Shown here in pieces: positions 1 through 64,000 of a DNA stretch of 64,000 nucleotides. The first letter of the stretch is position 1; each line of letters starts with the position of its first letter. The position numbers and the translations under genes are program-made. This DNA comes from Daedaleopsis sinensis (taxonomy: Eukaryota > Basidiomycota > Agaricomycetes > Polyporales > Polyporaceae). The DNA is taken from contig CM066309.1 in the NCBI GenBank assembly GCA_033807695.1, forward strand, positions 2,728,001-2,792,000. Reading direction: 5' to 3'. The notes beneath the pieces were generated by a model. That model saw nothing but the letters and a program-made list of their open reading frames with translations, searched no databases and had not been told where the DNA came from.

Positions 1-552
1 ACGCATTCCTTTTTGCCTTATGGAAGGAGGATAATCCGTCCTTCCAGCAGTAGCCTTCACATTCCCCTCGGCGGTAGAGATAGCGCTAAGCTGCAGCGCA
101 GTCTTCCCGAATCCGAGGCAGGACTCTCAAGCTCGTTCATTTCCGAACACAGCCAATTCACCTAGGTGGACTCTTTTCTGAGCCGAGCTTAATCGCAGCA
201 CTTTACCAAGTCCAGTGATATCCATTCCATGCTCACAGAAGCACCACCAGCCTAAGCTATGCATGGAGCACGCCAAGTATCGCTGTGCGCTGCTTCGCCC
301 TAAATGAACTCCTATCCGCGTGTTCGCCGGACGCCTTCTCGATGGACGGCCTCACGAGACTCGTCAAGCTTCTTCGTGCCGCTATTCCGCTGCACGTTGT
401 GCGCGGAGCTTGTTGAGTCTCAGCCACGTCGAACTCGAGGCGCGTCAGTCAGCGTATAACTCGCTTGTCTCCTGCATGAACCTCCTTGGCCTGTGGCTCT
501 TCCCTTCCTCTACGAATGAGAGGCTCTGCTTTGGTTCTGTTCACATCATCTA
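1..552. other. No confident gene; upstream of RBR array
   Basis: Short open frames occur here but none shows a recognisable domain or splice pattern that joins to the first RBR gene. The stretch may hold the promoter or 5' leader of that gene, or an undetected first exon. Confidence 0.4.
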
Positions 553-2032
553 ATGGATCACAATAATGCGCTAGGTTTGACGTTCAATCCCGAGCCAGAG
601 GTGTTCGACTTGGGCAATGTCGACTGGGACAGCATCACGGTTGTCTCACTTCAACTATCAACACGAGACCGCAAAAATATATTGCCTTTCGGGCTACCGC
701 GCTTTAGCAGTTGGAGAAACCCTGGGTCAGGACGGAGTAGATTTCCACTTGGTTCATGGTGCAGGTGCGTCTTCATCCACCCAGTGCTACAGGTCGATGT
801 CCTGAGACTTGTCAGGTTATCTTCTCGAGTGAAACTCCTCAGGCGGCGAATTCCGGGCTTCCTCCAAGCGGTCGCTGGTAGTATCGTCGCAAACTTTCCC
901 GGCATTGCGCCAAGACCCCCTACTTTCGACCGATACCACGTCTTCTCAGCATCATTGTAAGTCATTATACATTCTCGAGACTTTGACTACATAATTCGTT
1001 CGCAGATCTACATATGAATGCGCAGCTTGTCAGGCCGACATCGAGATTATGGACGACGCCTCCATTGCAGTTCCTTGTGGTCATCACTACCATGCAGAAT
1101 GCTTGCTGAGCTTGGTGGATTCCTCATTACACACTTTGGCTACATTCCCTCCGCGATGTTGCCGACAGACGATACCGACCGACATCTTCGCGCCGTTTAT
1201 GCCACGTTCCCTGCGGACCGCATTTGCTGAACGCCAAGCAGAGTACGACACTCCGAAACGTGTCTACTGCTCGAATCCACGCTGCAGTCGTTTCCTAGGC
1301 GCCAGGGACAAGCATATTCCAATCCGTGTTCTGACCTGTCCGGCTCCCCCATGTGGTACACGCACGTGTGCGCGGTGTAAAGCACGCATCGACGGTCCTG
1401 CATCGCGACACGAGTGCTCGCACGATCCTGGACACCGTGCCACTCTCCAGCTGGGCAGTCGTCTGGGCTGGGTACGCTGCCCGGCATGCGAAGAACTCAT
1501 CGAACGCCACGGTGGATGCGCACACATGACATGTGTATGCGGCGCGCAATTCTGCTACCGATGTCGTGCACTGTGGAAGACGTGCAACTGCGTCGACTGG
1601 GGTGACGGGGTTGGAGCGGATGACGGAGAAGCACGACTTTTCGCGCCGTTGGAGGAGGGCGGGGATCTGGGTGAGAGGCTGGCGCTGTGGGTCCCCCCTA
1701 CCCTCGAACGTAACGCCAGCAGAGGACCTGATGGATGGACGGACATTCGACCCGGAGAGCGGCCGCGGTCACGCTCTTTCACGTTCGCTCAGCCACATTC
1801 CCTTGCCGCCTGCGCCAGTGCTGCAGCTGTTGCTGCAGCTGTTGACACGCCCCCGCGGCCCACCACGATGCAGGCGAACCTCAAGACCAGTCCCCTCGCC
1901 GGTCCATCGCGAGAAGTTCAAGACGCGAGCGACACGGCGCACTGCTTCCCATTCCTGGTGGACCCGCAGCTCATTGCCCGCGGAGTCCAGGCGCAGGAGA
2001 GCCGTCGACGGAGACGGGCCACGAGCTTGTGA
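553..2032 (+). CDS. RBR-type E3 ubiquitin ligase, array copy 1 (5' end uncertain)
   Basis: RING-between-RING ubiquitin ligase, which transfers ubiquitin from an E2 through a RING2 cysteine. The main exon, 1006..2032, follows an intron at 957..1005 and is secure. It holds RING1 (CAAC, then PCGHHYHAEC, then PPRCC), an IBR starting KRVYCSNPRCSRFLGA, and RING2 (RCPACEELIERHGGCAHMTC), with the catalytic cysteine at GGCAHM. The frame entering exon 1006 is open back to the ATG at 553. However, the segment resembling the other copies' N-terminal motif (about 680-758) is in another frame, so an extra intron or decay upstream is likely. Unlike copies 2 and 3, it stops soon after the proline-rich tail and has no C-terminal zinc module. 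The ligase class is firm; substrate and exact start are unknown. Confidence 0.65.
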
Positions 2033-2395
2033 TTTATTCGTTCAGCTGCACGGTTATGAATACAAGTCCATGTCTTTGACGTCAGGCTGCATGTATGTAT
2101 GCTCATTCCTCTTCACCACTCCGCATTGCCCAGCGTTCGCACAGTAGCTCCTTCGCGAATACCTTGGAAGCCACCGCCTCATCACGTCACTTCCTCGTTC
2201 CTAGCGTACCAATCTGGTCAGAGGACAAGATAAGACAGACGATCGATCCGGGTCATCGAGACAGAGTTCAGCTGCAGCTTCGGGCAGTGCCCACAGGCAT
2301 AGAATCCGTCCTCGAGACATACACGTGTTCTCGGCCGTATAATTGCGCTCACCCCAGGCTTCCGTCACGACCCCCCAAGCAGCCTTCAGTTCGCT

Positions 2396-4405
2396 ATGTC
2401 GCGCCGTCATGCACGCTCAGCCAGGGCATTCCCCGAGCAACGCCGTGCCATCGTACAGCTGCCTGCAGTAGAGGTACCGCGGGCTGGACCGAGCCGACGA
2501 ACTCGCAACCTCAGAAATCCGCAGACGGATGAAGACTTGGCCCACCGTCTAGCCGTGGAAGAGCTACGGGCATTAGAGACGCGAGAACAGGACAGGGCAC
2601 TTGCCCTACGCCTTCACGATGAAGGAGATCGGTCAGTATTTCACTCTCTTCCTGCCGTACGGCTCCTGACCCCTGGTGCGGACGCTACAGTCGACACTCT
2701 AACCTCCTTCGCATCGTCCGTCGCCGAAGACTCAACGGGGCGCCTGGACCGCAAAGGCTGCCTGCGAATCTCTTCCCAGCCCGTACCGCCGATGGGAATG
2801 GGCAGGCCGCAGCCACGGCTCGGTACGTTCTCTTCTTCAAATAGTCTTCCCGACATCACCTCATGCGTCATCCAGACTTATTCGTGGGGACCATGAGCAT
2901 CACGACGCAGTGCCTCACCCGCTCGATCGTATTCGTATGTTACTTGGTTTAGCGCACGATGCCCAGCCATCGACCCCAAGACTGTCTAGGAGGGTACATT
3001 TCGAAGAGCCGTCGCTACGGTAAGCATGAGCGTTGAGACAAGTTACTCCTGGCTAATTCTACATTGACATAGGCTTACAGGTCACGAATGCGTCAGTTGC
3101 ATGGACCCCATCCGTGGGGTCGAGGTACGTGCGCCGTGCGACCATTACTATGACAAAGAGTGTATCCTCGCACTCTTCACAGCGGCGCTGAGGGACGAGA
3201 CCCTCTTCCCTCCCCGGTGCTGCCGACAGCGCATCCCCGTCACCCTTGTTCAGCCACACCTGTCCCCCGAGGTCCTGTCGCAGTTCAAGAGCAAAGCGAA
3301 GGAACTCCGCGTCGAGAAGCGTGTATACTGTGCGAAGCCTTCCTGCAGCCGATTCCTCGGTGCACAGTACGAAGGCGTACTTCCTGCGCTCCTCGCGCCT
3401 AACCTGAAGTGCCCCGCCCCGGGCTGCGGCACATACACCTGCTCATGGTGCAAGAACGAGACCAAGCGCGGCGAGAAGCATCACTGTGAAGAAAACTCGG
3501 CGGACCGGCGCGTGCTCGCGCTCGGACAGGAGGCGGGTTGGGTTCGCTGCCCCGGATGCGAGGCCATGATCGAGCTGACGATGGGCTGCCACCACATGAC
3601 GTGCCGGTGCAAGACGGAGTTCTGCTTCCTCTGCCGGGCACGCTGGAAGACGTGTCAGTGTGTGCAGTGGGAAGAGGGGAGGCTTGTAGCTGCCGCGGAA
3701 GAGAGGGCCGACGGCCAGATACGCCTGGAGCGAGGAAGACGTGCGCACATCCGCAGACGACCCCCGCCTCGACTACGCCTTGCGGATCAGGTCGAGCCAA
3801 TTCGTATCGCAGAGATGCCAGCAGTTCCACCGAGGGAGGCCGACGACGTCGTCGATGTGCCGCGAGCGGCTCCGGACACTCCGCCTCCTCAGGCTCTTAC
3901 CCTCGATGCCACAATCCACCATGCATTCGAAGAGCTCGTCTCGATCTACCTAGGAAGCACAGCACCGCGCGGCCGCAACCTTCTCGGAGACGTGGAACCC
4001 GTGCCGACTCGGGACTCCCTCATCAGCAACCCGTTCGACGATGCTCATCGTGCGCTGGGAGACATGGATTCGCTTGCCGTGGAGATCGACGCAGGAAGCT
4101 CCAGCGTTGCTCCTTTGCGCTGGAACAAGCAGCCCGAGGATGAGCGCGAGAGGAGACATGCGTTGACACTGCACTGGGTGGAGCGTCTGCGCGACAATCA
4201 CGCCTGCGACCACGATAGGTGGACGTTCCACAGGGGCGAGGGTCTCTGTGCAGTCTGCGAGGAACATATACCGGTGTGTTATTTCGTAAGTGTCCCATTT
4301 AAAGCTCCAGTTGGTATGAGGTCATGGCTGATGTGTCACCCATTGTAGCGTTGCAATTCCTGCGAGATGCAGATTTGCAGGAAGTGCAGGTGGAACAGAA
4401 CATGA
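2396..4405 (+). CDS. RBR-type E3 ubiquitin ligase, array copy 2
   Basis: Five exons fit phase throughout: 2396..2631, 2691..2822, 2876..3019, 3073..4285 and 4349..4405, giving 593 residues. The N-terminus has an acidic/aliphatic motif (DEDLAHRLAVEELRALE followed by DRALALRLHDEGD) that resembles tandem ubiquitin-interacting motifs. The long exon carries RING1 (CVSCMDPIRGVEV, CDHYYDKEC, PPRCC), an IBR (KRVYCAKPSCSRFLGA) and RING2 (RCPGCEAMIELTMGCHHMTC) with the presumed catalytic cysteine in MGCHHM. After a proline-rich linker comes a C-terminal Cys/His module (CDHDRW, LCAVCEEH, then RCNSCEMQICRKCRW), whose last part is supplied by the 57 bp final exon. It lies 363 bp after copy 1 on the same strand. 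Exon layout matches copy 3 one for one, so the two arose by tandem duplication. Confidence 0.88.
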
Positions 4406-4800
4406 GACTCCTCAACTCCTCGCGCGAAACCCCCAATTGCCTTCGAAGAACTCATCTGTGATGTTCCTGCGTATGTGTTATGATCATTCTGCGTTTGCCG
4501 TTCTGTTTATGTATCCTCACTGTTATTGGCTCTGCATTCTTCGCACATATTTGATTGAATTGCGTCTCTCGCCAGAACGATCCGAGTGCTACCTGCTATT
4601 GATCTCCTCCCGCCAGCATTAGTGGTCGCACCGGCCCGTAACAGGTTTGCTTGTCCTCGGACCAGAGCACCCTTCACTCGGATTGTATGACGCTTTTCCT
4701 CTTCCAGACCTTCGACGAGCAACCATCAAACCAAGTTTGGCAGCGATCTTCTGGATTGGGTCAACGACCGCCGCCGCATGTTTGTGCGCCTCTAGAGTAC

Positions 4801-4808
4801 GTATATAA
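4801..4808 (+). promoter_or_regulatory. TATA-like box of RBR copy 3
   Basis: The sequence GTATATAA lies 55 bp before the ATG at 4856, a usual spacing for a fungal TATA element. It supports that ATG over the in-frame upstream ATG at 4820, which would leave almost no leader. Confidence 0.4.
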
Positions 4809-4855
4809 CCTCACGTCCCTTGGATCCGAGTAGGATCCCCATCCTCCCATCCATC

Positions 4856-6841
4856 ATGTCCCTTCGTCCTTCCCGCTCCGGCGACGCTGAACTCGAGCTC
4901 CATCGGGTTATTGCGCGCCTCAGCGTGAACGACATCGAGCAACTTGGTGCGACCAGAGGATATCATGCCGGCGGAGCCGCAGAGGATCCGGATGCACAAC
5001 TCGCATATCGTCTGGCCATCGACGAGGCACGCGCCTTGGAGACCTTCCAGAGAGACAGAGCACTGGCCCTTAGCATGCACGCGAACGAGGATCATAGGTC
5101 AGTCGTGACTTGGCCACACGCGCTAACAATGATTCAACGAACTTCTCATCTAGGGTACCGCCGCCTCCGCGGACGGCGTGGGCGATTCATCAGCCGCCAA
5201 CGAGGGCATTAGGTGCTGCTCAAACTTCAAGGACAGTATTTACTCGGCCCCCTGAACGCACGAGTAGTACCCGTGCCTCCACTACGCCTGCCCGGTACGT
5301 CCATGTCATTATACTTACCCTCACACGATTCTAACGACGTGCCTTGGAATGGGTGCAATCATACGTAGGACCAAAAATACTTGGGGTTGGGGTACTATTG
5401 TCACTTCCGTGGTGGATTGGTTCTTCAGCCGTAGTGGACAAGCTCCTACTCAATCTACTGGTTTTCCGACTTCTTCCGCTTTTCCAACCTCTGCCGCTTC
5501 CCCGACCTCTTCTGCTGCTGCTGCTAGAATTGACAGCAAAACGCGACGGTATGTATTGCGCAGATTGTACTAGCGTAGAACCCTGCTAATTCTATTCTGC
5601 TTCACAGTCCGACCGGTCATGATTGCGTCTCGTGCATGGATCCCATTCGAGGCGTCGAGATCCGTACACCATGCGGTCATTACTACGACAAGGCATGCAT
5701 GCTTCAGCTCTTCGAAGGAGCTTCCAAAGACGAATCACTCTTCCCCCCTCGTTGCTGTCGTGAGCCGATCCCCATCAACTCAGTTGCACAGCATATGACT
5801 TCCGCTGCTCTCGCGACGTTCATGGAGAAGACGGTGGAGTTCGGCACTAAGAAGCGGGTCTACTGTGCGAAGCAGTCGTGCAGTCGTTTCCTGGGCGCGC
5901 AACACGAGGGGACGACTGCGTTCTTTCGTCCTCAGGCTCCGTCATCCTTCAAGTGCACCGCACGAGGATGCAACACGACTACTTGTTCCTCGTGCAAGCA
6001 GGCGTTGACGATCGGGGTGATCCACCGCTGCACAACGAACCCCGACGACAGCCGCGTGCTTGCATTGGGGAGGGAGTCGGGCTGGGCACGCTGCCCTGGA
6101 TGCGAGACGATGATCGAGCTCAACCTGGGGTGCTATCACATGACATGCAGGTGCCGCACGCAGTTTTGCTACCTGTGTCGGGGTCGTTGGAAAACATGCA
6201 CCTGCCCTCAATGGGACGAGCAGAGGCTGTTGACCGCGGCAGAAGAGCGTGCCGATGCTCAGATTCGTCAAGGAGTGCTGGGTGGCCCCCGGGTCGGACG
6301 AGAGCGCGCCGTTCCTGCGCCTGTGCCACGGGTCGTACCCGCTGCGCCACCTCGCAATCCTTTCATAGCGCGTGCAGTGCAGGCGACTGTTGTTCCCAAT
6401 CCGCATTCCACCACCAGAAGAACCCAAAGTACTGCCTCATCGTCCTCCAGGCCCCTCTCCGTCACTACCCGCCCTAGCAGCACGGTAACAAGCAATGCAG
6501 AGTCGTCGACCTCAAACCGACGCCCATCCTCTATGCACCACCCCGGTCTCGCTAGCTCGAGCAGTCGGAGCGGTCTTCACAAGGGCAAAGCGGAGAGAGA
6601 AACACTCGTCCGGCAGTGGATGGACCACCTTCGAGTGGACCATGACTGCAACCACCAGAGCTGGACCTATCGCCGAGGAGCAGGGACGTGTGAAAGCTGC
6701 CATGACCGCCTGCCTCTGTACCTTTTCGTGAGTATCCTTTTGACAGGTCAGTCGTTGATATATCATGTGCTGATATCTACCCAGTGCTGCAACGGTTGTT
6801 CGACGATGGCATGTAGGAGGTGCAGGTGGAATCGACTGTGA
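4856..6841 (+). CDS. RBR-type E3 ubiquitin ligase, array copy 3
   Basis: Exons 4856..5097, 5154..5294, 5369..5548, 5608..6727 and 6785..6841 keep phase and give 579 residues. The N-terminal motif (DAQLAYRLAIDEARALE, DRALALSMH) is followed by a low-complexity Pro/Thr/Ser linker. Then come RING1 (CVSCMDPIRGVEI, CGHYYDKAC, PPRCC), IBR (KRVYCAKQSCSRFLGA) and RING2 (RCPGCETMIELNLGCYHMTC), with the presumed catalytic cysteine in LGCYHM. The C-terminus again ends in a Cys/His module (CNHQSW, CESCHDR, then CCNGCSTMACRRCRW). Splice positions and last-exon length (57 bp) equal those of copy 2. RBR enzymes act with E2s such as UbcH7-type proteins; the target is unknown. The ATG at 4856 is preferred because of the TATA-like box. 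Confidence 0.88.
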
Positions 6842-7470
6842 GGGTGAACCGACCTGGCCGAGCTTCCAACTTGGATGCTAGTATTCTGTTCACAATCTTG
6901 AATAGGTTTTCTGTGATTGCACGTCGCTTCAGTGTCTTGTAACCTTTACAATAGTGTGCTTCATGTATGTCATCCGAATCATCCGAATGCTAGTATGTAT
7001 GAATAGCCCGCGATGATCGTTCACTGCTCAGGACAAGGTAAAAACGCGATCTGTCAGTGTCAACGTGTCAACTATGGATGCAATATCGAACATGATATCG
7101 TCAGAAACATCATTCTGCATACTTGTAGTATGGCAACGGATAGCGGAATAGACCCCTGTGGTCGAAATTCTCAGAGATCAGAGAAGCGACCGGCAGGCCT
7201 GTATCGCTGACCGCACAATCGACGCAAGTTGGGTCATGGAACCTATAAACGTGAGTCTGGGAGTGGGATGTGTCTAGATGTGCATTAAAGCCCGAGTCAG
7301 CCCGACTGCAGCGGGGTGGTACGCAATTATTCATACCGTACCTTCTATGATAATCTTCCATTGAGCGTAGTCGGAGCCACACCCAACATAGAGGGTATGC
7401 GGCTGCTTGTCTACGGCTTCGAACGCGGACAATGCGCTGAGTAGTATGTGCACAGGTCAGAACGAAGACA
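6842..7470. other. Intergenic, no gene seen
   Basis: Only short, AT-richer open frames without recognisable motifs. It probably holds the 3' ends of the two convergent flanking genes. Confidence 0.5.
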
Positions 7471-8492
7471 TCAACACATGCATAGTAGTACAGACCAAGA
7501 TCGCCCTCTTGTTCTACATATATCGCAATAGCGATAGTTCGCCGAGATCGTCATGTATTTGTCATCCTCGGTGTCTGCATTCGATTCGTTTTCCTTGGAC
7601 GGGCCATTGACATCGAAGAAGCCGAGCATCCGGAGTGTGCTTCCCGGGGCAATCCCTGCCAGGAACGATGGTTCGTTCCGACTCCCGAGCATCATGCTCG
7701 TCTCCTCACACACCAGGTCGTATACTGCCGCTTCGATGTACGATCGCACGTACGTCGGCCATTTCTGGGCCACCGCGTTCAATAGCAGTCGAATTTGCGC
7801 GGCGCTCTGACAGAACTCCACGGGCAAGACGGTTTCGAGGCCGCGCCAGTCTTGAAGCAAGACTGCATTGGCACGTGTGTGTCCAAGCTTCTGCGGTAGC
7901 TGGCGGACGACACTGTAAATCTCGTCCATGCGACGGTGAACAGCCCGTTCGAACCTCGCGGACTCCGCCCTGAGATCCTCTAGGCTCTGCCTGCATACGG
8001 AGGGCTTCGAGTAAGCACGACTACTATTCTCGACCTTCCAACAAACAGAGTGGCGTACAGATTGCAGGCGGTCATAAGGGTGATCAGAGCCAGACGGTGA
8101 GTGCTGAGCTTCGAGCGCGTGTCTTGGATGTCCTGGGTCTTGAACGGCGCCCACCCGATCTTCCGCCACGAGCTCCCACTGGGACCGCCGCCCTTGCTGC
8201 CCCCCAACGCCTTCTGGTACCCGCGCACGCGCTCCCAGAGACCGTCCATGACGGCGCGGCAGCGTGCAATCTCCACCGCGATACCGTTCGCCACGTCGTG
8301 GTTGAGCATCCCCGTGCGCGTCGCTGTGTCGGCCAGCTGGAGAGCGTAGGATAGGGCGTTGAGCTCCTGAATGAGGTACTGGTACTCATACGAGGAGCCC
8401 GCACTGGAGCTCAGCGCCTTTGCGATCCGTAGCGCGAGGTCTGCGGCTGTGACGATGTCGCCGAACGAGCTGAAAGAGAAGGGGAACGACAT
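7471..8492 (-). CDS. Agaricomycete STAND-N-terminal/ULD-like protein of unknown function
   Basis: Two exons, 8047..8492 and 7471..7990, joined across a 56 bp intron (GTTTGT...GCAG), give 321 residues. The start at 8492 is chosen because the protein then begins MSFPFSFSSFGDIVTAADLA. That opening is typical of a common Agaricomycete family whose N-terminal helical domain precedes a ubiquitin-like (ULD_2-type) region or NTPase modules. The middle (NAVLLQDWRGLETVLPVEFC) resembles the start of such a ubiquitin-like region (consensus roughly DALGR..PLP.E.C), but the rest is diverged and no NTPase motif follows. The family is thought to take part in signalling or heterokaryon-type recognition. That role is from family context only, and this copy may be a shortened member. 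Confidence 0.6.
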
Positions 8493-10108
8493 CGATGATA
8501 AGCCCTGCAGCTGGATTTGTCGTTCGCGCCGAGATACTGGTAGTAGCCTCCCGCTGTCACTGGAATGGGGTAACGGGACCACAGGAAGGCAGACTGTGGA
8601 CCACTGGCTCAGTCTGGTAGAGCAAACTTGAGAAGGGGCGGGAGTGAGAGGGTCGCTCAGATCTATATGCCAGTGCGATGTCGTGATCTGCGCATATGGC
8701 GATGTGAGCTGTCAGTGTACAGATACTGCAATGCTGCATTCGCGGGGCTGGGGCTATGCAGAGTAGCATGAGGCGCTGTTTTCCACTGTCAGTCCAGGCA
8801 CCGCTATATGCAGTACAATAAATACTCACCATAGTAGGATGTGAGAGACAATGTTGCTTCGAAGCTTCGCGTTTACATCATCCATGGTCAACGTGTGACT
8901 AGACAGTAGACACTGGCACTACTTAGTATGCTAAGGGCGAGGACAGTACTAGTGCGGCGGTGCCAGCCAGCTCAGTAAGTACTAGATCAGCAACCTGCTT
9001 AGAGAGACGTAGTAGCTTACAAATACCGACCTTGTCCTCCTACCAAAATTGCGCTCGATCTCGAGACTGTACATGTGAACCAGTGACATTCACCGTTCGC
9101 ATGGTAGAAGTCGTCTCTAGATCTGAAGTAATCCGGGCGGGTCAACCGGCTACCTCAGATGACTCGTGCAGTGGTTGAGAGCTATCGGGGACTATACCAG
9201 GTAGTAGTGCACCATCATCCAGCACACTCCGGTGATTCAGGCATGCCTCGATCCTCTGTGAGGACTCTTTATAGCATCGCATGCTTGACACGCACGGCCA
9301 TTGGGCTGGTCGCGTTGCTCAAAGCGATGCAGATTGGCAGAGAAGGGGCATATTCATAATTGGGACAAGGACGACTTGTATACCTGGTTCCTGATGAAGC
9401 CTTGAAGCTTGAAGCTTGAAGCTTGAAGCTTGAAGCCTGGTACTTATTCGTAGGGGGCGAGAGATTCGGGTAGTGGTAGCCTTAGATCGTTGTGTAGTCC
9501 CGGGGTTGAGCACAAGCGCAAGAAAGGCAGGTGGTAACTTTAGCAGATGCGTCAATGAAGACGACGGATATATAGACACGGTCGACCGAGCGGGTTTTGG
9601 CAATATACTTGATCAAGAGTGAGTGCGAGGAGTAGCTTGAATGGTAGCGTTGCTCAAGCTTGATTCCACAGTGATACAGGAAGTTTCGAGATTGACAGCA
9701 CCAGTATAGGCTGAGTATAATTCCAGTTTGTAGTGATTCCTGCGAGTACGTGGCCACTACCGATACTTACTACGGTCGCGGAGTGAATGGAGGGTTCGAA
9801 AGTGGCCGGACGACGAGAAGCGCCCGACCGGCAAATTTACGCTCCGACAAACTCAGCAAACTCTACTGCCACAGCGCCTGGAAGCAGCGAAAGTATCGAG
9901 GCCGTCAACGCCTACGCCAACGCCAACACATCAAGGGTAAGCCGGTCTTTCTTCAAAGTGAGTATCTGTCGCTGCTGCACGTATCCTGGGACCACCTCTC
10001 TGCTTGTCTATGCCGAAACCATGCAAAACTCGCTGGCACCGACGATGGATGGCAATCGTGTAATCTGGATGAAGGACCCATCGCTTACCCTCCCGTGCCC
10101 TTCCATAG
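8493..10108. other. Intergenic, includes likely eL20 leader
   Basis: No coding region could be supported. The last 300 bp precede the eL20 start and may be a spliced 5' leader: AG-ending acceptor-like sites occur, one directly before the ATG at 10109. A short tandem repeat lies at 9401-9437. Confidence 0.45.
9401..9437. repeat. 7-bp tandem repeat (CTTGAAG)n
   Basis: About five consecutive units of the 7 bp word CTTGAAG (contains HindIII-like AAGCTT steps). Related CTTGAAGCTTGA words recur at about 31059 and 33461. Confidence 0.8.
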
Positions 10109-10852
10109 ATGCCTTTCAACGAATACCAGGTCGTCGGCCGTCACTTGCCCACCGAGAATGAGCCTGTGCCCAAGATCTACCGCATGCGCATCTTTGCGCC
10201 CAACGAAGTCGTCGCCAAGTCGCGGTTTTGGTACTTCTTGAGGTATGTCCCTGCTGAACCTATGCCATCCCACCCCGAGGCTTCCATCCATCTTTCTTCC
10301 TATCCTTATACTCTACCCAGGCAATTGAAGAAGGTCAAGAAAGCCAGTGGTGAGATCATTGGCGTGAACGTCGTGTGTATCATTCCCTTGCAGCCGTTCA
10401 AGTGGCAGGCGGAGTAGGGACTAATCGCCGTCCTCGGGACGTGCCACTCTAGATTCATGAGAAGAAGCCGCTGAAGATTAAGAACTTCGGCATCTGGATC
10501 CGCTACGACTCGCGCAGCGGCACACACAACATGTACAAGGAGTTCCGTGAGCTCAGCCGTACGGATGCTGTCAAGTCGCTCTACCAGGACATGGCCGCTC
10601 GTCACCGTGCTCGTTTCCGGTCTATCCACGTATGTGTCCTCAAATGGCATTCCCTTCAGTTTATACTGCTTGACCTTTGACTGATCAATCCGTGCTGTGT
10701 AGATTCTCCGTGTTGTCGAGATTGAGAAGACCGAGGATATCCGCCGCCCCTACATTCGGCAGCTTATCACCCCCAAGCTCAAGTTCCCTCTTCCCCACCG
10801 TGTCACGAAGGTCCGCTCGACCTTCGTCGCGCACAGGCCCGCGACCTTCTAA
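10109..10852 (+). CDS. RPL20: 60S ribosomal protein eL20 (L20/L18a)
   Basis: Four exons, 10109..10242, 10321..10372, 10453..10629 and 10703..10852, give 170 residues, close to the usual 172-176. The protein follows eL20 almost word for word: [12 protein letters not shown] near the start, then [64 protein letters not shown] and the C-terminal [10 protein letters not shown]. eL20 is a structural protein of the large subunit near the stalk base and is needed for 60S biogenesis. The start at 10109 gives the expected N-terminus (MPFNEYQ). Introns are 78, 80 and 73 bp, somewhat longer than in neighbours, as is common in ribosomal protein genes; I see no intron-encoded snoRNA. Confidence 0.96.
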
Positions 10853-11247
10853 GCTGCGGTCGTATGGCTTATCCTTATCGCGGTGGGCGGACGTCTCTGG
10901 TATCAAAATTGTCGTCACCTTGCTATCGCATCACTGTCTTACCCTACATGCATATGACGATATGAATGTATGTTGCGCTATGTACGCATTACTACGAACC
11001 TCCGGCATCATCATGTACCTCATGAAGGTGAGTTCGTCTCCTTCGGTCCCGGGCAGGGTCAGCTTTGAAAGCTGCGTCATTGTCAATGGACGGCCAGTTT
11101 GGAGATCGGGATCGGTGTATTGGCATTTGTGAGTTGTAACCGTCTAATTACTTACATTTGGTACTTACTACCCTAGTCCGACACCGCGTCCGTATCCAGG
11201 AGCTACGAGATGTCGATGAAAGCTAGCTTGAGGTGACAGAAGTCGGT
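10853..11247. other. Intergenic between convergent genes
   Basis: Holds the 3' ends of eL20 and the ABC-F gene. No gene or motif recognised. Confidence 0.6.
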
Positions 11248-13304
11248 TTACCTCGTTCGACCCTTCCGACAAGTTTTTACATACGCCTCCATCCCACCTT
11301 CAAGATGCACGAGTTGGCCCTTCCGAACTGCGTACACCTGTTCTGCAACCTCGGACACGAAGAACTGGTCGTGTGACACCACAACCACCGCGCCGCTATA
11401 CTCCTTGAGTGCCTCTAGGAGCGCCTCGGTGGTGAGGTAGTCAAGGTGGTTCGTCGGCTCGTCGAGTATCAGCAAGTGCGGCGAGGACCCGAAGGTGCTC
11501 AGTGCGAACGCGACACGGACCATCTGTCCACCACTGAGCGAACGCAGAGGCTGAAGTGCAAGGTTCCCTTTGATGCCGTACTTGCCGAGGTGCTGACGGC
11601 AGTCCTGCTCTCGTCGCTCCTGGTCTTTGTCTAAGAGCAAGGACAACGCGGAAGTCCCGACGGGATACTGGTGCAGCTCGTCAACATGGTTCTGGGTGAA
11701 GTAGCCGATCTTGGCTGAAGGATGGCGATTGATCTTCCCTTTAGCAGGGGCGACCTCGCCGACGAGTGCCTTGGCCAACGTCGTCTTCCCGCTCCCGTTG
11801 GCACCGACGATGGCGATTCGTGCGTCCTGGCCGATATTGAGCGTCACGTTGGACAGGATCGGGGCTTTCTTCCTGTCATAGCCCAACGACACGCCCTCTA
11901 CCTCGATGATCGCGCCAGCCTGACGAAGGGGGATGGGGTCGGGGATGCTCCAAGACGGGGCCTGATCAGCGCGGTCGACCTTGATCTCATCGCGGGTTGA
12001 GTTGTGGAATCCAGCGCGATCCCGGTTCAACTTGAAGCGATGGCCCTTCTCGTTGACCTCCATCCCCGCGCGGTCGAGCTTGCGCTGGCGGGACGCCATC
12101 TGTGCCATCTTCTTGTCGTCCCCGGACTTGCGTGCCTGCGACATCGCGGCCTGCACGCCCTTCTCGGCCGCGCTTTTCTTGCGCTCGAGCGCCTCGGCCA
12201 TGCGTTGCATGTACTTCTGCTTCTCCTCGGTGTGCTCAAGGTACTCGTCGAAGTTGCCGGTGTGGTACGTCAGCGTCTGGTTCTTGAAGACGATGATCTC
12301 GTCTACGACCGCGTTGAGGAACGCGCGGTCGTGCGAGACCGTGACGACCGTCGTTTCGGAGAGTTGGGATAGGTAGTCCTGCAGCCAAATGATGGCTGGG
12401 AGGTCGAGGTGGTTCGTCGGCTCGTCCAGCAGCAGGATGTCGGGCTCGATGTGCAGGGCTGACGCAAGAGCGACGCGGATCCTCCACCCGCAGACAACTC
12501 GCCGAGCGGCCGGTCGTGCCAGTCCGGCGGGAACCGCAGCCCCTTCAGTATGCTTCGAGCCTTCGCCTCGGCGACCTCTTCCCCATGCAATTCCATCGCC
12601 TCGAAGAGCTCCGCGAGCAAATCCTGCGCCTCGACGGTCGCGCGGGTGACCTCCGCCTGCGACAACGGCTCCGCGTTGGCCGCCTCCGCCTCCGCCTCCT
12701 CCACGCGCCGCTCTTGCTTGAGCAGCTCCTTCCGCGCGTCCGCCCCCCGCGCGCCGCTCCTCTCCAGCGCCATCTTGTCCGCGGCCGCGAGCTCCTCCCT
12801 AGTCCTCTGCAGGCGAATGTCGCGTATCGTGCGCGCGATCTCCCCCGGGTCCTCCGCTTCTAGCGCGCGCTGGACTGCCTTGAGCTCGCGACGCATGCGC
12901 GCGGCGTGGCGGTCGGCGTCCATGACGACGCGCACGACGGGGCGGGACATGTCCGCGCCCTCGAGCTGCTCGACGTAGAGCACGCGGACGTTGGACGGGA
13001 AGCCCGCGAGCTGGTGGCGGCCGAGGCAGCGGAGGAGCGTGGACTTGCCGACGCCGTTCTGGCCGACGAGGCCGTAGCGCACGCCGCGGAAGAGGCGGAG
13101 GTTCGCGGAGGCGAGGAGCACGCGCGCGTCGATCGCGAGGTGGACGTCTTTGAGGTCGATGTCGTTGGAGAGCGTCGTGAGCGTCTCGCTGTGGAAGCGC
13201 GAGATCTGGGAGGTCGCGACGACGACAGGGTCGTTGAGTCCTTCTCCGGCAGCTTTGCTATGGGAGGATGCGTTCTTTGCGGCTGCTCTCTTATTGGCGG
13301 ACAT
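11248..13304 (-). CDS. ABC-F family ATPase with a one-base frameshift in NBD1
   Basis: Soluble twin-cassette ABC-F protein, a class that acts on ribosomes (translation factors and ribosome biogenesis, e.g. Arb1/Gcn20/ABCF relatives). NBD1 has Walker A GQNGVGKSTLLR, a charged helical linker and Walker B LLLDEPTNHLD. NBD2 has Walker A GANGSGKTTLAK, signature LSGGQMVRVAFA and Walker B LLILDEPTNHLD. The start at 13304 gives MSANKRAAAKN. No introns are seen. Reading from 13304, the frame runs to GELS and then shifts at about 12491. One base (a C on the plus strand) is missing in the NBD1 signature (expected LSGGWR), and the correct sequence continues in the next frame to the stop at 11248. No intron can explain a one-base offset. 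So it is either a sequencing error in a G/C run or a true null allele. All other motifs are intact, which favours an error. Confidence 0.85.
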
Positions 13305-15071
13305 TACGAAACTGTATGAAAGGGTTTGATCAGGATATCGTTCGCCTGTACAGGCTTTCCCGTCACCGTATGGGTGGACTCGGACAAGCATTGCTCACCT
13401 TTGTCTTTAAATGATGGTCGAATACGTTGATATCAGTGTCTGGGTTACCGGTGGTGGAGGTGGAGGTGGTACGTGAGCTGGCGAGTATCTTTTGAAGTCG
13501 AAGCCCGCCCGGGCCGGTCGGTCCCGAAACTTCAACTTAAGTTGTTGACTCGGCCTTCGAGCTCGAGGTCAGGTGCGAAGTTCGGACCCGTCTGCTCATG
13601 ACAAGTACCAGGCGAGCCCAGAGTATCTCTGATATCTTCACTGGGCTATGCGGAGTGTGCGCGAAACCCATTTTACTCGTTTGAAAGAGAAAACTCGAAA
13701 TACGAGAGTCATTGTTGGCGCTTGTGGTTAAATTGCTTCCGAGTCCTACATGTTCTGTTGCCAGACATGCTACAAGTTATTCGTAGAGTCCCGGTCAACG
13801 GGGTATAATGCTGCTTCAGTTTTAGACAAACAAGAGGGCTGCTACATTTTCCGCACTACGACATCCTCATCCAGTGGTTGGTGACCGGTCGCTGCGTTCG
13901 CTCGGTCGACGGCAGCAGAGGAGCGATCGTCTCCTCTGCACCCCGGAAGATTCGTCGCCTTCGATGACACGGAATGTTCCTTGTCCGCAATGTGTTTCTC
14001 CCATAGCGCGATCGAAGAAAGACGAATTGACTGCAGCGTCGTGCGCAGTTCGCTTCTTCACTGCTTGAATGTCGAGGAGCACGCGAGACAGTGAGCAGTT
14101 GCGCCGAAGCGTGCGCAGCTAACACTCGTGGCGGATGAAGGACGAGAAAGTCTGCCATGTAGAATAGGAAGACAATATACCGATTGCTGATGAATAGTAT
14201 GGTGGCTCCGGTGACCTGTACCCCCCAAACCTCTCTGCCATTAACGGCCACCGTGCCGGTCAAGACATAAATGCAGGCGAGCGCAATGTTGAACCTGCAA
14301 AGCGAGTTTGTGACCTTTCAAGTACGACGTCACGTCTACCGGAGTTCTGTGCAGCGGATAACGGCATACAGCCTGCACTATATCAGAGTCCGTCAGCACC
14401 AGATGTCTACGTGAGGTGTGCATAACTTGCCGAGTATTTCAGCTTGTTTATCGGCAATGGGTTACGATGACTAAGATTCGGACACGGCCTGAGAAGCTGA
14501 ACTGCAAGTCACCTTGAAGACTCAGAAGAGGGGCCAAGCACTCACTTATATCATGATGTAGTGACATCTCGGAGAAGGTTACGCAGCCTACAGCCTACGA
14601 CTATGGACTCCGATGTGGTGACATTCCGCGGGTGATTAATACTGCATAACCCCACCGCAACATGGGTTATTCCGACAAAGTCGCAAGATTAGTTATGTGA
14701 CTCACCAGGCTGCGCCCATTCGCATGACAGTACTACTACTAGTACTTAGCGGAGGTCTAGAGGCCCTAGTCGGACTTGGAGCTAGGCTGGAGTGACGCCC
14801 CTGCGTGACTGCGATGAGTCTGCGTCGTGGCACTGGTAACGCCTGGGTAACGCTGTCACGAGAGAAACACGCTGCACGTGATGAGTCCCCGCCACGTCGG
14901 TGTGCGTCATCGGGATTTGGCCGAGGCTGAAAGTCGTGTCCTCCAGGTACCTCCCATTGCCCAAGGCACGGTCCAAGCCACCCCGTCCTCGTCCTCACTG
15001 TCTCTGTGCTCGTCGTTCTACCAGGCTTGGATACAACTCTGAGACTGTAGCGGCGTATCTTCTCACAGGTC
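13305..15071. other. Mostly non-coding, with one gene remnant
   Basis: Between the ABC-F start and HRD1. Apart from a DUF6533-like fragment at 14125-14293 (listed separately) I see no supported gene. The left part is the ABC-F promoter and the right end the HRD1 leader. Confidence 0.5.
14125..14293 (-). pseudogene. DUF6533-like membrane protein fragment
   Basis: After an AG acceptor the minus strand reads NIALACIYVL, then GREVWG and TGATILFISNRYIV. This resembles the conserved start of Basidiomycota DUF6533 proteins (pattern like D-REV..VW....TG...LF..NRY). The frame then degenerates into arginine-rich sequence with no further transmembrane helices, and no good start exon is found upstream. 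It is probably a decayed or truncated copy; function is unknown for the family. Confidence 0.4.
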
Positions 15072-18000
15072 ATGCCTATTCACGATGTTCTCCGCCAACG
15101 AATGCAGCCTCTCACGGCAGCCATGACTTCGAATCGCATTGTCCTCTACTGCATCCTCAGCACTCTCGCTGTCGCTGCCACCATCGCCAACGCATGTCGT
15201 GCACACAGTAATTTCTATTCTGTGTCAATCTATCTGGCAAAGAGTAGCCGCAGTGTCTTGGTGAGTCCCTACTTGTTCATTATGTCTCGAGCCATATCAA
15301 CTCCGTTCCAAAGGTTCTCGCCAACTTTGGTTTCCTGTGTTCTCTCCTCTTTGGCCGCATACTACAGAGACTGTTCTTTGGCCCGCTTCAGCCCCGAGAA
15401 GTAGAGGTACGTAAATCTGATTGGAATTGTTTTGCGTCGCTCAACTTTTCCTAGCGTTTGTACGACCAAACATGGATGTTCGTGACCGAGTCCCTCCTCG
15501 CGTTCACCATCTTCCGCGATGAGTTCGACATACCCTTCCTCCTCATGTTTGGCTTCCTCCTCTTTGTCAAGTGCTTCCATTGGCTTTTGGCCGACCGCGT
15601 TGAATCTGTGAGTCCACCTTTCTTCTCGTGCTCGTCTCCAGCAAGAGTCAGCGCTGGTCTTGCAAGGCAGACATACGATATGATCTGCTCTCACCGTTTG
15701 ATATGTTGTATCGTGGGTGTAGAGGACATGTTATGAGATGACTCTAGCATATTCTCCGACATTTGAAGCCGCTGTATATTACAGGTCCGTTGACGTCTCC
15801 GCCTTGCTCTCTCTCGTGAAACGTAGCGGCCCCGGCGACCATCATGGCTGGAAACAGCGACAGCCTTGTATAATGATCATCATATGCTCATCACCTGTAC
15901 ACAGATGGACCAGACCACCTATCCGGGCCCGCCCACTCTCTTCCACATACGCATCAGCTCCCTCTTCTTCGTGCTGTGGGCTGTTGATACCGTCATGTTC
16001 ATCTTCGCAGTGGAGAGCACGCTGACAAACGGCGTCGGAGGCATGGTTCTCTTCGCAAGCGAGGTGTGTCAATATTCCCGTGCAGCCTATGAAGCGACTA
16101 ACCACCTCACTCAATCAATTTTATGGATTTAGTACGCCATCCTCCTCGCAGGGGCTCTCAACGCCGTCTTACGTTACACACTTTCCCTACTCGACCTCCG
16201 CCGCGCACGTACGCGTGGTGGCGAGAACGCACCGCCCTGGGAGAACAAGAGCATGTACATATTCTACATCGAGCTTCTCACTGGTCAGTCCGATTCTGAT
16301 AGGTCTAGATGCGTAAGCTCACCTCCCATGGCAGACTTCCTGAAGCTCGCCACGTATATGACGTTCTTCATGATCATCCTCACCTTCTACGGTCTGCCTC
16401 TGAACATCATCCGCGACGTTTTTGTCACCGCACGCTCATTCATCACCCGTCTGCGCGCCCTCGTCCGCTACCACAACGCGACACGAGACATGGACCGGCG
16501 ATACCCAGATGCGACCGAAGCTGAGCTCACGGAGATGTCCGACCGGACCTGTATTATTTGTCGGGAGGAAATGCATTCCCGCAATGCAGCAGCCGCTGAC
16601 GGTACCACCCCTGGGGATGCGAACGCCGACCAGCCGCAACCGCAACCGCAAGAGCAGCAGCCACCACCTGCTGATGGGCCGAACATGACCCCCAAGAAGC
16701 TGCCTTGTGGTCACATCTTCCACTTCCAATGCCTGCGCTCCTGGCTTGAGCGACAGCAGAGCTGCCCGACATGGTCAGTATCCTCTTTATTGCCTCTTCC
16801 CTTCGCGCGCCCTGTCTTACTGAATTGGTCGACGTGACCCCCAGTCGCCGCACGGTCCTCGAGACGAACACTCCCGCCCAGAACCAGAATCAGAACCAAG
16901 CGCGCGGGGCCGCACCCCGCCCCGGTGCCGTCCCTGTTCCCGGTCGACAGGGCCAGCCTGGAAACCAACTCGGATGGATCGGACGGTTCCTGGGCATACA
17001 GGCGCCTGCGCTCGACGCCCAGTTCCCAGGTGCTGGTGCGAATGCACAAGGACAGTTCGCGCCAGGACAGTTCGCTCAAGGGGGTGCATTCGCACAGGGA
17101 GGCGCGTTCGCCCAAGGAGGTGCTCCGCCTGCGTTCCCGCCGCCGCCGCCCAACCTCGGGTGGGGTGCGCCGCTCCCTGGGCAAGTCCCGCCGCCGCAAC
17201 AGCCTCCTCAGTATTACGAGCTGGGACCAATGGGTGGATGGCAACCTCCGCACCCGCAACATGTGCAGCCCCCACCCGTGTTCAGGGGTTTCTACGGTCC
17301 TGGACAGGCATGGCAGCCGTGGGGCGAGCCTCACATCTACGGGCAGCCCGCGCAACCACTACCGCAACCGGACGGTGCCGTTCCCGTCCCTCCCACCTCC
17401 GCTCAAGCACAAACAGAACCAGCGCAACCTATCGTGGTCGTCGACGAGCGAAGACGTGATGAGCCTACCGAACAGTCAGGGACGTCTCAGGCTCCTACGC
17501 CGACACCCACAACGAATGCTACGACCGAGTCGAGTGCTGCAAGTGAAAGCGAACGTCCACCAGAGGATCCGCGTGCTGCTGCTGTTTTGGCAGCGCTCCG
17601 CCGGCGCCAAACCGTCAAAGTACCCTCAACAGGTACCTCAACAGGAGCGAAGGTAGACGAGCCTTCTGCTCATAGCACGAGTGTATCTACTCCTGGCGCG
17701 CAACCCTCCGGGTCCCTTGATAGTAGTGCACCGGCACCAGGACACGACAACGCCTCCGCACCAGAGTCAGTAACCACAACATCCGCTACGGCGTCGTCGT
17801 CATCGACATCTGCGTCTACCTCTACCTCGGCCGCGGCATCAGAGCCGCAGACACAGGCCCAAGCGCACACCCCTGGGCCCAACCCGATCCCAACCCTTGT
17901 CCCACTCTTCGAGCCAGCTGTGCGCGCACCGGTCTACGCGCCCTACCACCCCTACTACCGCGCGCCGTATCCCTCGCCCTACCCCCCTCCATACCAAACG

Positions 18001-18540
18001 CCGTATCCCTCCCCGTACACAGTGCCGACCGCGAGTGCAGCGCCCCCTCCGGGCCCGCGCCGTCCCGCTGCGGGTCCATCGAGGGGGTCGCAGCAGGCTC
18101 ATCGTACGCCACTAGCACAGCTCCCGCCCACGCTGACGGACGAGCAGCTCGCGCGGCTCGACCGGCTGACGCGTGACGCGATCGACGAGCGGCTAAGGGT
18201 GCTCGAGGGCGTGTCGGGCGCGGTGTATCGGTGCATGGAGGAGCTGACGCGGGTGCGGAGCGTGCTGCCCGCGGCGGGTGCCGGGTCGCGGAGGCCTGCG
18301 GCTCCGGCGGGGAGCGCTTCGACAGCAGCAGGAGAGGCGATAGCGACAACAACGGCTACGGCAGAGTCCACAAGCGCGAAGGGAAAAGAGAAGGAGAAGG
18401 GGGCGGTCGTGGGAGACGGAGCGGCGTCGTCGTCGAGTGAGGAGGAGCAGTCGTCGTCGTCGTCGTCGTCCACGACGTCTGAGCCTGAGATCGTCGACTC
18501 CTCGACGCAGCCGGAGGAGGTGCAGGCAGGTTCGAGTTAG
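15072..18540 (+). CDS. HRD1: HRD1/synoviolin ER-associated-degradation E3 ubiquitin ligase
   Basis: Seven exons, 15072..15260, 15314..15406, 15455..15607, 15905..16063, 16133..16283, 16335..16773 and 16845..18540, keep phase and give 959 residues. The N-terminal third is a set of membrane helices with Hrd1 landmarks (NFYSVSIYLAKSSRSVL, YDQTWMFVTESLLAFTIFRD, KCFHWLLADR, YPGPP). A RING-H2 follows at about residue 320-395: CIICREEM, a ~45-residue Gln/Pro-rich insertion, then PCGHIFHFQCLRSWLERQ and SCPTCR; the last cysteine is created by splicing. Hrd1 forms the retrotranslocation channel and ligase of ERAD in the ER membrane. The long C-terminal tail is cytosolic, Pro/Gln/Ser-rich, with FAQGGA repeats and an acidic poly-Ser end. 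Starts at 15102 or 15123 are also possible. Intron 3 (297 bp) is far longer than its neighbours. Confidence 0.93.
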
Positions 18541-18794
18541 ACACGTCGGGACCATATGCATGATAATACTACGGACTCTCTTTCGGGTGCTTTGGCGTTT
18601 GCAACATGGCTGTGTGATTATCTGAACGGTGAATATAGCTACTAGTCGTGTACAGTACTTGGCCCTATGGCGACGCGGGTAGAGTGCTCAGGAGGATGAG
18701 GTATGTAGTATGAGTTGCTGAGTGGTGAAGGTCATGACAACGAGGGTCAGGCCAGTGTGCCTTCGATGGGATTTGCTGAGGTCTCCGGGCTTAG

Positions 18795-19745
18795 CTAGGC
18801 CTTGGCACCATCGAGCAACGCCTGCGCGCGCTGCCGTACAAGGTCTGCGTCGACACTCGACTTGTCGACTTGCCCGTAGAACGCCTTGAAGACCTGCCCC
18901 AGCACCTTCTGCGGCGGGCCGCCCTTTGAGAGTGCGTCGGAGAGCGGCGGGGCGGCGACGAGCGCGCGGAGGACGCGATCGATGTCCGCGGCGGGGAGGA
19001 GCGGCGGGAGGAACGCGCTCAGGATCGCGGCCTCTTGCTGCTCTTTTTCGGCGAGGTCGGGACGGGACGCTTTCGTGAACTCGGCGGCGGCGTCGGTCTG
19101 CCAGTGTCAGGGATTCAGGCAAGGATGCGAGTCAAACGATGATCCGTGGGGTACGGTCGGGTTGTTGGGTGCCCGCATGGGCGCATGGGCGCGTGAGGTG
19201 ACGAAGGGGGCGAGGGCGTGCATGAGGACGATGTGCGTAGGGGAGAGGATTTGGAGGAGCGTACCCGTCTCGTCGCGGCTTTGCGAAGGATACCTATAAC
19301 GGCGGAGGGCGGCGCGGTCCCAGATGCAGCCTTGTCGGCTGCATAGACTTCAGAGAGTACTGACTGGCGAGACGCGATGTTGGTGCGGGCAGGCAAGGTA
19401 CGAGAAGTGGAGGGGAGACTCACGCGGATCGTGGTGGACTTCACCGTGTTCTTCGTCTGAACCAGGTACGGTTGAGCAGCGAGAAATATTGAGAGGCTTC
19501 GTATTCACCTTCATAGCTTCCTTGAGCTCAACCATGAGCTTCGCGCGGACGTCTTGCGCATCGAGGGAGTGTATGCGTCATGGTACTGTACAAGCCAGAC
19601 CGTCTAGTGAGATGACGGACGTACCGCTCGCGCTCGCGTCGCTGGACATCTGCCTCGGTCCCCATCCACGCAAACCAATATTCCGCGGTCGCGCAAGACT
19701 GACTGATGATCTTAGAGGGTGAGAGGAGCGGAGGAGGCGGAACAT
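18795..19745 (-). CDS. AIM41: AIM41/YqeY-like mitochondrial protein
   Basis: Exons 19625..19745, 19509..19552, 19424..19456, 19265..19363 and 18795..19097 give 199 residues. It begins MFRLLRSSHPLRSSVSLARP, a basic, serine-rich mitochondrial presequence. The mature part has the YqeY pattern: LKEAMKTKNTVKSTTIRS, SEVYAADKA, GILRKAATRR, ASRPDLAEKEQQE, ILSAFLPPLL and a C-terminal helix ending ALLDGAKA. The family is the GatB/YqeY domain found alone, related to the tRNA-binding tail of the amidotransferase GatB; yeast Aim41 is mitochondrial and its role is not settled. The junction between exons 1 and 2 uses an AAG acceptor and is the least certain. The last intron is 167 bp, long for this genome. 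It is convergent with HRD1. Confidence 0.85.
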
Positions 19746-19966
19746 GGCAGGCAAAGTCAAACAGCTCATCCTTCCGCACGCGCTCGCCTCGGAACAACAC
19801 CTGTCGGAGCGCCCAAGAGACTTTCTACTGCAGTACTCCGGACGGACACTACTGACCAAGATCCAAGAGCCACGCAGGTATGGTATACAGTGTGTACGTA
19901 CAACGCAAGCATGAACTACTACTAATCCTGATAATCTTACAGCTTTCAGCGGTGATTCGTAGCCTC

Positions 19967-22376
<2,410 letters not shown>

Positions 22377-22909
22377 GTTCGGGTTTGGATCAAGTGAGAG
22401 GAGGACTAGAGCCAACTCCTTCATACCAAGCTGCCCTTATAACGGATGACCATGCACGGAGAAACTTCGGATGTGCGACTTCGCCTCCCATGATGCCTTG
22501 ACGATTGCAGCAGGTTTACAGACACAAGATCCGTCCCAGAAATAGGTGTTCTAGGTCGTGCACATCCGGATCCAAGTATGTCACGCAAGGTCACGCAGTA
22601 CACCACGCAGGCACTGGTGAAGTAAAGGATCCAGCTCCGCGGATGCGATTGAGATGCAGGCAAAGTGACCGTTACAATTAATGCAGCATGCGTTCTACCT
22701 TGGGTGTATATCAGCAGGTGAAGCATCGGTCGGCAGCGATATCCTGGACGCACCGATTACTAAATAGCACCCATCGAAGACCCTCATAAACGTCGTCCAT
22801 ACCCACCCCTTTCTTCGGCGGCCGTTTGCGAACGACCGGGGCAGCTGCAGAGACTGCAAGGGCTCGTCTGCATTAGAAGGGCGAGCGTGTGCGGCAAGAC
22901 CTCTGCATA
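22377..22909. other. Intergenic, no gene seen
   Basis: Upstream of GH1 and downstream of the OXLD1-like gene. Short open frames only, none with recognisable features; presumably the GH1 promoter. Confidence 0.55.
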
Positions 22910-23694
22910 CTAACCCTCGGCTCGTGCCGACCCACCGGTTGCTCTCGTGGAAGCATCGGATTGCTGCGCGGTCTCTCTCTTCGCCTTCAGGGCCTGCTCC
23001 AGTTGCTCGAATGCACTGAGAGCGACGTTTGGCTTCGAGACGGGACTCGTCTGGCCGCCTTGCCAATCGCGGCGGACATCGGCAGGCCACTCGCTCTCCG
23101 ATATATTCATCTTCTCGAGGTTGGAGCGGAGAGTATTCATGGCCTGGATATAGTCGCTGCGCGCTTCATCGTAAAGGTCATAGACGCAAACAGCGCAGCC
23201 AGACATGCAGCATTCTGGGCGCGAGCATGAGCAGCTAATTATCAAGCGAGAACCAAGGATTCCATACCATCATCCGCCGGAGGCTTTGGAACCTCAGGTA
23301 TCACAAATCCTCTGAATATCCGACGAGTGACTTTCCCTGTCGAAGTGCTCGCCTGTTGTGTATCTTCGTGGGACGTGTACGGCGCGGGGTCCGCAACCTC
23401 GCTGCTCCTGACTAAGTCTTGTATCTCGCGTCCATATACGTTCTTCCCGCGCAAGGAGCGTTCAAGCCGCCTGTATCTTTGAGATAGGTCTTGCCCACCG
23501 CGACTCGGACGTTTGAGATGGGCGAATTGCTCAGTGTTACTCGTTGGCGCGTGTGAATGGGAGTCGTCGTTGAGAGGGCTGGGCAGAGTAGTCGATATAG
23601 AAGCAGCGGTGTGACCCAACGACCGACATGGCAAGTGAGCAGCGCTGTGGCGCTGAAGACGAGGCAGATGGCGCGAGAGACGGAGGAGCGACAT
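22910..23694 (-). CDS. Oxidoreductase-like (OXLD1) domain mitochondrial protein
   Basis: Two exons, 23268..23694 and 22910..23214, with a 53 bp intron, give 243 residues. The N-terminus (MSLLRLSRHLPRLQRHSAAH) is a typical mitochondrial targeting sequence, rich in Arg and Leu and lacking acids. The C-terminal half has the short signature of the oxidoreductase-like domain: PPADD, then ECCMSGCAVCVYDLYDEA, completed exactly across the intron, followed by helices with acidic and basic residues. The domain is found in human OXLD1 and fungal relatives. The CxxxCxxC pattern suggests metal or redox chemistry, but no activity is established. It is divergent from CSN5 with 183 bp between the two ATGs. 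Confidence 0.82.
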
Positions 23695-23877
23695 TCACGG
23701 CATCGAGCATGTCGAGGCCGCCCTCAAGCTCGTCGTTCACGATGACGCCGGCGTTCACATCGGCGTTACTGGCGCGTGGGCCGAATGAGGAAGGTAAGTC
23801 ACACGGGTACCATATACGCGCAAGCTGTATGCGGATCGGCATAAGTGGGTGGCGGAAAGACTCTGGCTGCTGCAGCC
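23695..23877. promoter_or_regulatory. Shared divergent promoter region (OXLD1-like / CSN5)
   Basis: Only 183 bp separate the two start codons on opposite strands, so both promoters must lie in or overlap this interval. No clear TATA box is seen. Confidence 0.6.
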
Positions 23878-25338
23878 ATGGCGTCCTCCTCCAACATCGC
23901 CCTCAAGACCTTCTCGCTCGAAAACGATATCAAGGAGATTTCTCCAGAAGATGAAATCTTCAAATACGACCCTCAGGAGAACAGGCGGATAAACAACGAG
24001 AAGCCTTGGGTCCGCGAGTGAGTACAGTCCTCCTAGGCATATGCGAGCACCCAGGACACCCTCGGGACGAAATATTGAAGAACAACATAATCCTTTAGCC
24101 CGCACTACTTTAGGGTATGCAAGATCTCTGCTGTCGCGCTGATCAAGATGGTACGTGCTCATTGTTTGTGCGCCACAGTGGTCGTATGCTCATCCGATCC
24201 TCCCTAGGCTATCCACGCACGCTCTGGTGTTCCATACGAGATCATGGGCATCATGCAGGGCAAGGTTGTTGGGAAATCTCTCGTAATCATTGACTCGTTC
24301 GCCCTCCCCGTACAAGGAACGGAGACGCGAGTGAACGCCGCGAACGAGGCAAACGAGTACATGGTCCAGTACGTCCAGGGCAGTGAACGCGTACGTCTTC
24401 TCTCTCCGGCCTCTCTCGATCTGCCCATCTCATCCCTTCAAAAGGTGGCTCGCCTCGAGAATGCGATCGGGTGGTACCACTCGCATCCCGGGTACGGCTG
24501 CTGGCTGTCCGGGATCGACGTGAACACCCAGATGCAGAACCAGAAGTTCCAGGATCCGTTCGTTGCGGTGGTCGTCGATCCGAACCGCACTATCTCTGCC
24601 GGCAAGGTCGATATCGGCGCATTCCGCACGTATCCGGAGAACTACACGCCGGCGGACGCCGCGAGCAGCGAGTACCAGAGCATCCCGCTCAACAAGATCG
24701 AAGACTTCGGTGTCCACGCGAACCAGTACTACCCGCTCGAAGTGCAGATCTTCAAGTCGTCGCTCGATGCTGAACTTCTGGGTCTCCTGTGGAACAAGTA
24801 TTGGGTAAACACTCTGAGCCAGAGCGCACTTATTTCCGTTCGTATTCTGCCTTTCCCTTTCACCCGCGTCGAAGACTTATCGTGTGTGCATCTCTCCAGA
24901 ACCGTGCATATGCCGCCAATCAACTAGCCGATCTGCATCAGAAGTTGACCAAGGCGCAGACTTCGGTGCCCAACACTCGACCAGCACCGCCGATTCTCAT
25001 CGACGAGAAGGCCGTGATCAAGGCAAGTCGTTCTCTGCCCGATCTTCGCCAGTGGGTCTCACCGCGGTATAACACTATTCATAGGTGAAGGACAGCCAGA
25101 AGAAGGAAGAGAGTGCTCTGTCGAAAGCTGTCAAGGATAGGTCAGTGACGCATTTCGTAGGGCGACATTGCCATGACTGACTGATTCTTGTTCTTACAGC
25201 GACAAAATCGCAACCGAAGCGCAGCATGGTCTCATCGCTCAAGTCCTCAAGGATGTCATCTTCTCGTCGCGTCTGAGCAATCCTACCCCGAGCTCGAATG
25301 TAGACGACATCGTCGACACCGCCATGTCGATTGGCTGA
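23878..25338 (+). CDS. CSN5: COP9 signalosome subunit 5 (JAMM deneddylase)
   Basis: Seven exons, 23878..24017, 24099..24150, 24208..24390, 24445..24837, 24900..25022, 25085..25140 and 25200..25338, keep phase and give 361 residues. CSN5 is the zinc metalloprotease of the COP9 signalosome that removes NEDD8 from cullins. The JAMM motif is complete: the upstream Glu in [10 protein letters not shown], then [17 protein letters not shown] (HxHx7SxxD). Other CSN5 landmarks are [59 protein letters not shown] and, at the C-terminus, [17 protein letters not shown]. Intron 5 starts GC rather than GT (AAG|GCAAGT) and is needed to keep the conserved C-terminus. The start has a good context (AGCCATGGC). 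Confidence 0.95.
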
Positions 25339-25619
25339 ATAGTGAATGACCTGGCTCGAGATGGAGGAGGTCCTCGTGTACGTTTTGCTTGCAATGTGCC
25401 CTTTCGATGTAACCATATCCAACCACATGATGTCTCCGCAACTAGAATTCATTGTATTGTACATCATTGATCCTATCATTTCAAGCCACTACACCAATAG
25501 TGCAGTCAAGGATGATGTATCGGACTGAGAACCTAGCAGATTCAAGGTGTTCTACATGCGCGCCTAGAGTACTCGCTCTACAATTATATATCTAAAAAGC
25601 CCAAACGCATAGCCCTCGC

Positions 25620-27989
25620 TCACTGCTCAGCCCTCATGATCGCCTCCTCTCCCGCCGGCCGCTCCTCGTCGTGCCTCAACGCCGCCTCCTCCACCATCGA
25701 TCCCTCAGGATGTGGCGGCTTGAACGAGCGCATCTGCGTCTCCAGCTGCGCCCCAAGGACCTGCACGCCCGACGCGGCCGCCACGAAGCCCAAGAACGGC
25801 GGGGACGGGTTCAGCGGGCGCGTGCAGAACTCGGGGTGCGCCTGGAAGCCGACAAAGTACGGGTGGTCAGGGAGCTCGAGCACCTGCATGCGCTCCCCGC
25901 GCTCGTCCTTGCCCACGAAGCGCAGGCCGTGCTCCGTGAGGCGGTCGATGTACGCCGGGTTCACCTCGTACCGGTGCCGGTGGCGCTCCCAGATCTTCGG
26001 CGCGCCAGCGTAGAGCTTGCGCACCTTGGACCACGCGCCGCTGTCCTCGTCGAAGACGGTCGGGCGCAGGCCGAGGCGCATCGTGCCGCCCATGTGCGTT
26101 TTGGAGATCTCGGGCATGAATATGATGATCGGGTGCTCTGCTTTGGGGTCGAACTCGCCGGATGTCGCGCCTGGTTGAGAGGGATCAGTGCATGGAGCGT
26201 GGTGTGGAAGTGCAGAGAACGTGCCTTTGAGGCCGCAGACGTTTCTTGCCCATTCCACGACTGCGAGCTGGAAGCCGAAGCAGATGCCCAAGAAGGGGAC
26301 CTTTTGTTCCCGGGCCCACTTGATCGCGAGCATCATACCCTCAGAGCCGCGAACTCCGAACCCTCCAGGTACAAGGATGCCGCTGAGTGCTAGTGGTAAG
26401 CAGGAGGTTAGAGAGCACATAGCAAGGAATGGGCCCACTTGGCTGAGACGACGGCTTTCCATGCATCATGGTACTTCGCTGGGCTCGTGGCCTGGGTTTC
26501 GGGTTCCAAAGCAGAAGAATCTACCCACTAGAGCGTAATCAGGTCTTGCCGCGCATGAACTGGCGACAAAGAACGTACCTTCAACGCTAACTTCCTGTTA
26601 CAGCGGAACGCGGAATGCTCAAGCGACTTCACGACAGACATATACGAATCTTGCATGTCCGTGTATTTGCCAACAAGTACGATCGTGACGGTATCGTAGA
26701 GACGTTCTTGTCTGAAAGCGCGATTCAAGAGGTGTAGAGTGGTATTGAAATCTTCTTTCTCACCGTGTAGTAAGCTCTCGCCAGCGGACCTCAAGGCACT
26801 GGCCGCGTTGAGCCATTTCCGGCGTGATCGTGATAGATGGAAGGTTCAGTCGCTTTTGGAGGTACTGGATGATACCCTGGGACTGGAGCAGGAGGGGGAC
26901 ATGGTAGACGGAGGAGACGTCGTGGACACCGACGACCTGTTCTGGTGCAACATGGCAGAACATAGAGATTTTTGATTTGGTGGCAGGTTCGAGTGGTTTT
27001 TGAACGATGAGTCTGCATGCAATCTAAAAGCTCATCGCGTCAGCATAGCGCCTCGAAACCAAGTTAAGGTGGATGGTCTTGACCAGGTCAGGGAGGAGAC
27101 CGAGCCCACGAAGTGCGTGTACAGTGGTTTGTGTTGGTTTCGTCTTCTGCTCACCGTGCATGTCGGGGACCAAGGAGACGTGGATGAGAGCAAAGTTCTC
27201 CATCCCTACACGGAACTGGAACTGCCGCATTGCCTCGACGAATGGTGCAGACTCGATGTCTCCGACCGTGCCGCCAAGCTATTCGAAATGTCAACGCGTC
27301 TTTCAACCGGCAAACTCGACATGCCGTACCTCGACAATGCAAACATCAGGCTCTTCGCCGGTGTCGTCTACAGGAATCTTCGATACACGCTCTATCCAAT
27401 CTTGGATCGCGTTCGTGACATGAGGCACAATCTTGCGAAAAACCGGTTCATTGCCTCTCGCAACAAGTTCTGCACAATTGTGAGCTTACCTGGACTGTCT
27501 TGCCCAAGTAATCCCCGCGACGCTGTTGACCGCCTTGAGGTCCCCAGTATGTTTAGGAGGGTGATCACACGCACCTCCTTCTCAATGACCTCCCGATAGA
27601 TCTTACCCGTGGTGATGTTGTTATCTCGACTCAAAGTAACATCGAGATAGCGTTCGTAGTTTCCGAGATCAAGATCCACCTCGCCGCCATCGTTCAAAAC
27701 GTAGACCTCGCCTACTCTGCGCTCAGGAGGTGTAGGGACGCGTTTTCAGGCGTGAATCTCACCATGCTCCTGCGGTCGCATGGTGCCGGCATCGATGTTC
27801 ATGTAAGGGTCGATCTTAATTGCGGTGACCTTGAGACCAGTGGTCTTGAGGAGCAAGCCCGTGGAGGAGGCTATAACGGTGGCTTGAACACGGATTGTGC
27901 ATGGTGAGATGGGTAGTCTTGGGCGCACCGATGACGCCCTTGCCGATGCCGCTCACGACGCCGCCAGACACGATAATGTACTTGGTCAT
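25620..27989 (-). CDS. URA7: CTP synthase
   Basis: Glutamine-hydrolysing CTP synthase, which aminates UTP to CTP in pyrimidine synthesis. Start at 27989 ([19 protein letters not shown], the amidoligase P-loop). Landmarks follow in order over many short exons: [78 protein letters not shown] and [16 protein letters not shown]. The class I glutaminase domain has [27 protein letters not shown] (nucleophile Cys) and HPEF (catalytic His). The C-terminal tail of about 60 residues ends acidic and is not conserved. The enzyme is cytosolic, forms tetramers and is normally inhibited by CTP. I checked motif order and the first junction but not every splice site. Confidence 0.93.
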
Positions 27990-28384
27990 TGCAGAGGTCG
28001 TCAGAGCAGAAGTCAAGTTCTGCGTACTCTCCAAAATTTCCCGATGTGCTTTTCTCCCTCCCTGAAACAAACAAGCCAAAATAACGCGACGCGACGCGCT
28101 TCTCGTCCGGGCCGCTGGTCCCGACTGCCTCGACCGTGACCATGACCTCGCGCGACTCGTGCTCTCGACAGGTGCTCTATCTATGGTTGCGTGTATCGGT
28201 CTACCATTTTTATGCCTCGTTTCCGTGGCCGCATCGATATAACGGCAGCCCGGACCTCCATCTCAGATAACAAACGCGAGAAAGAGAGGGAGACCGTCAC
28301 TGGTGTGAGCTGACTGATTCCCCCTCCCCCCTTGACTCCCCGATATCTCGCCTGTTGTATCCCCAGGGAGTCTGTCCATCAGCC
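27990..28384. promoter_or_regulatory. Divergent promoter region (CTP synthase / alcohol dehydrogenase)
   Basis: 395 bp between opposite-strand start codons. It contains CT-rich tracts near 28320-28345, common in strong fungal promoters, but no clear TATA box or binding site that I can name. Confidence 0.5.
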
Positions 28385-30006
28385 ATGACCTCTACGACGA
28401 CCTCAGGATCTATGCAAGCTGTCTTCTACCACGAGGTAATAATTGTAGAGCGAAGGAGCTGTACACTTACTCATGACGCTATCGTCTTCCAGCCTCGGAA
28501 CTTTGAGATCCGGGAAGTTCCCATTCCCAGCTTTGGAGATGATGATGTGCTGCTGAAAGGTCCGTGCCACGCTGTACGATCTCTAGCCTCGCATAGTACT
28601 CAGCCAATGAATAGTGCGCGCATGTGGTAAGTCTCCTGTACGGCCCTCCTTTGCTAGGTGTCTGAGAAACTGTGGTATACTAGGCATCTGCGGCACTGAT
28701 CACCACGTCCACGAAGGAGAATTCATCACCGAGTTCCCTGTAGGTCTAGACTCCCATTCCAACGGCCTGGTCGCACTGAGCATCTCACATCTATAGCTCA
28801 TACCTGGCCATGAGGTCGTTGGCGAAGTAGCAGACTTGGGCAAGAACGTGACCGATTTCGCGAAAGGTGACCGGGTTGTCGCAGATCCTAGTGTGACAGT
28901 AAGCCTGACCGTTCTCTCTCACCTATCTTGGAATACGGCTTACATATGGATCCACAGTGTGGGTCGTGCTTCTATTGCCGTAGAGGGCGACCGCTCCTGT
29001 GTGAAAACTACAAAGGTATCGGCGTCAGCATGGCAGGAGGCTTCTCGGAATATGTCGTCTTGTAAGTTGGCATCGCGCCTCGGTTTCGACTTACCGCTGA
29101 AACAATGACGTCAGCAATGCGACGAAAGTTTACAAGATACACAACCTCACAGATGAAGAAGCGACTCTCGTCGAACCCGCGGCGTGTGCCGTCCATGGGA
29201 TGGACCAGCTAGCTGCGGCGGTCGGCGTAGAAGTTTTGATCATCGGCGCAGGCCCGACGGGGCTCATCCTCGCGCAGCTGCTCAAGCTGAACGGCGCTAT
29301 GCGGGTCGTCATTGCTGCGAACAAGGGGATCAAGATGGACGTGGCCAAGCAACTCGATGCCGGCGACGAATATATCGAGCTGGACAGGGAGAACCCCACT
29401 TCCCAATGGGAGGCACTGAAGCAACGCAACCCATATGGGTTTGACATTGTGGTGAGCGCAGTACAGTGGCTGCAAGGGAGCCCTGACACCGTGCATGTAT
29501 CGATGTTCAACGCCCCTTGATATCGACCGACAGGTCGAGGCGACAGGCTCGGCGAGCGTAGCCAACGACGCGATCAACTACGTCCGCAGGGGCGGCACTC
29601 TGATGGTGTACGGAGTGTACAACAACGATGCACTCATCCACTGGTCCCCGTTCAAAATCTTCCTCAACGAAATCAATGTAAGTATGCAATGTGTACATTT
29701 CCATGAGGCAAAATACATGCTCAATTCAGGCCTTGATCCGCTTGTTTCGTTGCATAGATAATCGGCTCGTTTGCGCAGATGCACTGTTTCCCTCGCGCCA
29801 TCGCGTACCTCGACAGCGGCAAAATCAAAGTGAAGGGCATGGTAAGGCTTAGTCATTTCTCGGACTTCCGCCGCTTGTCTGTCTGTCCTGACTCCCGACT
29901 CACTGGCATCCCCCAGGTTACCGACGTCTTCACGGTCGCCGATTTTTCGAAGGCGCTGGACAAGATGCGGAGTCGGAGCGCGGTCAAGATCGCCGTGAAA
30001 CCCTAG
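28385..30006 (+). CDS. Zinc-dependent medium-chain dehydrogenase (sorbitol/threonine DH-like)
   Basis: Polyol or alcohol dehydrogenase of the zinc MDR superfamily, oxidising a secondary alcohol with NAD(P). First exons are 28385..28435, 28493..28559, a 12 bp microexon at 28615..28626 and 28684..28739; later exons follow to the stop at 30006. Catalytic zinc ligands are in [19 protein letters not shown] and [10 protein letters not shown]. The structural zinc lobe [15 protein letters not shown] has four cysteines. The Rossmann motif is [13 protein letters not shown], and the C-terminus ends [11 protein letters not shown]. Short MDRs of this form include sorbitol, xylitol and butanediol dehydrogenases; the substrate cannot be told from sequence. 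No signal peptide, so cytosolic. Confidence 0.88.
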
Positions 30007-31480
30007 CTATGACCTGCGTGAATGAGGGCGACCAGAACAGACAGACGGAAAGTTGCCTTCCCGGAGGAGAGAGCCTAGACCTGGGGGCTGACCAGAGTAG
30101 GCACAGAGTCGGATCTGAGCGGATTTGTGTCAGAAGATTGAGAAGTTATGAAGTGGATACGCTGACAATTAACATCCGAGTCGGACGCATTCGGTATCTA
30201 CCGAAGCTACCAACGCGACTCATGCGGACCGGGACAATGAAGTTCGAACGGACCAGGCCAAAACCACTGGCAGGCACCCGTAAGCCTGAGTAAGTAAGTA
30301 CAGGAACACATTGAAATCATCGGCAGTTGGAAAGTCTCCATGACACCGTGACGTATATATTTCAGACGTACTCAGTAGGTACAGCTCATCCCGAGGACGA
30401 ACTTGGTGGCAACGCCCGACACTTGATCGTTTTCTAGTCAACAGGCCTCTAGGGACCGTGCAAGCGTGAGTAACCTCCAACGGGACGCTATGTGGCATGT
30501 GCACAGTTCTCTTCTCGTTCCTTGCCAGCCCGCATCAGATACGATGGGCTTGATGCTGCGCACTCTCGAGACAAGACGAAATGTAAAGATGAGATCGACG
30601 CCGACTTCAGGCTCTTTGCGACGGTTCTTCAAGTTCAGTATCAAAGCAATCAAACCATAATAAGAGATCCAGCAAATTGGGACAGGCTGAGGATGGAGCA
30701 CAAGCGGAGAATGCAATAACATGATCGCTGGATCAGATGAGACGGGTGCAACGCACGCACCGGTGACCAGAGAAGCTTGAAGTTGGAGCTAGCAGATAAT
30801 AGAGCAAATCCGAAGGTCTTGTCGCCGGTCGAATGGCACAATGCAGCTCGATCACTCGGGGGCCGGCGTTGAATATTTGAATGACAACGTTGAACGTTGA
30901 GTATGTATGAAGTTTAGCGTTGCGGGTTGATGTCACGAGCCACAAGCCAAGGGGAATCTGACAGTGACGTCTTCCCCACCGTCGTCCGAATCCAATCATA
31001 ATTCAAAATGTCGGACGGTCCGAGGTCGGACGTCGAAGAGAGAAGGCGGCTTTAGCCCTTGAAGCTTGAGCCTCGAGGCATCTTGCAAACGCCCGCGCTT
31101 GGAGTATGGCAGGCACCATCACCGCGACGGCGCACGGCCGTCGGGGCGGTCAGTATTCGACAGCACTGAACCTCATGCCACCCGTATTATCATCCAAGTA
31201 TTACAAGCTTCGAGCATATAGTAGCGTATTGTACAGTGCGAAAAAAGAATGTCAGCGGTACATCCATGCGAAGCTTCACCTCTCTCGCTGGTCGGACACA
31301 CACACCAGCCGCAAATGCCCATTTAAAGTCGATACCGCTATAACGGGACGGGCGGCGCGTTCCTGACCTGCGTTGATAAACCCAGGGCGTCGCGACAGGT
31401 CGCGACTCGCTGAGCAGCCCTGACGTGGTGGCGCACGACGTTGTAGACGTCGCTAGGCGCGATCATGTGCTGCTGCGTCG
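30007..31480. other. Intergenic, no supported gene
   Basis: Several short open frames on both strands, none with domains, membrane segments or consistent splice sites. The right end is the 3' side of the rhodopsin-like gene. Confidence 0.5.
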
Positions 31481-32869
31481 TCATGACGGAGGAGGAGGAG
31501 GGCGAGACTTCGCTGGCGACTTCCCTGTTTGGAAGGGCCCGGGGGCGAAGGTAATCGGGGAGAGCGACTCGTTCGACCCACATGAGCCCACCGAGCGCGT
31601 CGCGTCCCTCTTTTCAAACGACTGGAGGACGATGGGCGCGGGGGTGGTGTGGTTGAAGCGCAGCGTCGAGAGGTCCTTTGCAGGCGCCTGGGAGTCAGAG
31701 TGGCCGGGCGCGCGGTCCGATCCGTGAAATTCGCTCTCGCCCCAGTGGCCGAATGAGCGCATGGCCCAGGTGACGAGCACGGCGAGGTTCGCGACGATCA
31801 CAGCGGTGGAAGACTGCAGGAAGTATGTTAAGGAGACACGCAGGGGCGAAACGGGGAAACATACCAGGACGTGCGCCCAGATACCTTCTGCGTTGCGATC
31901 GTGGCCGAACACGTACACACCGTGAACAATGCTGGTGATGGTGGTGAAGATGCTAGCTGAGAAGATGCCGGTCAAGAGGATGCGCCGGGCGGGTGACAAG
32001 TTGATGCGCCAGAGGAGTCGGATCGGTAGGGCAACGAGGATAGCGTCGGCGACGAGATCGCCTATTAAAGCCGTATTAGATGACAATGCAGACTGGAGAA
32101 GAAAGGACATACTCGCTAGCTCCAAGCCTCCTACCGCGGGGCCCAAAACGCACTGGTAGCCAGGGCCTTTCTTCCACTCAGTGTCGGTCTCGCAGATCAC
32201 AAGTTTTTGGATGACGAGCGCAGCCCACATGAGACCAAAGAGAACGGCAGACATGTACGCGTGGATCCGCAACGTCATCATGTGAGGAATGAGGCGGATG
32301 ATCGAGCACAGAATGGCGATCCGTGCAGCCCTGGAGAACACTCTCGTGAGTTGTCTATCGACAGCAAGCAAGGAGAGAGTAGACCGCACCATAGTGCGCA
32401 GGTAAAGGCGACGGCAAGCATGTAATACCCGACGATGCGAACATGGGGCCCGTGGTGGAAGGGACCCGTAGCTAAGGATCCAAGTGAGAAACGTCGACTA
32501 AGCACGGGACAACTATGCTCACCAGGTGTGTCGCTTCTCGTCCAAGCACCGGCGCACAAGAAGATCTCACAGATAGCCGCGACGGTAGCCCACGCATCGT
32601 CCCACCCGAGGTGTTGTCGAGACCAGCGGTAGTATAACCTGAGGGAGGTCAACGCGGTAGCAATCGCAGGGAGCGCGGTAGCTAGAACTAGAGACAGAAA
32701 CTTGAGCTTCGCTCAGAGCGTGATTCGAGCCGGAAAGGTACGTACCGCGGATAGTGACGATGAAAGTCATGAAGATGAAGCCGAGCCGCAGTGTCTCGAT
32801 GTCTCAAGTATACAACAGCATATACAGGGTGAGCGAGACCTACGGTGACGCTAGAAATGAGGACAGCAT
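31481..32869 (-). CDS. Fungal rhodopsin-like seven-TM membrane protein
   Basis: The ATG at 32869 (MLSSFLAS, then ETLRLGFIFMTF) is preceded by a TATA-like ATATAAA. The remaining exons read YYRWSRQHLGWDDAWA, a C-rich second helix, then AARIAILCSIIRL, FGLMWAALVIQKLVIC, a DLVADAILVALPIRLLWRI helix, LTGIFSASIFTTITSIVH and AVIVANLAVLVTW. The W-D-D-A-W loop, the RISI-type helix and the D-(V/L)-x-L-V-x-L-P-(I/L)-R-L-LW helix are hallmarks of the Fung_rhodopsin/SAT4-like family common in Agaricomycetes. The tail of about 90 residues is Ser/Pro-rich and cytoplasmic. Role and ligand are unknown. At least five introns are needed; exact boundaries at the N-terminus are tentative. Confidence 0.75.
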
Positions 32870-34946
32870 ATAAAGGGCCGGAGTGCGTTGGGCCCGTCAG
32901 TAGGGGGGCAGGGTATAAGTATATGATTTATCATGCCGAGAGCTGATGGCGGCTAACTAGACTGGAGGGTCGCGATGACAAGCGACATAAATTCTGGTGG
33001 CTCCTCCCATCAAGATCGCCTCCTCCTATATGCGGCTAGCCCGTTCGAAGATTTTGAACGCCCATACCAACCCATACCCGGTCCTCCTCCGAGGCTCCGA
33101 AAATTATTAATATGGCCAGTACTTACTGCTCAGCAAGCTGATGCGGGCTCAGTACACCCATGGCCAACAGCAACTAACAGTACTAGTCCCCATTGCACCG
33201 CTGGTCCGAGCCTGGTCGGCGCCTAGTCCGTCATATCATGCCCGGCGGTAGCCCACGAGAATATCTTATGTACTAGCGCCACCGAAGCAGGCTTGTTAGC
33301 TCAGCAATCGTATCCGATTTCGGTGGGGGCCGCTCTAAATCGGAGGCCAGTATGTATGACTGCAGTTCCTGCTACATAATATGTTACTCAGAGCTAGTCG
33401 TGCACGCACCTCTAGAATAAAGTCTTCTGTGCTTAAGTACCCTCGAACTCGGGCTGATCCTTGAAGCTTGAGAAGCAGAGCACACTCGCGACCGCGCGCG
33501 CGCGACATCCTGGTAACATACGGGCATCAACATATACCGGTAAGCATCGGAATTGAACAGGCACGGAATATCAGGGAACATTCCTGGATAAGTTACCGGC
33601 GGCTTTCCGACCAGTTCGTGATCATCGATCAGGGCTTTTTCCGTCGGCAACTTGTGTGCCAGCGACGAGTTTGCTTGACCATGATACAGTAACATATAGA
33701 CCATGATGCGCACGACTTCAAGCGAGTCGCGAGTCGCGACCAGCCTGTTGGCAAAGTCCCTCAAAGTCCTCAGACTGGCTATACTTGGGCCATGGAAACG
33801 GAGCGGAAGCGTAGGAATATATGATGAGGATGGCATAGTGGCATGCCCCGTGCCAGATTGATTGATCTGTTAACCTGCCGACATTAGTAAAAGTTGAATA
33901 CTTACATCTTGGTGAAAGGGAGCATCACAGAGACTTCCGGCCGGGCAGCCCATACATTATTGGGATATGCCCTAAGCAGCAAATACTTAAACGTGCGCGC
34001 ACTTCCGATATAGCAGACACCTCACCTAGTGTATCTGTACATTGAACCGTTAGTAAGTACGTCACGGTGTCCTTCGAATTCGTCACTATGCAAACTTGAT
34101 TCCGCTGTCTCCGATCGGGGCTACCCGATGGTCATAGAATGGCGGTATGCCAATAGTCGCTATGAAAGGCTGGTGGCTGAGACGGTTGGACGTTTGATGT
34201 AACTACGCCACCGTGCGCATGAGGAGGAGGAGGAGTCACAGGTTATTCAGAATATTCGGCTTAATGCACGAGTTTGCTGCGACTGACGCCGACTGTCACT
34301 TGACTGTATGAATCTTCACAGCCGTTGAAAGCTGTTGAAGTGGACGTATACTGTACATATTGACCCGCAGTCTGCGCATGTGCACATATGCAGCAACTTA
34401 GCATGAGGACATCCCAACAGCCGCTGAGATTGGGTAGCAAAGGTCGAGAGAAGTTATCTGCTTGGATATCCATGACTGCGAGGCGGATGACTGGTACGTT
34501 GATAGATCCACCAGCCCCGTGGGGTAGTGATTCTTCGTCGAGCTGCTCTACGGTGTCAGAAGCGGTGTACCGTCGATAAAGAGACTAGTAGACGGTCATA
34601 ATACCCGCCTCCTCCCACCCCCTTGGTCGTCTGTACTCGGTCTGAACGACATTTCAACGGTCATTTCACGCATTATGTTCATGTTCGCGCGTACCAGTAC
34701 GGAGAAAATCGGACGCAATTAGAGGTACTGAACGTTTCGGATGGCGGCGATTCGGATGAGTTTAACCCTCGACTCGGAGCCGAGCCTCGGCCTCAGGAAT
34801 TGGCGCTTAAGGCGTTCGGCATCTCACGTGATGAGACACGCCCGTATATCGCGACGGTCGTGCTGCGACTTCTGTGGCCCATCCCGGCCCTTGCAAGTTG
34901 CGCCCATCACTTGCAGTCAGCTCTCTCTTCTCTGGCTATACATATC
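32870..34946. other. Long intergenic stretch
   Basis: Mostly AT-richer, with short open frames. One minus-strand frame (33384-33836, about 150 codons) lacks recognisable motifs and is probably chance. A short CG dinucleotide run lies at about 33494. The last part is the promoter of the next gene. Confidence 0.5.
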
Positions 34947-36312
34947 ATGACGGAACAGCTTCAATACGGCACCATGTCAGCTGCCGATACCAAGCGGCGA
35001 AGAAACGATGTAGAGTCCTATGGCAGCCATGTCAAGACGGAGCGCGGAAAAGCAGGGATTACAGACAAGGCAAAGGCGAACTACGTACGACTCCTTTACT
35101 TTTCTATATCTAGGTCAAACACCTGACGGTATGTATTAGCTATCAAGTCAGCTACGTCTACGGCTGCAGTACGCAAAGCTGAAGGTAGAACATGGCTGGG
35201 TATGTACGCCTCATGCCCGCGTGGTCCTATCATACATACCTCTTCTTTTCCAGCAACGGCAAACTCTGAGCGAGGTCGAGAATCTCTACTTTCGTCATAC
35301 CCATCTCACCCGCCCATACCCCGTCATATCACCAGGCGGTCGTCGGAATGGCCGCACACTATCCTCGCACGGCTTCCTTCAACAGGAGAACGTGCTTTTC
35401 ATCTCACGACGCGAACTTTCACTCGACGCCGCAACGCAAATAGTCTCGTCCACGAATGCAAGCGCAGGCGACAGCTTCGGCTCGACCTTCCGCCCCAATA
35501 GCAGCAGCACGCTCGGTGGCTCATGTACGTACCACATTCCGCCTCCGTGAACCACTCCCTCTTGAATCTAACGACGGACCGATCGCGAAGCGTCATCATC
35601 TAGCATCGAGACCGCCGCAACGCTCTCCATACCATCCACCCCCATCCATACCCCCACGGCGACGGCGACGGCAAGCCGCGTCGCGACCCCGCTCGCGCCG
35701 CACGTCGGTGCGTTCGGCAGCACGCTCACCCGCTACCCCGTCGCGCGCTCCGACTCGATGTCAACCGTGATCATGGAGTCCACCCCCTCGCTCTACCAGA
35801 CACACAACCCCACCCCGAGCGCCAGGACACCCCAGTCTGCACTCGCACCGTCACTGTCCGCACCCCTCCAGGGCGCCCCAAGCCAGGGCGCAAGCGCGTT
35901 CCGCGAGCCCTTCGACCCGATGGAGCCGACGGAGCACCTCGACTCGCAGCTCGCCGCGCTGCGCTCGATCATCTCCGCGTCGGCCATACCTCTCTCGCTG
36001 CCCCCGCCCCCGTCCGCCACTCCCACAGCACCTCCCGCGGCCCCCGCGGGGAGCGCGTCGTACAACGAGGCGGGCGCGAGCTCGGGCGGCGGCGGGGGAC
36101 TGACGTACGACTCGTTCTGGTCCGCGCACGGGTCCGCCACGACTTCGTACCGTTCTTCTGCCCTCGCCGGCCAGTCGAGTAACATGCGTTCGGGGTCGGT
36201 CGCGCATGGGACGGCTCCTTCACATCCCCACGGGAGTGCGCCCGCTGTGCTTGGGCCGAGCGGGCTCATGAATGCGAACACAAACGCGTATGGCGGAGGG
36301 CCACTTGGGTAG
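34947..36312 (+). CDS. Unrecognised basidiomycete protein, Ser/Pro/Ala-rich
   Basis: Exons 34947..35084, 35170..35199 (30 bp), 35254..35528 and 35604..36312 keep phase and give 383 residues. The N-terminus has a basic stretch (DTKRRRNDVE) and then a charged helical segment built across three exons (KAKANYYAKLKVEHGW, QQRQTLSEVENLYFRH), which could form a short coiled coil. The rest is low complexity: Thr/Pro, then Ala/Ser/Pro with a poly-Gly run and a possible helix (LDSQLAALRSIISAS). I do not recognise a domain. The basic stretch and disordered tail suggest a nuclear or regulatory protein. The intron 3 donor (GTACCA) is weak, and an alternative donor four bases upstream would break the frame. 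Confidence 0.6.
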
Positions 36313-36585
36313 GATGTGCATTGTGCAGGAAGCGTGTGTCCCGCCCTGCAGGAGGACTACATAGGGATATGTGTGGATCTAGAGTACATCTTTATATAGC
36401 TAGGATCGTGTACGAGTACTGCTGACTCTGCTGCTGATGTATTATACTATAATTGCGCACTGTGTCCAGAGTATAGAAGATGAAACTTGTTCATGAGGGG
36501 CAGGCATAGGCAGAGGTCAAGCACCCCTCCTTCTCGTGGCCAAATCGCAACGGTACGTCAGAGGAAGAACGGCCGATAACTGGTC

Positions 36586-38734
36586 TCAAACCTCGTCGTC
36601 GGAGTCGTCCTGGTGCACGAACTGAAACTCGACCTCGCCGTCCTCCCAGAACTCTTCATCGTCGTCGCTGTCGTCATCGTCCACCAGTCTCTCGGCTTCC
36701 TCATACTCCTCTTCATACTCGTACGCGTGCGCCGACAGCGGGGCGACGGAACGAGGCGCAGAGAAGACGTTCGGGCCCCTCAACGCCACGACCGGCCGCT
36801 TCTGCACCTCTGTCCGGTCCTCGCTCGCACTCTCGCTCTCCTCGCTCTCCTCACTGGTCGAGTCGCCGTCGTCGCCGTCCTTCTGCTCCCGCTCGGCCTC
36901 GTCTCCACGCTCTTGAGCTTGTGGTGACTCCTGCGACGGCTCGATCTCGTCCTTCTCCTCCTCCGCATCGTCGTCCGACGCGCTCATCTCGCTCAGGCCC
37001 TTGCTCGTCTGTCGCACCATCCGCTTGTACACGCGCGCGACGCGCCGCCGCACGCGCGGACTCGCCGGGAACGGCGTCTGCAGCGGCAGCCCGATCTCGT
37101 ACACGGGTGCGCGGGTGCGCCCGCGCGTGGGTTGTCGCTGCGTCGCGTCGGGGTCGTACGCATCGGAGGAGGGCTCCACGTCGTAGTCGACGTCGGACCA
37201 CGCCTCGCCGTCGCCGTCGAAGTCGGACGAGGGAAGCAGAATCGGAAGCGTGCTCGGGCTCGAGGGCGCGAGGGAGGATGTCGAGGAGGACGCGGACGGC
37301 TGGGCGTAGGGATGGGCGTGGGAGGGATGTGGGGGCACGCGTGCGGCGTACGAGTGGGACGGGGGCCCGCGCGTCGGAGAGCGGCCTGCGAAGAGCATGT
37401 TCGACCTTGCGTTCTGCGAGGACGGGGCCGGGGTTGGCGGCTCGTCGAGATTCTTGCGTATCGCGCGTTCGCGGGCGGCTTCGCGCACGAGGAACCGCTG
37501 GAACGCGTCGTGGTCGTTCCATCGATCACGCTGCTGGTCCGACGCCTCTTCGCCGTCGTCGAGATCATCGACCTCGTCGTAGTCGTCGGTAAGGCCGAGT
37601 GCCGGAAAGATAGACTTCTTCTTGTTCTCCTTCTCCTTCCCTTTGCGGCGGCTGGAGCGCTTAGTCTCCATGTTCGCCTCGATCTCTTTCTCGGTGGGCA
37701 TTGTCCCCGGGACGACGTTGGAGATGCGTACTGCGCCATTGGTACCACCGTGCGCGAAGAAGACGTGGGGGGTATTTCCGCTGCCCTTACGATCGGGGAT
37801 ACGTCCTGTGAAGACGGTGATATGGATTGCAGTTGACTGTGTGTGGTGCTACATTATCCACATGCGATGAGCACTCGGGCTGCGACGGACAATAATGTCA
37901 GACACCCACGTATATTATGCCCTTCTTCAGGTCAGGCCCATCGGTCCACACATTGCTTAGGTCGAAATCATCCTCGGGCTCCCAATCCCAATCCTCTTCC
38001 TCGTCAGTGTCAGTTGTGGTACAAGGCTTCGGGAGGGGGTTTCCGAAGACGTCGTCATCCTCGTCCCCATCTTGATGCTTCCCTGAGAACAATTTACGAT
38101 CCCTGGTGCTAGACAGTCGTGCGTAAAGCTTGCCCGATCCCGGCTTGATGACCCCAGGGCGATAGGTATTCGCATACACCGAGACGTCGTTCAAGACTTC
38201 GAAGAGATGGCCCTCTTCCTTCTTCGGGGACTCTCCGAGGATCTGCAGTTCGGACTTGCGTTTGCGGGGCGGCGGCGGTGGCTGGCGAGGGTAGAGGCTC
38301 GGGCTGAAGACTTTGCGAGGGCGACGTACACGGAGTGAGGCGTCAGAGGCAAAGAGAAAGAGGATGAGCTCGTGGAGGAGGCGGAAAGAGTAGCTCAAGG
38401 GTACTTGGACGATGCGGTACGGTGCATCGGAGACGAGACGGCGCGATCGGGCGCGGCCTTCAACCTGGGAGACGACCTGCATGCGGAGGACGGTGTGCTT
38501 CGCAAAGCCGGTCGGCCGGGGGAGTGCGAGGGCCCTAAGAGAGCGGTTGAGGCCGAAGGGGTTGGATGGAGAGTCATGGGGGACTGAGGAGGCCCACGGA
38601 GCACGGCGAGGAAGAGCGGGAAGGGAGGTAGATGCGTCGGTGCGGCTGGCGGGCACGGACTGGCGTTTGAGGGGCGGCATGGGGGGGGAGGAAGAGGAGG
38701 GCGTGTCGAAAACATCTCTGGGACGCTTAAGCAT
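36586..38734 (-). CDS. pRiA4b ORF-3-like domain protein with acidic tail
   Basis: Two exons, 37910..38734 and 36586..37836, joined over a 73 bp intron, give 691 residues. The first exon ends in ...KKGIIY and the second begins STAIHITVFTGRI, restoring one domain. N-terminal features are a nuclear-looking basic start (MLKRPRD), then YRIVQVPLSYSFRLLHELIL, EEGHLFEVLNDVSVY and a DDFDLSNVWTDGPDLKKG motif. This pattern resembles the plasmid pRiA4b ORF-3 family as found in mushrooms. Downstream come a KRSSRRKGKEKENKKK stretch, a Ser/Pro linker, a basic helix (SPRVRRRVARVYKRMVR) and a very acidic Glu/Asp/Ser C-terminus. Function is unknown; charge pattern suggests nuclear or chromatin association. A start at 38821 is also in frame. 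Confidence 0.65.
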
Positions 38735-39030
38735 GTCGGCCTCTGCGTAGTCTGCTATTGTCCGAGCGATATGGAAGGAGGCAGCTCGACCTCGGGCGCT
38801 TCCCCTCTCAACCATCCCCACGCGCCCGCGTAAACACTCCGGGTCACGTGGTCGCGTCCTCGACGCGTCTCTCCGACTGAGAGCCTTCGGATTCTCTCAG
38901 CCTCTGAGCATTGAATTTAGGCTGTGACGGTGATAGTTGCAAGCCTATTATTCCAGTAGAACGACATAGTCCAGGTGTGTACATGTATCGTACATTTCAA
39001 CGGCAATGGCTCCAATATGGTACAAAAATA

Positions 39031-40377
39031 TTAGACTACAGCAGCATCGGCGAAAACATCCGTTAGGATGCCCGCAAGCCGTACGCCAGCCATCGCGAGC
39101 AGCCGTTCCACCACCCACTGGTCCGCGATCTTCCCCGCATAAGCCGGCGTGTCCAACTCGACGAGTTCAGGATGCCGCGGTGGTCCACCGACGTAGTTGT
39201 GGTCAGCCAGCGCACCCGACGAGTCCGTTTCGTCGATCTCCTCCGCAAGGTCCGACGAGTGCGATCCCGGGGTGTCCAACTGGTGCGGCCACACCGGCAG
39301 CTCGCAGTTGAGCTTGTGGATCGGCTGCGACCATGCGAAGGGACACAGCACGTCGTCGTCCCAGTCCTTCTCCGCTCCCGGGCGGGTCGTCAGCCCGAGT
39401 GCAGCGGGCACGTCCAGTGCGAACAGTGCCTGCATACGGTCACGGAACCCAGATGCAGTGGCCTTGGGCTCAGAGACGATGTTGGATTTCGGGCAGTCAA
39501 GCCAAGTCCGGCTCTCCTCGTCAAACCGTCCACCGACGGAGAGCCCTTCGTGCATGATGCGGCGGATGTATGGATCGTAGATGGCTCCGCGCAGGTGTGG
39601 CTCTACGAACACGCCGCCGGAGCCTCCGAGTGGACGGGAGTAGTTGTGCGGTGTCTGGCGAATGGACTGTGCGATGAGGAGGCCGTCCCATACGCTGTGC
39701 AAGTCTTCGGAGAAAGCAGTCAGCACTGTCCGTATGTCCGCTTCAACACGCGCGCACAAGTGTTTGTGCGCGCGCCGTCACGATACTAGAGTAAACTCAC
39801 TGGACACTCTTCCGTTCCATGCAACCTTAGCACCATTCCCACCCTTCTCGCGCCCGCTCATGTGCAGCGGCTGGTGCATGTCGCCCATCCAATGCACCAA
39901 GAACTTGAGCGCCTCCTCCGCATCGCCCACGCTCCTGTCCCCGTCAACGAACTCCCGCAGCACCGTCGTCACATTCCCCAGCGCGGCGAGCACGTTCCCA
40001 GTCGCGCGACCTTGCCATCCGTGCGCGCCCGGGAACGCACATGCGTCGGGCGGGTTGTCGTCCACGGCGTTCACGTAGTGCAGCGGGGCGGTGTAGCGGT
40101 ACTGCGGCTTCATGCGTATCTGGTCCGCCCAAGCCGCGATCGGAGCGAGGGAGCAGGGCGGGTATGCCGCTCCAGACTCGAAAGAGGCAGCATCCGGATC
40201 GGAGAGGTCGAGCGCGGGGTGGAGGATGTTGCAAACGAGGGAGAGGACAGGCTTCGGGAGGTGTATCTGGGCGATAGTGGCCACGATTTCGTGCCCCGCA
40301 GCACCCCACGCATGGGCGGTGGGGGCACTCGCGAGTGCCGCGACCAGGACGAGAGATTGGAGTAGACTGGTACGCAT
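39031..40377 (-). CDS. Secreted S1/P1-type zinc nuclease
   Basis: Exons 39801..40377 and 39031..39704, with a 96 bp intron (AAG acceptor), give 416 residues. The signal peptide (MRTSLLQSLVLVAALASAPTAHA) is followed by the mature N-terminal Trp that binds zinc (WGAAGHE). Further zinc ligands and landmarks are AAWADQIR, APLHYVNAVDDNPPDAC, FLVHWMGDMHQPLH, GGNGAKVAWNGRV and NLHSVWDG, the last created by splicing. S1/P1 enzymes use three zinc ions to cut single-stranded DNA and RNA and remove 3' phosphates, outside the cell. The C-terminal ~110 residues beyond the core are less conserved and acidic; the protein is longer than the ~270-290 residue classic enzymes. Confidence 0.9.
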
Positions 40378-40954
40378 CTTGAGTCGGTTAGTTGGATGAG
40401 CAGGGATCGCTGGCCCTTATATCGGAGGGCGCTTCTGCAAGACAAGGCAGGCTGACTGAGGGAGCTCTATATGAGTGTCGTCGTCAGCGAAGCGCGGTGC
40501 ATACAATGTACCGTCGTCAGAGGAACAACGCCGTTGTGAACACGCAGACAATGAATGTGAAAGTGACCTCAGTTAGAGACTCGCGGGGATGTGGAGGATG
40601 TCTCCAACCCAGGATAACCGCCTTTTGTCTCTGACGTCGACCGACGGGTTACATAAGGGTGGTTGAGATACCTTCCAAAGGAGGAGGCCTCAGCGCGCTG
40701 TGTCACAGTCATGTGTAAAGTTAGCTAGTCACGGTCGACGCTTCAGGTTTCCTTATATTCAGTGAGGTGACATGGTGAGGCCACGAATCGATATTGACTA
40801 TCTACAGCGTGGACGAGGTTTTTCTCGTACCAGAATGAACACTCGGATGACCGTCCGACAGCCAGATAGTCAGTCGAAGAAAGAAAATGATCTATCACAA
40901 CTTTAGTACATGATGACTCTACAAGTCCACAGATGACCTCTATATGATTAGCTT
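40378..40954. other. Intergenic, S1/P1 nuclease promoter
   Basis: 577 bp between the nuclease start and the endoglucanase stop. A TATA-like TTATATCGG lies about 40 bp before the nuclease ATG (near 40417 on the minus strand). No gene seen. Confidence 0.5.
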
Positions 40955-42672
40955 TTACTTGCTGGCGTTGGGCGCAAGGCACGTAGCGACGAGGGACGTG
41001 TCGGTCCACGCGTTTCCGTTGCTAGTCGGTACCTCCCCAAGGACGTATCCCTGGTAGAAGTTGCCCGCCGCCCAGCCGACGTATCCCAAGAATACTGCAC
41101 CAAACAACGGATTAGCTCGCGTCCGCATGCGTACCACTGGCACAGGAAGGGGCCCACGCACCATCGGAGTTGGCGTTCTGGAACGCAACCTGCTCGCACA
41201 TGAACTGCTGGCACGACGCGACGTTGCCTCCGCCGGTCTCGGTGTTGAATGCCTGGCGGCCGTTGCAGCGCAGCCACTCGGCGAGCGGCGCCCACGCGTT
41301 GTCGATGTTGTTAGTCACGCACTCCTCGTGCGTCCCCCTGAGCCGCGCTTCTCAGCATGAAACGCACGGGGGAGATGCAGAGGAGAGAACGTACGAGTTG
41401 TCGGCGTCGAGGTACTTGTGTACGTCGAAGATGAGGCCCGTAATGCTGCCGTCGGGGTTTGTGACCTTCGCGAGCGCTGCGGCGGAACCGTTCGAGACGA
41501 AGGTCTCAGCGGAAGTCCAGTTGTTTCCGGGGAGGAGGATGAGTTGCGAGGTTGCGCTAACGACAGACGTGAGTTCATGCTATCGCCAGCGACATCTGGA
41601 TTTCCAAAACTCACCCAGCCTTGCGAATGGCCGTGACGGCAGCCTGGACACTCTGGGCCCAGGCCTCAATGTCGGGGACGTCGTGGGGCTCGTTCATGCT
41701 GTATTACATGTGCCAGTGAGCGGCCGGCATGTGTCAGACAGGGTGAAAGCACTCACACTCCGAAGATGATCTTGTCATTGCTGGCGTACCGCGATGCGAT
41801 GGACGTCCAGATCGCGGCGAATTCCTCGTTCGTCGGACCACCTTGCCCAATGATCTACGACGATAGAATGTCAACTTGAACGCCCGCCCACCTGCCAAAT
41901 CCATCACAACTAATGCTCACCTTGCCGTTGAACCGAGCGTAGTTGTGCAAGTCGATGATGCACGACGCGCCAGTGTTCAAGCACGCCTGAACGAGCGCGT
42001 CGTACTTGACGAAGTTCTCCTCGACGATCGTGCTCCCCAGCACGTCCCCGGTGAAGAACTGCCAGCCCACGGGCAGCCGGAAGACGTTGAACCCGTCGTC
42101 GTTGACGAAGTGCTTCATCTGGCCCTCGCCGTCCCCGCCGTAGTACTGCGTGAGCGGCGGCCACGCGCCGCTCGCGCTGCACGTCCCGTCTGTCGAGCAC
42201 CCGAAGTCGAACCCGGCGATGTTCACGCCCGCGAAGCGGAGCTTGCCGGCACCGGCCGCGGGGACGGCGCAGCTGGACGTCGGCGCGGGGGCAGATGAGG
42301 TGGCTACTGTTGTGGAGGGGGCGGGCGCCGCAGCACCGGGCACGCACTGCGAGTAGGCTGTGGGGTTCCGTGAGCGACTTAGAGTAGCAAACACAATATG
42401 TGGTCCTACCGTCATTGAGCTCCGTGCAGACAGAACCTGAAGCACAGACAGTGGCGCCAGACCAGCCCTGGAGTATTGGGGTGAGTACAGGGTGTTCAGC
42501 ATTGTCCATTTGGTACGTACTGTGCCACCGCCTGTAGTAGCCCGCCCCAGTTAGATGGTGTTTGACAGGTTCACGAGATGTGCTACTCACATTGGCCCCA
42601 AACGGGTGCTTGCTGTGCACTGACAGAGAGCGCAAGAGCGACAGCAACAAACAGCCTAGCAAACGAATGCAT
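40955..42672 (-). CDS. Secreted GH5 endoglucanase with N-terminal CBM1
   Basis: Endo-1,4-beta-glucanase acting on cellulose outside the cell. The ATG at 42672 gives a signal peptide (MHSFARLFVAVALALSVSA) and then a CBM1 split over short exons (QQAPVWGQC, WSGATVCASGSVCTELND, SQCVPG). A Ser/Thr/Pro linker follows, then the GH5 subfamily 5-type catalytic domain: GKLRFAGVNIAGFDFGC, DDGFNVFRLPVGWQF, CIIDLHNYARFNG, FGVMNEPHDVPD (acid/base Glu), LPGNNWTSA, DVHKYLD, NNIDNAWAPLAEWLRCNG, FNTETGGGN (nucleophile Glu) and FLGYVGWAAGNF. At least seven introns of 50-100 bp interrupt it. Motif order and spacing match intact fungal EG2-type enzymes, so it is probably functional. Confidence 0.92.
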
Positions 42673-43423
42673 CGCGGGGTAGATGATTTTAGGACAGTCC
42701 GGGCACGGTACCCCGTTCCCTCTTCGTGTCCGCCTTTTATCGCATCTACGTACGTCCCCCGAGGGTGATGACTACCGGGAAGGGCGATAATAATAAATGC
42801 CGCTTCGCTTCCCCTAGGCCTAGTGGCATACCGACACGAGAGTTAGATCCGAAGTTTTGCGCTAGAAGCCCTTCGCGCGTGTGTTTTCACGGGCTCGCGC
42901 TGCGTACGGTCAGCCCGACGACGAGTAGACGCGACGCACCTCGTACGGGAGCCGACAACTTCCCGCGCAGTCAGGTGCGCAACGGCAGGAGCAGGCAGGA
43001 GCAGGCACCGAGGGAGGGTGAGCATCCCTCGCGTCACATGTAGAGCTAGTTAGCTCTAGTCGCCGCGTTCGCGAGGATGGAGAAGGTCGCTAGGGCGGGA
43101 GACGTGCGGTTCATTTTCGCATGAACGTCGGGTCGTATAGGGTCGGACGGCCGTGACCATCCCCGCGAGCTCGTGTCGCTCTTTGACTGTGCTTCCTGCT
43201 TTCGCCGAGTATCACCTTCAGCAGGCTCACTGGTGGAGTAATGCGTCCGCGGGAAGAAGGAGAGACAGCTGGCAGTGCGAATTTTTAGATACGGAAAGAG
43301 CAGCCACGTCACCGGGGGTACATGTACATGTAGAAGCTTGAGACATATAACATGAGTAGTTCTTGAAGAGCACACCATGAGATGAGAGTGAGCGACGTGA
43401 TCAAGATTCATGAACGTAGAAGG

Positions 43424-43706
43424 TTACTGCGCTGTGCGTTTCGTCGCTGATCTGTATCTGCAGTGGCGAAGTCGTATGCACAGCGCTGAGGGCCAGCATG
43501 ACCCCAGTGGAAGTGCAAGAGATATTAGGTTCGAAGACCTCACCGTTGGGTCCAAGGTCGTGGTGGAGCTCGTGTGTGCTCAACTTCCATGCGACGAGTT
43601 GGGGACTCCTGGGTTTTTGTTGGCTCACAGTGTTACCAAGTTGACTGGCGATGCTGAGGCGCAAGTGATCGGGAGCGGGGTGATCTCTGGAGGGCAGTGT
43701 ATGCAT
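43424..43706 (+). repeat. Inverted repeat, left copy (gene fragment)
   Basis: 283 bp matching, in opposite orientation, 46291-46573. The encoded peptide is the same throughout, in both sense and antisense readings, so the DNA appears essentially identical. The copy contains part of an intron and the last exon of the minus-strand gene at 46285-47252 but lacks its 5' exons and its stop context, so it is a non-functional duplicate. Confidence 0.9.
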
Positions 43707-44697
43707 GGGGAGCTCCTTCCTCTCATACCACCATCATCGGCTGGTTTCCCACGGTCCCTGGCCACTGGAGCGGTCAAACCTGGGCTCTTTCCTGCATGAA
43801 TCCGACCTATTTGGAAGCTCAACCGATTCATGATAATATTGATCATCAGAACCCGACATGAAGTCTTGCGCTATTTTGCTCAGTAGGTTCAAACCGTCCC
43901 TGTACCTCCCGCACCTTCCAAAACCCGGAACCCACTCGACAATAGATAGACATTAAGCATATGAGTGTCTAAATCACTACACAAGTCCTCAGGGACGCAT
44001 CGTTCGCGATGCGAAGACACACTGACGTGCCCATGGTACTTAGTACCGATAGTCTACAGACTACACTTTACTGCGACTCTGCGGATGGCCCACATGGTTG
44101 AATTTTGAACCGTGGGAATGATGGGCCGGGACTTAACTAGGCCGACAGAGACAGCGTCTAGGCCTTAGATCTCACCACGTGGCAACACACTCCTTTTACC
44201 GCTAGAAGCTGCTTACCAAACAGCTCACTGTACCTGTGTGTTATTGCGCGCCGACTCAGAAAGCATATTGCTAACCCCCCTTCTCTACTTAATAACTCCT
44301 TCCTACAAGCTCCAGTTTTCTCTCGCTAATCGAGAACCCCACAAAATTTCTGACAAGACAAATCACAATCTACGTCCAAACTGTGAATTATTTGCACTGA
44401 GCAGTGTCCTAAAACTCGAACGACGAGACCCCTCCCCTCTTGTTTTCCCTCACGTGTGCAAATGGCTAGTACCATAGTTAACTTTCGGATGAAACTGCAA
44501 CCCCAAGCGGACTGCAAATCCGCACAATATGATTACGTATATCGGTGCAGCATCATGATATAAAGCCCTACCGTTCTACCCCTCTCATCGTCGTGGCTGG
44601 CCCACTCATTCATATTCTCCCTCCGTACGCCTGAAAACGCCCAGGCATACTTCCGCCGCTCTTTGCCCCGCTGGACTCCGCCCGCTCTTTGCCGATC

Positions 44698-44706
44698 GAT
44701 ATAAAG
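44698..44706 (+). promoter_or_regulatory. TATA-like box of orphan gene
   Basis: GATATAAAG lies about 55 bp before the ATG at 44755 and supports that start rather than the in-frame ATG at 44689, which would lie upstream of it. Confidence 0.4.
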
Positions 44707-44754
44707 TACCTTCCTGTGAACCTGCTCGCCCTCAGGAAGTTCCTATCATTCACT

Positions 44755-45492
44755 ATGCTTTCTACTCCCCAACCTGCACACTCGCACGTTGCGGTCATCG
44801 ACCCTGCTCTCCTATCTGCTCCTCGCCCTCACACACATCCTATACCCATTCTTGCACAATGGGTTGGCTTTGCAGAGGACTCGAAGAAGATGACGGGAGT
44901 CAAGAAACAACACCTATACACCATCGTGATCCCCCCTCCTACTCCGCTCTATGATGGGGCTCCCGTCAGCATCCTAGCAATATCCAGAAGCTCCTACCAC
45001 ATACCCGTCGCACCGATAAACTGCCTAGACACGTATGACCCCCATGTGCTGGGCTGTATCGCTCTCATCTCCCCAACGACGACCGGTCGAGCTGCGATAA
45101 CCATCGTCAACGAATGCAATAACAATCCTGTCGAGATAATCACCCTCGACGTACCGCTCCTCCCCTCCATCATCCACAACGTCGTCTGTAGCCTTGGCAT
45201 AAACGCAGAGTCTCCTCTCGACGAGCCAACTCCCCCCATGACTTGGCAACTCATCCAAGTACGACCGAGAGTCTGTGCGGGGACCGTCTGTCCCATTCCT
45301 CCCTACTGGGACATGGACCTGACGACGGATTGGGTGAAAGAGGGCTACACCAGCTCGGAGGGAGAGGCAGAGGATGAAGCGCAGCCCACCAAACGCTTCA
45401 AGGTGTCTACCCGAGGAGCGTATGGAACGAGGGGAAGACGTGGTGGTATGAAAGGGAATGCGCACTGGCGTCCGCGCAAGAAATCATCCTAA
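44755..45492 (+). CDS. Orphan single-exon protein, C-terminal RG-rich
   Basis: A 245-residue open frame without introns, lying between the two arms of the 283 bp inverted repeat. I recognise no family. The body is hydrophobic/Pro-rich with beta-like segments (QHLYTIVIPPPTPLYDG, LGCIALISPTT, VEIITLDVPLLPSI). The tail is acidic (SSEGEAEDEAQ) then basic (KRFKVSTRGAYGTRGRRGG ending RPRKKSS), a layout that suggests nucleic-acid binding or a nuclear signal. Codon choice is less GC-biased than in the housekeeping genes of this window. It could be a gene of a mobile element or a lineage-specific gene. Expression is supported only by the TATA-like box. Confidence 0.5.
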   Translation: MLSTPQPAHSHVAVIDPALLSAPRPHTHPIPILAQWVGFAEDSKKMTGVKKQHLYTIVIPPPTPLYDGAPVSILAISRSSYHIPVAPINCLDTYDPHVLGCIALISPTTTGRAAITIVNECNNNPVEIITLDVPLLPSIIHNVVCSLGINAESPLDEPTPPMTWQLIQVRPRVCAGTVCPIPPYWDMDLTTDWVKEGYTSSEGEAEDEAQPTKRFKVSTRGAYGTRGRRGGMKGNAHWRPRKKSS

Positions 45493-46284
45493 CGGTCCAT
45501 CCTCCCTTTATATATCTATATGCACTCTCCTGCAGGTCACTGTGATTACGACAACCCTTCCGATCCGCTGCATCAACCCTGACCTAACAATCTCATGTCT
45601 CACTTACCTGACACCTCGTACCTGATCACCTCCGTTATCACGCGAGATCGACTCATTTTGCCCTTTAACGCATTAGACACACGATCGAACATATCTATTG
45701 CCACCCACCATACTTTACCTCCCTATACGCACCATTCTGACCCTAAAGCATTGACGTTTCACAACGAGCATATGCCCCACCAACACTCCCAATACCGTCA
45801 CCTCGCCCCTCCCTCTCTCAGAAATATTACTGCTTGTCATAATACACGCTCCTTATAGCCCTTATACCGAGCCTCCTATGACACACTTCCAAATTACACC
45901 CTCATAAAATCGCTACCTCAACACTGGGGCACCCGATGTCGCCGCTCTACCCGAGATACCCGACTGACTAATTTGCCTGACACAACCTGCTTATGCTTGA
46001 CGGATGACTAACCCCATGCGATTTCGCCCGGACACTCCCTGTTTGTTCCGTACAACGCGGAACCTCCAGCCCATCAAGCCAATAGCGCCCGGACCGTTAC
46101 GGAACGAGTCTCCGGTCAACTACCGCTCAATGACCTCATCGAGCGCCTTGTGCGCATTAACGCTTGGACGCTCCTGCAGTCAACTTGCAGTATCACTGTA
46201 TCAAGATCAAGTGCGAATCCTTTGCCAATCGACTGTACGAACTACTCAAGATATAAACCTACTATCGCCCTGGTGATCTGAGCT
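45493..46284. other. AT-richer spacer, no gene seen
   Basis: About 790 bp, pyrimidine-rich on the plus strand, with no open frame of note and no recognised motif. Confidence 0.5.
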
Positions 46285-47252
46285 TCACGTATGCATACAC
46301 TGCCCTCCAGAGATCACCCCGCTCCCGATCACTTGCGCCTCAGCATCGCCAGTCAACTTGGTAACACTGTGAGCCAACAAAAACCCAGGAGTCCCCAACT
46401 CGTCGCATGGAAGTTGAGCACACACGAGCTCCACCACGACCTTGGACCCAACGGTGAGGTCTTCGAACCTAATATCTCTTGCACTTCCACTGGGGTCATG
46501 CTGGCCCTCAGCGCTGTGCATACGACTTCGCCACTGCAGATACAGATCAGCGACGAAACGCACAGCGCAGTAAGCACTCACCCCCGCCTTTGCGGCTGCG
46601 ACGATTACAGACACCACCGTCACACCCTCATCGCCCGGAAGACGACCTCGAACCACCCGTAACGCCTCCTTCAACGTGCGTGCATCACTGACGCGCGGCA
46701 CCTCGATATCTAGCATGTAAATTGCAGGCTGACCGAATAATTCGCTAATCTTGCTGGTCGAAGCGACTTCACCAAAGATGCAGAGCTGCATTGGGCCATA
46801 CTGGTCGAATAACGCGTTCAACCCCCCAAAGGGCTGCAAGACTGCTTTCCCCGTGGAAACGTACGCGGCATTCACCAGGGGCCATGTCGAGTATACGCCC
46901 CCAGCAAAGTGCGTAAAGCGACTACCACGCGCCTCAGTCGCGTACGTCAGGAAGGCACTGGCTATTACACTCACAAGTACACGGGCCTTACATGCCACGA
47001 GCCTCCCGTTTTCCCTCGAGCACTAATCAGTCTATACGACAATGTCAGTGTCGACGCATGCGCAACTACGCCATCAACTTACGCGAAACCGACCTCGTTA
47101 CCCTCCACAATGTAATCCGTGGAATTCCCCTCGCGAACTGTCCCCATCCGTAACTCGTCGCCAATGTGCACAACACGCAACGTTGGCCTGATGATGCCAA
47201 CTGGTTTGACGTTGACTAAATCGAGAGAGTCAGCCCCAGCAGGCGTCGCCAT
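46285..47252 (-). CDS. Unrecognised repeat-associated gene family, left member
   Basis: Starts MATPAGADSLDLVNVKPVGI (ATG at 47252). Exon 1 ends EGNEVGF just before the donor at 47082. A central exon reads RGSRFTHFAGGVYSTWPLVN, then GPMQLCIFGEVAS, YMLDIEVPRVSDARTLKEAL and VIVAAAKAG. The last exon reads DIRFEDLTVGSKVVVELVCA, TPGFLLAHSVTKL and ends GGQCMHT. The final intron (GTGAGT...CTGCAG, 46 bp) lies inside the inverted repeat. The exons in the 46.95-47.08 kb interval are not resolved. The gene is homologous to the minus-strand gene at 62213-63120. I recognise no known domain. The 13.8 kb retrotransposon inserted about 160 bp upstream of its ATG, so its own promoter has probably been displaced. 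Confidence 0.5.
46291..46573 (-). repeat. Inverted repeat, right copy
   Basis: 283 bp, reverse complement of 43424-43706. Here it is in its natural context: part of the last intron and the last exon of the minus-strand gene 46285-47252. This copy is therefore the likely source of the left one. Confidence 0.9.
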
Positions 47253-47412
47253 CGTATGCGGTAAAGCGGAAACCGTCGTGCTGTGTCGACCTTCGTGGCG
47301 CTCTGACGGTGTCGCTGACGAAGAACTGGGGAAGACGAAGAGTTGGGGCAACACCACTAAGTCGCCCTGCCCCTATAGTCCTCGTTACCGAGACCACAAA
47401 CAACTGCAAATC

Positions 47413-47416
47413 GCGG
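47413..47416. repeat. Target-site duplication, left
   Basis: GCGG directly before the 5' LTR, repeated directly after the 3' LTR at 61217-61220. Four bases match; a fifth does not. Confidence 0.7.
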
Positions 47417-48377
47417 TGATGCGCCCCGTAGTGGCGCCAGCCCCGCTTTTCGCGCCATCGCCGATATACGGCGATGCCTACTACGACACGCTGGCCAGGA
47501 CGGAGTCCCTGCCCTCGACCTCCCACTCCAGGACCACCACATCCCTCCGACAAGGCGGTCGGAGGGGACGCCTCATGCGGCCCACGCAGCGCGCGAGGCC
47601 TCCGGCCTCCAACGGGCGCGACGCCCTTCCCTCCAACGGGCCGCGCCCGTAGGAGGCTTGCGAGTGTTCCCCGCAGCCCCGGCAGGAGGCTGGGCAGCAG
47701 CCTGAGGACCGCTCCGACACCCGAGACCAGAGCGGGCCGCAGTTTAGGTTACAGGCATCGTGCGGGACCGATGACACGCTAGTCGCAGGCGGAGGCGGCG
47801 GTGCAGGGGTCCAGGCGTAGCCGTTCCTGACCGTTCTACGAGACCAGGCGGTAGGACCCGACTGGCGCCCAGGCCGAGGGTTTAGCCACGGTTCCGCCTC
47901 CTCGCGGAACTGCGACAAGGCGGGTTCGAGGTAGTTTCAGGAGGCACTGGAGAGTAGGGCAGAGGGTTACGAGCGGGCGGACCACGCTGGAGGCTCCGGA
48001 TTGGACGAGGTTCGAGGTACCGCACGGGACGGTAGCAGTAGATAGGATGCCCGCGTAGAGGACTTGTAGCCTCAGATCCCCCATCCCCCATATCCATACA
48101 GGCGCGAGCCCAGCGGTCCGACGCACTCGACGACCTCGCTGTCGAGCCCGTCCTCGGTGTGATCTCCTTCGAGCCCCGTCCTTCCACGTGCTCCGCCCGT
48201 CGTAGTTCCCTGTCCCCTTCTCGATCCCTCGCTCTCCGGCCTTCGACGTGCGCGTCTCGTCGTAGTTGTTCGTTCCAGTTGCTCGGGAACCAGAGGTCCA
48301 CCTCGCACCCTTCGGAGCGTCTGCCCGGTGTTGTGTCTGCTGGGTTTACCTAGTAGATCGCCGGTGCCCTCCCATCA
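47417..48377 (+). repeat. 5' LTR (961 bp)
   Basis: Begins TGATGCGCC and ends CCCATCA, with short inverted ends TGATG/CATCA. It is identical in length to the 3' LTR. One difference was noticed: C at about 48318 here, T at about 61157 in the 3' LTR. Open frames inside are identical in both LTRs and are probably not genes. Confidence 0.95.
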
Positions 48378-48929
48378 CTTGGAGCCCACCGCGAGGGGAT
48401 ATTCTCTGCTACCTCTGAGGTCAAGCTGCAACCTACGCTACGACCGGTCCCTGACCCCGCACGCACCCGAAGCACCACGTCCGGCTCCCGCCCTCCTCGA
48501 CCGCCGCCCACGGAAGAACCCCGGCCCGTCTCCCAGCGCAGTGCCTCTCCTCTGACCGATCTCGACGAGCTTCCCGAGACGGAGGACCACCCCGCGCCAG
48601 TACCTCCTGCCACCTCTCGCGCTCGCCGCACATCCACCTCCGTCCCGCCGCGCGTCCCGGCCCCGCGGACTACACAGAACTCGCGAAGAGCTGCTGCGAC
48701 TGCGGTCGCCCCCGGATTCGACGCTCCCACCGCCTCCGCCGTACGACGAGCTGGTAGAGAACCGACTCCACGAGCTCCCTTCCCTAGCGTAGCACCCCCG
48801 GCACCTCGGGTTCCCCCTACGTCCAGCGCATCCCGCCGTACAACTGCACCTCCGCCGCCGCCCGCACAGCAACCCTCCCAATCGACCGCCCCGATTCCCC
48901 TGCTTCCTCCTGCAGCGACTGTACCCACC
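48378..48929 (+). other. Retrotransposon leader with extended open gag frame
   Basis: 552 bp between the LTR and the gag ATG. The gag frame stays open through nearly all of it and encodes a Pro/Arg/Thr-rich stretch, but no ATG in that frame was found. The ATG at 48930 has a good context (CCCACCATGG). Confidence 0.6.
48380..48397 (+). other. Candidate tRNA primer-binding site
   Basis: Two bases after the 5' LTR the sequence starts TGGAGCCCACCGCG, as expected for a site complementary to a tRNA 3' end (CCA). The tRNA species could not be identified by eye. Confidence 0.55.
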
Positions 48930-51554
48930 ATGGCCTCCCCGCTCGACGCACTCCCTGCGCGCAACAGCCGGCAGGCGCCCGTGTGGAAAGAGGCTGATAC
49001 CACCCGCGACGACGTGGAGCTCTTCTTCAAAGATCTCGATCGACTCTACGCGCAGAACTCCGTGACCGACCTCGCTGATCAGAAGAAGGGTGCGGTTACC
49101 CTCTACGTCCCTCCGGACGTTGCTAAGGCATGGGCACTACTGGACACCTTCGACGACGCGAGCAAGACGTGGGAGGACCTCAAGGAGGAAGTCTTAGGGT
49201 TCTACGTCGGCTCCGACAAAGACCATGTCTACACTCGACGTGAGTACCGTTCCCTGATAGACTCGACCCTCGCCTCCGGAATCCGCTCCCTCCCCGAATA
49301 CCTCGCCTTCTATCGGCAATTCTTCCCGCGCTACAAGTACCTCTCCACGAAGCAGCCCACGGCCGAGGTCTCCGGACCGGAAGGGGTCGATGACCTCCTT
49401 CGCGTTGCTCCCGTATTCGTACGCGACAAGGTCGACAACTACCTCAACCTGAAGCATCCGAACAAGCATAGGGACGATTCGTACCCGCTCGCGGACGTCC
49501 ACGAAGCAATCACGTACAGTCTCGAAGGGATCCCGCGCGCGCTCGAAGCCCGCGTGCCGCCGACGTACCCCGCCCCCGCACCAGCGGCAGGCACCGAGCG
49601 CCGAGGACAACCGGTGAAGCCCGAGCCGACGATCGAGACACTCCAATCGCAGATCCAGAACTACGAGCGCGACCTCCGCGATCTCCGCGACCTCACGCGC
49701 GGTTGGACGAATCTCCTGGCAGCGCGCCCGCCACAGGCTGTACCTCCTCCACTCGCGCCGGCAGCAGCTCAGCCCGCGGCCGCAAACCTACCTCCGCCCA
49801 TGCCTCCGCGTATGCCACAAAACCAGTACGGCTACATGCGTCCCCCCTGCTTCTATTGTAACGAGGAGAACTGTCACTCGCGACGCTGCCCGGCCTTCGC
49901 GGAGGACGCGGCGAACGGACTCGTCATCCGCAACGAGCGCGGCTACATGGTCCTTCCGAACGGCAACGAAGTACCCCGTACCTGGCCAGGGCTCACCATG
50001 CGCGACCGCGTGCACAACTGGCACGAGCACAACCCAGGGCAGAAGGTCCAGGCCGCCGCCGCACAGATGATGGTCACGGTGGAGTCCAACATGCTAGAAG
50101 GCGCGACGAACGTCACGGATATCCAGGATCGGATCGATAGCCTCCGCCATCAGGCGTCCATGTTGGAGCACCGCGTCGCGACGCGCAGCCAGGGAAAGCT
50201 ACAATTCGACGGGGTGGAACTGCCCGCGCGGAAGAAGGCGGTCCGCATCGACGAGAGCCGGAACCAGGCCCATGCCCCTCAGGACGCCACGGTGGACCTA
50301 CCCCGTGAAGCACGCGGGGGCCGCGACCTGCCTCCTCACCTGGCGCCGGCGGGAGATAGAGCGGGGTCGCCAGCAGGCCCGCTAGTAGGCCCCGAGCTTC
50401 GCGCGCAGGAGCACCCTTACGCCAGGGCACGAGACGCGACGAATGCAGGCGACCTCGCGCCGCCCGTCACGAAGAAGACGGAGTCGAACCCATCAGTGAC
50501 CGCCCCGGCATCCCTTCAACCTGCGCCGCGCGCGGGGACGGAGACGGTAACGCACGCTCCGAGACCAACCCCGGTACTTGTCGACCCAACCGCCGGCCGT
50601 CGCGTCTTCGAGCGCGCCTTCGGGAAGGAGCAGCGGGTCATGGTGTCCCCGGCAGAACTCGTCAGCATCTCCCCGGAAGTTCGCAAGTACGTACACGAGG
50701 CGACCTCGCCAAGGCGTGTCTACGCCGCGCGCCAGGCAGTGGAAGGAACGCAACTCCCTCCTGCGCCGCGCGAGGTAACGGCACAAGCTGCGGAGCCGGC
50801 GAGGGCGGCACCCGAGCCCAGACTTCAAGTCGCGCAATCGATGGTACAGCAGGCGTGGCCCTGGAGCCCGGACGAAGAGGACGAGGAATGGTCGGACGAG
50901 GAGGAAGGAGAAGAGTTCTACGATGCGCTTCCCGAAGAGGAGGGGGAGACCCACTGCTTTCGTACGACCATAGAGGAGGTTGAAGACGAAGACGACGACC
51001 TGCGCGCGCGCGCGCCCTTGCACTCGCGCGTCGAGACAATCCAGGGCGAAGACCTCATCGTTGCAGAGCCACTAGCCCCTCTCCGGTCGATCTACGGCTT
51101 CCTAGGCGCGACGGACCTCACTACGGAGTGCGTCCTCGACTCCGGGTCGCAGTCCATCTCGATCAGCGTGGAGCACTGTCATCGCCTCAAAATCGCGTAC
51201 GACCCGACCGCCCGGCTGAACATGGTCAGCGCAAACGGAACATCGGACACAACCCTGGGGATGGCGCGGCACGTTCCACTCGAGGTCGCAGATGGGTTCA
51301 TCGTCTATCTCCAGATGCAGGTGGTCGAGCATGCTAGTTTCGATGTCCTGATGGGGCGCCCCTTCGAGCTGCTCACAGCGATGAAGGTCAACAACGAACT
51401 CGACGGCCGACAGTCCATCACGATCACCTGTCCGAACACGCATAGTACGATTACCTTGCCCACGTACGCGCGCGGCGAGCCGCCGGCGCGTACGCGCAGC
51501 GAGAAGGCCAAGCCGAAGAAGTCCCCCCTGGGGTTTCTTCTTTCGAGGATCTGA
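48930..51554 (+). CDS. Retrotransposon Gag with aspartic protease
   Basis: 874-residue frame. The N-terminal ~200 residues are a helical capsid-like domain (VWKEADTTRDDVELFFKDL, VPPDVAKAWALL, LPEYLAFYRQFFPRYKYL). A Pro/Ala-rich linker follows, then a knuckle at about residue 306 (CFYCNEENCHSRRC) whose Cys/His spacing (CxxCx5Hx3C) differs by one from the usual CxxCx4Hx4C. After a long disordered, acidic region there is a retropepsin-like domain at about 725-850. Its catalytic motif is VLDSGSQ (DSG in place of DTG) near residue 736, and the second half motif is DVLMGRPF near 805. Fusion of protease to Gag, rather than Pol, sets protease at Gag stoichiometry. The pol frame is -1 relative to this one and overlaps its end. 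Confidence 0.93.
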   Translation: MASPLDALPARNSRQAPVWKEADTTRDDVELFFKDLDRLYAQNSVTDLADQKKGAVTLYVPPDVAKAWALLDTFDDASKTWEDLKEEVLGFYVGSDKDHVYTRREYRSLIDSTLASGIRSLPEYLAFYRQFFPRYKYLSTKQPTAEVSGPEGVDDLLRVAPVFVRDKVDNYLNLKHPNKHRDDSYPLADVHEAITYSLEGIPRALEARVPPTYPAPAPAAGTERRGQPVKPEPTIETLQSQIQNYERDLRDLRDLTRGWTNLLAARPPQAVPPPLAPAAAQPAAANLPPPMPPRMPQNQYGYMRPPCFYCNEENCHSRRCPAFAEDAANGLVIRNERGYMVLPNGNEVPRTWPGLTMRDRVHNWHEHNPGQKVQAAAAQMMVTVESNMLEGATNVTDIQDRIDSLRHQASMLEHRVATRSQGKLQFDGVELPARKKAVRIDESRNQAHAPQDATVDLPREARGGRDLPPHLAPAGDRAGSPAGPLVGPELRAQEHPYARARDATNAGDLAPPVTKKTESNPSVTAPASLQPAPRAGTETVTHAPRPTPVLVDPTAGRRVFERAFGKEQRVMVSPAELVSISPEVRKYVHEATSPRRVYAARQAVEGTQLPPAPREVTAQAAEPARAAPEPRLQVAQSMVQQAWPWSPDEEDEEWSDEEEGEEFYDALPEEEGETHCFRTTIEEVEDEDDDLRARAPLHSRVETIQGEDLIVAEPLAPLRSIYGFLGATDLTTECVLDSGSQSISISVEHCHRLKIAYDPTARLNMVSANGTSDTTLGMARHVPLEVADGFIVYLQMQVVEHASFDVLMGRPFELLTAMKVNNELDGRQSITITCPNTHSTITLPTYARGEPPARTRSEKAKPKKSPLGFLLSRI

Positions 51555-51583
51555 CTGACAGTCAGGGAGATCTCGCCCTCGTC

Positions 51584-54500
51584 GTGGAGTACGACCACAC
51601 GACGGGCCAGTTGGACCTGACCTCGTACGCCGAACTCGAAGATACCAGCCCCGAAACGATTCAGCACGCCTATCTATTCGCGACCGATGACCCCGAAACA
51701 TCTACAAAAATCAACAACGCTTTTGCCTCTGCTTCCTTCGTTTCCTCCGTTCCGCTCTCTCCGTCTGAAGTACCGTCGTCGTTCGATACCGCGTCGGCGA
51801 AGGCCCCCGGGCCTGGTCCAGAACCTCGACCCCCAAAAGCGGCTCCGCAGGAGTCGCACCCATACTACGTACGCGCGCGCGCGTACCCCTCTCGACCGAC
51901 AAAATCGCTGGGCCGTCGCCCTACTCCCCTTGGCGCACGAAGCGCGTCCCCCACCGGCCAGGCGCGAGCGCGCGCTTGGCCTGAAGAATCCATCGAAGTC
52001 TACGCGAAAACGAAGAAGAAGTACAAGCCGGTCGCAAAGAAAGTACGTCCGGTAGCGAGCCACCTCCCGGAACACTTCCGGATAGTGCGGAACCGCGTCG
52101 GCGACCCCCTCGAAAACATGCCCCAGCTCGATGCGAATCCGCCCCCCTTCAAGCCGACCGGGAGGTACACCCAGGAACGACACGACCTGATCGACGAAAT
52201 CCACCGGGAGTGGCTGTCACCGGAGGAGCTACGCGTCCTACACGACCTCATGTGCAAACAGGAGCTCGCGTTCGCATGGGAAGAGTCCGAGCGCGGTCGT
52301 TTCCGCCAAGATATGTTTCCTCCTGTACGGCTCGCGGTAGTCGACCACGTTCCTTACAATGAAAGAAACGCTCCCGTCCCCCCTGGCATCTTCCGCGTGC
52401 TCCTCGAGATGATCAAGCAGAAGATCGACAATGGCGTGTACGAGCCGTCCAACGCGTCGTACCGCACGCGGTGGTTCTGCGTGCTCAAGAAGGACGGGAA
52501 GTTGCGCATCGTCCACTCGCTCGAGCCGTTGAACCGCATCACGATCCAACACAGCGGAGTTCCCCCCGTACCGGAGCACATCGCGGAGCAGTTCGGAGGG
52601 CGCCCCTGTGGCTCGACCTTCGACCTCTACGTCGGCTACGACGAGCGGGAGATCCATCCCGACTCGCGTGACCTCACGACATTCCAGACCCCGTTCGGCG
52701 CGATGCGGCTTACCACGCTGCCCATGGGATGGACGAACTCCGTACCTATCTTCCACGACGACATCGCGTTCATCCTCCAGCCGGAGATGCCGGACCACGC
52801 AGCAAACTACATCGACGACGTCTTCGTCATGGGCCCGAAGAGCGCGTACCTGTTGGAGGACGGAACTCCCGAATGCATCCCCGAAAACCCCGGAGTCCGG
52901 CGCTTCGTCTGGGAACAGCTGCGGAACGACAACCGTATCATTCAGCGCATCAAGCACGCAGGAGGTACGTTCTCCGGTAAGAAGTCGCGCTTTGCGCCCC
53001 CGCGTTTTGGCGCCCTCGGAAGCCGATGCACCCCGGAAGGGCGCGTGGCGGATCCGGAGTGCGTACAGGCCGTAGTCAACTGGACAGTATGTAAGACGGT
53101 CTCCGACGTGCGCGCGTTCCTGGGTACGGTTGGAGTCGCGCGCATCTTCATCAAGGACTTCGCGAAGATAGCGAACCCGCTCAACAAGCTGCTCCGGAAG
53201 GACGCGCCGTTCGAATGGGGGCCCGACCAGGTGCGCGCGATGGAGGACCTCAAGTCGGCGCTAGCCCACTCCCCGGCGCTCCGAGCGATCGACTACGAGG
53301 ACGACGCGCCAGTCATCCTCGCCGTCGACACGTCGAAGATCGCAGTCGGCTACCTGCTATGCCAAGAAGACCGGGACGACCCCCGCCGACGCTACTACAG
53401 CCGTTTCGGGTCGATTACCTTGAACGACCGCGAAGCGCGCTTCTCGCAGCCCAAACTGGAGCTGTACGGCTTGTTCCGCGCGCTCCGCGCGATGAAGCTC
53501 TGGCTCGTGGGCGTCCGGAACTTAGTAGTCGAGATCGACGCGACGGCGATACGCGACATGCTGAAGAACCCGGACATCGCGCCTAGCGCAGTTATGAACC
53601 GGTGGATCATCGCGATCAGTATGTTTCACTTCGAGCTACGTCACGTTCCTGGGGTACTGCACGGACCTGACGGACTCAGCCGACGCGTCCGACAACCCGG
53701 GGACGAAGAAGGCGACCAAGAGGAGAACGAGGAGTTCGACGACTGGATCGACAACATGTACGGCTTCCTCCACCTCGTGAACCTACCACCGCGGTTGCCA
53801 GACGCACCCATCGTATACTCCACGCCGCGCACGGCGCGGGAGGTCGACGCCTTCTTCCAACAGACCAGCGGGACGGCCGCATCCACGCCGGCGATCAAAC
53901 CGCCCGACTACAGCGCCTGCCCGCGTACCTCAGCGGCGCAAGAATTCGACGCGCGCGTAGACCTCGTCCAGCTCTGGCTGAAGAACGGTTCCCTACCAAC
54001 AACGTCGGAACGCGCACGCGAGCGATTCGAGAAGTACGCGCGGCAGTTCTTCCTACGCGACGACCGACTGTGGCGTATCGCGCGCGACGGGAACCATCGA
54101 CGGGTACTGGGTCCCGACACGCGCATGGAAGTACTGGTAGCGCTACACGACCACCTCGGCCACCGCGGGATCGCCGCGACGATTTCATTCGTGGGGGAAC
54201 GCTTCTGGTGGCCCGAGATGAAGGCCGACATCGCTTGGTATGTTAAGTCCTGCCACCAATGCCAGGTCCGCCAGACCTCGCGCGTTCAGATCCCGCCCAC
54301 GGTCGCACTTCCCGCACCCCCCATGGTCCGCGTCCACATGGACACGATGGACATGCCCGGCCGATACAAGCACTTCTTCCACGCGCGCTGCGCGACGACG
54401 AGTTATGCGGAAGGTCGCGCCTCCACTGTTCAGACCGCGAAGGCCCTGGGCGATTGGATCTACCAGGACCTACTGTGCCGGTGGGGCGCCCTCTCCGAGA

Positions 54501-55315
54501 TTGTGTCTGACAACGGGTCCGCCTTCGTCGCGGCTCTCGAGCATCTGGAGCGACAATATCACGTAAAGCACATCCGGATTTCGGGCTACAATTCGCGCGC
54601 GAATGGAATCGTGGAGCGCGCGCATGTCGACGTCAGGGAGGCCCTGTTCAAGTCTTGCTTCGACGACGCGCAGAGCGAGTGGGTGTCTAGAGTCTACTCA
54701 GTGCTCTGGGCGGACCGCGTAACCACGCGGCGCCGGATGGGGTGTTCCCCTTACTTCGCAGTGACCGGGACGCAGGCTATCTTACCCTTCGACATCGCTG
54801 AAGCTACCTACCTCATGCCAACGCCGACGGAGCTCCTATCGACGGCGGACCTCATCGCGCAGCGCGCGGTGGCACTGCAGAAACGGCCAGAGCAACTTGA
54901 GAAGCTACGCTCGCGAGTCTATCGCGCGAGGGTCCACGCGGCACAAGAGTTCGAACGCCTGCACGCGCGAACGGTACGCGACTACAACTTCGCGCGCGGG
55001 CGGCTGGTCCTCATCCGAAACACGGCGATCGAGAAGTCCCTCAACCGCAAGATGCGCCCGCGATACCTGGGACCACTGGTGGTGGTTTCTAGGAACCGTG
55101 GAGGGGCCTACATCGTGGCGGAGCTGGATGGAGCGGTCCACGACCGCCCAGTCGCCGCATTCCGACTGCTCCCCTACCTCGCGCGCGAAGAGCTGATCGC
55201 GTTCGACCTGTCCGACTTAGACGTGTCACGTGACCGCGTCGCCCAGATGGAGCAGGACGAGGACGACTACGACGACCGCGGCGAACCTCAGGACACGCAA
55301 GACGAGGAAGACTGA
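51584..55315 (+). CDS. Retrotransposon Pol (RT, RNase H, integrase)
   Basis: About 1243 residues, with no stop. The frame is open upstream into the end of gag and has no ATG at its start, so it is probably made by -1 frameshifting near the end of gag (a GGGGTTTCTTCTTT stretch at about 51531 is a candidate site). Domains by approximate residue: RT 290-480, with FDLYVGYDE near 346 and YIDDV near 408; RNase H 575-700, with AVDTSK, LELYGLF and VEIDA; integrase zinc motif LHDHLGHRG near 853 and CHQCQ near 890; and DDE core with MDTMDM near 919, SDNGS near 975 and IVERAH near 1010. A GPY/F module (RYLGPLVVV) lies near 1160. All catalytic acids are present. There is no chromodomain; the C-terminus is acidic. 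Confidence 0.95.
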   Translation: MEYDHTTGQLDLTSYAELEDTSPETIQHAYLFATDDPETSTKINNAFASASFVSSVPLSPSEVPSSFDTASAKAPGPGPEPRPPKAAPQESHPYYVRARAYPSRPTKSLGRRPTPLGARSASPTGQARARAWPEESIEVYAKTKKKYKPVAKKVRPVASHLPEHFRIVRNRVGDPLENMPQLDANPPPFKPTGRYTQERHDLIDEIHREWLSPEELRVLHDLMCKQELAFAWEESERGRFRQDMFPPVRLAVVDHVPYNERNAPVPPGIFRVLLEMIKQKIDNGVYEPSNASYRTRWFCVLKKDGKLRIVHSLEPLNRITIQHSGVPPVPEHIAEQFGGRPCGSTFDLYVGYDEREIHPDSRDLTTFQTPFGAMRLTTLPMGWTNSVPIFHDDIAFILQPEMPDHAANYIDDVFVMGPKSAYLLEDGTPECIPENPGVRRFVWEQLRNDNRIIQRIKHAGGTFSGKKSRFAPPRFGALGSRCTPEGRVADPECVQAVVNWTVCKTVSDVRAFLGTVGVARIFIKDFAKIANPLNKLLRKDAPFEWGPDQVRAMEDLKSALAHSPALRAIDYEDDAPVILAVDTSKIAVGYLLCQEDRDDPRRRYYSRFGSITLNDREARFSQPKLELYGLFRALRAMKLWLVGVRNLVVEIDATAIRDMLKNPDIAPSAVMNRWIIAISMFHFELRHVPGVLHGPDGLSRRVRQPGDEEGDQEENEEFDDWIDNMYGFLHLVNLPPRLPDAPIVYSTPRTAREVDAFFQQTSGTAASTPAIKPPDYSACPRTSAAQEFDARVDLVQLWLKNGSLPTTSERARERFEKYARQFFLRDDRLWRIARDGNHRRVLGPDTRMEVLVALHDHLGHRGIAATISFVGERFWWPEMKADIAWYVKSCHQCQVRQTSRVQIPPTVALPAPPMVRVHMDTMDMPGRYKHFFHARCATTSYAEGRASTVQTAKALGDWIYQDLLCRWGALSEIVSDNGSAFVAALEHLERQYHVKHIRISGYNSRANGIVERAHVDVREALFKSCFDDAQSEWVSRVYSVLWADRVTTRRRMGCSPYFAVTGTQAILPFDIAEATYLMPTPTELLSTADLIAQRAVALQKRPEQLEKLRSRVYRARVHAAQEFERLHARTVRDYNFARGRLVLIRNTAIEKSLNRKMRPRYLGPLVVVSRNRGGAYIVAELDGAVHDRPVAAFRLLPYLAREELIAFDLSDLDVSRDRVAQMEQDEDDYDDRGEPQDTQDEED

Positions 55316-55863
55316 GTGGGCCGGGCCCCCAGGAGGGAGCCAATTTCAGTTGGGGGGAGAACGGCGGCGACAACGCGCGCAGGAGGAAGGAGCGCTTCAA
55401 CACCAGGCCTGTGTAGCACACCGACTCGCACTTGTACTCCCTTACCAACAATCAATTCAACTCTCCCTTCCACGAAACTAGACTATGAGCTACACGCGAC
55501 ACGAGACGGAGACCAGACGACGATGCATTCCGGGCCAAGCGTACAAGAAAGCGGACTTACAGCAAGCGCGACCAGAAGGACCAGCGGTATATACGGGAGC
55601 GTAGGCTCCGGAGCGTACAAAGCGACGACGACGACAGCGACGAGCGAGAAGGAACGATGAAAAGAGAGAGACGCGAGGGCGAGAGGAGGGACAGGATTAG
55701 GGATTGGAGGTATAGTAGGGAAGAGGAGGCGAGGCGATGAGGGCGCGAGCGCCGAGAGAAGTCCACGGAGAGAACATGACGAGAAGAACGGGGGGCCCAC
55801 GCGTACGAATCAAGCATGCAGAAGTCCAAGAGGGGGCCTACGAGGCGACCACTCGCCCGACGA
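55316..55863. other. Spacer between pol and the antisense cassette
   Basis: Purine-rich on the plus strand. It contains an internal copy of the polypurine-tract sequence at 55343-55360. No open frame supported. Confidence 0.6.
55343..55360 (+). repeat. Internal copy of the polypurine-tract sequence
   Basis: ATTTCAGTTGGGGGGAGA, identical over 18 bp to the sequence abutting the 3' LTR at 60238-60255. It lies 27 bp after the pol stop, where a cassette-free Gypsy element would carry its tract. Confidence 0.85.
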
Positions 55864-57874
55864 TCACGCGTCCTCCTTCAAGACCGCGCGGAGGACGGCG
55901 GCGTTGGGGTCGCTACTGAACTTGTCAGCGAACGACACCACCTCGGGCAGCCCGGGCGCGAAGTCGCTCCCAAACGGCTCCCCGGAGAGGCGTTGCTCGC
56001 GACGGCGGATACCGACGAGCTCCCGCGCGTTCGCCCAGATCTGCTCGACGAGGAAGTTCGCCCGCTCGCGACCCTCCCGCGCGAGGTCCAGGTCGAACGG
56101 CTCGAACTCCTCCTTGGGGAGCACCTCGGTCCCGGCACGCGCCTTCCCGGACGACGACGCGGAGGCGACGGGCCTCTTCTTCTTGTCCACCGCGCCGGAC
56201 CCGGCCTTCGTTGCGGAGGAAACGCGGGCCTTCTTGGGAGGAGGGGCCTCGTCCTCGTCCTCGGAGATCTCGACCACCTCGGCGTCAGGAGGCGCGCGCC
56301 CGTCCCCCGCCATGGCGGCGCTGACGGCCTGCGAGGTAGCGCAAGCGACGGCCAGCTCCTTCAGCTGCTCGGGCGGGGGGTAGGGAGTAGGCCCCTTGGC
56401 GGTCCCGATCAGCGTCAGGTGGTCACTCCGGTGAAAGAGCCGCCCCTGCAGCGCGGCCTGGTCGAGGACCCGAATCTCGCGGCCGCTCTTCTCGAAATCG
56501 CGCGCGACCCGGATGGCCTGGAGAGTGGTGTGGGGCTCGCGGCTGTTCGACCTCAGCGCGAACCCGGCGCCGTTATAGACACCGAGCACGGCGTTGGTCG
56601 CGGACTTGAACTCGCCCGTCGTGGACAGCCCGCCGTACATGCAGGCCGCCTTGTGCGTGGGCGGGTTCGCGCACCGGTCGCAGCGGAGACCGTTGGGGTT
56701 GGCCTTGGTGCACGGACGTCCGCTAGCCGCGCACTTGTCGCACGGCCCAGAGATCCAGACGGTCGCCGCGACCTCCCCCATGTTGTTGACGACGGGCGTG
56801 GGGGTCGAGCCGGTCTTCTTACCGGTGGTGGTGATCCGACCCTTCGGCGCAGCGGGGAGCGTGGTCTGGCGAACGGCGGACCGTCGAGTAACCCGTCCGT
56901 CCCCGGGCGTAGCGGAAGGAGCAGCAGCGGGGGGGGTCGGAAGGGTGAGGGGGACGGCCCCAGGCTCAGGCTCCGCCTCACGCTGGGCGCGCGTACGCTT
57001 CACTGGAGCCGTGGGGGTGAAGGGAGAGGCGAGCGGAGCCGCATCGTCGTCCGCCTCGACAGGGACAGGGGTCTGACGCGGGAGGGTGAGGGACTCGAGG
57101 AAGGAGTCGAGCTCCACGGGGTCGACGGCAGCGGAGGGGGTGGCGTCCCCCGGCGTGAGGCCCGGCCCGACAGCGACGGCGGGAGAGGCGGTCCCCTCCT
57201 CCTCGGGCGGCGGTGAAGCGGGGACAATCCACGGGGCGGCAACGTCTTCTCCGCGCGCGGCACGGTGGGCAAGGGCTTGGACGTCCGCCGGCGGGACGCG
57301 CGGAAGCTTGCGGTAGTCGCCCAGGAGCGCACACTCGTGCTGCTCCCACTTAGCGAGGAACAGGAGCCGGCGCGCGTTGCGCAGCCTGCCGGCGTGAGTC
57401 TCAGAAGCGACGCGCTGCGCGAAGAGGGCGACGGCACGGGCCCGGGACCGCGTGGTGTACTCCAGCACGACCTCGTACGCGTCGGACGCGTCGAAGACCC
57501 TTTTACTGGCCTCGAGGAACGGGGCGAAGGAGCCGTCGGCCTCGCCCAAGCTGTCGAACTCCAGCTGGTCCTGGTAGAGCCGAGGTTAGCAGTCGGGCAC
57601 GGATGGCGAACGAACCAACGGGGCGTACCATGCACTCGAGAGCGCGGTCAATGGCCTTCCGGGCCTCCGCCTCCCCCATTCGCGCCAACTCCTCCGCGCC
57701 AGTGTTGGCAAAGAAGTCCGCAGCCTCCTCAGCGGCAACCGAGGGTGTAGGGGAGGCCGACTTCGGGACGCGTTGGGTAAGCGGAGGCTCGGGGCCTGGG
57801 TCGGGTACGAGGGAAACGGACGAAGGAGGGACCGTAGGGAGCGTGACGGACGAAGGAGTGGCCGAGGGGGACAT
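55864..57874 (-). CDS. Antisense cassette gene 3: Zn2Cys6-like protein with SIM-like motif
   Basis: Two exons, 57629..57874 and 55864..57570, give 650 residues. The 58 bp intron has a GTACGC donor, a GCTAAC branch-type sequence and a CAG acceptor, and phase is preserved. The start (GCCGCCATGTCC) has good context. Residues 1-85 are Ser/Pro/Thr-rich then helical; about 85-185 is a helical region (VFDASDAYEVVLEY, RNARRLLFLAKWEQHECALL). A long Pro/Thr linker follows, then cysteines at about 359, 362, 369, 379, 382 and 392 (Cx2Cx6Cx9Cx2Cx9C), which fits the Zn2Cys6 spacing rule. Near 514 is VVEISEDEDE, a SUMO-interaction-like motif, with basic PKKARV and DKKKRPV after it. A final helix region precedes the stop. 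It lies inside the retrotransposon on the opposite strand to gag-pol. Role unknown; DNA or RNA binding in the nucleus is plausible. Confidence 0.8.
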
Positions 57875-58076
57875 GGCGGCGGCGAGAAGAGGTAGGAGAG
57901 AGAGAGAGGAACGAAGACGCGCACGCAAAAGAAGAACCCACGAAGGGCGCGACATTTTAAGGAAGGACGTACGGCCCAGGGGCCCATCAACTTCCCCTCG
58001 TCTCTGTTTACAAAACAACGCCGGGACGGACCCGGCGCGCGCTGCCGGAACGCTTCTATTCTTCCTACGGACTGCC

Positions 58077-58783
58077 TCAAAACTCCTCGTCGACTACTAT
58101 GGTATCCGGTGCGCCCCCTACGGCTTCGGCTTCCGCGGCGACCGCCTCCGCTGTCACTACGCCCGGAGCCCCCAATTCCGCCTGCCTCGCGCGCTGTGCC
58201 GCGACCCTCAACTGTAACGCCTCGCGCCGCTCCACCTCCGCGACAAGTAGATCGGTCTCCGCCTCCAACGTGCGCAGCCGCGCGGAGGTCGCGATCTCGT
58301 GTACAGGGTCCGCGAGCTGGGACTCCACTGCGTTCAGGACCAGACGCTGGTACTGGACGTACGCGCGCGCCACGACGAGGTATTGGTCGCGGATGGGGTC
58401 TACGACGTCCATCACCGCGTTGTCGAATTCGGCCTCAAGACGCTCGCCCTCTGGCAATCGGGCGAACGCTGCAGCTACACGGTGCAGGTCCTGACGAAGG
58501 ACGGTTGGAGCCCCGTCGTGAAGCGCGCACCAGGCCACCTAAAATGGGGAATTCAGTTCCCATTCTGGGCGACGGATCACAAGTTCGGAGCGCGTACTAA
58601 TACAGGCCCGATCTCTTGGAGCAGGTCCGACAGCCCGGGCCCGTCGACGTCACCAGCGGCAGCCTTCGTCTCGATCCGATCGAGGAGGCGAAGGAAGCGA
58701 CTCAGTATGGTGGCGGTGTAAGAATGGTAGAAGTCCCGATGGGAGTTCGAGAGCTCGAACAGAGGGCGCAACCGAACCGGCAT
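58077..58783 (-). CDS. Antisense cassette gene 2: helical coiled-coil-like protein
   Basis: Exons 58598..58783 and 58077..58538, with a 59 bp intron (GTACGC...TTTTAG), give 215 residues. The start at 58783 gives MPVRLRPLFELSNSHRDFYH, and the junction reads LLQEIGPVL|VAWCALHDGA. The protein is almost wholly helical by pattern, with heptad-like runs (RLRTLEAETDLLVAEVERRE, LQLRVAAQRARQAELG) and an acidic end (TIVVDEEF). No known domain is recognised. Its plan (short first exon, one intron, helical bundle plus coiled coil near the C-terminus) resembles cassette gene 1, so the two may be ancient duplicates. It lies 202 bp upstream of gene 3 in the same orientation. Confidence 0.72.
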
Positions 58784-59540
58784 GTGCGTCGGCGAGTAGG
58801 CGGGCGAGGAGACGCAGGGCACGAAGCTACCGCCCGCCCGGCCGCGTGGAGGCCTTTTATGGGCCACGCCATTCAGGGGGGGGGAGGCCTGGCGCCCAGA
58901 CCACGGCCCCGACTCAGCAAGGCGGCGCTGGCACATCGTTCTGGCGGCGCCATGTCTCGTCCCGACGGGAACTAGGGGGGAACTGAGCCCGCGCGCCCCC
59001 TTTCTCCGTCGGCGCACGAGGATGAAACGGGCGGGACCAGGGCGATAAACGGGCTGGAGCACAAGGTACTACGGTACGCGCGCGCAGGACTGGCGAGCGA
59101 AGCGAACAACACGCGGACTGGCGAGCGATTCGAGCGATACACGGACTGGCGAGCGAAGCGAGCGATACACGGACTGGCGAGCGATTCGGGCGATACACGG
59201 ACTGGCGAGCGATTCGGGCGATACACGGACTGGCGAGCGATTCGGGCGATACACAGACTGGCGAGCGAAGCGAACGATACACGGACTGGCGAGCGATGCG
59301 GACGACACACGGACTGATGAACACGAGACGACAGCGCGCGTGCGTAGGACCGACAGTCGATGCGGGCGACCCACGGACTGGTGAACACGAGACGGCAGCA
59401 ATAGCGGAGAAGCACGATGTACCCCCTGGCCCTACTCTAGCAAGACGGGCAGGGACCCTACAGGAAGGCGGACACGGCAGCGGCGATCACTACGTACGAA
59501 GCACCACCACCCCCCTCCCGCGGGTCGCGTGGCCGGCCAC
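58784..59540. other. Spacer between cassette genes 1 and 2
   Basis: Holds the promoter side of cassette gene 2 and a 28 bp minisatellite (59089-59312, with degenerate units after it). No gene seen. Confidence 0.6.
59089..59312. repeat. 28-bp minisatellite, 8 units
   Basis: Eight contiguous 28 bp units beginning ACTGGCGAGCGA and ending near ACACGG, differing at a few positions. A degenerate ninth unit follows, and related words recur near 59372. Units abut with no spacers. Confidence 0.9.
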
Positions 59541-60162
59541 CTAGAAGTAGTTATGGCCGCGCAGGGCGGACAGCTCGGCGTTGAGGGTCTCCCGTTCGGC
59601 CTCCAGGTCCCGGATTCGTTCGTCAAGCGCAAGCGCGAGAAGGATCCCCTCCCCTTCGGCGCGGTCGGCGGTACGGCGGAGGGTACGGAGTTCAACCAGG
59701 GACCGCTGGGCGATGGCACGTTGGGTCACGACCTGGTCGATGCGAAGAAGGCGGCGGTCGGAGGCCACACGGTTCTGGAAGGTGAGGAAGGCATCACGGC
59801 CGAAATCACGCCAGCCGTCCAGGGTGGCTCTCTCGACGCGAGCAATGAAGGCGGCCAGGACGGAAGCGGAGGCGCCGACGAGGGCAAGCGCGCCCTACGG
59901 ACTACGTCAGGCGTGGCTAGAGGGAGGCGGACGGAGGGCGTCTCACCACCATGTCGGCCAGGGCGACCAGCTCGGTTTCCACGCCCGGCAGTTGCCCCTC
60001 GGACCCCGCATCGGCTAGGACCTCGAATTCGACAACGGCGCGCTCGAGCTGTCGGGCCGCCAGCGCGTGCGCACGGGCCAGCATGTCCGGGTCCAACGGG
60101 CTGCTCGGGAAGGGCTGCGCGCGGAGGTTCGGGAAGGCGTCACGGGTGGGAGTTCCGTTCAT
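59541..60162 (-). CDS. Antisense cassette gene 1: helical coiled-coil-like protein
   Basis: Exons 59947..60162 and 59541..59894, with a 52 bp intron (GTGAGA...GTAG, with a CCTGAC branch-like site), give 189 residues. The start at 60162 (MNGTPTRDAFPNLRAQPFPS) is only 76 bp inside the polypurine tract and 93 bp from the 3' LTR, so this gene may be driven by antisense promoter activity of the LTR. After a Pro-rich start come helices (LARAHALAARQLERAVVEFE, GASASVLAAFIARVERATL) and a C-terminal coiled-coil-like run (LDERIRDLEAERETLNAELS). No known domain. It is first in transcription order of three genes in the same direction, all opposite to gag-pol. Confidence 0.72.
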
Positions 60163-60237
60163 GGTCAAGGTGGAGGAAGCCCGTCAGTCCAAACTGCCGT
60201 CCCTTTATACCACGCAGAGGGACCGGGGACGGTCCCG

Positions 60238-60255
60238 ATTTCAGTTGGGGGGAGA
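60238..60255 (+). other. Polypurine tract at the 3' LTR
   Basis: GGGGGGAGA ends exactly where the 3' LTR begins, as expected for the plus-strand primer of an LTR element. The 18 bp including flank are repeated after pol at 55343. Confidence 0.85.
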
Positions 60256-61216
60256 TGATGCGCCCCGTAGTGGCGCCAGCCCCGCTTTTCGCGCCATCGC
60301 CGATATACGGCGATGCCTACTACGACACGCTGGCCAGGACGGAGTCCCTGCCCTCGACCTCCCACTCCAGGACCACCACATCCCTCCGACAAGGCGGTCG
60401 GAGGGGACGCCTCATGCGGCCCACGCAGCGCGCGAGGCCTCCGGCCTCCAACGGGCGCGACGCCCTTCCCTCCAACGGGCCGCGCCCGTAGGAGGCTTGC
60501 GAGTGTTCCCCGCAGCCCCGGCAGGAGGCTGGGCAGCAGCCTGAGGACCGCTCCGACACCCGAGACCAGAGCGGGCCGCAGTTTAGGTTACAGGCATCGT
60601 GCGGGACCGATGACACGCTAGTCGCAGGCGGAGGCGGCGGTGCAGGGGTCCAGGCGTAGCCGTTCCTGACCGTTCTACGAGACCAGGCGGTAGGACCCGA
60701 CTGGCGCCCAGGCCGAGGGTTTAGCCACGGTTCCGCCTCCTCGCGGAACTGCGACAAGGCGGGTTCGAGGTAGTTTCAGGAGGCACTGGAGAGTAGGGCA
60801 GAGGGTTACGAGCGGGCGGACCACGCTGGAGGCTCCGGATTGGACGAGGTTCGAGGTACCGCACGGGACGGTAGCAGTAGATAGGATGCCCGCGTAGAGG
60901 ACTTGTAGCCTCAGATCCCCCATCCCCCATATCCATACAGGCGCGAGCCCAGCGGTCCGACGCACTCGACGACCTCGCTGTCGAGCCCGTCCTCGGTGTG
61001 ATCTCCTTCGAGCCCCGTCCTTCCACGTGCTCCGCCCGTCGTAGTTCCCTGTCCCCTTCTCGATCCCTCGCTCTCCGGCCTTCGACGTGCGCGTCTCGTC
61101 GTAGTTGTTCGTTCCAGTTGCTCGGGAACCAGAGGTCCACCTCGCACCCTTCGGAGTGTCTGCCCGGTGTTGTGTCTGCTGGGTTTACCTAGTAGATCGC
61201 CGGTGCCCTCCCATCA
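60256..61216 (+). repeat. 3' LTR (961 bp)
   Basis: Same length and ends as the 5' LTR. One base difference was noticed (T at about 61157). Confidence 0.95.
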
Positions 61217-61220
61217 GCGG
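61217..61220. repeat. Target-site duplication, right
   Basis: GCGG directly after the 3' LTR, matching 47413-47416. Confidence 0.7.
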
Positions 61221-62212
61221 CGTCTCGCGAACCCTGTCATACACTGAGCGATCTTCGAGGCCAACGCTTCCGGAAGTCCAGATAGGACGCCTGTCTGTGA
61301 TAGGTCCATGACTCGAAGTCCCACCTCCAACAACGACGCCGCCCTCCGTCCGCAGTGCTGCAGCCCTACACTCCAGCAAGTCCCCTGCAACCAGGCGTCC
61401 TGTAGCAAATACAAAGGACATCACTAAATCGCACCGGAGGCCTACTTTTCCGCGGCAAAACCGGTAGGAGCGACTTACCTGAAGCTGAATTCACCCTCTC
61501 TCCTTTCCCAAATCTGCGAAATGAAATCTGGGCTCTATCTGTATCAATCATATCGCTGACATCCGATCCTGCTCTGCTCCGACCCCTGCGTCTCCCAACC
61601 CCTCGATTGTAAATTCCTATCGTCTAATTTCACTATGAAGCACTAACCTGCTCCAACATTCCTGTGGTTTGGGAGGACAAGCGGAGCTGACAACCCCCTC
61701 GGATCGCCCGATACTGTGCGATGTGGCTGTGCCCACCAAATAAGGACACCTGAAACGCCCCTTGTCTTCTTGCGGACTGTGAATTTCCTCTCAATACCTG
61801 TCAAACAATGTCTTCTCTTCCCTTCTAGCCTTCGCCTTGCCAATCTAGCTTTTCATAGCTTTGCCAGCGCTGCCAGCGCGGCATCCTCGGAGCTGAGGGC
61901 AATGCGACGAACTCTCGCTCCTGCCCCGCGCCTCTCCCGCCGCGTCTCCCCCTCGCAACCCCACCGGCTCACGCTCTTAGCCACTCCGCCCTCCCACTGC
62001 TAACTGGCTAGCCGCTCCGCCCCTCTACTGCTAGCCAGCAACTAAAGCTCCGTCCCCGCAACGTCTACCCACGCTACGACCTCGTCTACACTCCATGTCG
62101 TGGGCGATACTGCGAGCTGCGGCCCTACTGCCATCTGGACCAGTAGCCAAGGTCACCAACAAGACACATCCTAGAACCCGACGCCGAAAAGGTATACATT
62201 CGCTGGCCTACA
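61221..62212. other. Spacer right of the retrotransposon
   Basis: About 1 kb that continues the host sequence interrupted by the element. Short open frames on both strands, none supported. Confidence 0.5.
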
Positions 62213-63120
62213 CTATTCCACCACTGAGGGGAACCAATACTGCTGACGGTACGCAATGCCCGCCACCCCACCGCGGCCCATCCCTGGGTGAGCAACCATC
62301 GTCACGCTGTACCCCAACAAGAACCCAATAGTCTCTACTGCAGTCGGCAGACGCACGCCGACACACTGCACCGACACCATACTACCAACATCGAGCTCGC
62401 GAATGAGCATCGATCGCGCTTCCCCATTAGGCGCCTGCTGGTCGGTAGCATCGCGAAACCGACTCTGACTCTACGTCATAATATCAGCGACCTTCATGAA
62501 TCACGCAACTGCTCGATACGTACCAACTCAGCAGGTTGCTCAACTATTAACTCGATGTACTCTGATGGATAGTTGGGACGTCCACCACTCAAATCCAACA
62601 TCAGGCGGCGATACGCAGCCATCCCAGTGCTGTTATCGAGTTCGAGCTGTAGGGTCAACAGAGACTCTGACCCGCCGAGATCACGACTCTCGTAGCTGAG
62701 CACCCGCGCCACGAACCATATCTGCATGGGACGCTCCTGATCGGCGACGGCCTGCAAATGACCCCAGAGTGGGATGTAGGTGTACGGCCCCGCTGGGAGT
62801 TGTTGAAGAGCGACCCATGAGATCCCGTCGGTGTGATCATCTGTATATCCAGCCAGGCGTCTGCTCTGCATAAGCTCACGCCCGTATATAGTCGGTCCCT
62901 TGACTCACGCGAAAACGGCTCCAGTCGTCCCACCAGCCTCCGTAGAGCGCATACCCTCGACACTATGAATGTATTGTCATCATGACGTCCTTACATTTGA
63001 CGTATGTACTCACAAAATGCAATAGTATTCATCGTCCCATTCGGTTGGAGCGTCGAATACGCCTATCTCGATGGCCGGGTAACGTACACCATTGATCTCA
63101 ACTAAGTGGACCACTGGCAT
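62213..63120 (-). CDS. Unrecognised repeat-associated gene family, right member
   Basis: Four exons, 63014..63120, 62909..62962, 62524..62860 and 62213..62437, keep phase and give 240 residues. It parallels the left member: MPVVHLVEINGVRYPAIEIG, then VEGMRS...GAVFA (left: VEGNEVGFA), PMQIWFVARVLSYESRDLGG (left: PMQLCIFGEVAS...), TLQLELDNSTGMAAYRRLML and RELDVGSMVSVQCVGVRLPT followed by IGFLLGYSVTMV (left: EDLTVGSKVVVELV, PGFLLAHSVTKL). I recognise no known fold or motif. Alternating hydrophobic/polar stretches suggest beta strands. Without the retrotransposon the two genes would be about 1.1 kb apart in tandem. The start is the first ATG that preserves similarity; exons further upstream are possible. 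Confidence 0.6.
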
Positions 63121-64000
63121 CACGAGAGTTTCCCTGAAGTCGTAACCGCGACTGTGAGCCTAGCACCACATGTTGCATGACGAATATTAATCTCACCCTG
63201 GACTCGATGTGCGAGGGGATTCAAAGTCGCGTAAAGTCTCCCCATCGGTATCTCCCTCATCCTCTGATGAATACGCGCGACTGAAAAGCACTATTAGAGC
63301 ATCACGCGAAACAGCTGCGATCCACATACCTGTCCATGAATACTCGTCTGTCTCGAGGCAGTATTATGCCTCACCGATCACGAACCTATCTTATACTCGC
63401 ACCCAGATCCCTCCCCGCTCTGTGCGAACACACGCTTTCTCTACCAAAGCACCGTGTACATCGGCTGTCCGATCGACCCGCTCGTCCTCTTACGTGCGAC
63501 AAAGCAATCGCTATGATATCCACAGATGCTTGGCTGACTGATACGCCATCCAGCCCCGATCTCAGCCCTTTCATTTCCGCGCGCCGTGCGGTTACCGAGA
63601 ACACACGCGCTGCAACGTGTGGACTGCGAAAGTACACGCACGAGTCTTACACACTGAGACTTGACTCCACTACTGTAGCAACTATACCACCCATACCGCC
63701 CCATGACTAACCCTCCCAAAGTCGACGACCAATGGTAATGGTACACGCGAAACCAACGTCGCGTTGTACGCAACTATGCATGCGCGCACCCCCCCCTCCG
63801 TATCCACCACTCGTACCCCTAGACACTCCAATACCATGACATACCCTGGTTGAATATCGGCCGCCCCTCCGGCGGCCACTGTGTGCCGGCGATAATAATG
63901 CGCCGTGGCGTCATGGAGCCGTACACGTCCCTGATATATTTCAACTGAAGATCCGTTCACCATTCCGTGAATATGCTCACCTCTCCATGCGTCAACAGCA
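63121..64000 (-). other. Possible further exons of a minus-strand gene at the window edge
   Basis: An acidic segment (YSSEDEGDTDGETLRDFESP) just upstream of a GTGAGA donor near 63200, and a frame starting at 63963 (MVNGSSVEIYQGRVRLHDAT) followed by a GTATGT donor near 63850, look like exons of one more gene, possibly another member of the same family. The gene may continue beyond the window. Confidence 0.3.

Follow-up and report, generated by a model that had tools for sequence, protein, structure and literature searches.

In the retrovirus HTLV-1, a spliced antisense gene, HBZ, encodes a regulator of the bZIP type that is started in the 3' LTR. Precedents closer to the locus described here are the Retand-type elements of plants and the Boty element of Botrytis with its gene brtn, fungal cases having rarely been described. 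According to passages of PMC11963269 and PMC7264820, members of the Retand lineage, which also includes Grande and RIRE2, are plant Ty3/Gypsy elements in which antisense ORFs lie in the stretch separating pol from the 3' LTR; the antisense proteins have been proposed to be DNA-binding regulators, and TRP28 (PF04195) is found in 97% of Retand clusters. The Boty-like Ty3/Gypsy element of Botrytis cinerea carries the antisense gene brtn, according to a passage of PMC8365987 and a title cited there and in PMC7264820. Among DNA transposons, passages of PMC5735166 describe the Arabidopsis VANDAL elements, which encode the fast-evolving VANC anti-silencing proteins, with conserved and variable parts, and bear tandem motif arrays in their noncoding parts. 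Among the matches listed for open-licence PMC text, no paper describes a fungal LTR element with a cassette of several spliced antisense genes.

The window, a stretch of 64,000 nucleotides from the polypore Daedaleopsis sinensis, contains a complete, intact and recently inserted Ty3/Gypsy LTR retrotransposon (Table 1). Its two LTRs differ at 1 of 961 positions when aligned, and it is flanked by a 4-bp target site duplication (GCGG/GCGG); the target duplications suggest a CpG-centred integrase preference. The sequence of the putative primer binding site, TGGAGCCCACCGCGAGGGG, also comes after the 5' LTR in family 2. The protease in gag was assigned from matches to PF13650 and PF13975, which fall below the cut-off, together with its DSG motif. 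The pol open frame overlaps gag, in the -1 frame relative to it, and carries the YxDD motif of reverse transcriptase and an HHCC motif, with RNase H and the integrase zinc domain recognized by Pfam. The domain order is protease-reverse transcriptase-RNase H-integrase, and Ty3 is closest, the best PDB match of pol being Ty3-G gag-pol (7q5b, E 2.4e-33). A chromodomain, the chromovirus mark of the integrase C terminus, was not among the matches of pol to Pfam at E values up to 10. Three genes, here called A, B and C, separate pol from the 3' LTR. All are antisense, as in Retand-type elements, and not in the sense orientation that an env-like gene has after pol.

Table 1. Features of the element and its antisense cassette (window coordinates).
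Feature	Position	Strand	Description
5' LTR	47417..48377	+	961 bp, ends TGATG...CATCA; aligned to 3' LTR
Putative primer binding site	48379..48398	+	TGGAGCCCACCGCGAGGGG, directly after 5' LTR
gag	48930..51554	+	ORF; zinc-knuckle-like motif and aspartic protease (DSG)
pol (RT, RNase H, integrase)	51446..55315	+	Pfam, motifs, PDB match
Internal polypurine tract	55344..55360	+	TTTCAGTTGGGGGGAGA, directly after pol; identical to 3' tract
Gene A, 650 aa	57874->55864	-	one intron
Gene A exon 2, 568 aa	55864..57570	-	open frame, codon constraint; carries cysteine cluster
Gene A intron, 58 bp	57571..57628	-	phase 0, GT-AG, GTACGC..TACCAG
Gene A exon 1, 246 nt	57629..57874	-	open frame, 82 codons
Gene B, 215 aa	58783->58077	-	one intron
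Gene B exon 2, 153 aa	58077..58538	-	open frame; predicted helical hairpin
Gene B intron, 59 bp	58539..58597	-	phase 0, GT-AG
Gene B exon 1, 186 nt	58598..58783	-	open frame, 62 codons
28-bp tandem array	59087..59316		8.2 units, B-C spacer (unstranded)
Gene C, 189 aa	60162->59541	-	one intron
Gene C exon 2, 117 aa	59541..59894	-	open frame
Gene C intron, 52 bp	59895..59946	-	phase 0, GT-AG
Gene C exon 1, 216 nt	59947..60162	-	open frame, 72 codons
3' polypurine tract	60239..60255	+	TTTCAGTTGGGGGGAGA, adjoins 3' LTR
3' LTR	60256..61216	+	LTR-LTR alignment, target site duplication

The first-pass annotation had placed three minus-strand frames in tandem in the pol-3' LTR interval, with one proper intron of preserved phase in each. 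Both observations held: the frames were recovered at the same coordinates, and the introns, at exactly the same positions, are all GT-AG and fall between codons. Codon comparisons indicate that A, B and C are under purifying selection at the protein level. Against copy C12, which belongs to the other subfamily (dS between the two is ~1), omega is 0.40 for A, 0.14 for B and 0.12 for C, below 1 as the same annotation had proposed to check, and 0.05 for the 3' part of pol; A is the fastest-evolving of the cassette genes. The spliced frames have no internal stop in 8/10 (A), 10/10 (B) and 9/9 (C) copies read, and 9 of the 11 indels in A exon 2 are multiples of three. With the close copy C5a, omega of C is 2.6; close copies carry no weight. 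It might be argued that the frames are spurious, representing shadow ORFs in an element rich in G+C that chance splice signals happen to join, as the window is 58% G+C and long shadow ORFs are numerous in it (one, of 466 aa in the sense direction, overlies A), and plus frame 1 of both B and C also has a low omega (0.28 and 0.18). Yet when the annotated frame of each exon 2 was compared with the five others at dS ~1, the annotated frames alone were both open and constrained. Each of the fifteen non-annotated frames has at least one stop position (six in plus frame 1 of B, four in that of C), and the annotated frames are kept while intron lengths change. Chance shadow ORFs are ruled out for practical purposes by this comparison, and we consider an artefact barely credible.

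To establish how widely the cassette is distributed, families F1 to F5 and their distances were defined by integrase identity to the window. In this genome, the order pol, A, B, C, with all three genes antisense, recurs at 10/11 F1 and 32/35 F2 pol places, and A is antisense at 6/6 places of F3 and F4, where gene A alone was looked at (in F4, it was read from one copy). The position between pol and the 3' LTR, which the first-pass annotation had expected to be invariant, was found wherever a cassette was mapped with its pol. The contrary picture that it had named, with other copies lacking the cassette or carrying frames broken everywhere, was not encountered for the element's families in this genome. 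As judged by these comparisons, the cassette genes of this recently active family are kept working across related element families. In F5, a more distant relative with four places, the LTR directly follows pol and there is no cassette; as F5 is repeated nonetheless, transposition as such does not require the module, and the module may have been gained after the split from this cassette-free relative.

The polypurine tract TTTCAGTTGGGGGGAGA, which has two matches in the window versus 0.01 expected, brackets the cassette, and its core is present in 9/9 of the 3' pieces retrieved from other copies of F1. In F1 and in F2, the two tracts of an element resemble each other, and the tracts of one family differ from those of the other. 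More tentatively, the internal tract could act in reverse transcription as the primer of an additional plus strand that spans the module. Such a duplication would also fit read-through into flanking DNA plus a second element end, as expected if a captured host gene cluster were carried as passive cargo, or if a nested insertion had happened recently, in either case without serving the element; six places with pieces of A (2), B (3) or C (1) at which no clade pol was mapped, not counting pieces of one interrupted F2 copy, may be relics or host genes, and in the latter case would point the same way. Against this stand the identical gene order in two diverged families, the presence of A in four and the maintenance of the genes under selection, which make such an origin highly improbable. 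The earlier description of the cassette as cargo is not supported, as all three genes are residents in two families and A in two more, and nested insertion in a single copy is ruled out by the recurrence of the cassette at F1 and F2 places.

The introns of A, B and C have the GT-AG ends, kept phase and free length of spliceosomal introns. As none of their lengths is divisible by three, splicing is needed for the frame, and all three introns are putatively spliced. In the subfamily comparison, intron positions are kept and lengths differ (58/57/52 bp for A, 59/57 for B and 52/52 for C), and between F1a and F1b, identity in introns versus exons is 50 versus 61% for A, 61 versus 75% for B and 54 versus 78% for C. 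The acceptor is broken in one case, gene A of copy C5b. A phase-0 intron also follows exon 1 in a far-diverged family (61 bp in C, 49 bp in B and 55 bp in A). For A, the correspondence of the intron between F1 and F2 rests on order and phase, because the N terminus is not significantly alike around it (465/500 and 69/500 shuffles as good in local alignment, 9/500 and 5/500 in global alignment). As the genomic RNA would bear only the complement of these introns, to which the spliceosome is blind, they would survive retrotransposition. This idea, already put forward in the first-pass annotation, fits the retention of introns between families whose C proteins are ~30% identical (E 1e-9).

A TATA-like box lies 41 to 86 nt upstream of the ATG in 8/9 genes checked versus 33/1371 minus-strand windows, the pattern having been picked after the sequences were seen; in gene C, TATAAAG starts 47 nt upstream. 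The cassette thus probably has its own promoters. The unit number of the 28-bp array in the B-C spacer varies from copy to copy, and the array is absent in F1b.

Fungal Zn(II)2Cys6 factors share the spacing pattern C-x2-C-x6-C-x5-12-C-x2-C-x6-9-C. Exon 2 of gene A encodes the cluster C-x2-C-x6-C-x9-C-x2-C-x9-C, the single match to this pattern among the window's ORFs in all six frames; A of F1a, F1b and F2 fits, and F4 has x8 for x6. The sole Pfam match of the F2 A piece is PF00172 (Zn_clus; E 0.2, 12.2 bits versus a 21-bit cut-off), with no match to this entry in F1 or F4 A, and a PDB search with the F2 cluster returned no Zn2Cys6 chain, the best match (E 0.5) being another zinc finger type. 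The cysteine domain of A is shared between F1 and F2 (E 1e-15 to 2e-14), and F4 A resembles both F1a (z 8.5) and F2 (z 10.3), with 0/1000 shuffles as good in each case; with cysteines masked, the likeness is weak (7/1000 and 4/1000 shuffles as good). A also carries basic patches, its NLS-type motifs being of a kind found in 28 to 51% of shuffles; its AlphaFold model was unusable (pLDDT 35).

B is likewise related between F1 and F2 (local-alignment z 9.4, 0/500 shuffles as good) and is predicted to form a helical hairpin, with no solved fold in the PDB at E <= 0.001. Pfam matches of B and C are weak and at chance level, and NCBIfam gave none. No bZIP match was found in A, B or C with Pfam, and none to TRP28 up to E 1, nor up to E 10 in those relatives that were scanned. 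With regard to a transmembrane segment of the env-like kind, the best 19-residue hydropathy is 1.04 for A, 1.27 for B (F1b, 1.49) and 2.19 for C (F1b, 1.73); C does not retain its hydrophobic stretch across families, as F2 C reaches only 1.08. A protein search found one outside relative of A among the 7997 candidates sharing most words, three of B and none of C; the records of A and B relatives carry the source labels lgn and ena and offer no genomic context. No relative of B or pol turned up among viral contigs. As each gene has one phase-0 intron, a common origin by triplication was considered and set aside for want of significance: hhalign gave E 0.08 to 0.34 with reversed controls equal or better, and shuffle z was at most 2.7 (B-C of F1a, 7/500 shuffles as good).

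Each gene of the module would be transcribed from its own promoter and then spliced. The Zn2Cys6-like cluster, basic patches and fastest evolution of A point to a regulator that would enter the nucleus and bind its own element's DNA, in the LTR or the spacer repeats, to control or de-silence the element, with B and C, small and probably helical proteins, as partners. We put this assignment, a nuclear regulator or anti-silencing factor with helical partners, at about an even chance, and the explanation as a whole, a resident, spliced, antisense three-gene module through which A controls or de-silences its own element, is in our judgement equally balanced. Counteracting silencing, one of two functions proposed at first pass, is a likely candidate class; for the other, guiding integration, nothing in the cassette speaks.

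The same cysteine cluster and basic stretches would suit a nucleic-acid chaperone, or a Rev-like exporter of unspliced genomic RNA, in which case the module would act in the replication cycle, with B and C as helical proteins that take part in assembly or associate with the capsid. The predicted hairpin of B and the constraint on genes that stay with pol are consistent with this; however, gag has a zinc-knuckle-like motif of its own, the F5 relative manages without A, B and C, and separate antisense transcription would be an odd route to stoichiometric particle proteins. We regard such a role as doubtful. Alternatively, the antisense RNA itself could be the effector, in dsRNA-based copy-number or silencing control, with the proteins secondary. 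Such transcripts can form duplexes with the genomic RNA, a possibility raised for plant elements in passages of PMC7264820, but the constrained frames, the multiple-of-three indels and the kept frame-breaking introns argue for protein function and not RNA alone, and make this unlikely. Returning to A as a regulator, a bolder and distinctly more tentative version is that a Ty3 lineage of fungi arrived on its own at a module of three spliced antisense genes, each with its own promoter and together bracketed by duplicated, co-evolving polypurine tracts that yield a separate plus-strand segment, and that the module's zinc-cluster protein de-silences or tunes the element as a counterpart of VANC.

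These elements make the retention of spliceosomal introns by a retroelement testable, the antisense position being a clean natural experiment in which introns are held in place while their lengths and sequences drift. The function of antisense accessory genes becomes testable too, as one genome offers four families carrying as many as three such genes, alongside a relative that lacks the cassette, and hence comparisons with and without it. The duplicated polypurine tract suggests a possible route to gaining genes beyond the 3' end of an element.

Compared with known systems, A resembles fungal Zn(II)2Cys6 factors in having six cysteines in the same order with similar spacing in F1a, F1b, F2 and F4, and differs in that its PF00172 match is below the cut-off and confined to F2, with no Zn2Cys6 chain retrieved from the PDB by sequence. 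Like HBZ, the cassette genes are antisense and putatively spliced and occupy a retroelement's 3' end; unlike HBZ, there are three of them, without a bZIP match, and most have their own TATA-like boxes. The likeness to VANC, drawn from its description in passages of PMC5735166, lies in a fast-evolving element-encoded protein and tandem arrays in noncoding element DNA, whereas VANC belongs to plant DNA transposons and not a fungal retroelement, the array here is missing in F1b, and binding and demethylation are hypothetical. Boty shares the combination of a fungal Gypsy element and an additional antisense gene, a likeness by description only; it comes from an ascomycete and has one antisense gene as far as PMC7264820 and PMC8365987 indicate, versus three here. 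Relative to Retand, the host is a fungus and not a plant, TRP28 is unmatched in the cassette proteins, and the cassette has introns and a duplicated polypurine tract, whereas the word "intron" is absent from the main texts of PMC11963269 and PMC7264820, and their passages mention no such duplication. The same two sources nonetheless describe the same position and orientation, a long region between pol and the 3' LTR and the frequent occurrence of tandem repeats in that region, making this cassette a fungal parallel to the plant Retand elements.

Between pol and the 3' LTR, the Ty3/Gypsy element in the window carries three genes on the minus strand, namely A (650 aa), B (215 aa) and C (189 aa). 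Each has a single phase-0 GT-AG intron, located where the first-pass annotation placed it. The open frames of gag and pol share ~110 nt, suggesting that gag-pol is expressed by frameshifting. Within pol, the integrase zinc-binding and RNase H domains score above the Pfam cut-off and the reverse transcriptase and integrase core below it; the closest solved relative is Ty3 gag-pol (PDB, E 2.4e-33). About 11 kb past this element, in the opposite orientation, there is another near-identical copy (G000 C10:2800432-2814259), whose two LTRs are identical. The window also holds a 283-nt perfect inverted repeat with its arms 2.6 kb apart, both of which read the same ORF piece.

Features of the element and of the window (window positions)
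Feature	Position	Strand	Details
Ty3/Gypsy element	47417-61216	+	two 961-bp LTRs, 1 mismatch; 4-bp target duplication GCGG
target duplication	47413-47416 / 61217-61220
gag with protease	48930-51554	+	ORF
gag/pol overlap	51446-51554	+	-1 relation
pol	to 55315	+	-1 frame relative to gag
internal polypurine tract	55344-55360		directly after pol
intron of A	57571-57628	-	GT-AG, phase 0
intron of B	58539-58597	-	GT-AG, phase 0
intron of C	59895-59946	-	GT-AG, phase 0
second polypurine tract	60239-60255		directly before 3' LTR
inverted repeat arms	43424-43706 / 46291-46573

Other copies, for which the first-pass annotation advised a search, are present in the 51.6-Mb assembly (24 contigs), where 10 places match a 1-kb piece of gene A; the surroundings of the nine outside the window were fetched. 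These copies of the window's family, F1, comprise six close copies of its own subfamily F1a (C10b, C4, C8, C5a, C5b and C3) and three of a diverged subfamily, F1b (C5c, C12 and C11; DNA identity ~68-84% over aligned pieces). LTR pairs are identical in C10b, C4, C8, C3 and, among F1b, C12 (1024 bp), with one difference in C11 and five in C5a, whose 3' LTR also holds an insertion; both subfamilies have therefore inserted recently. Within the fetched pieces, the 5' LTR of C5b and an LTR pair for C5c were not found. Target-site duplications, taken from the window element and the ends of eight other copies (two further copies were unreadable), are in all nine cases 4 bp with a central CG (GCGG, ACGG, GCGC, CCGG, ACGC, CCGC, ACGT, CCGC and GCGG), against a CG frequency of 0.086 outside the element. 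The integrase seems to prefer CpG-centred target sites.

The antisense genes A, B and C all contain introns, are conserved and under constraint, and hold a fixed place. Far from being broken in all other copies, the spliced frame of A stays open in 8 of the 10 copies read, and those of B and C in every copy read (10 and 9, respectively; C of C11 is incomplete in its piece). A is broken in C5b by a lost acceptor, stops and a frame shift, and in C11 it is interrupted by ~3.5 kb of inserted DNA. When the window was compared with C12 (Nei-Gojobori with Jukes-Cantor), omega fell below 1, the mark of conserved frames named in the first-pass annotation: 0.40 for A (dS 1.15), 0.14 for B (dS 1.06) and 0.12 for C (dS 0.95), with 0.05 for the 3' part of pol (dS 0.94). 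The annotated exon 2 frames have omega values of 0.46 (A), 0.14 (B) and 0.07 (C), and the sole stop position in each is the terminal one. All fifteen other exon 2 frames have at least one stop position, and in thirteen omega is 0.74-4.72. Omega is low in the remaining two, 0.28 in plus frame 1 of B and 0.18 in that of C, but they contain 6 and 4 stop positions. Nine of 11 gaps in A exon 2 have a length divisible by three; the remaining ones are 1 and 2 long. Closer pairs have few changes and carry little weight (C against C5a, omega 2.6).

The introns of A, B and C occupy identical positions in all ten F1 copies, with lengths of 58/57/52 bp in A, 59/57 in B and 52/52 in C, and all are GT-AG except in the broken A of C5b. 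Between F1a and F1b, intron identity is 50% versus 61% for exons in A, 61% versus 75% in B and 54% versus 78% in C. In the one copy read of a second family, F2, a phase-0 intron likewise follows exon 1 in each gene (C 61, B 49 and A 55 bp), and A has further candidate introns. The F1-F2 protein alignments of B and C span the intron. The N-terminal parts of A show no significant likeness between F1 and F2, so the match of its intron rests on order and phase. The placement of the introns has thus persisted through large protein divergence, as predicted by the earlier argument that antisense introns escape removal; that sense introns are lost during retrotransposition is established.

F2, a high-copy family, was revealed by searching the genome with C, B, A and pol, pol places being assigned by integrase identity. 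From 113 pol matches, we retained 11 F1, 35 F2 and 12 other places, excluding 55 rows (52 at ≤28% identity and three short fragments, C9:859784, C6:4155778 and C3:445). F2 C is ~30% identical to that of F1 (E 1e-9), and A matches across the cysteine domain (E 1e-15 to 2e-14). B gives no F1-F2 match in the genome search at E ≤ 1 and is significant by shuffles (z 9.4, 0/500 as good). The order pol>A>B>C, with all three genes opposite to pol, is found at 10 of 11 F1 and 32 of 35 F2 places, in agreement with the placement first proposed. The exceptions are one F1 fragment and three F2 places, one at a contig end, one interrupted by ~36 kb and one without a B match. This count used 47/81 (A), 45/45, 34/35 and 12/23 cassette-gene search rows, 34 A rows being dropped as second pieces of the same genes. 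Two B fragments (C12:16587 and C3:4683699; 67-68% identical, with a stop, no mapped clade pol nearby) are perhaps relics of another subfamily. The C3 copy (L020) is probably a recombinant element, as it shares 88% DNA identity with the window in A and 98% in B and C, and its A is 89% identical to an outside protein, P0001, versus 84% for A of the window; cassette genes thus seem to have been exchanged between elements.

None of the 12 other pol places was matched by F1 or F2 cassette queries. Used as a query, an A gene that was read behind pol in F4 (L059) finds antisense A at 4/4 F4 and 2/2 F3 places, with no match in F1 or F2 at E ≤ 1. Its local alignments reach z 8.5 against F1a and 10.3 against F2 (0/1000 shuffles as good); once the cysteines are masked, z is 3.7 and 3.8 (7/1000 and 4/1000 as good). 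Place, orientation, cysteine pattern and local alignment suggest that F4 A is akin to A of F1 and F2. Three F4 pol places (C4:1832230, 1848239 and 1864248) are exactly 16009 bp apart, as though whole elements stood head to tail.

A relative lacking the cassette, F5, has four pol places (integrase identity 62-67%); two further places outside F1-F4 are at 35-37%. At the one F5 3' end read, the pol stop is followed by a short spacer, TTTCAGTTGGGAGGGGA and the LTR. This LTR repeats 7.67 kb away at two loci, and at the other three places an LTR match begins 334-478 bp past the integrase match (at C9 68%, partial); F5 is thus repeated in the genome, as an element whose LTR comes directly after pol. 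In the window, TTTCAGTTGGGGGGAGA occurs at both polypurine tracts (chance expectation 0.01). Of the nine 3' pieces fetched from other F1 copies, eight contain the tract core twice; the ninth, from C11, has the internal tract, with the second in L036. In the F2 copy that was read, both positions hold AAGTGGGGGGGAGG. F1 and F2 thus each have a matching pair of tracts, with a sequence that differs from one family to the other; in F4 the tract after pol is CTCAGTGGGGAGGAGG. We infer that F1-F4 gained the module rather than that F5 lost it. It would have entered between tract and LTR, perhaps through read-through into the end of another element, which fits the F5 tract directly after pol; the internal tract may still serve as a primer.

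The cassette genes would be transcribed independently and spliced. With a motif set picked after inspecting the sequences, eight of the nine genes of F1a, F1b and F2 have a TATA-like box that begins 41-86 nt ahead of the ATG, versus 33 of 1371 minus-strand 90-nt element windows; none was found in the upstream stretch examined for F1b A. Six cysteines in A are spaced 2-6-9-2-9 (F1a, F1b), 2-6-9-2-8 (F2) and 2-8-8-2-6 (F4). A stricter Zn2Cys6 pattern occurs once in the six-frame ORFs of the window, Pfam Zn_clus matches weakly in F2 A only (E 0.2), and a PDB search with the F2 cysteine cluster returned no Zn2Cys6 chain; the structure model of A is of too low a quality to be interpreted. For B exon 2, a helical hairpin is predicted (pLDDT 72, four sequences), with no PDB match at E ≤ 0.001. 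F1 C has a hydrophobic stretch that is not kept in F2. A 28-bp array lies in the B-C spacer; counted as ACTGGCGAG, its units range from 2 to 9 in the seven F1a copies, with a single unit in each of the three F1b copies.

Speculatively, A might regulate or de-silence its own element, because it evolves fast with a kept cysteine core, has basic patches and parallels both VANC proteins with their tandem motifs (PMC5735166) and Retand TRP28 proteins (PMC11963269). Two observations argue against a simple form of this role: F1b lacks the array, and the zinc-cluster score is weak. The first-pass annotation suggested that the element may be an undescribed retroelement type. In the open-licence literature, none of the matches listed describes a fungal element with three spliced genes in such a cassette or with paired tracts. 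Antisense accessory genes in this place are already known from plants and from one fungal element, Boty, reportedly with the antisense gene brtn.
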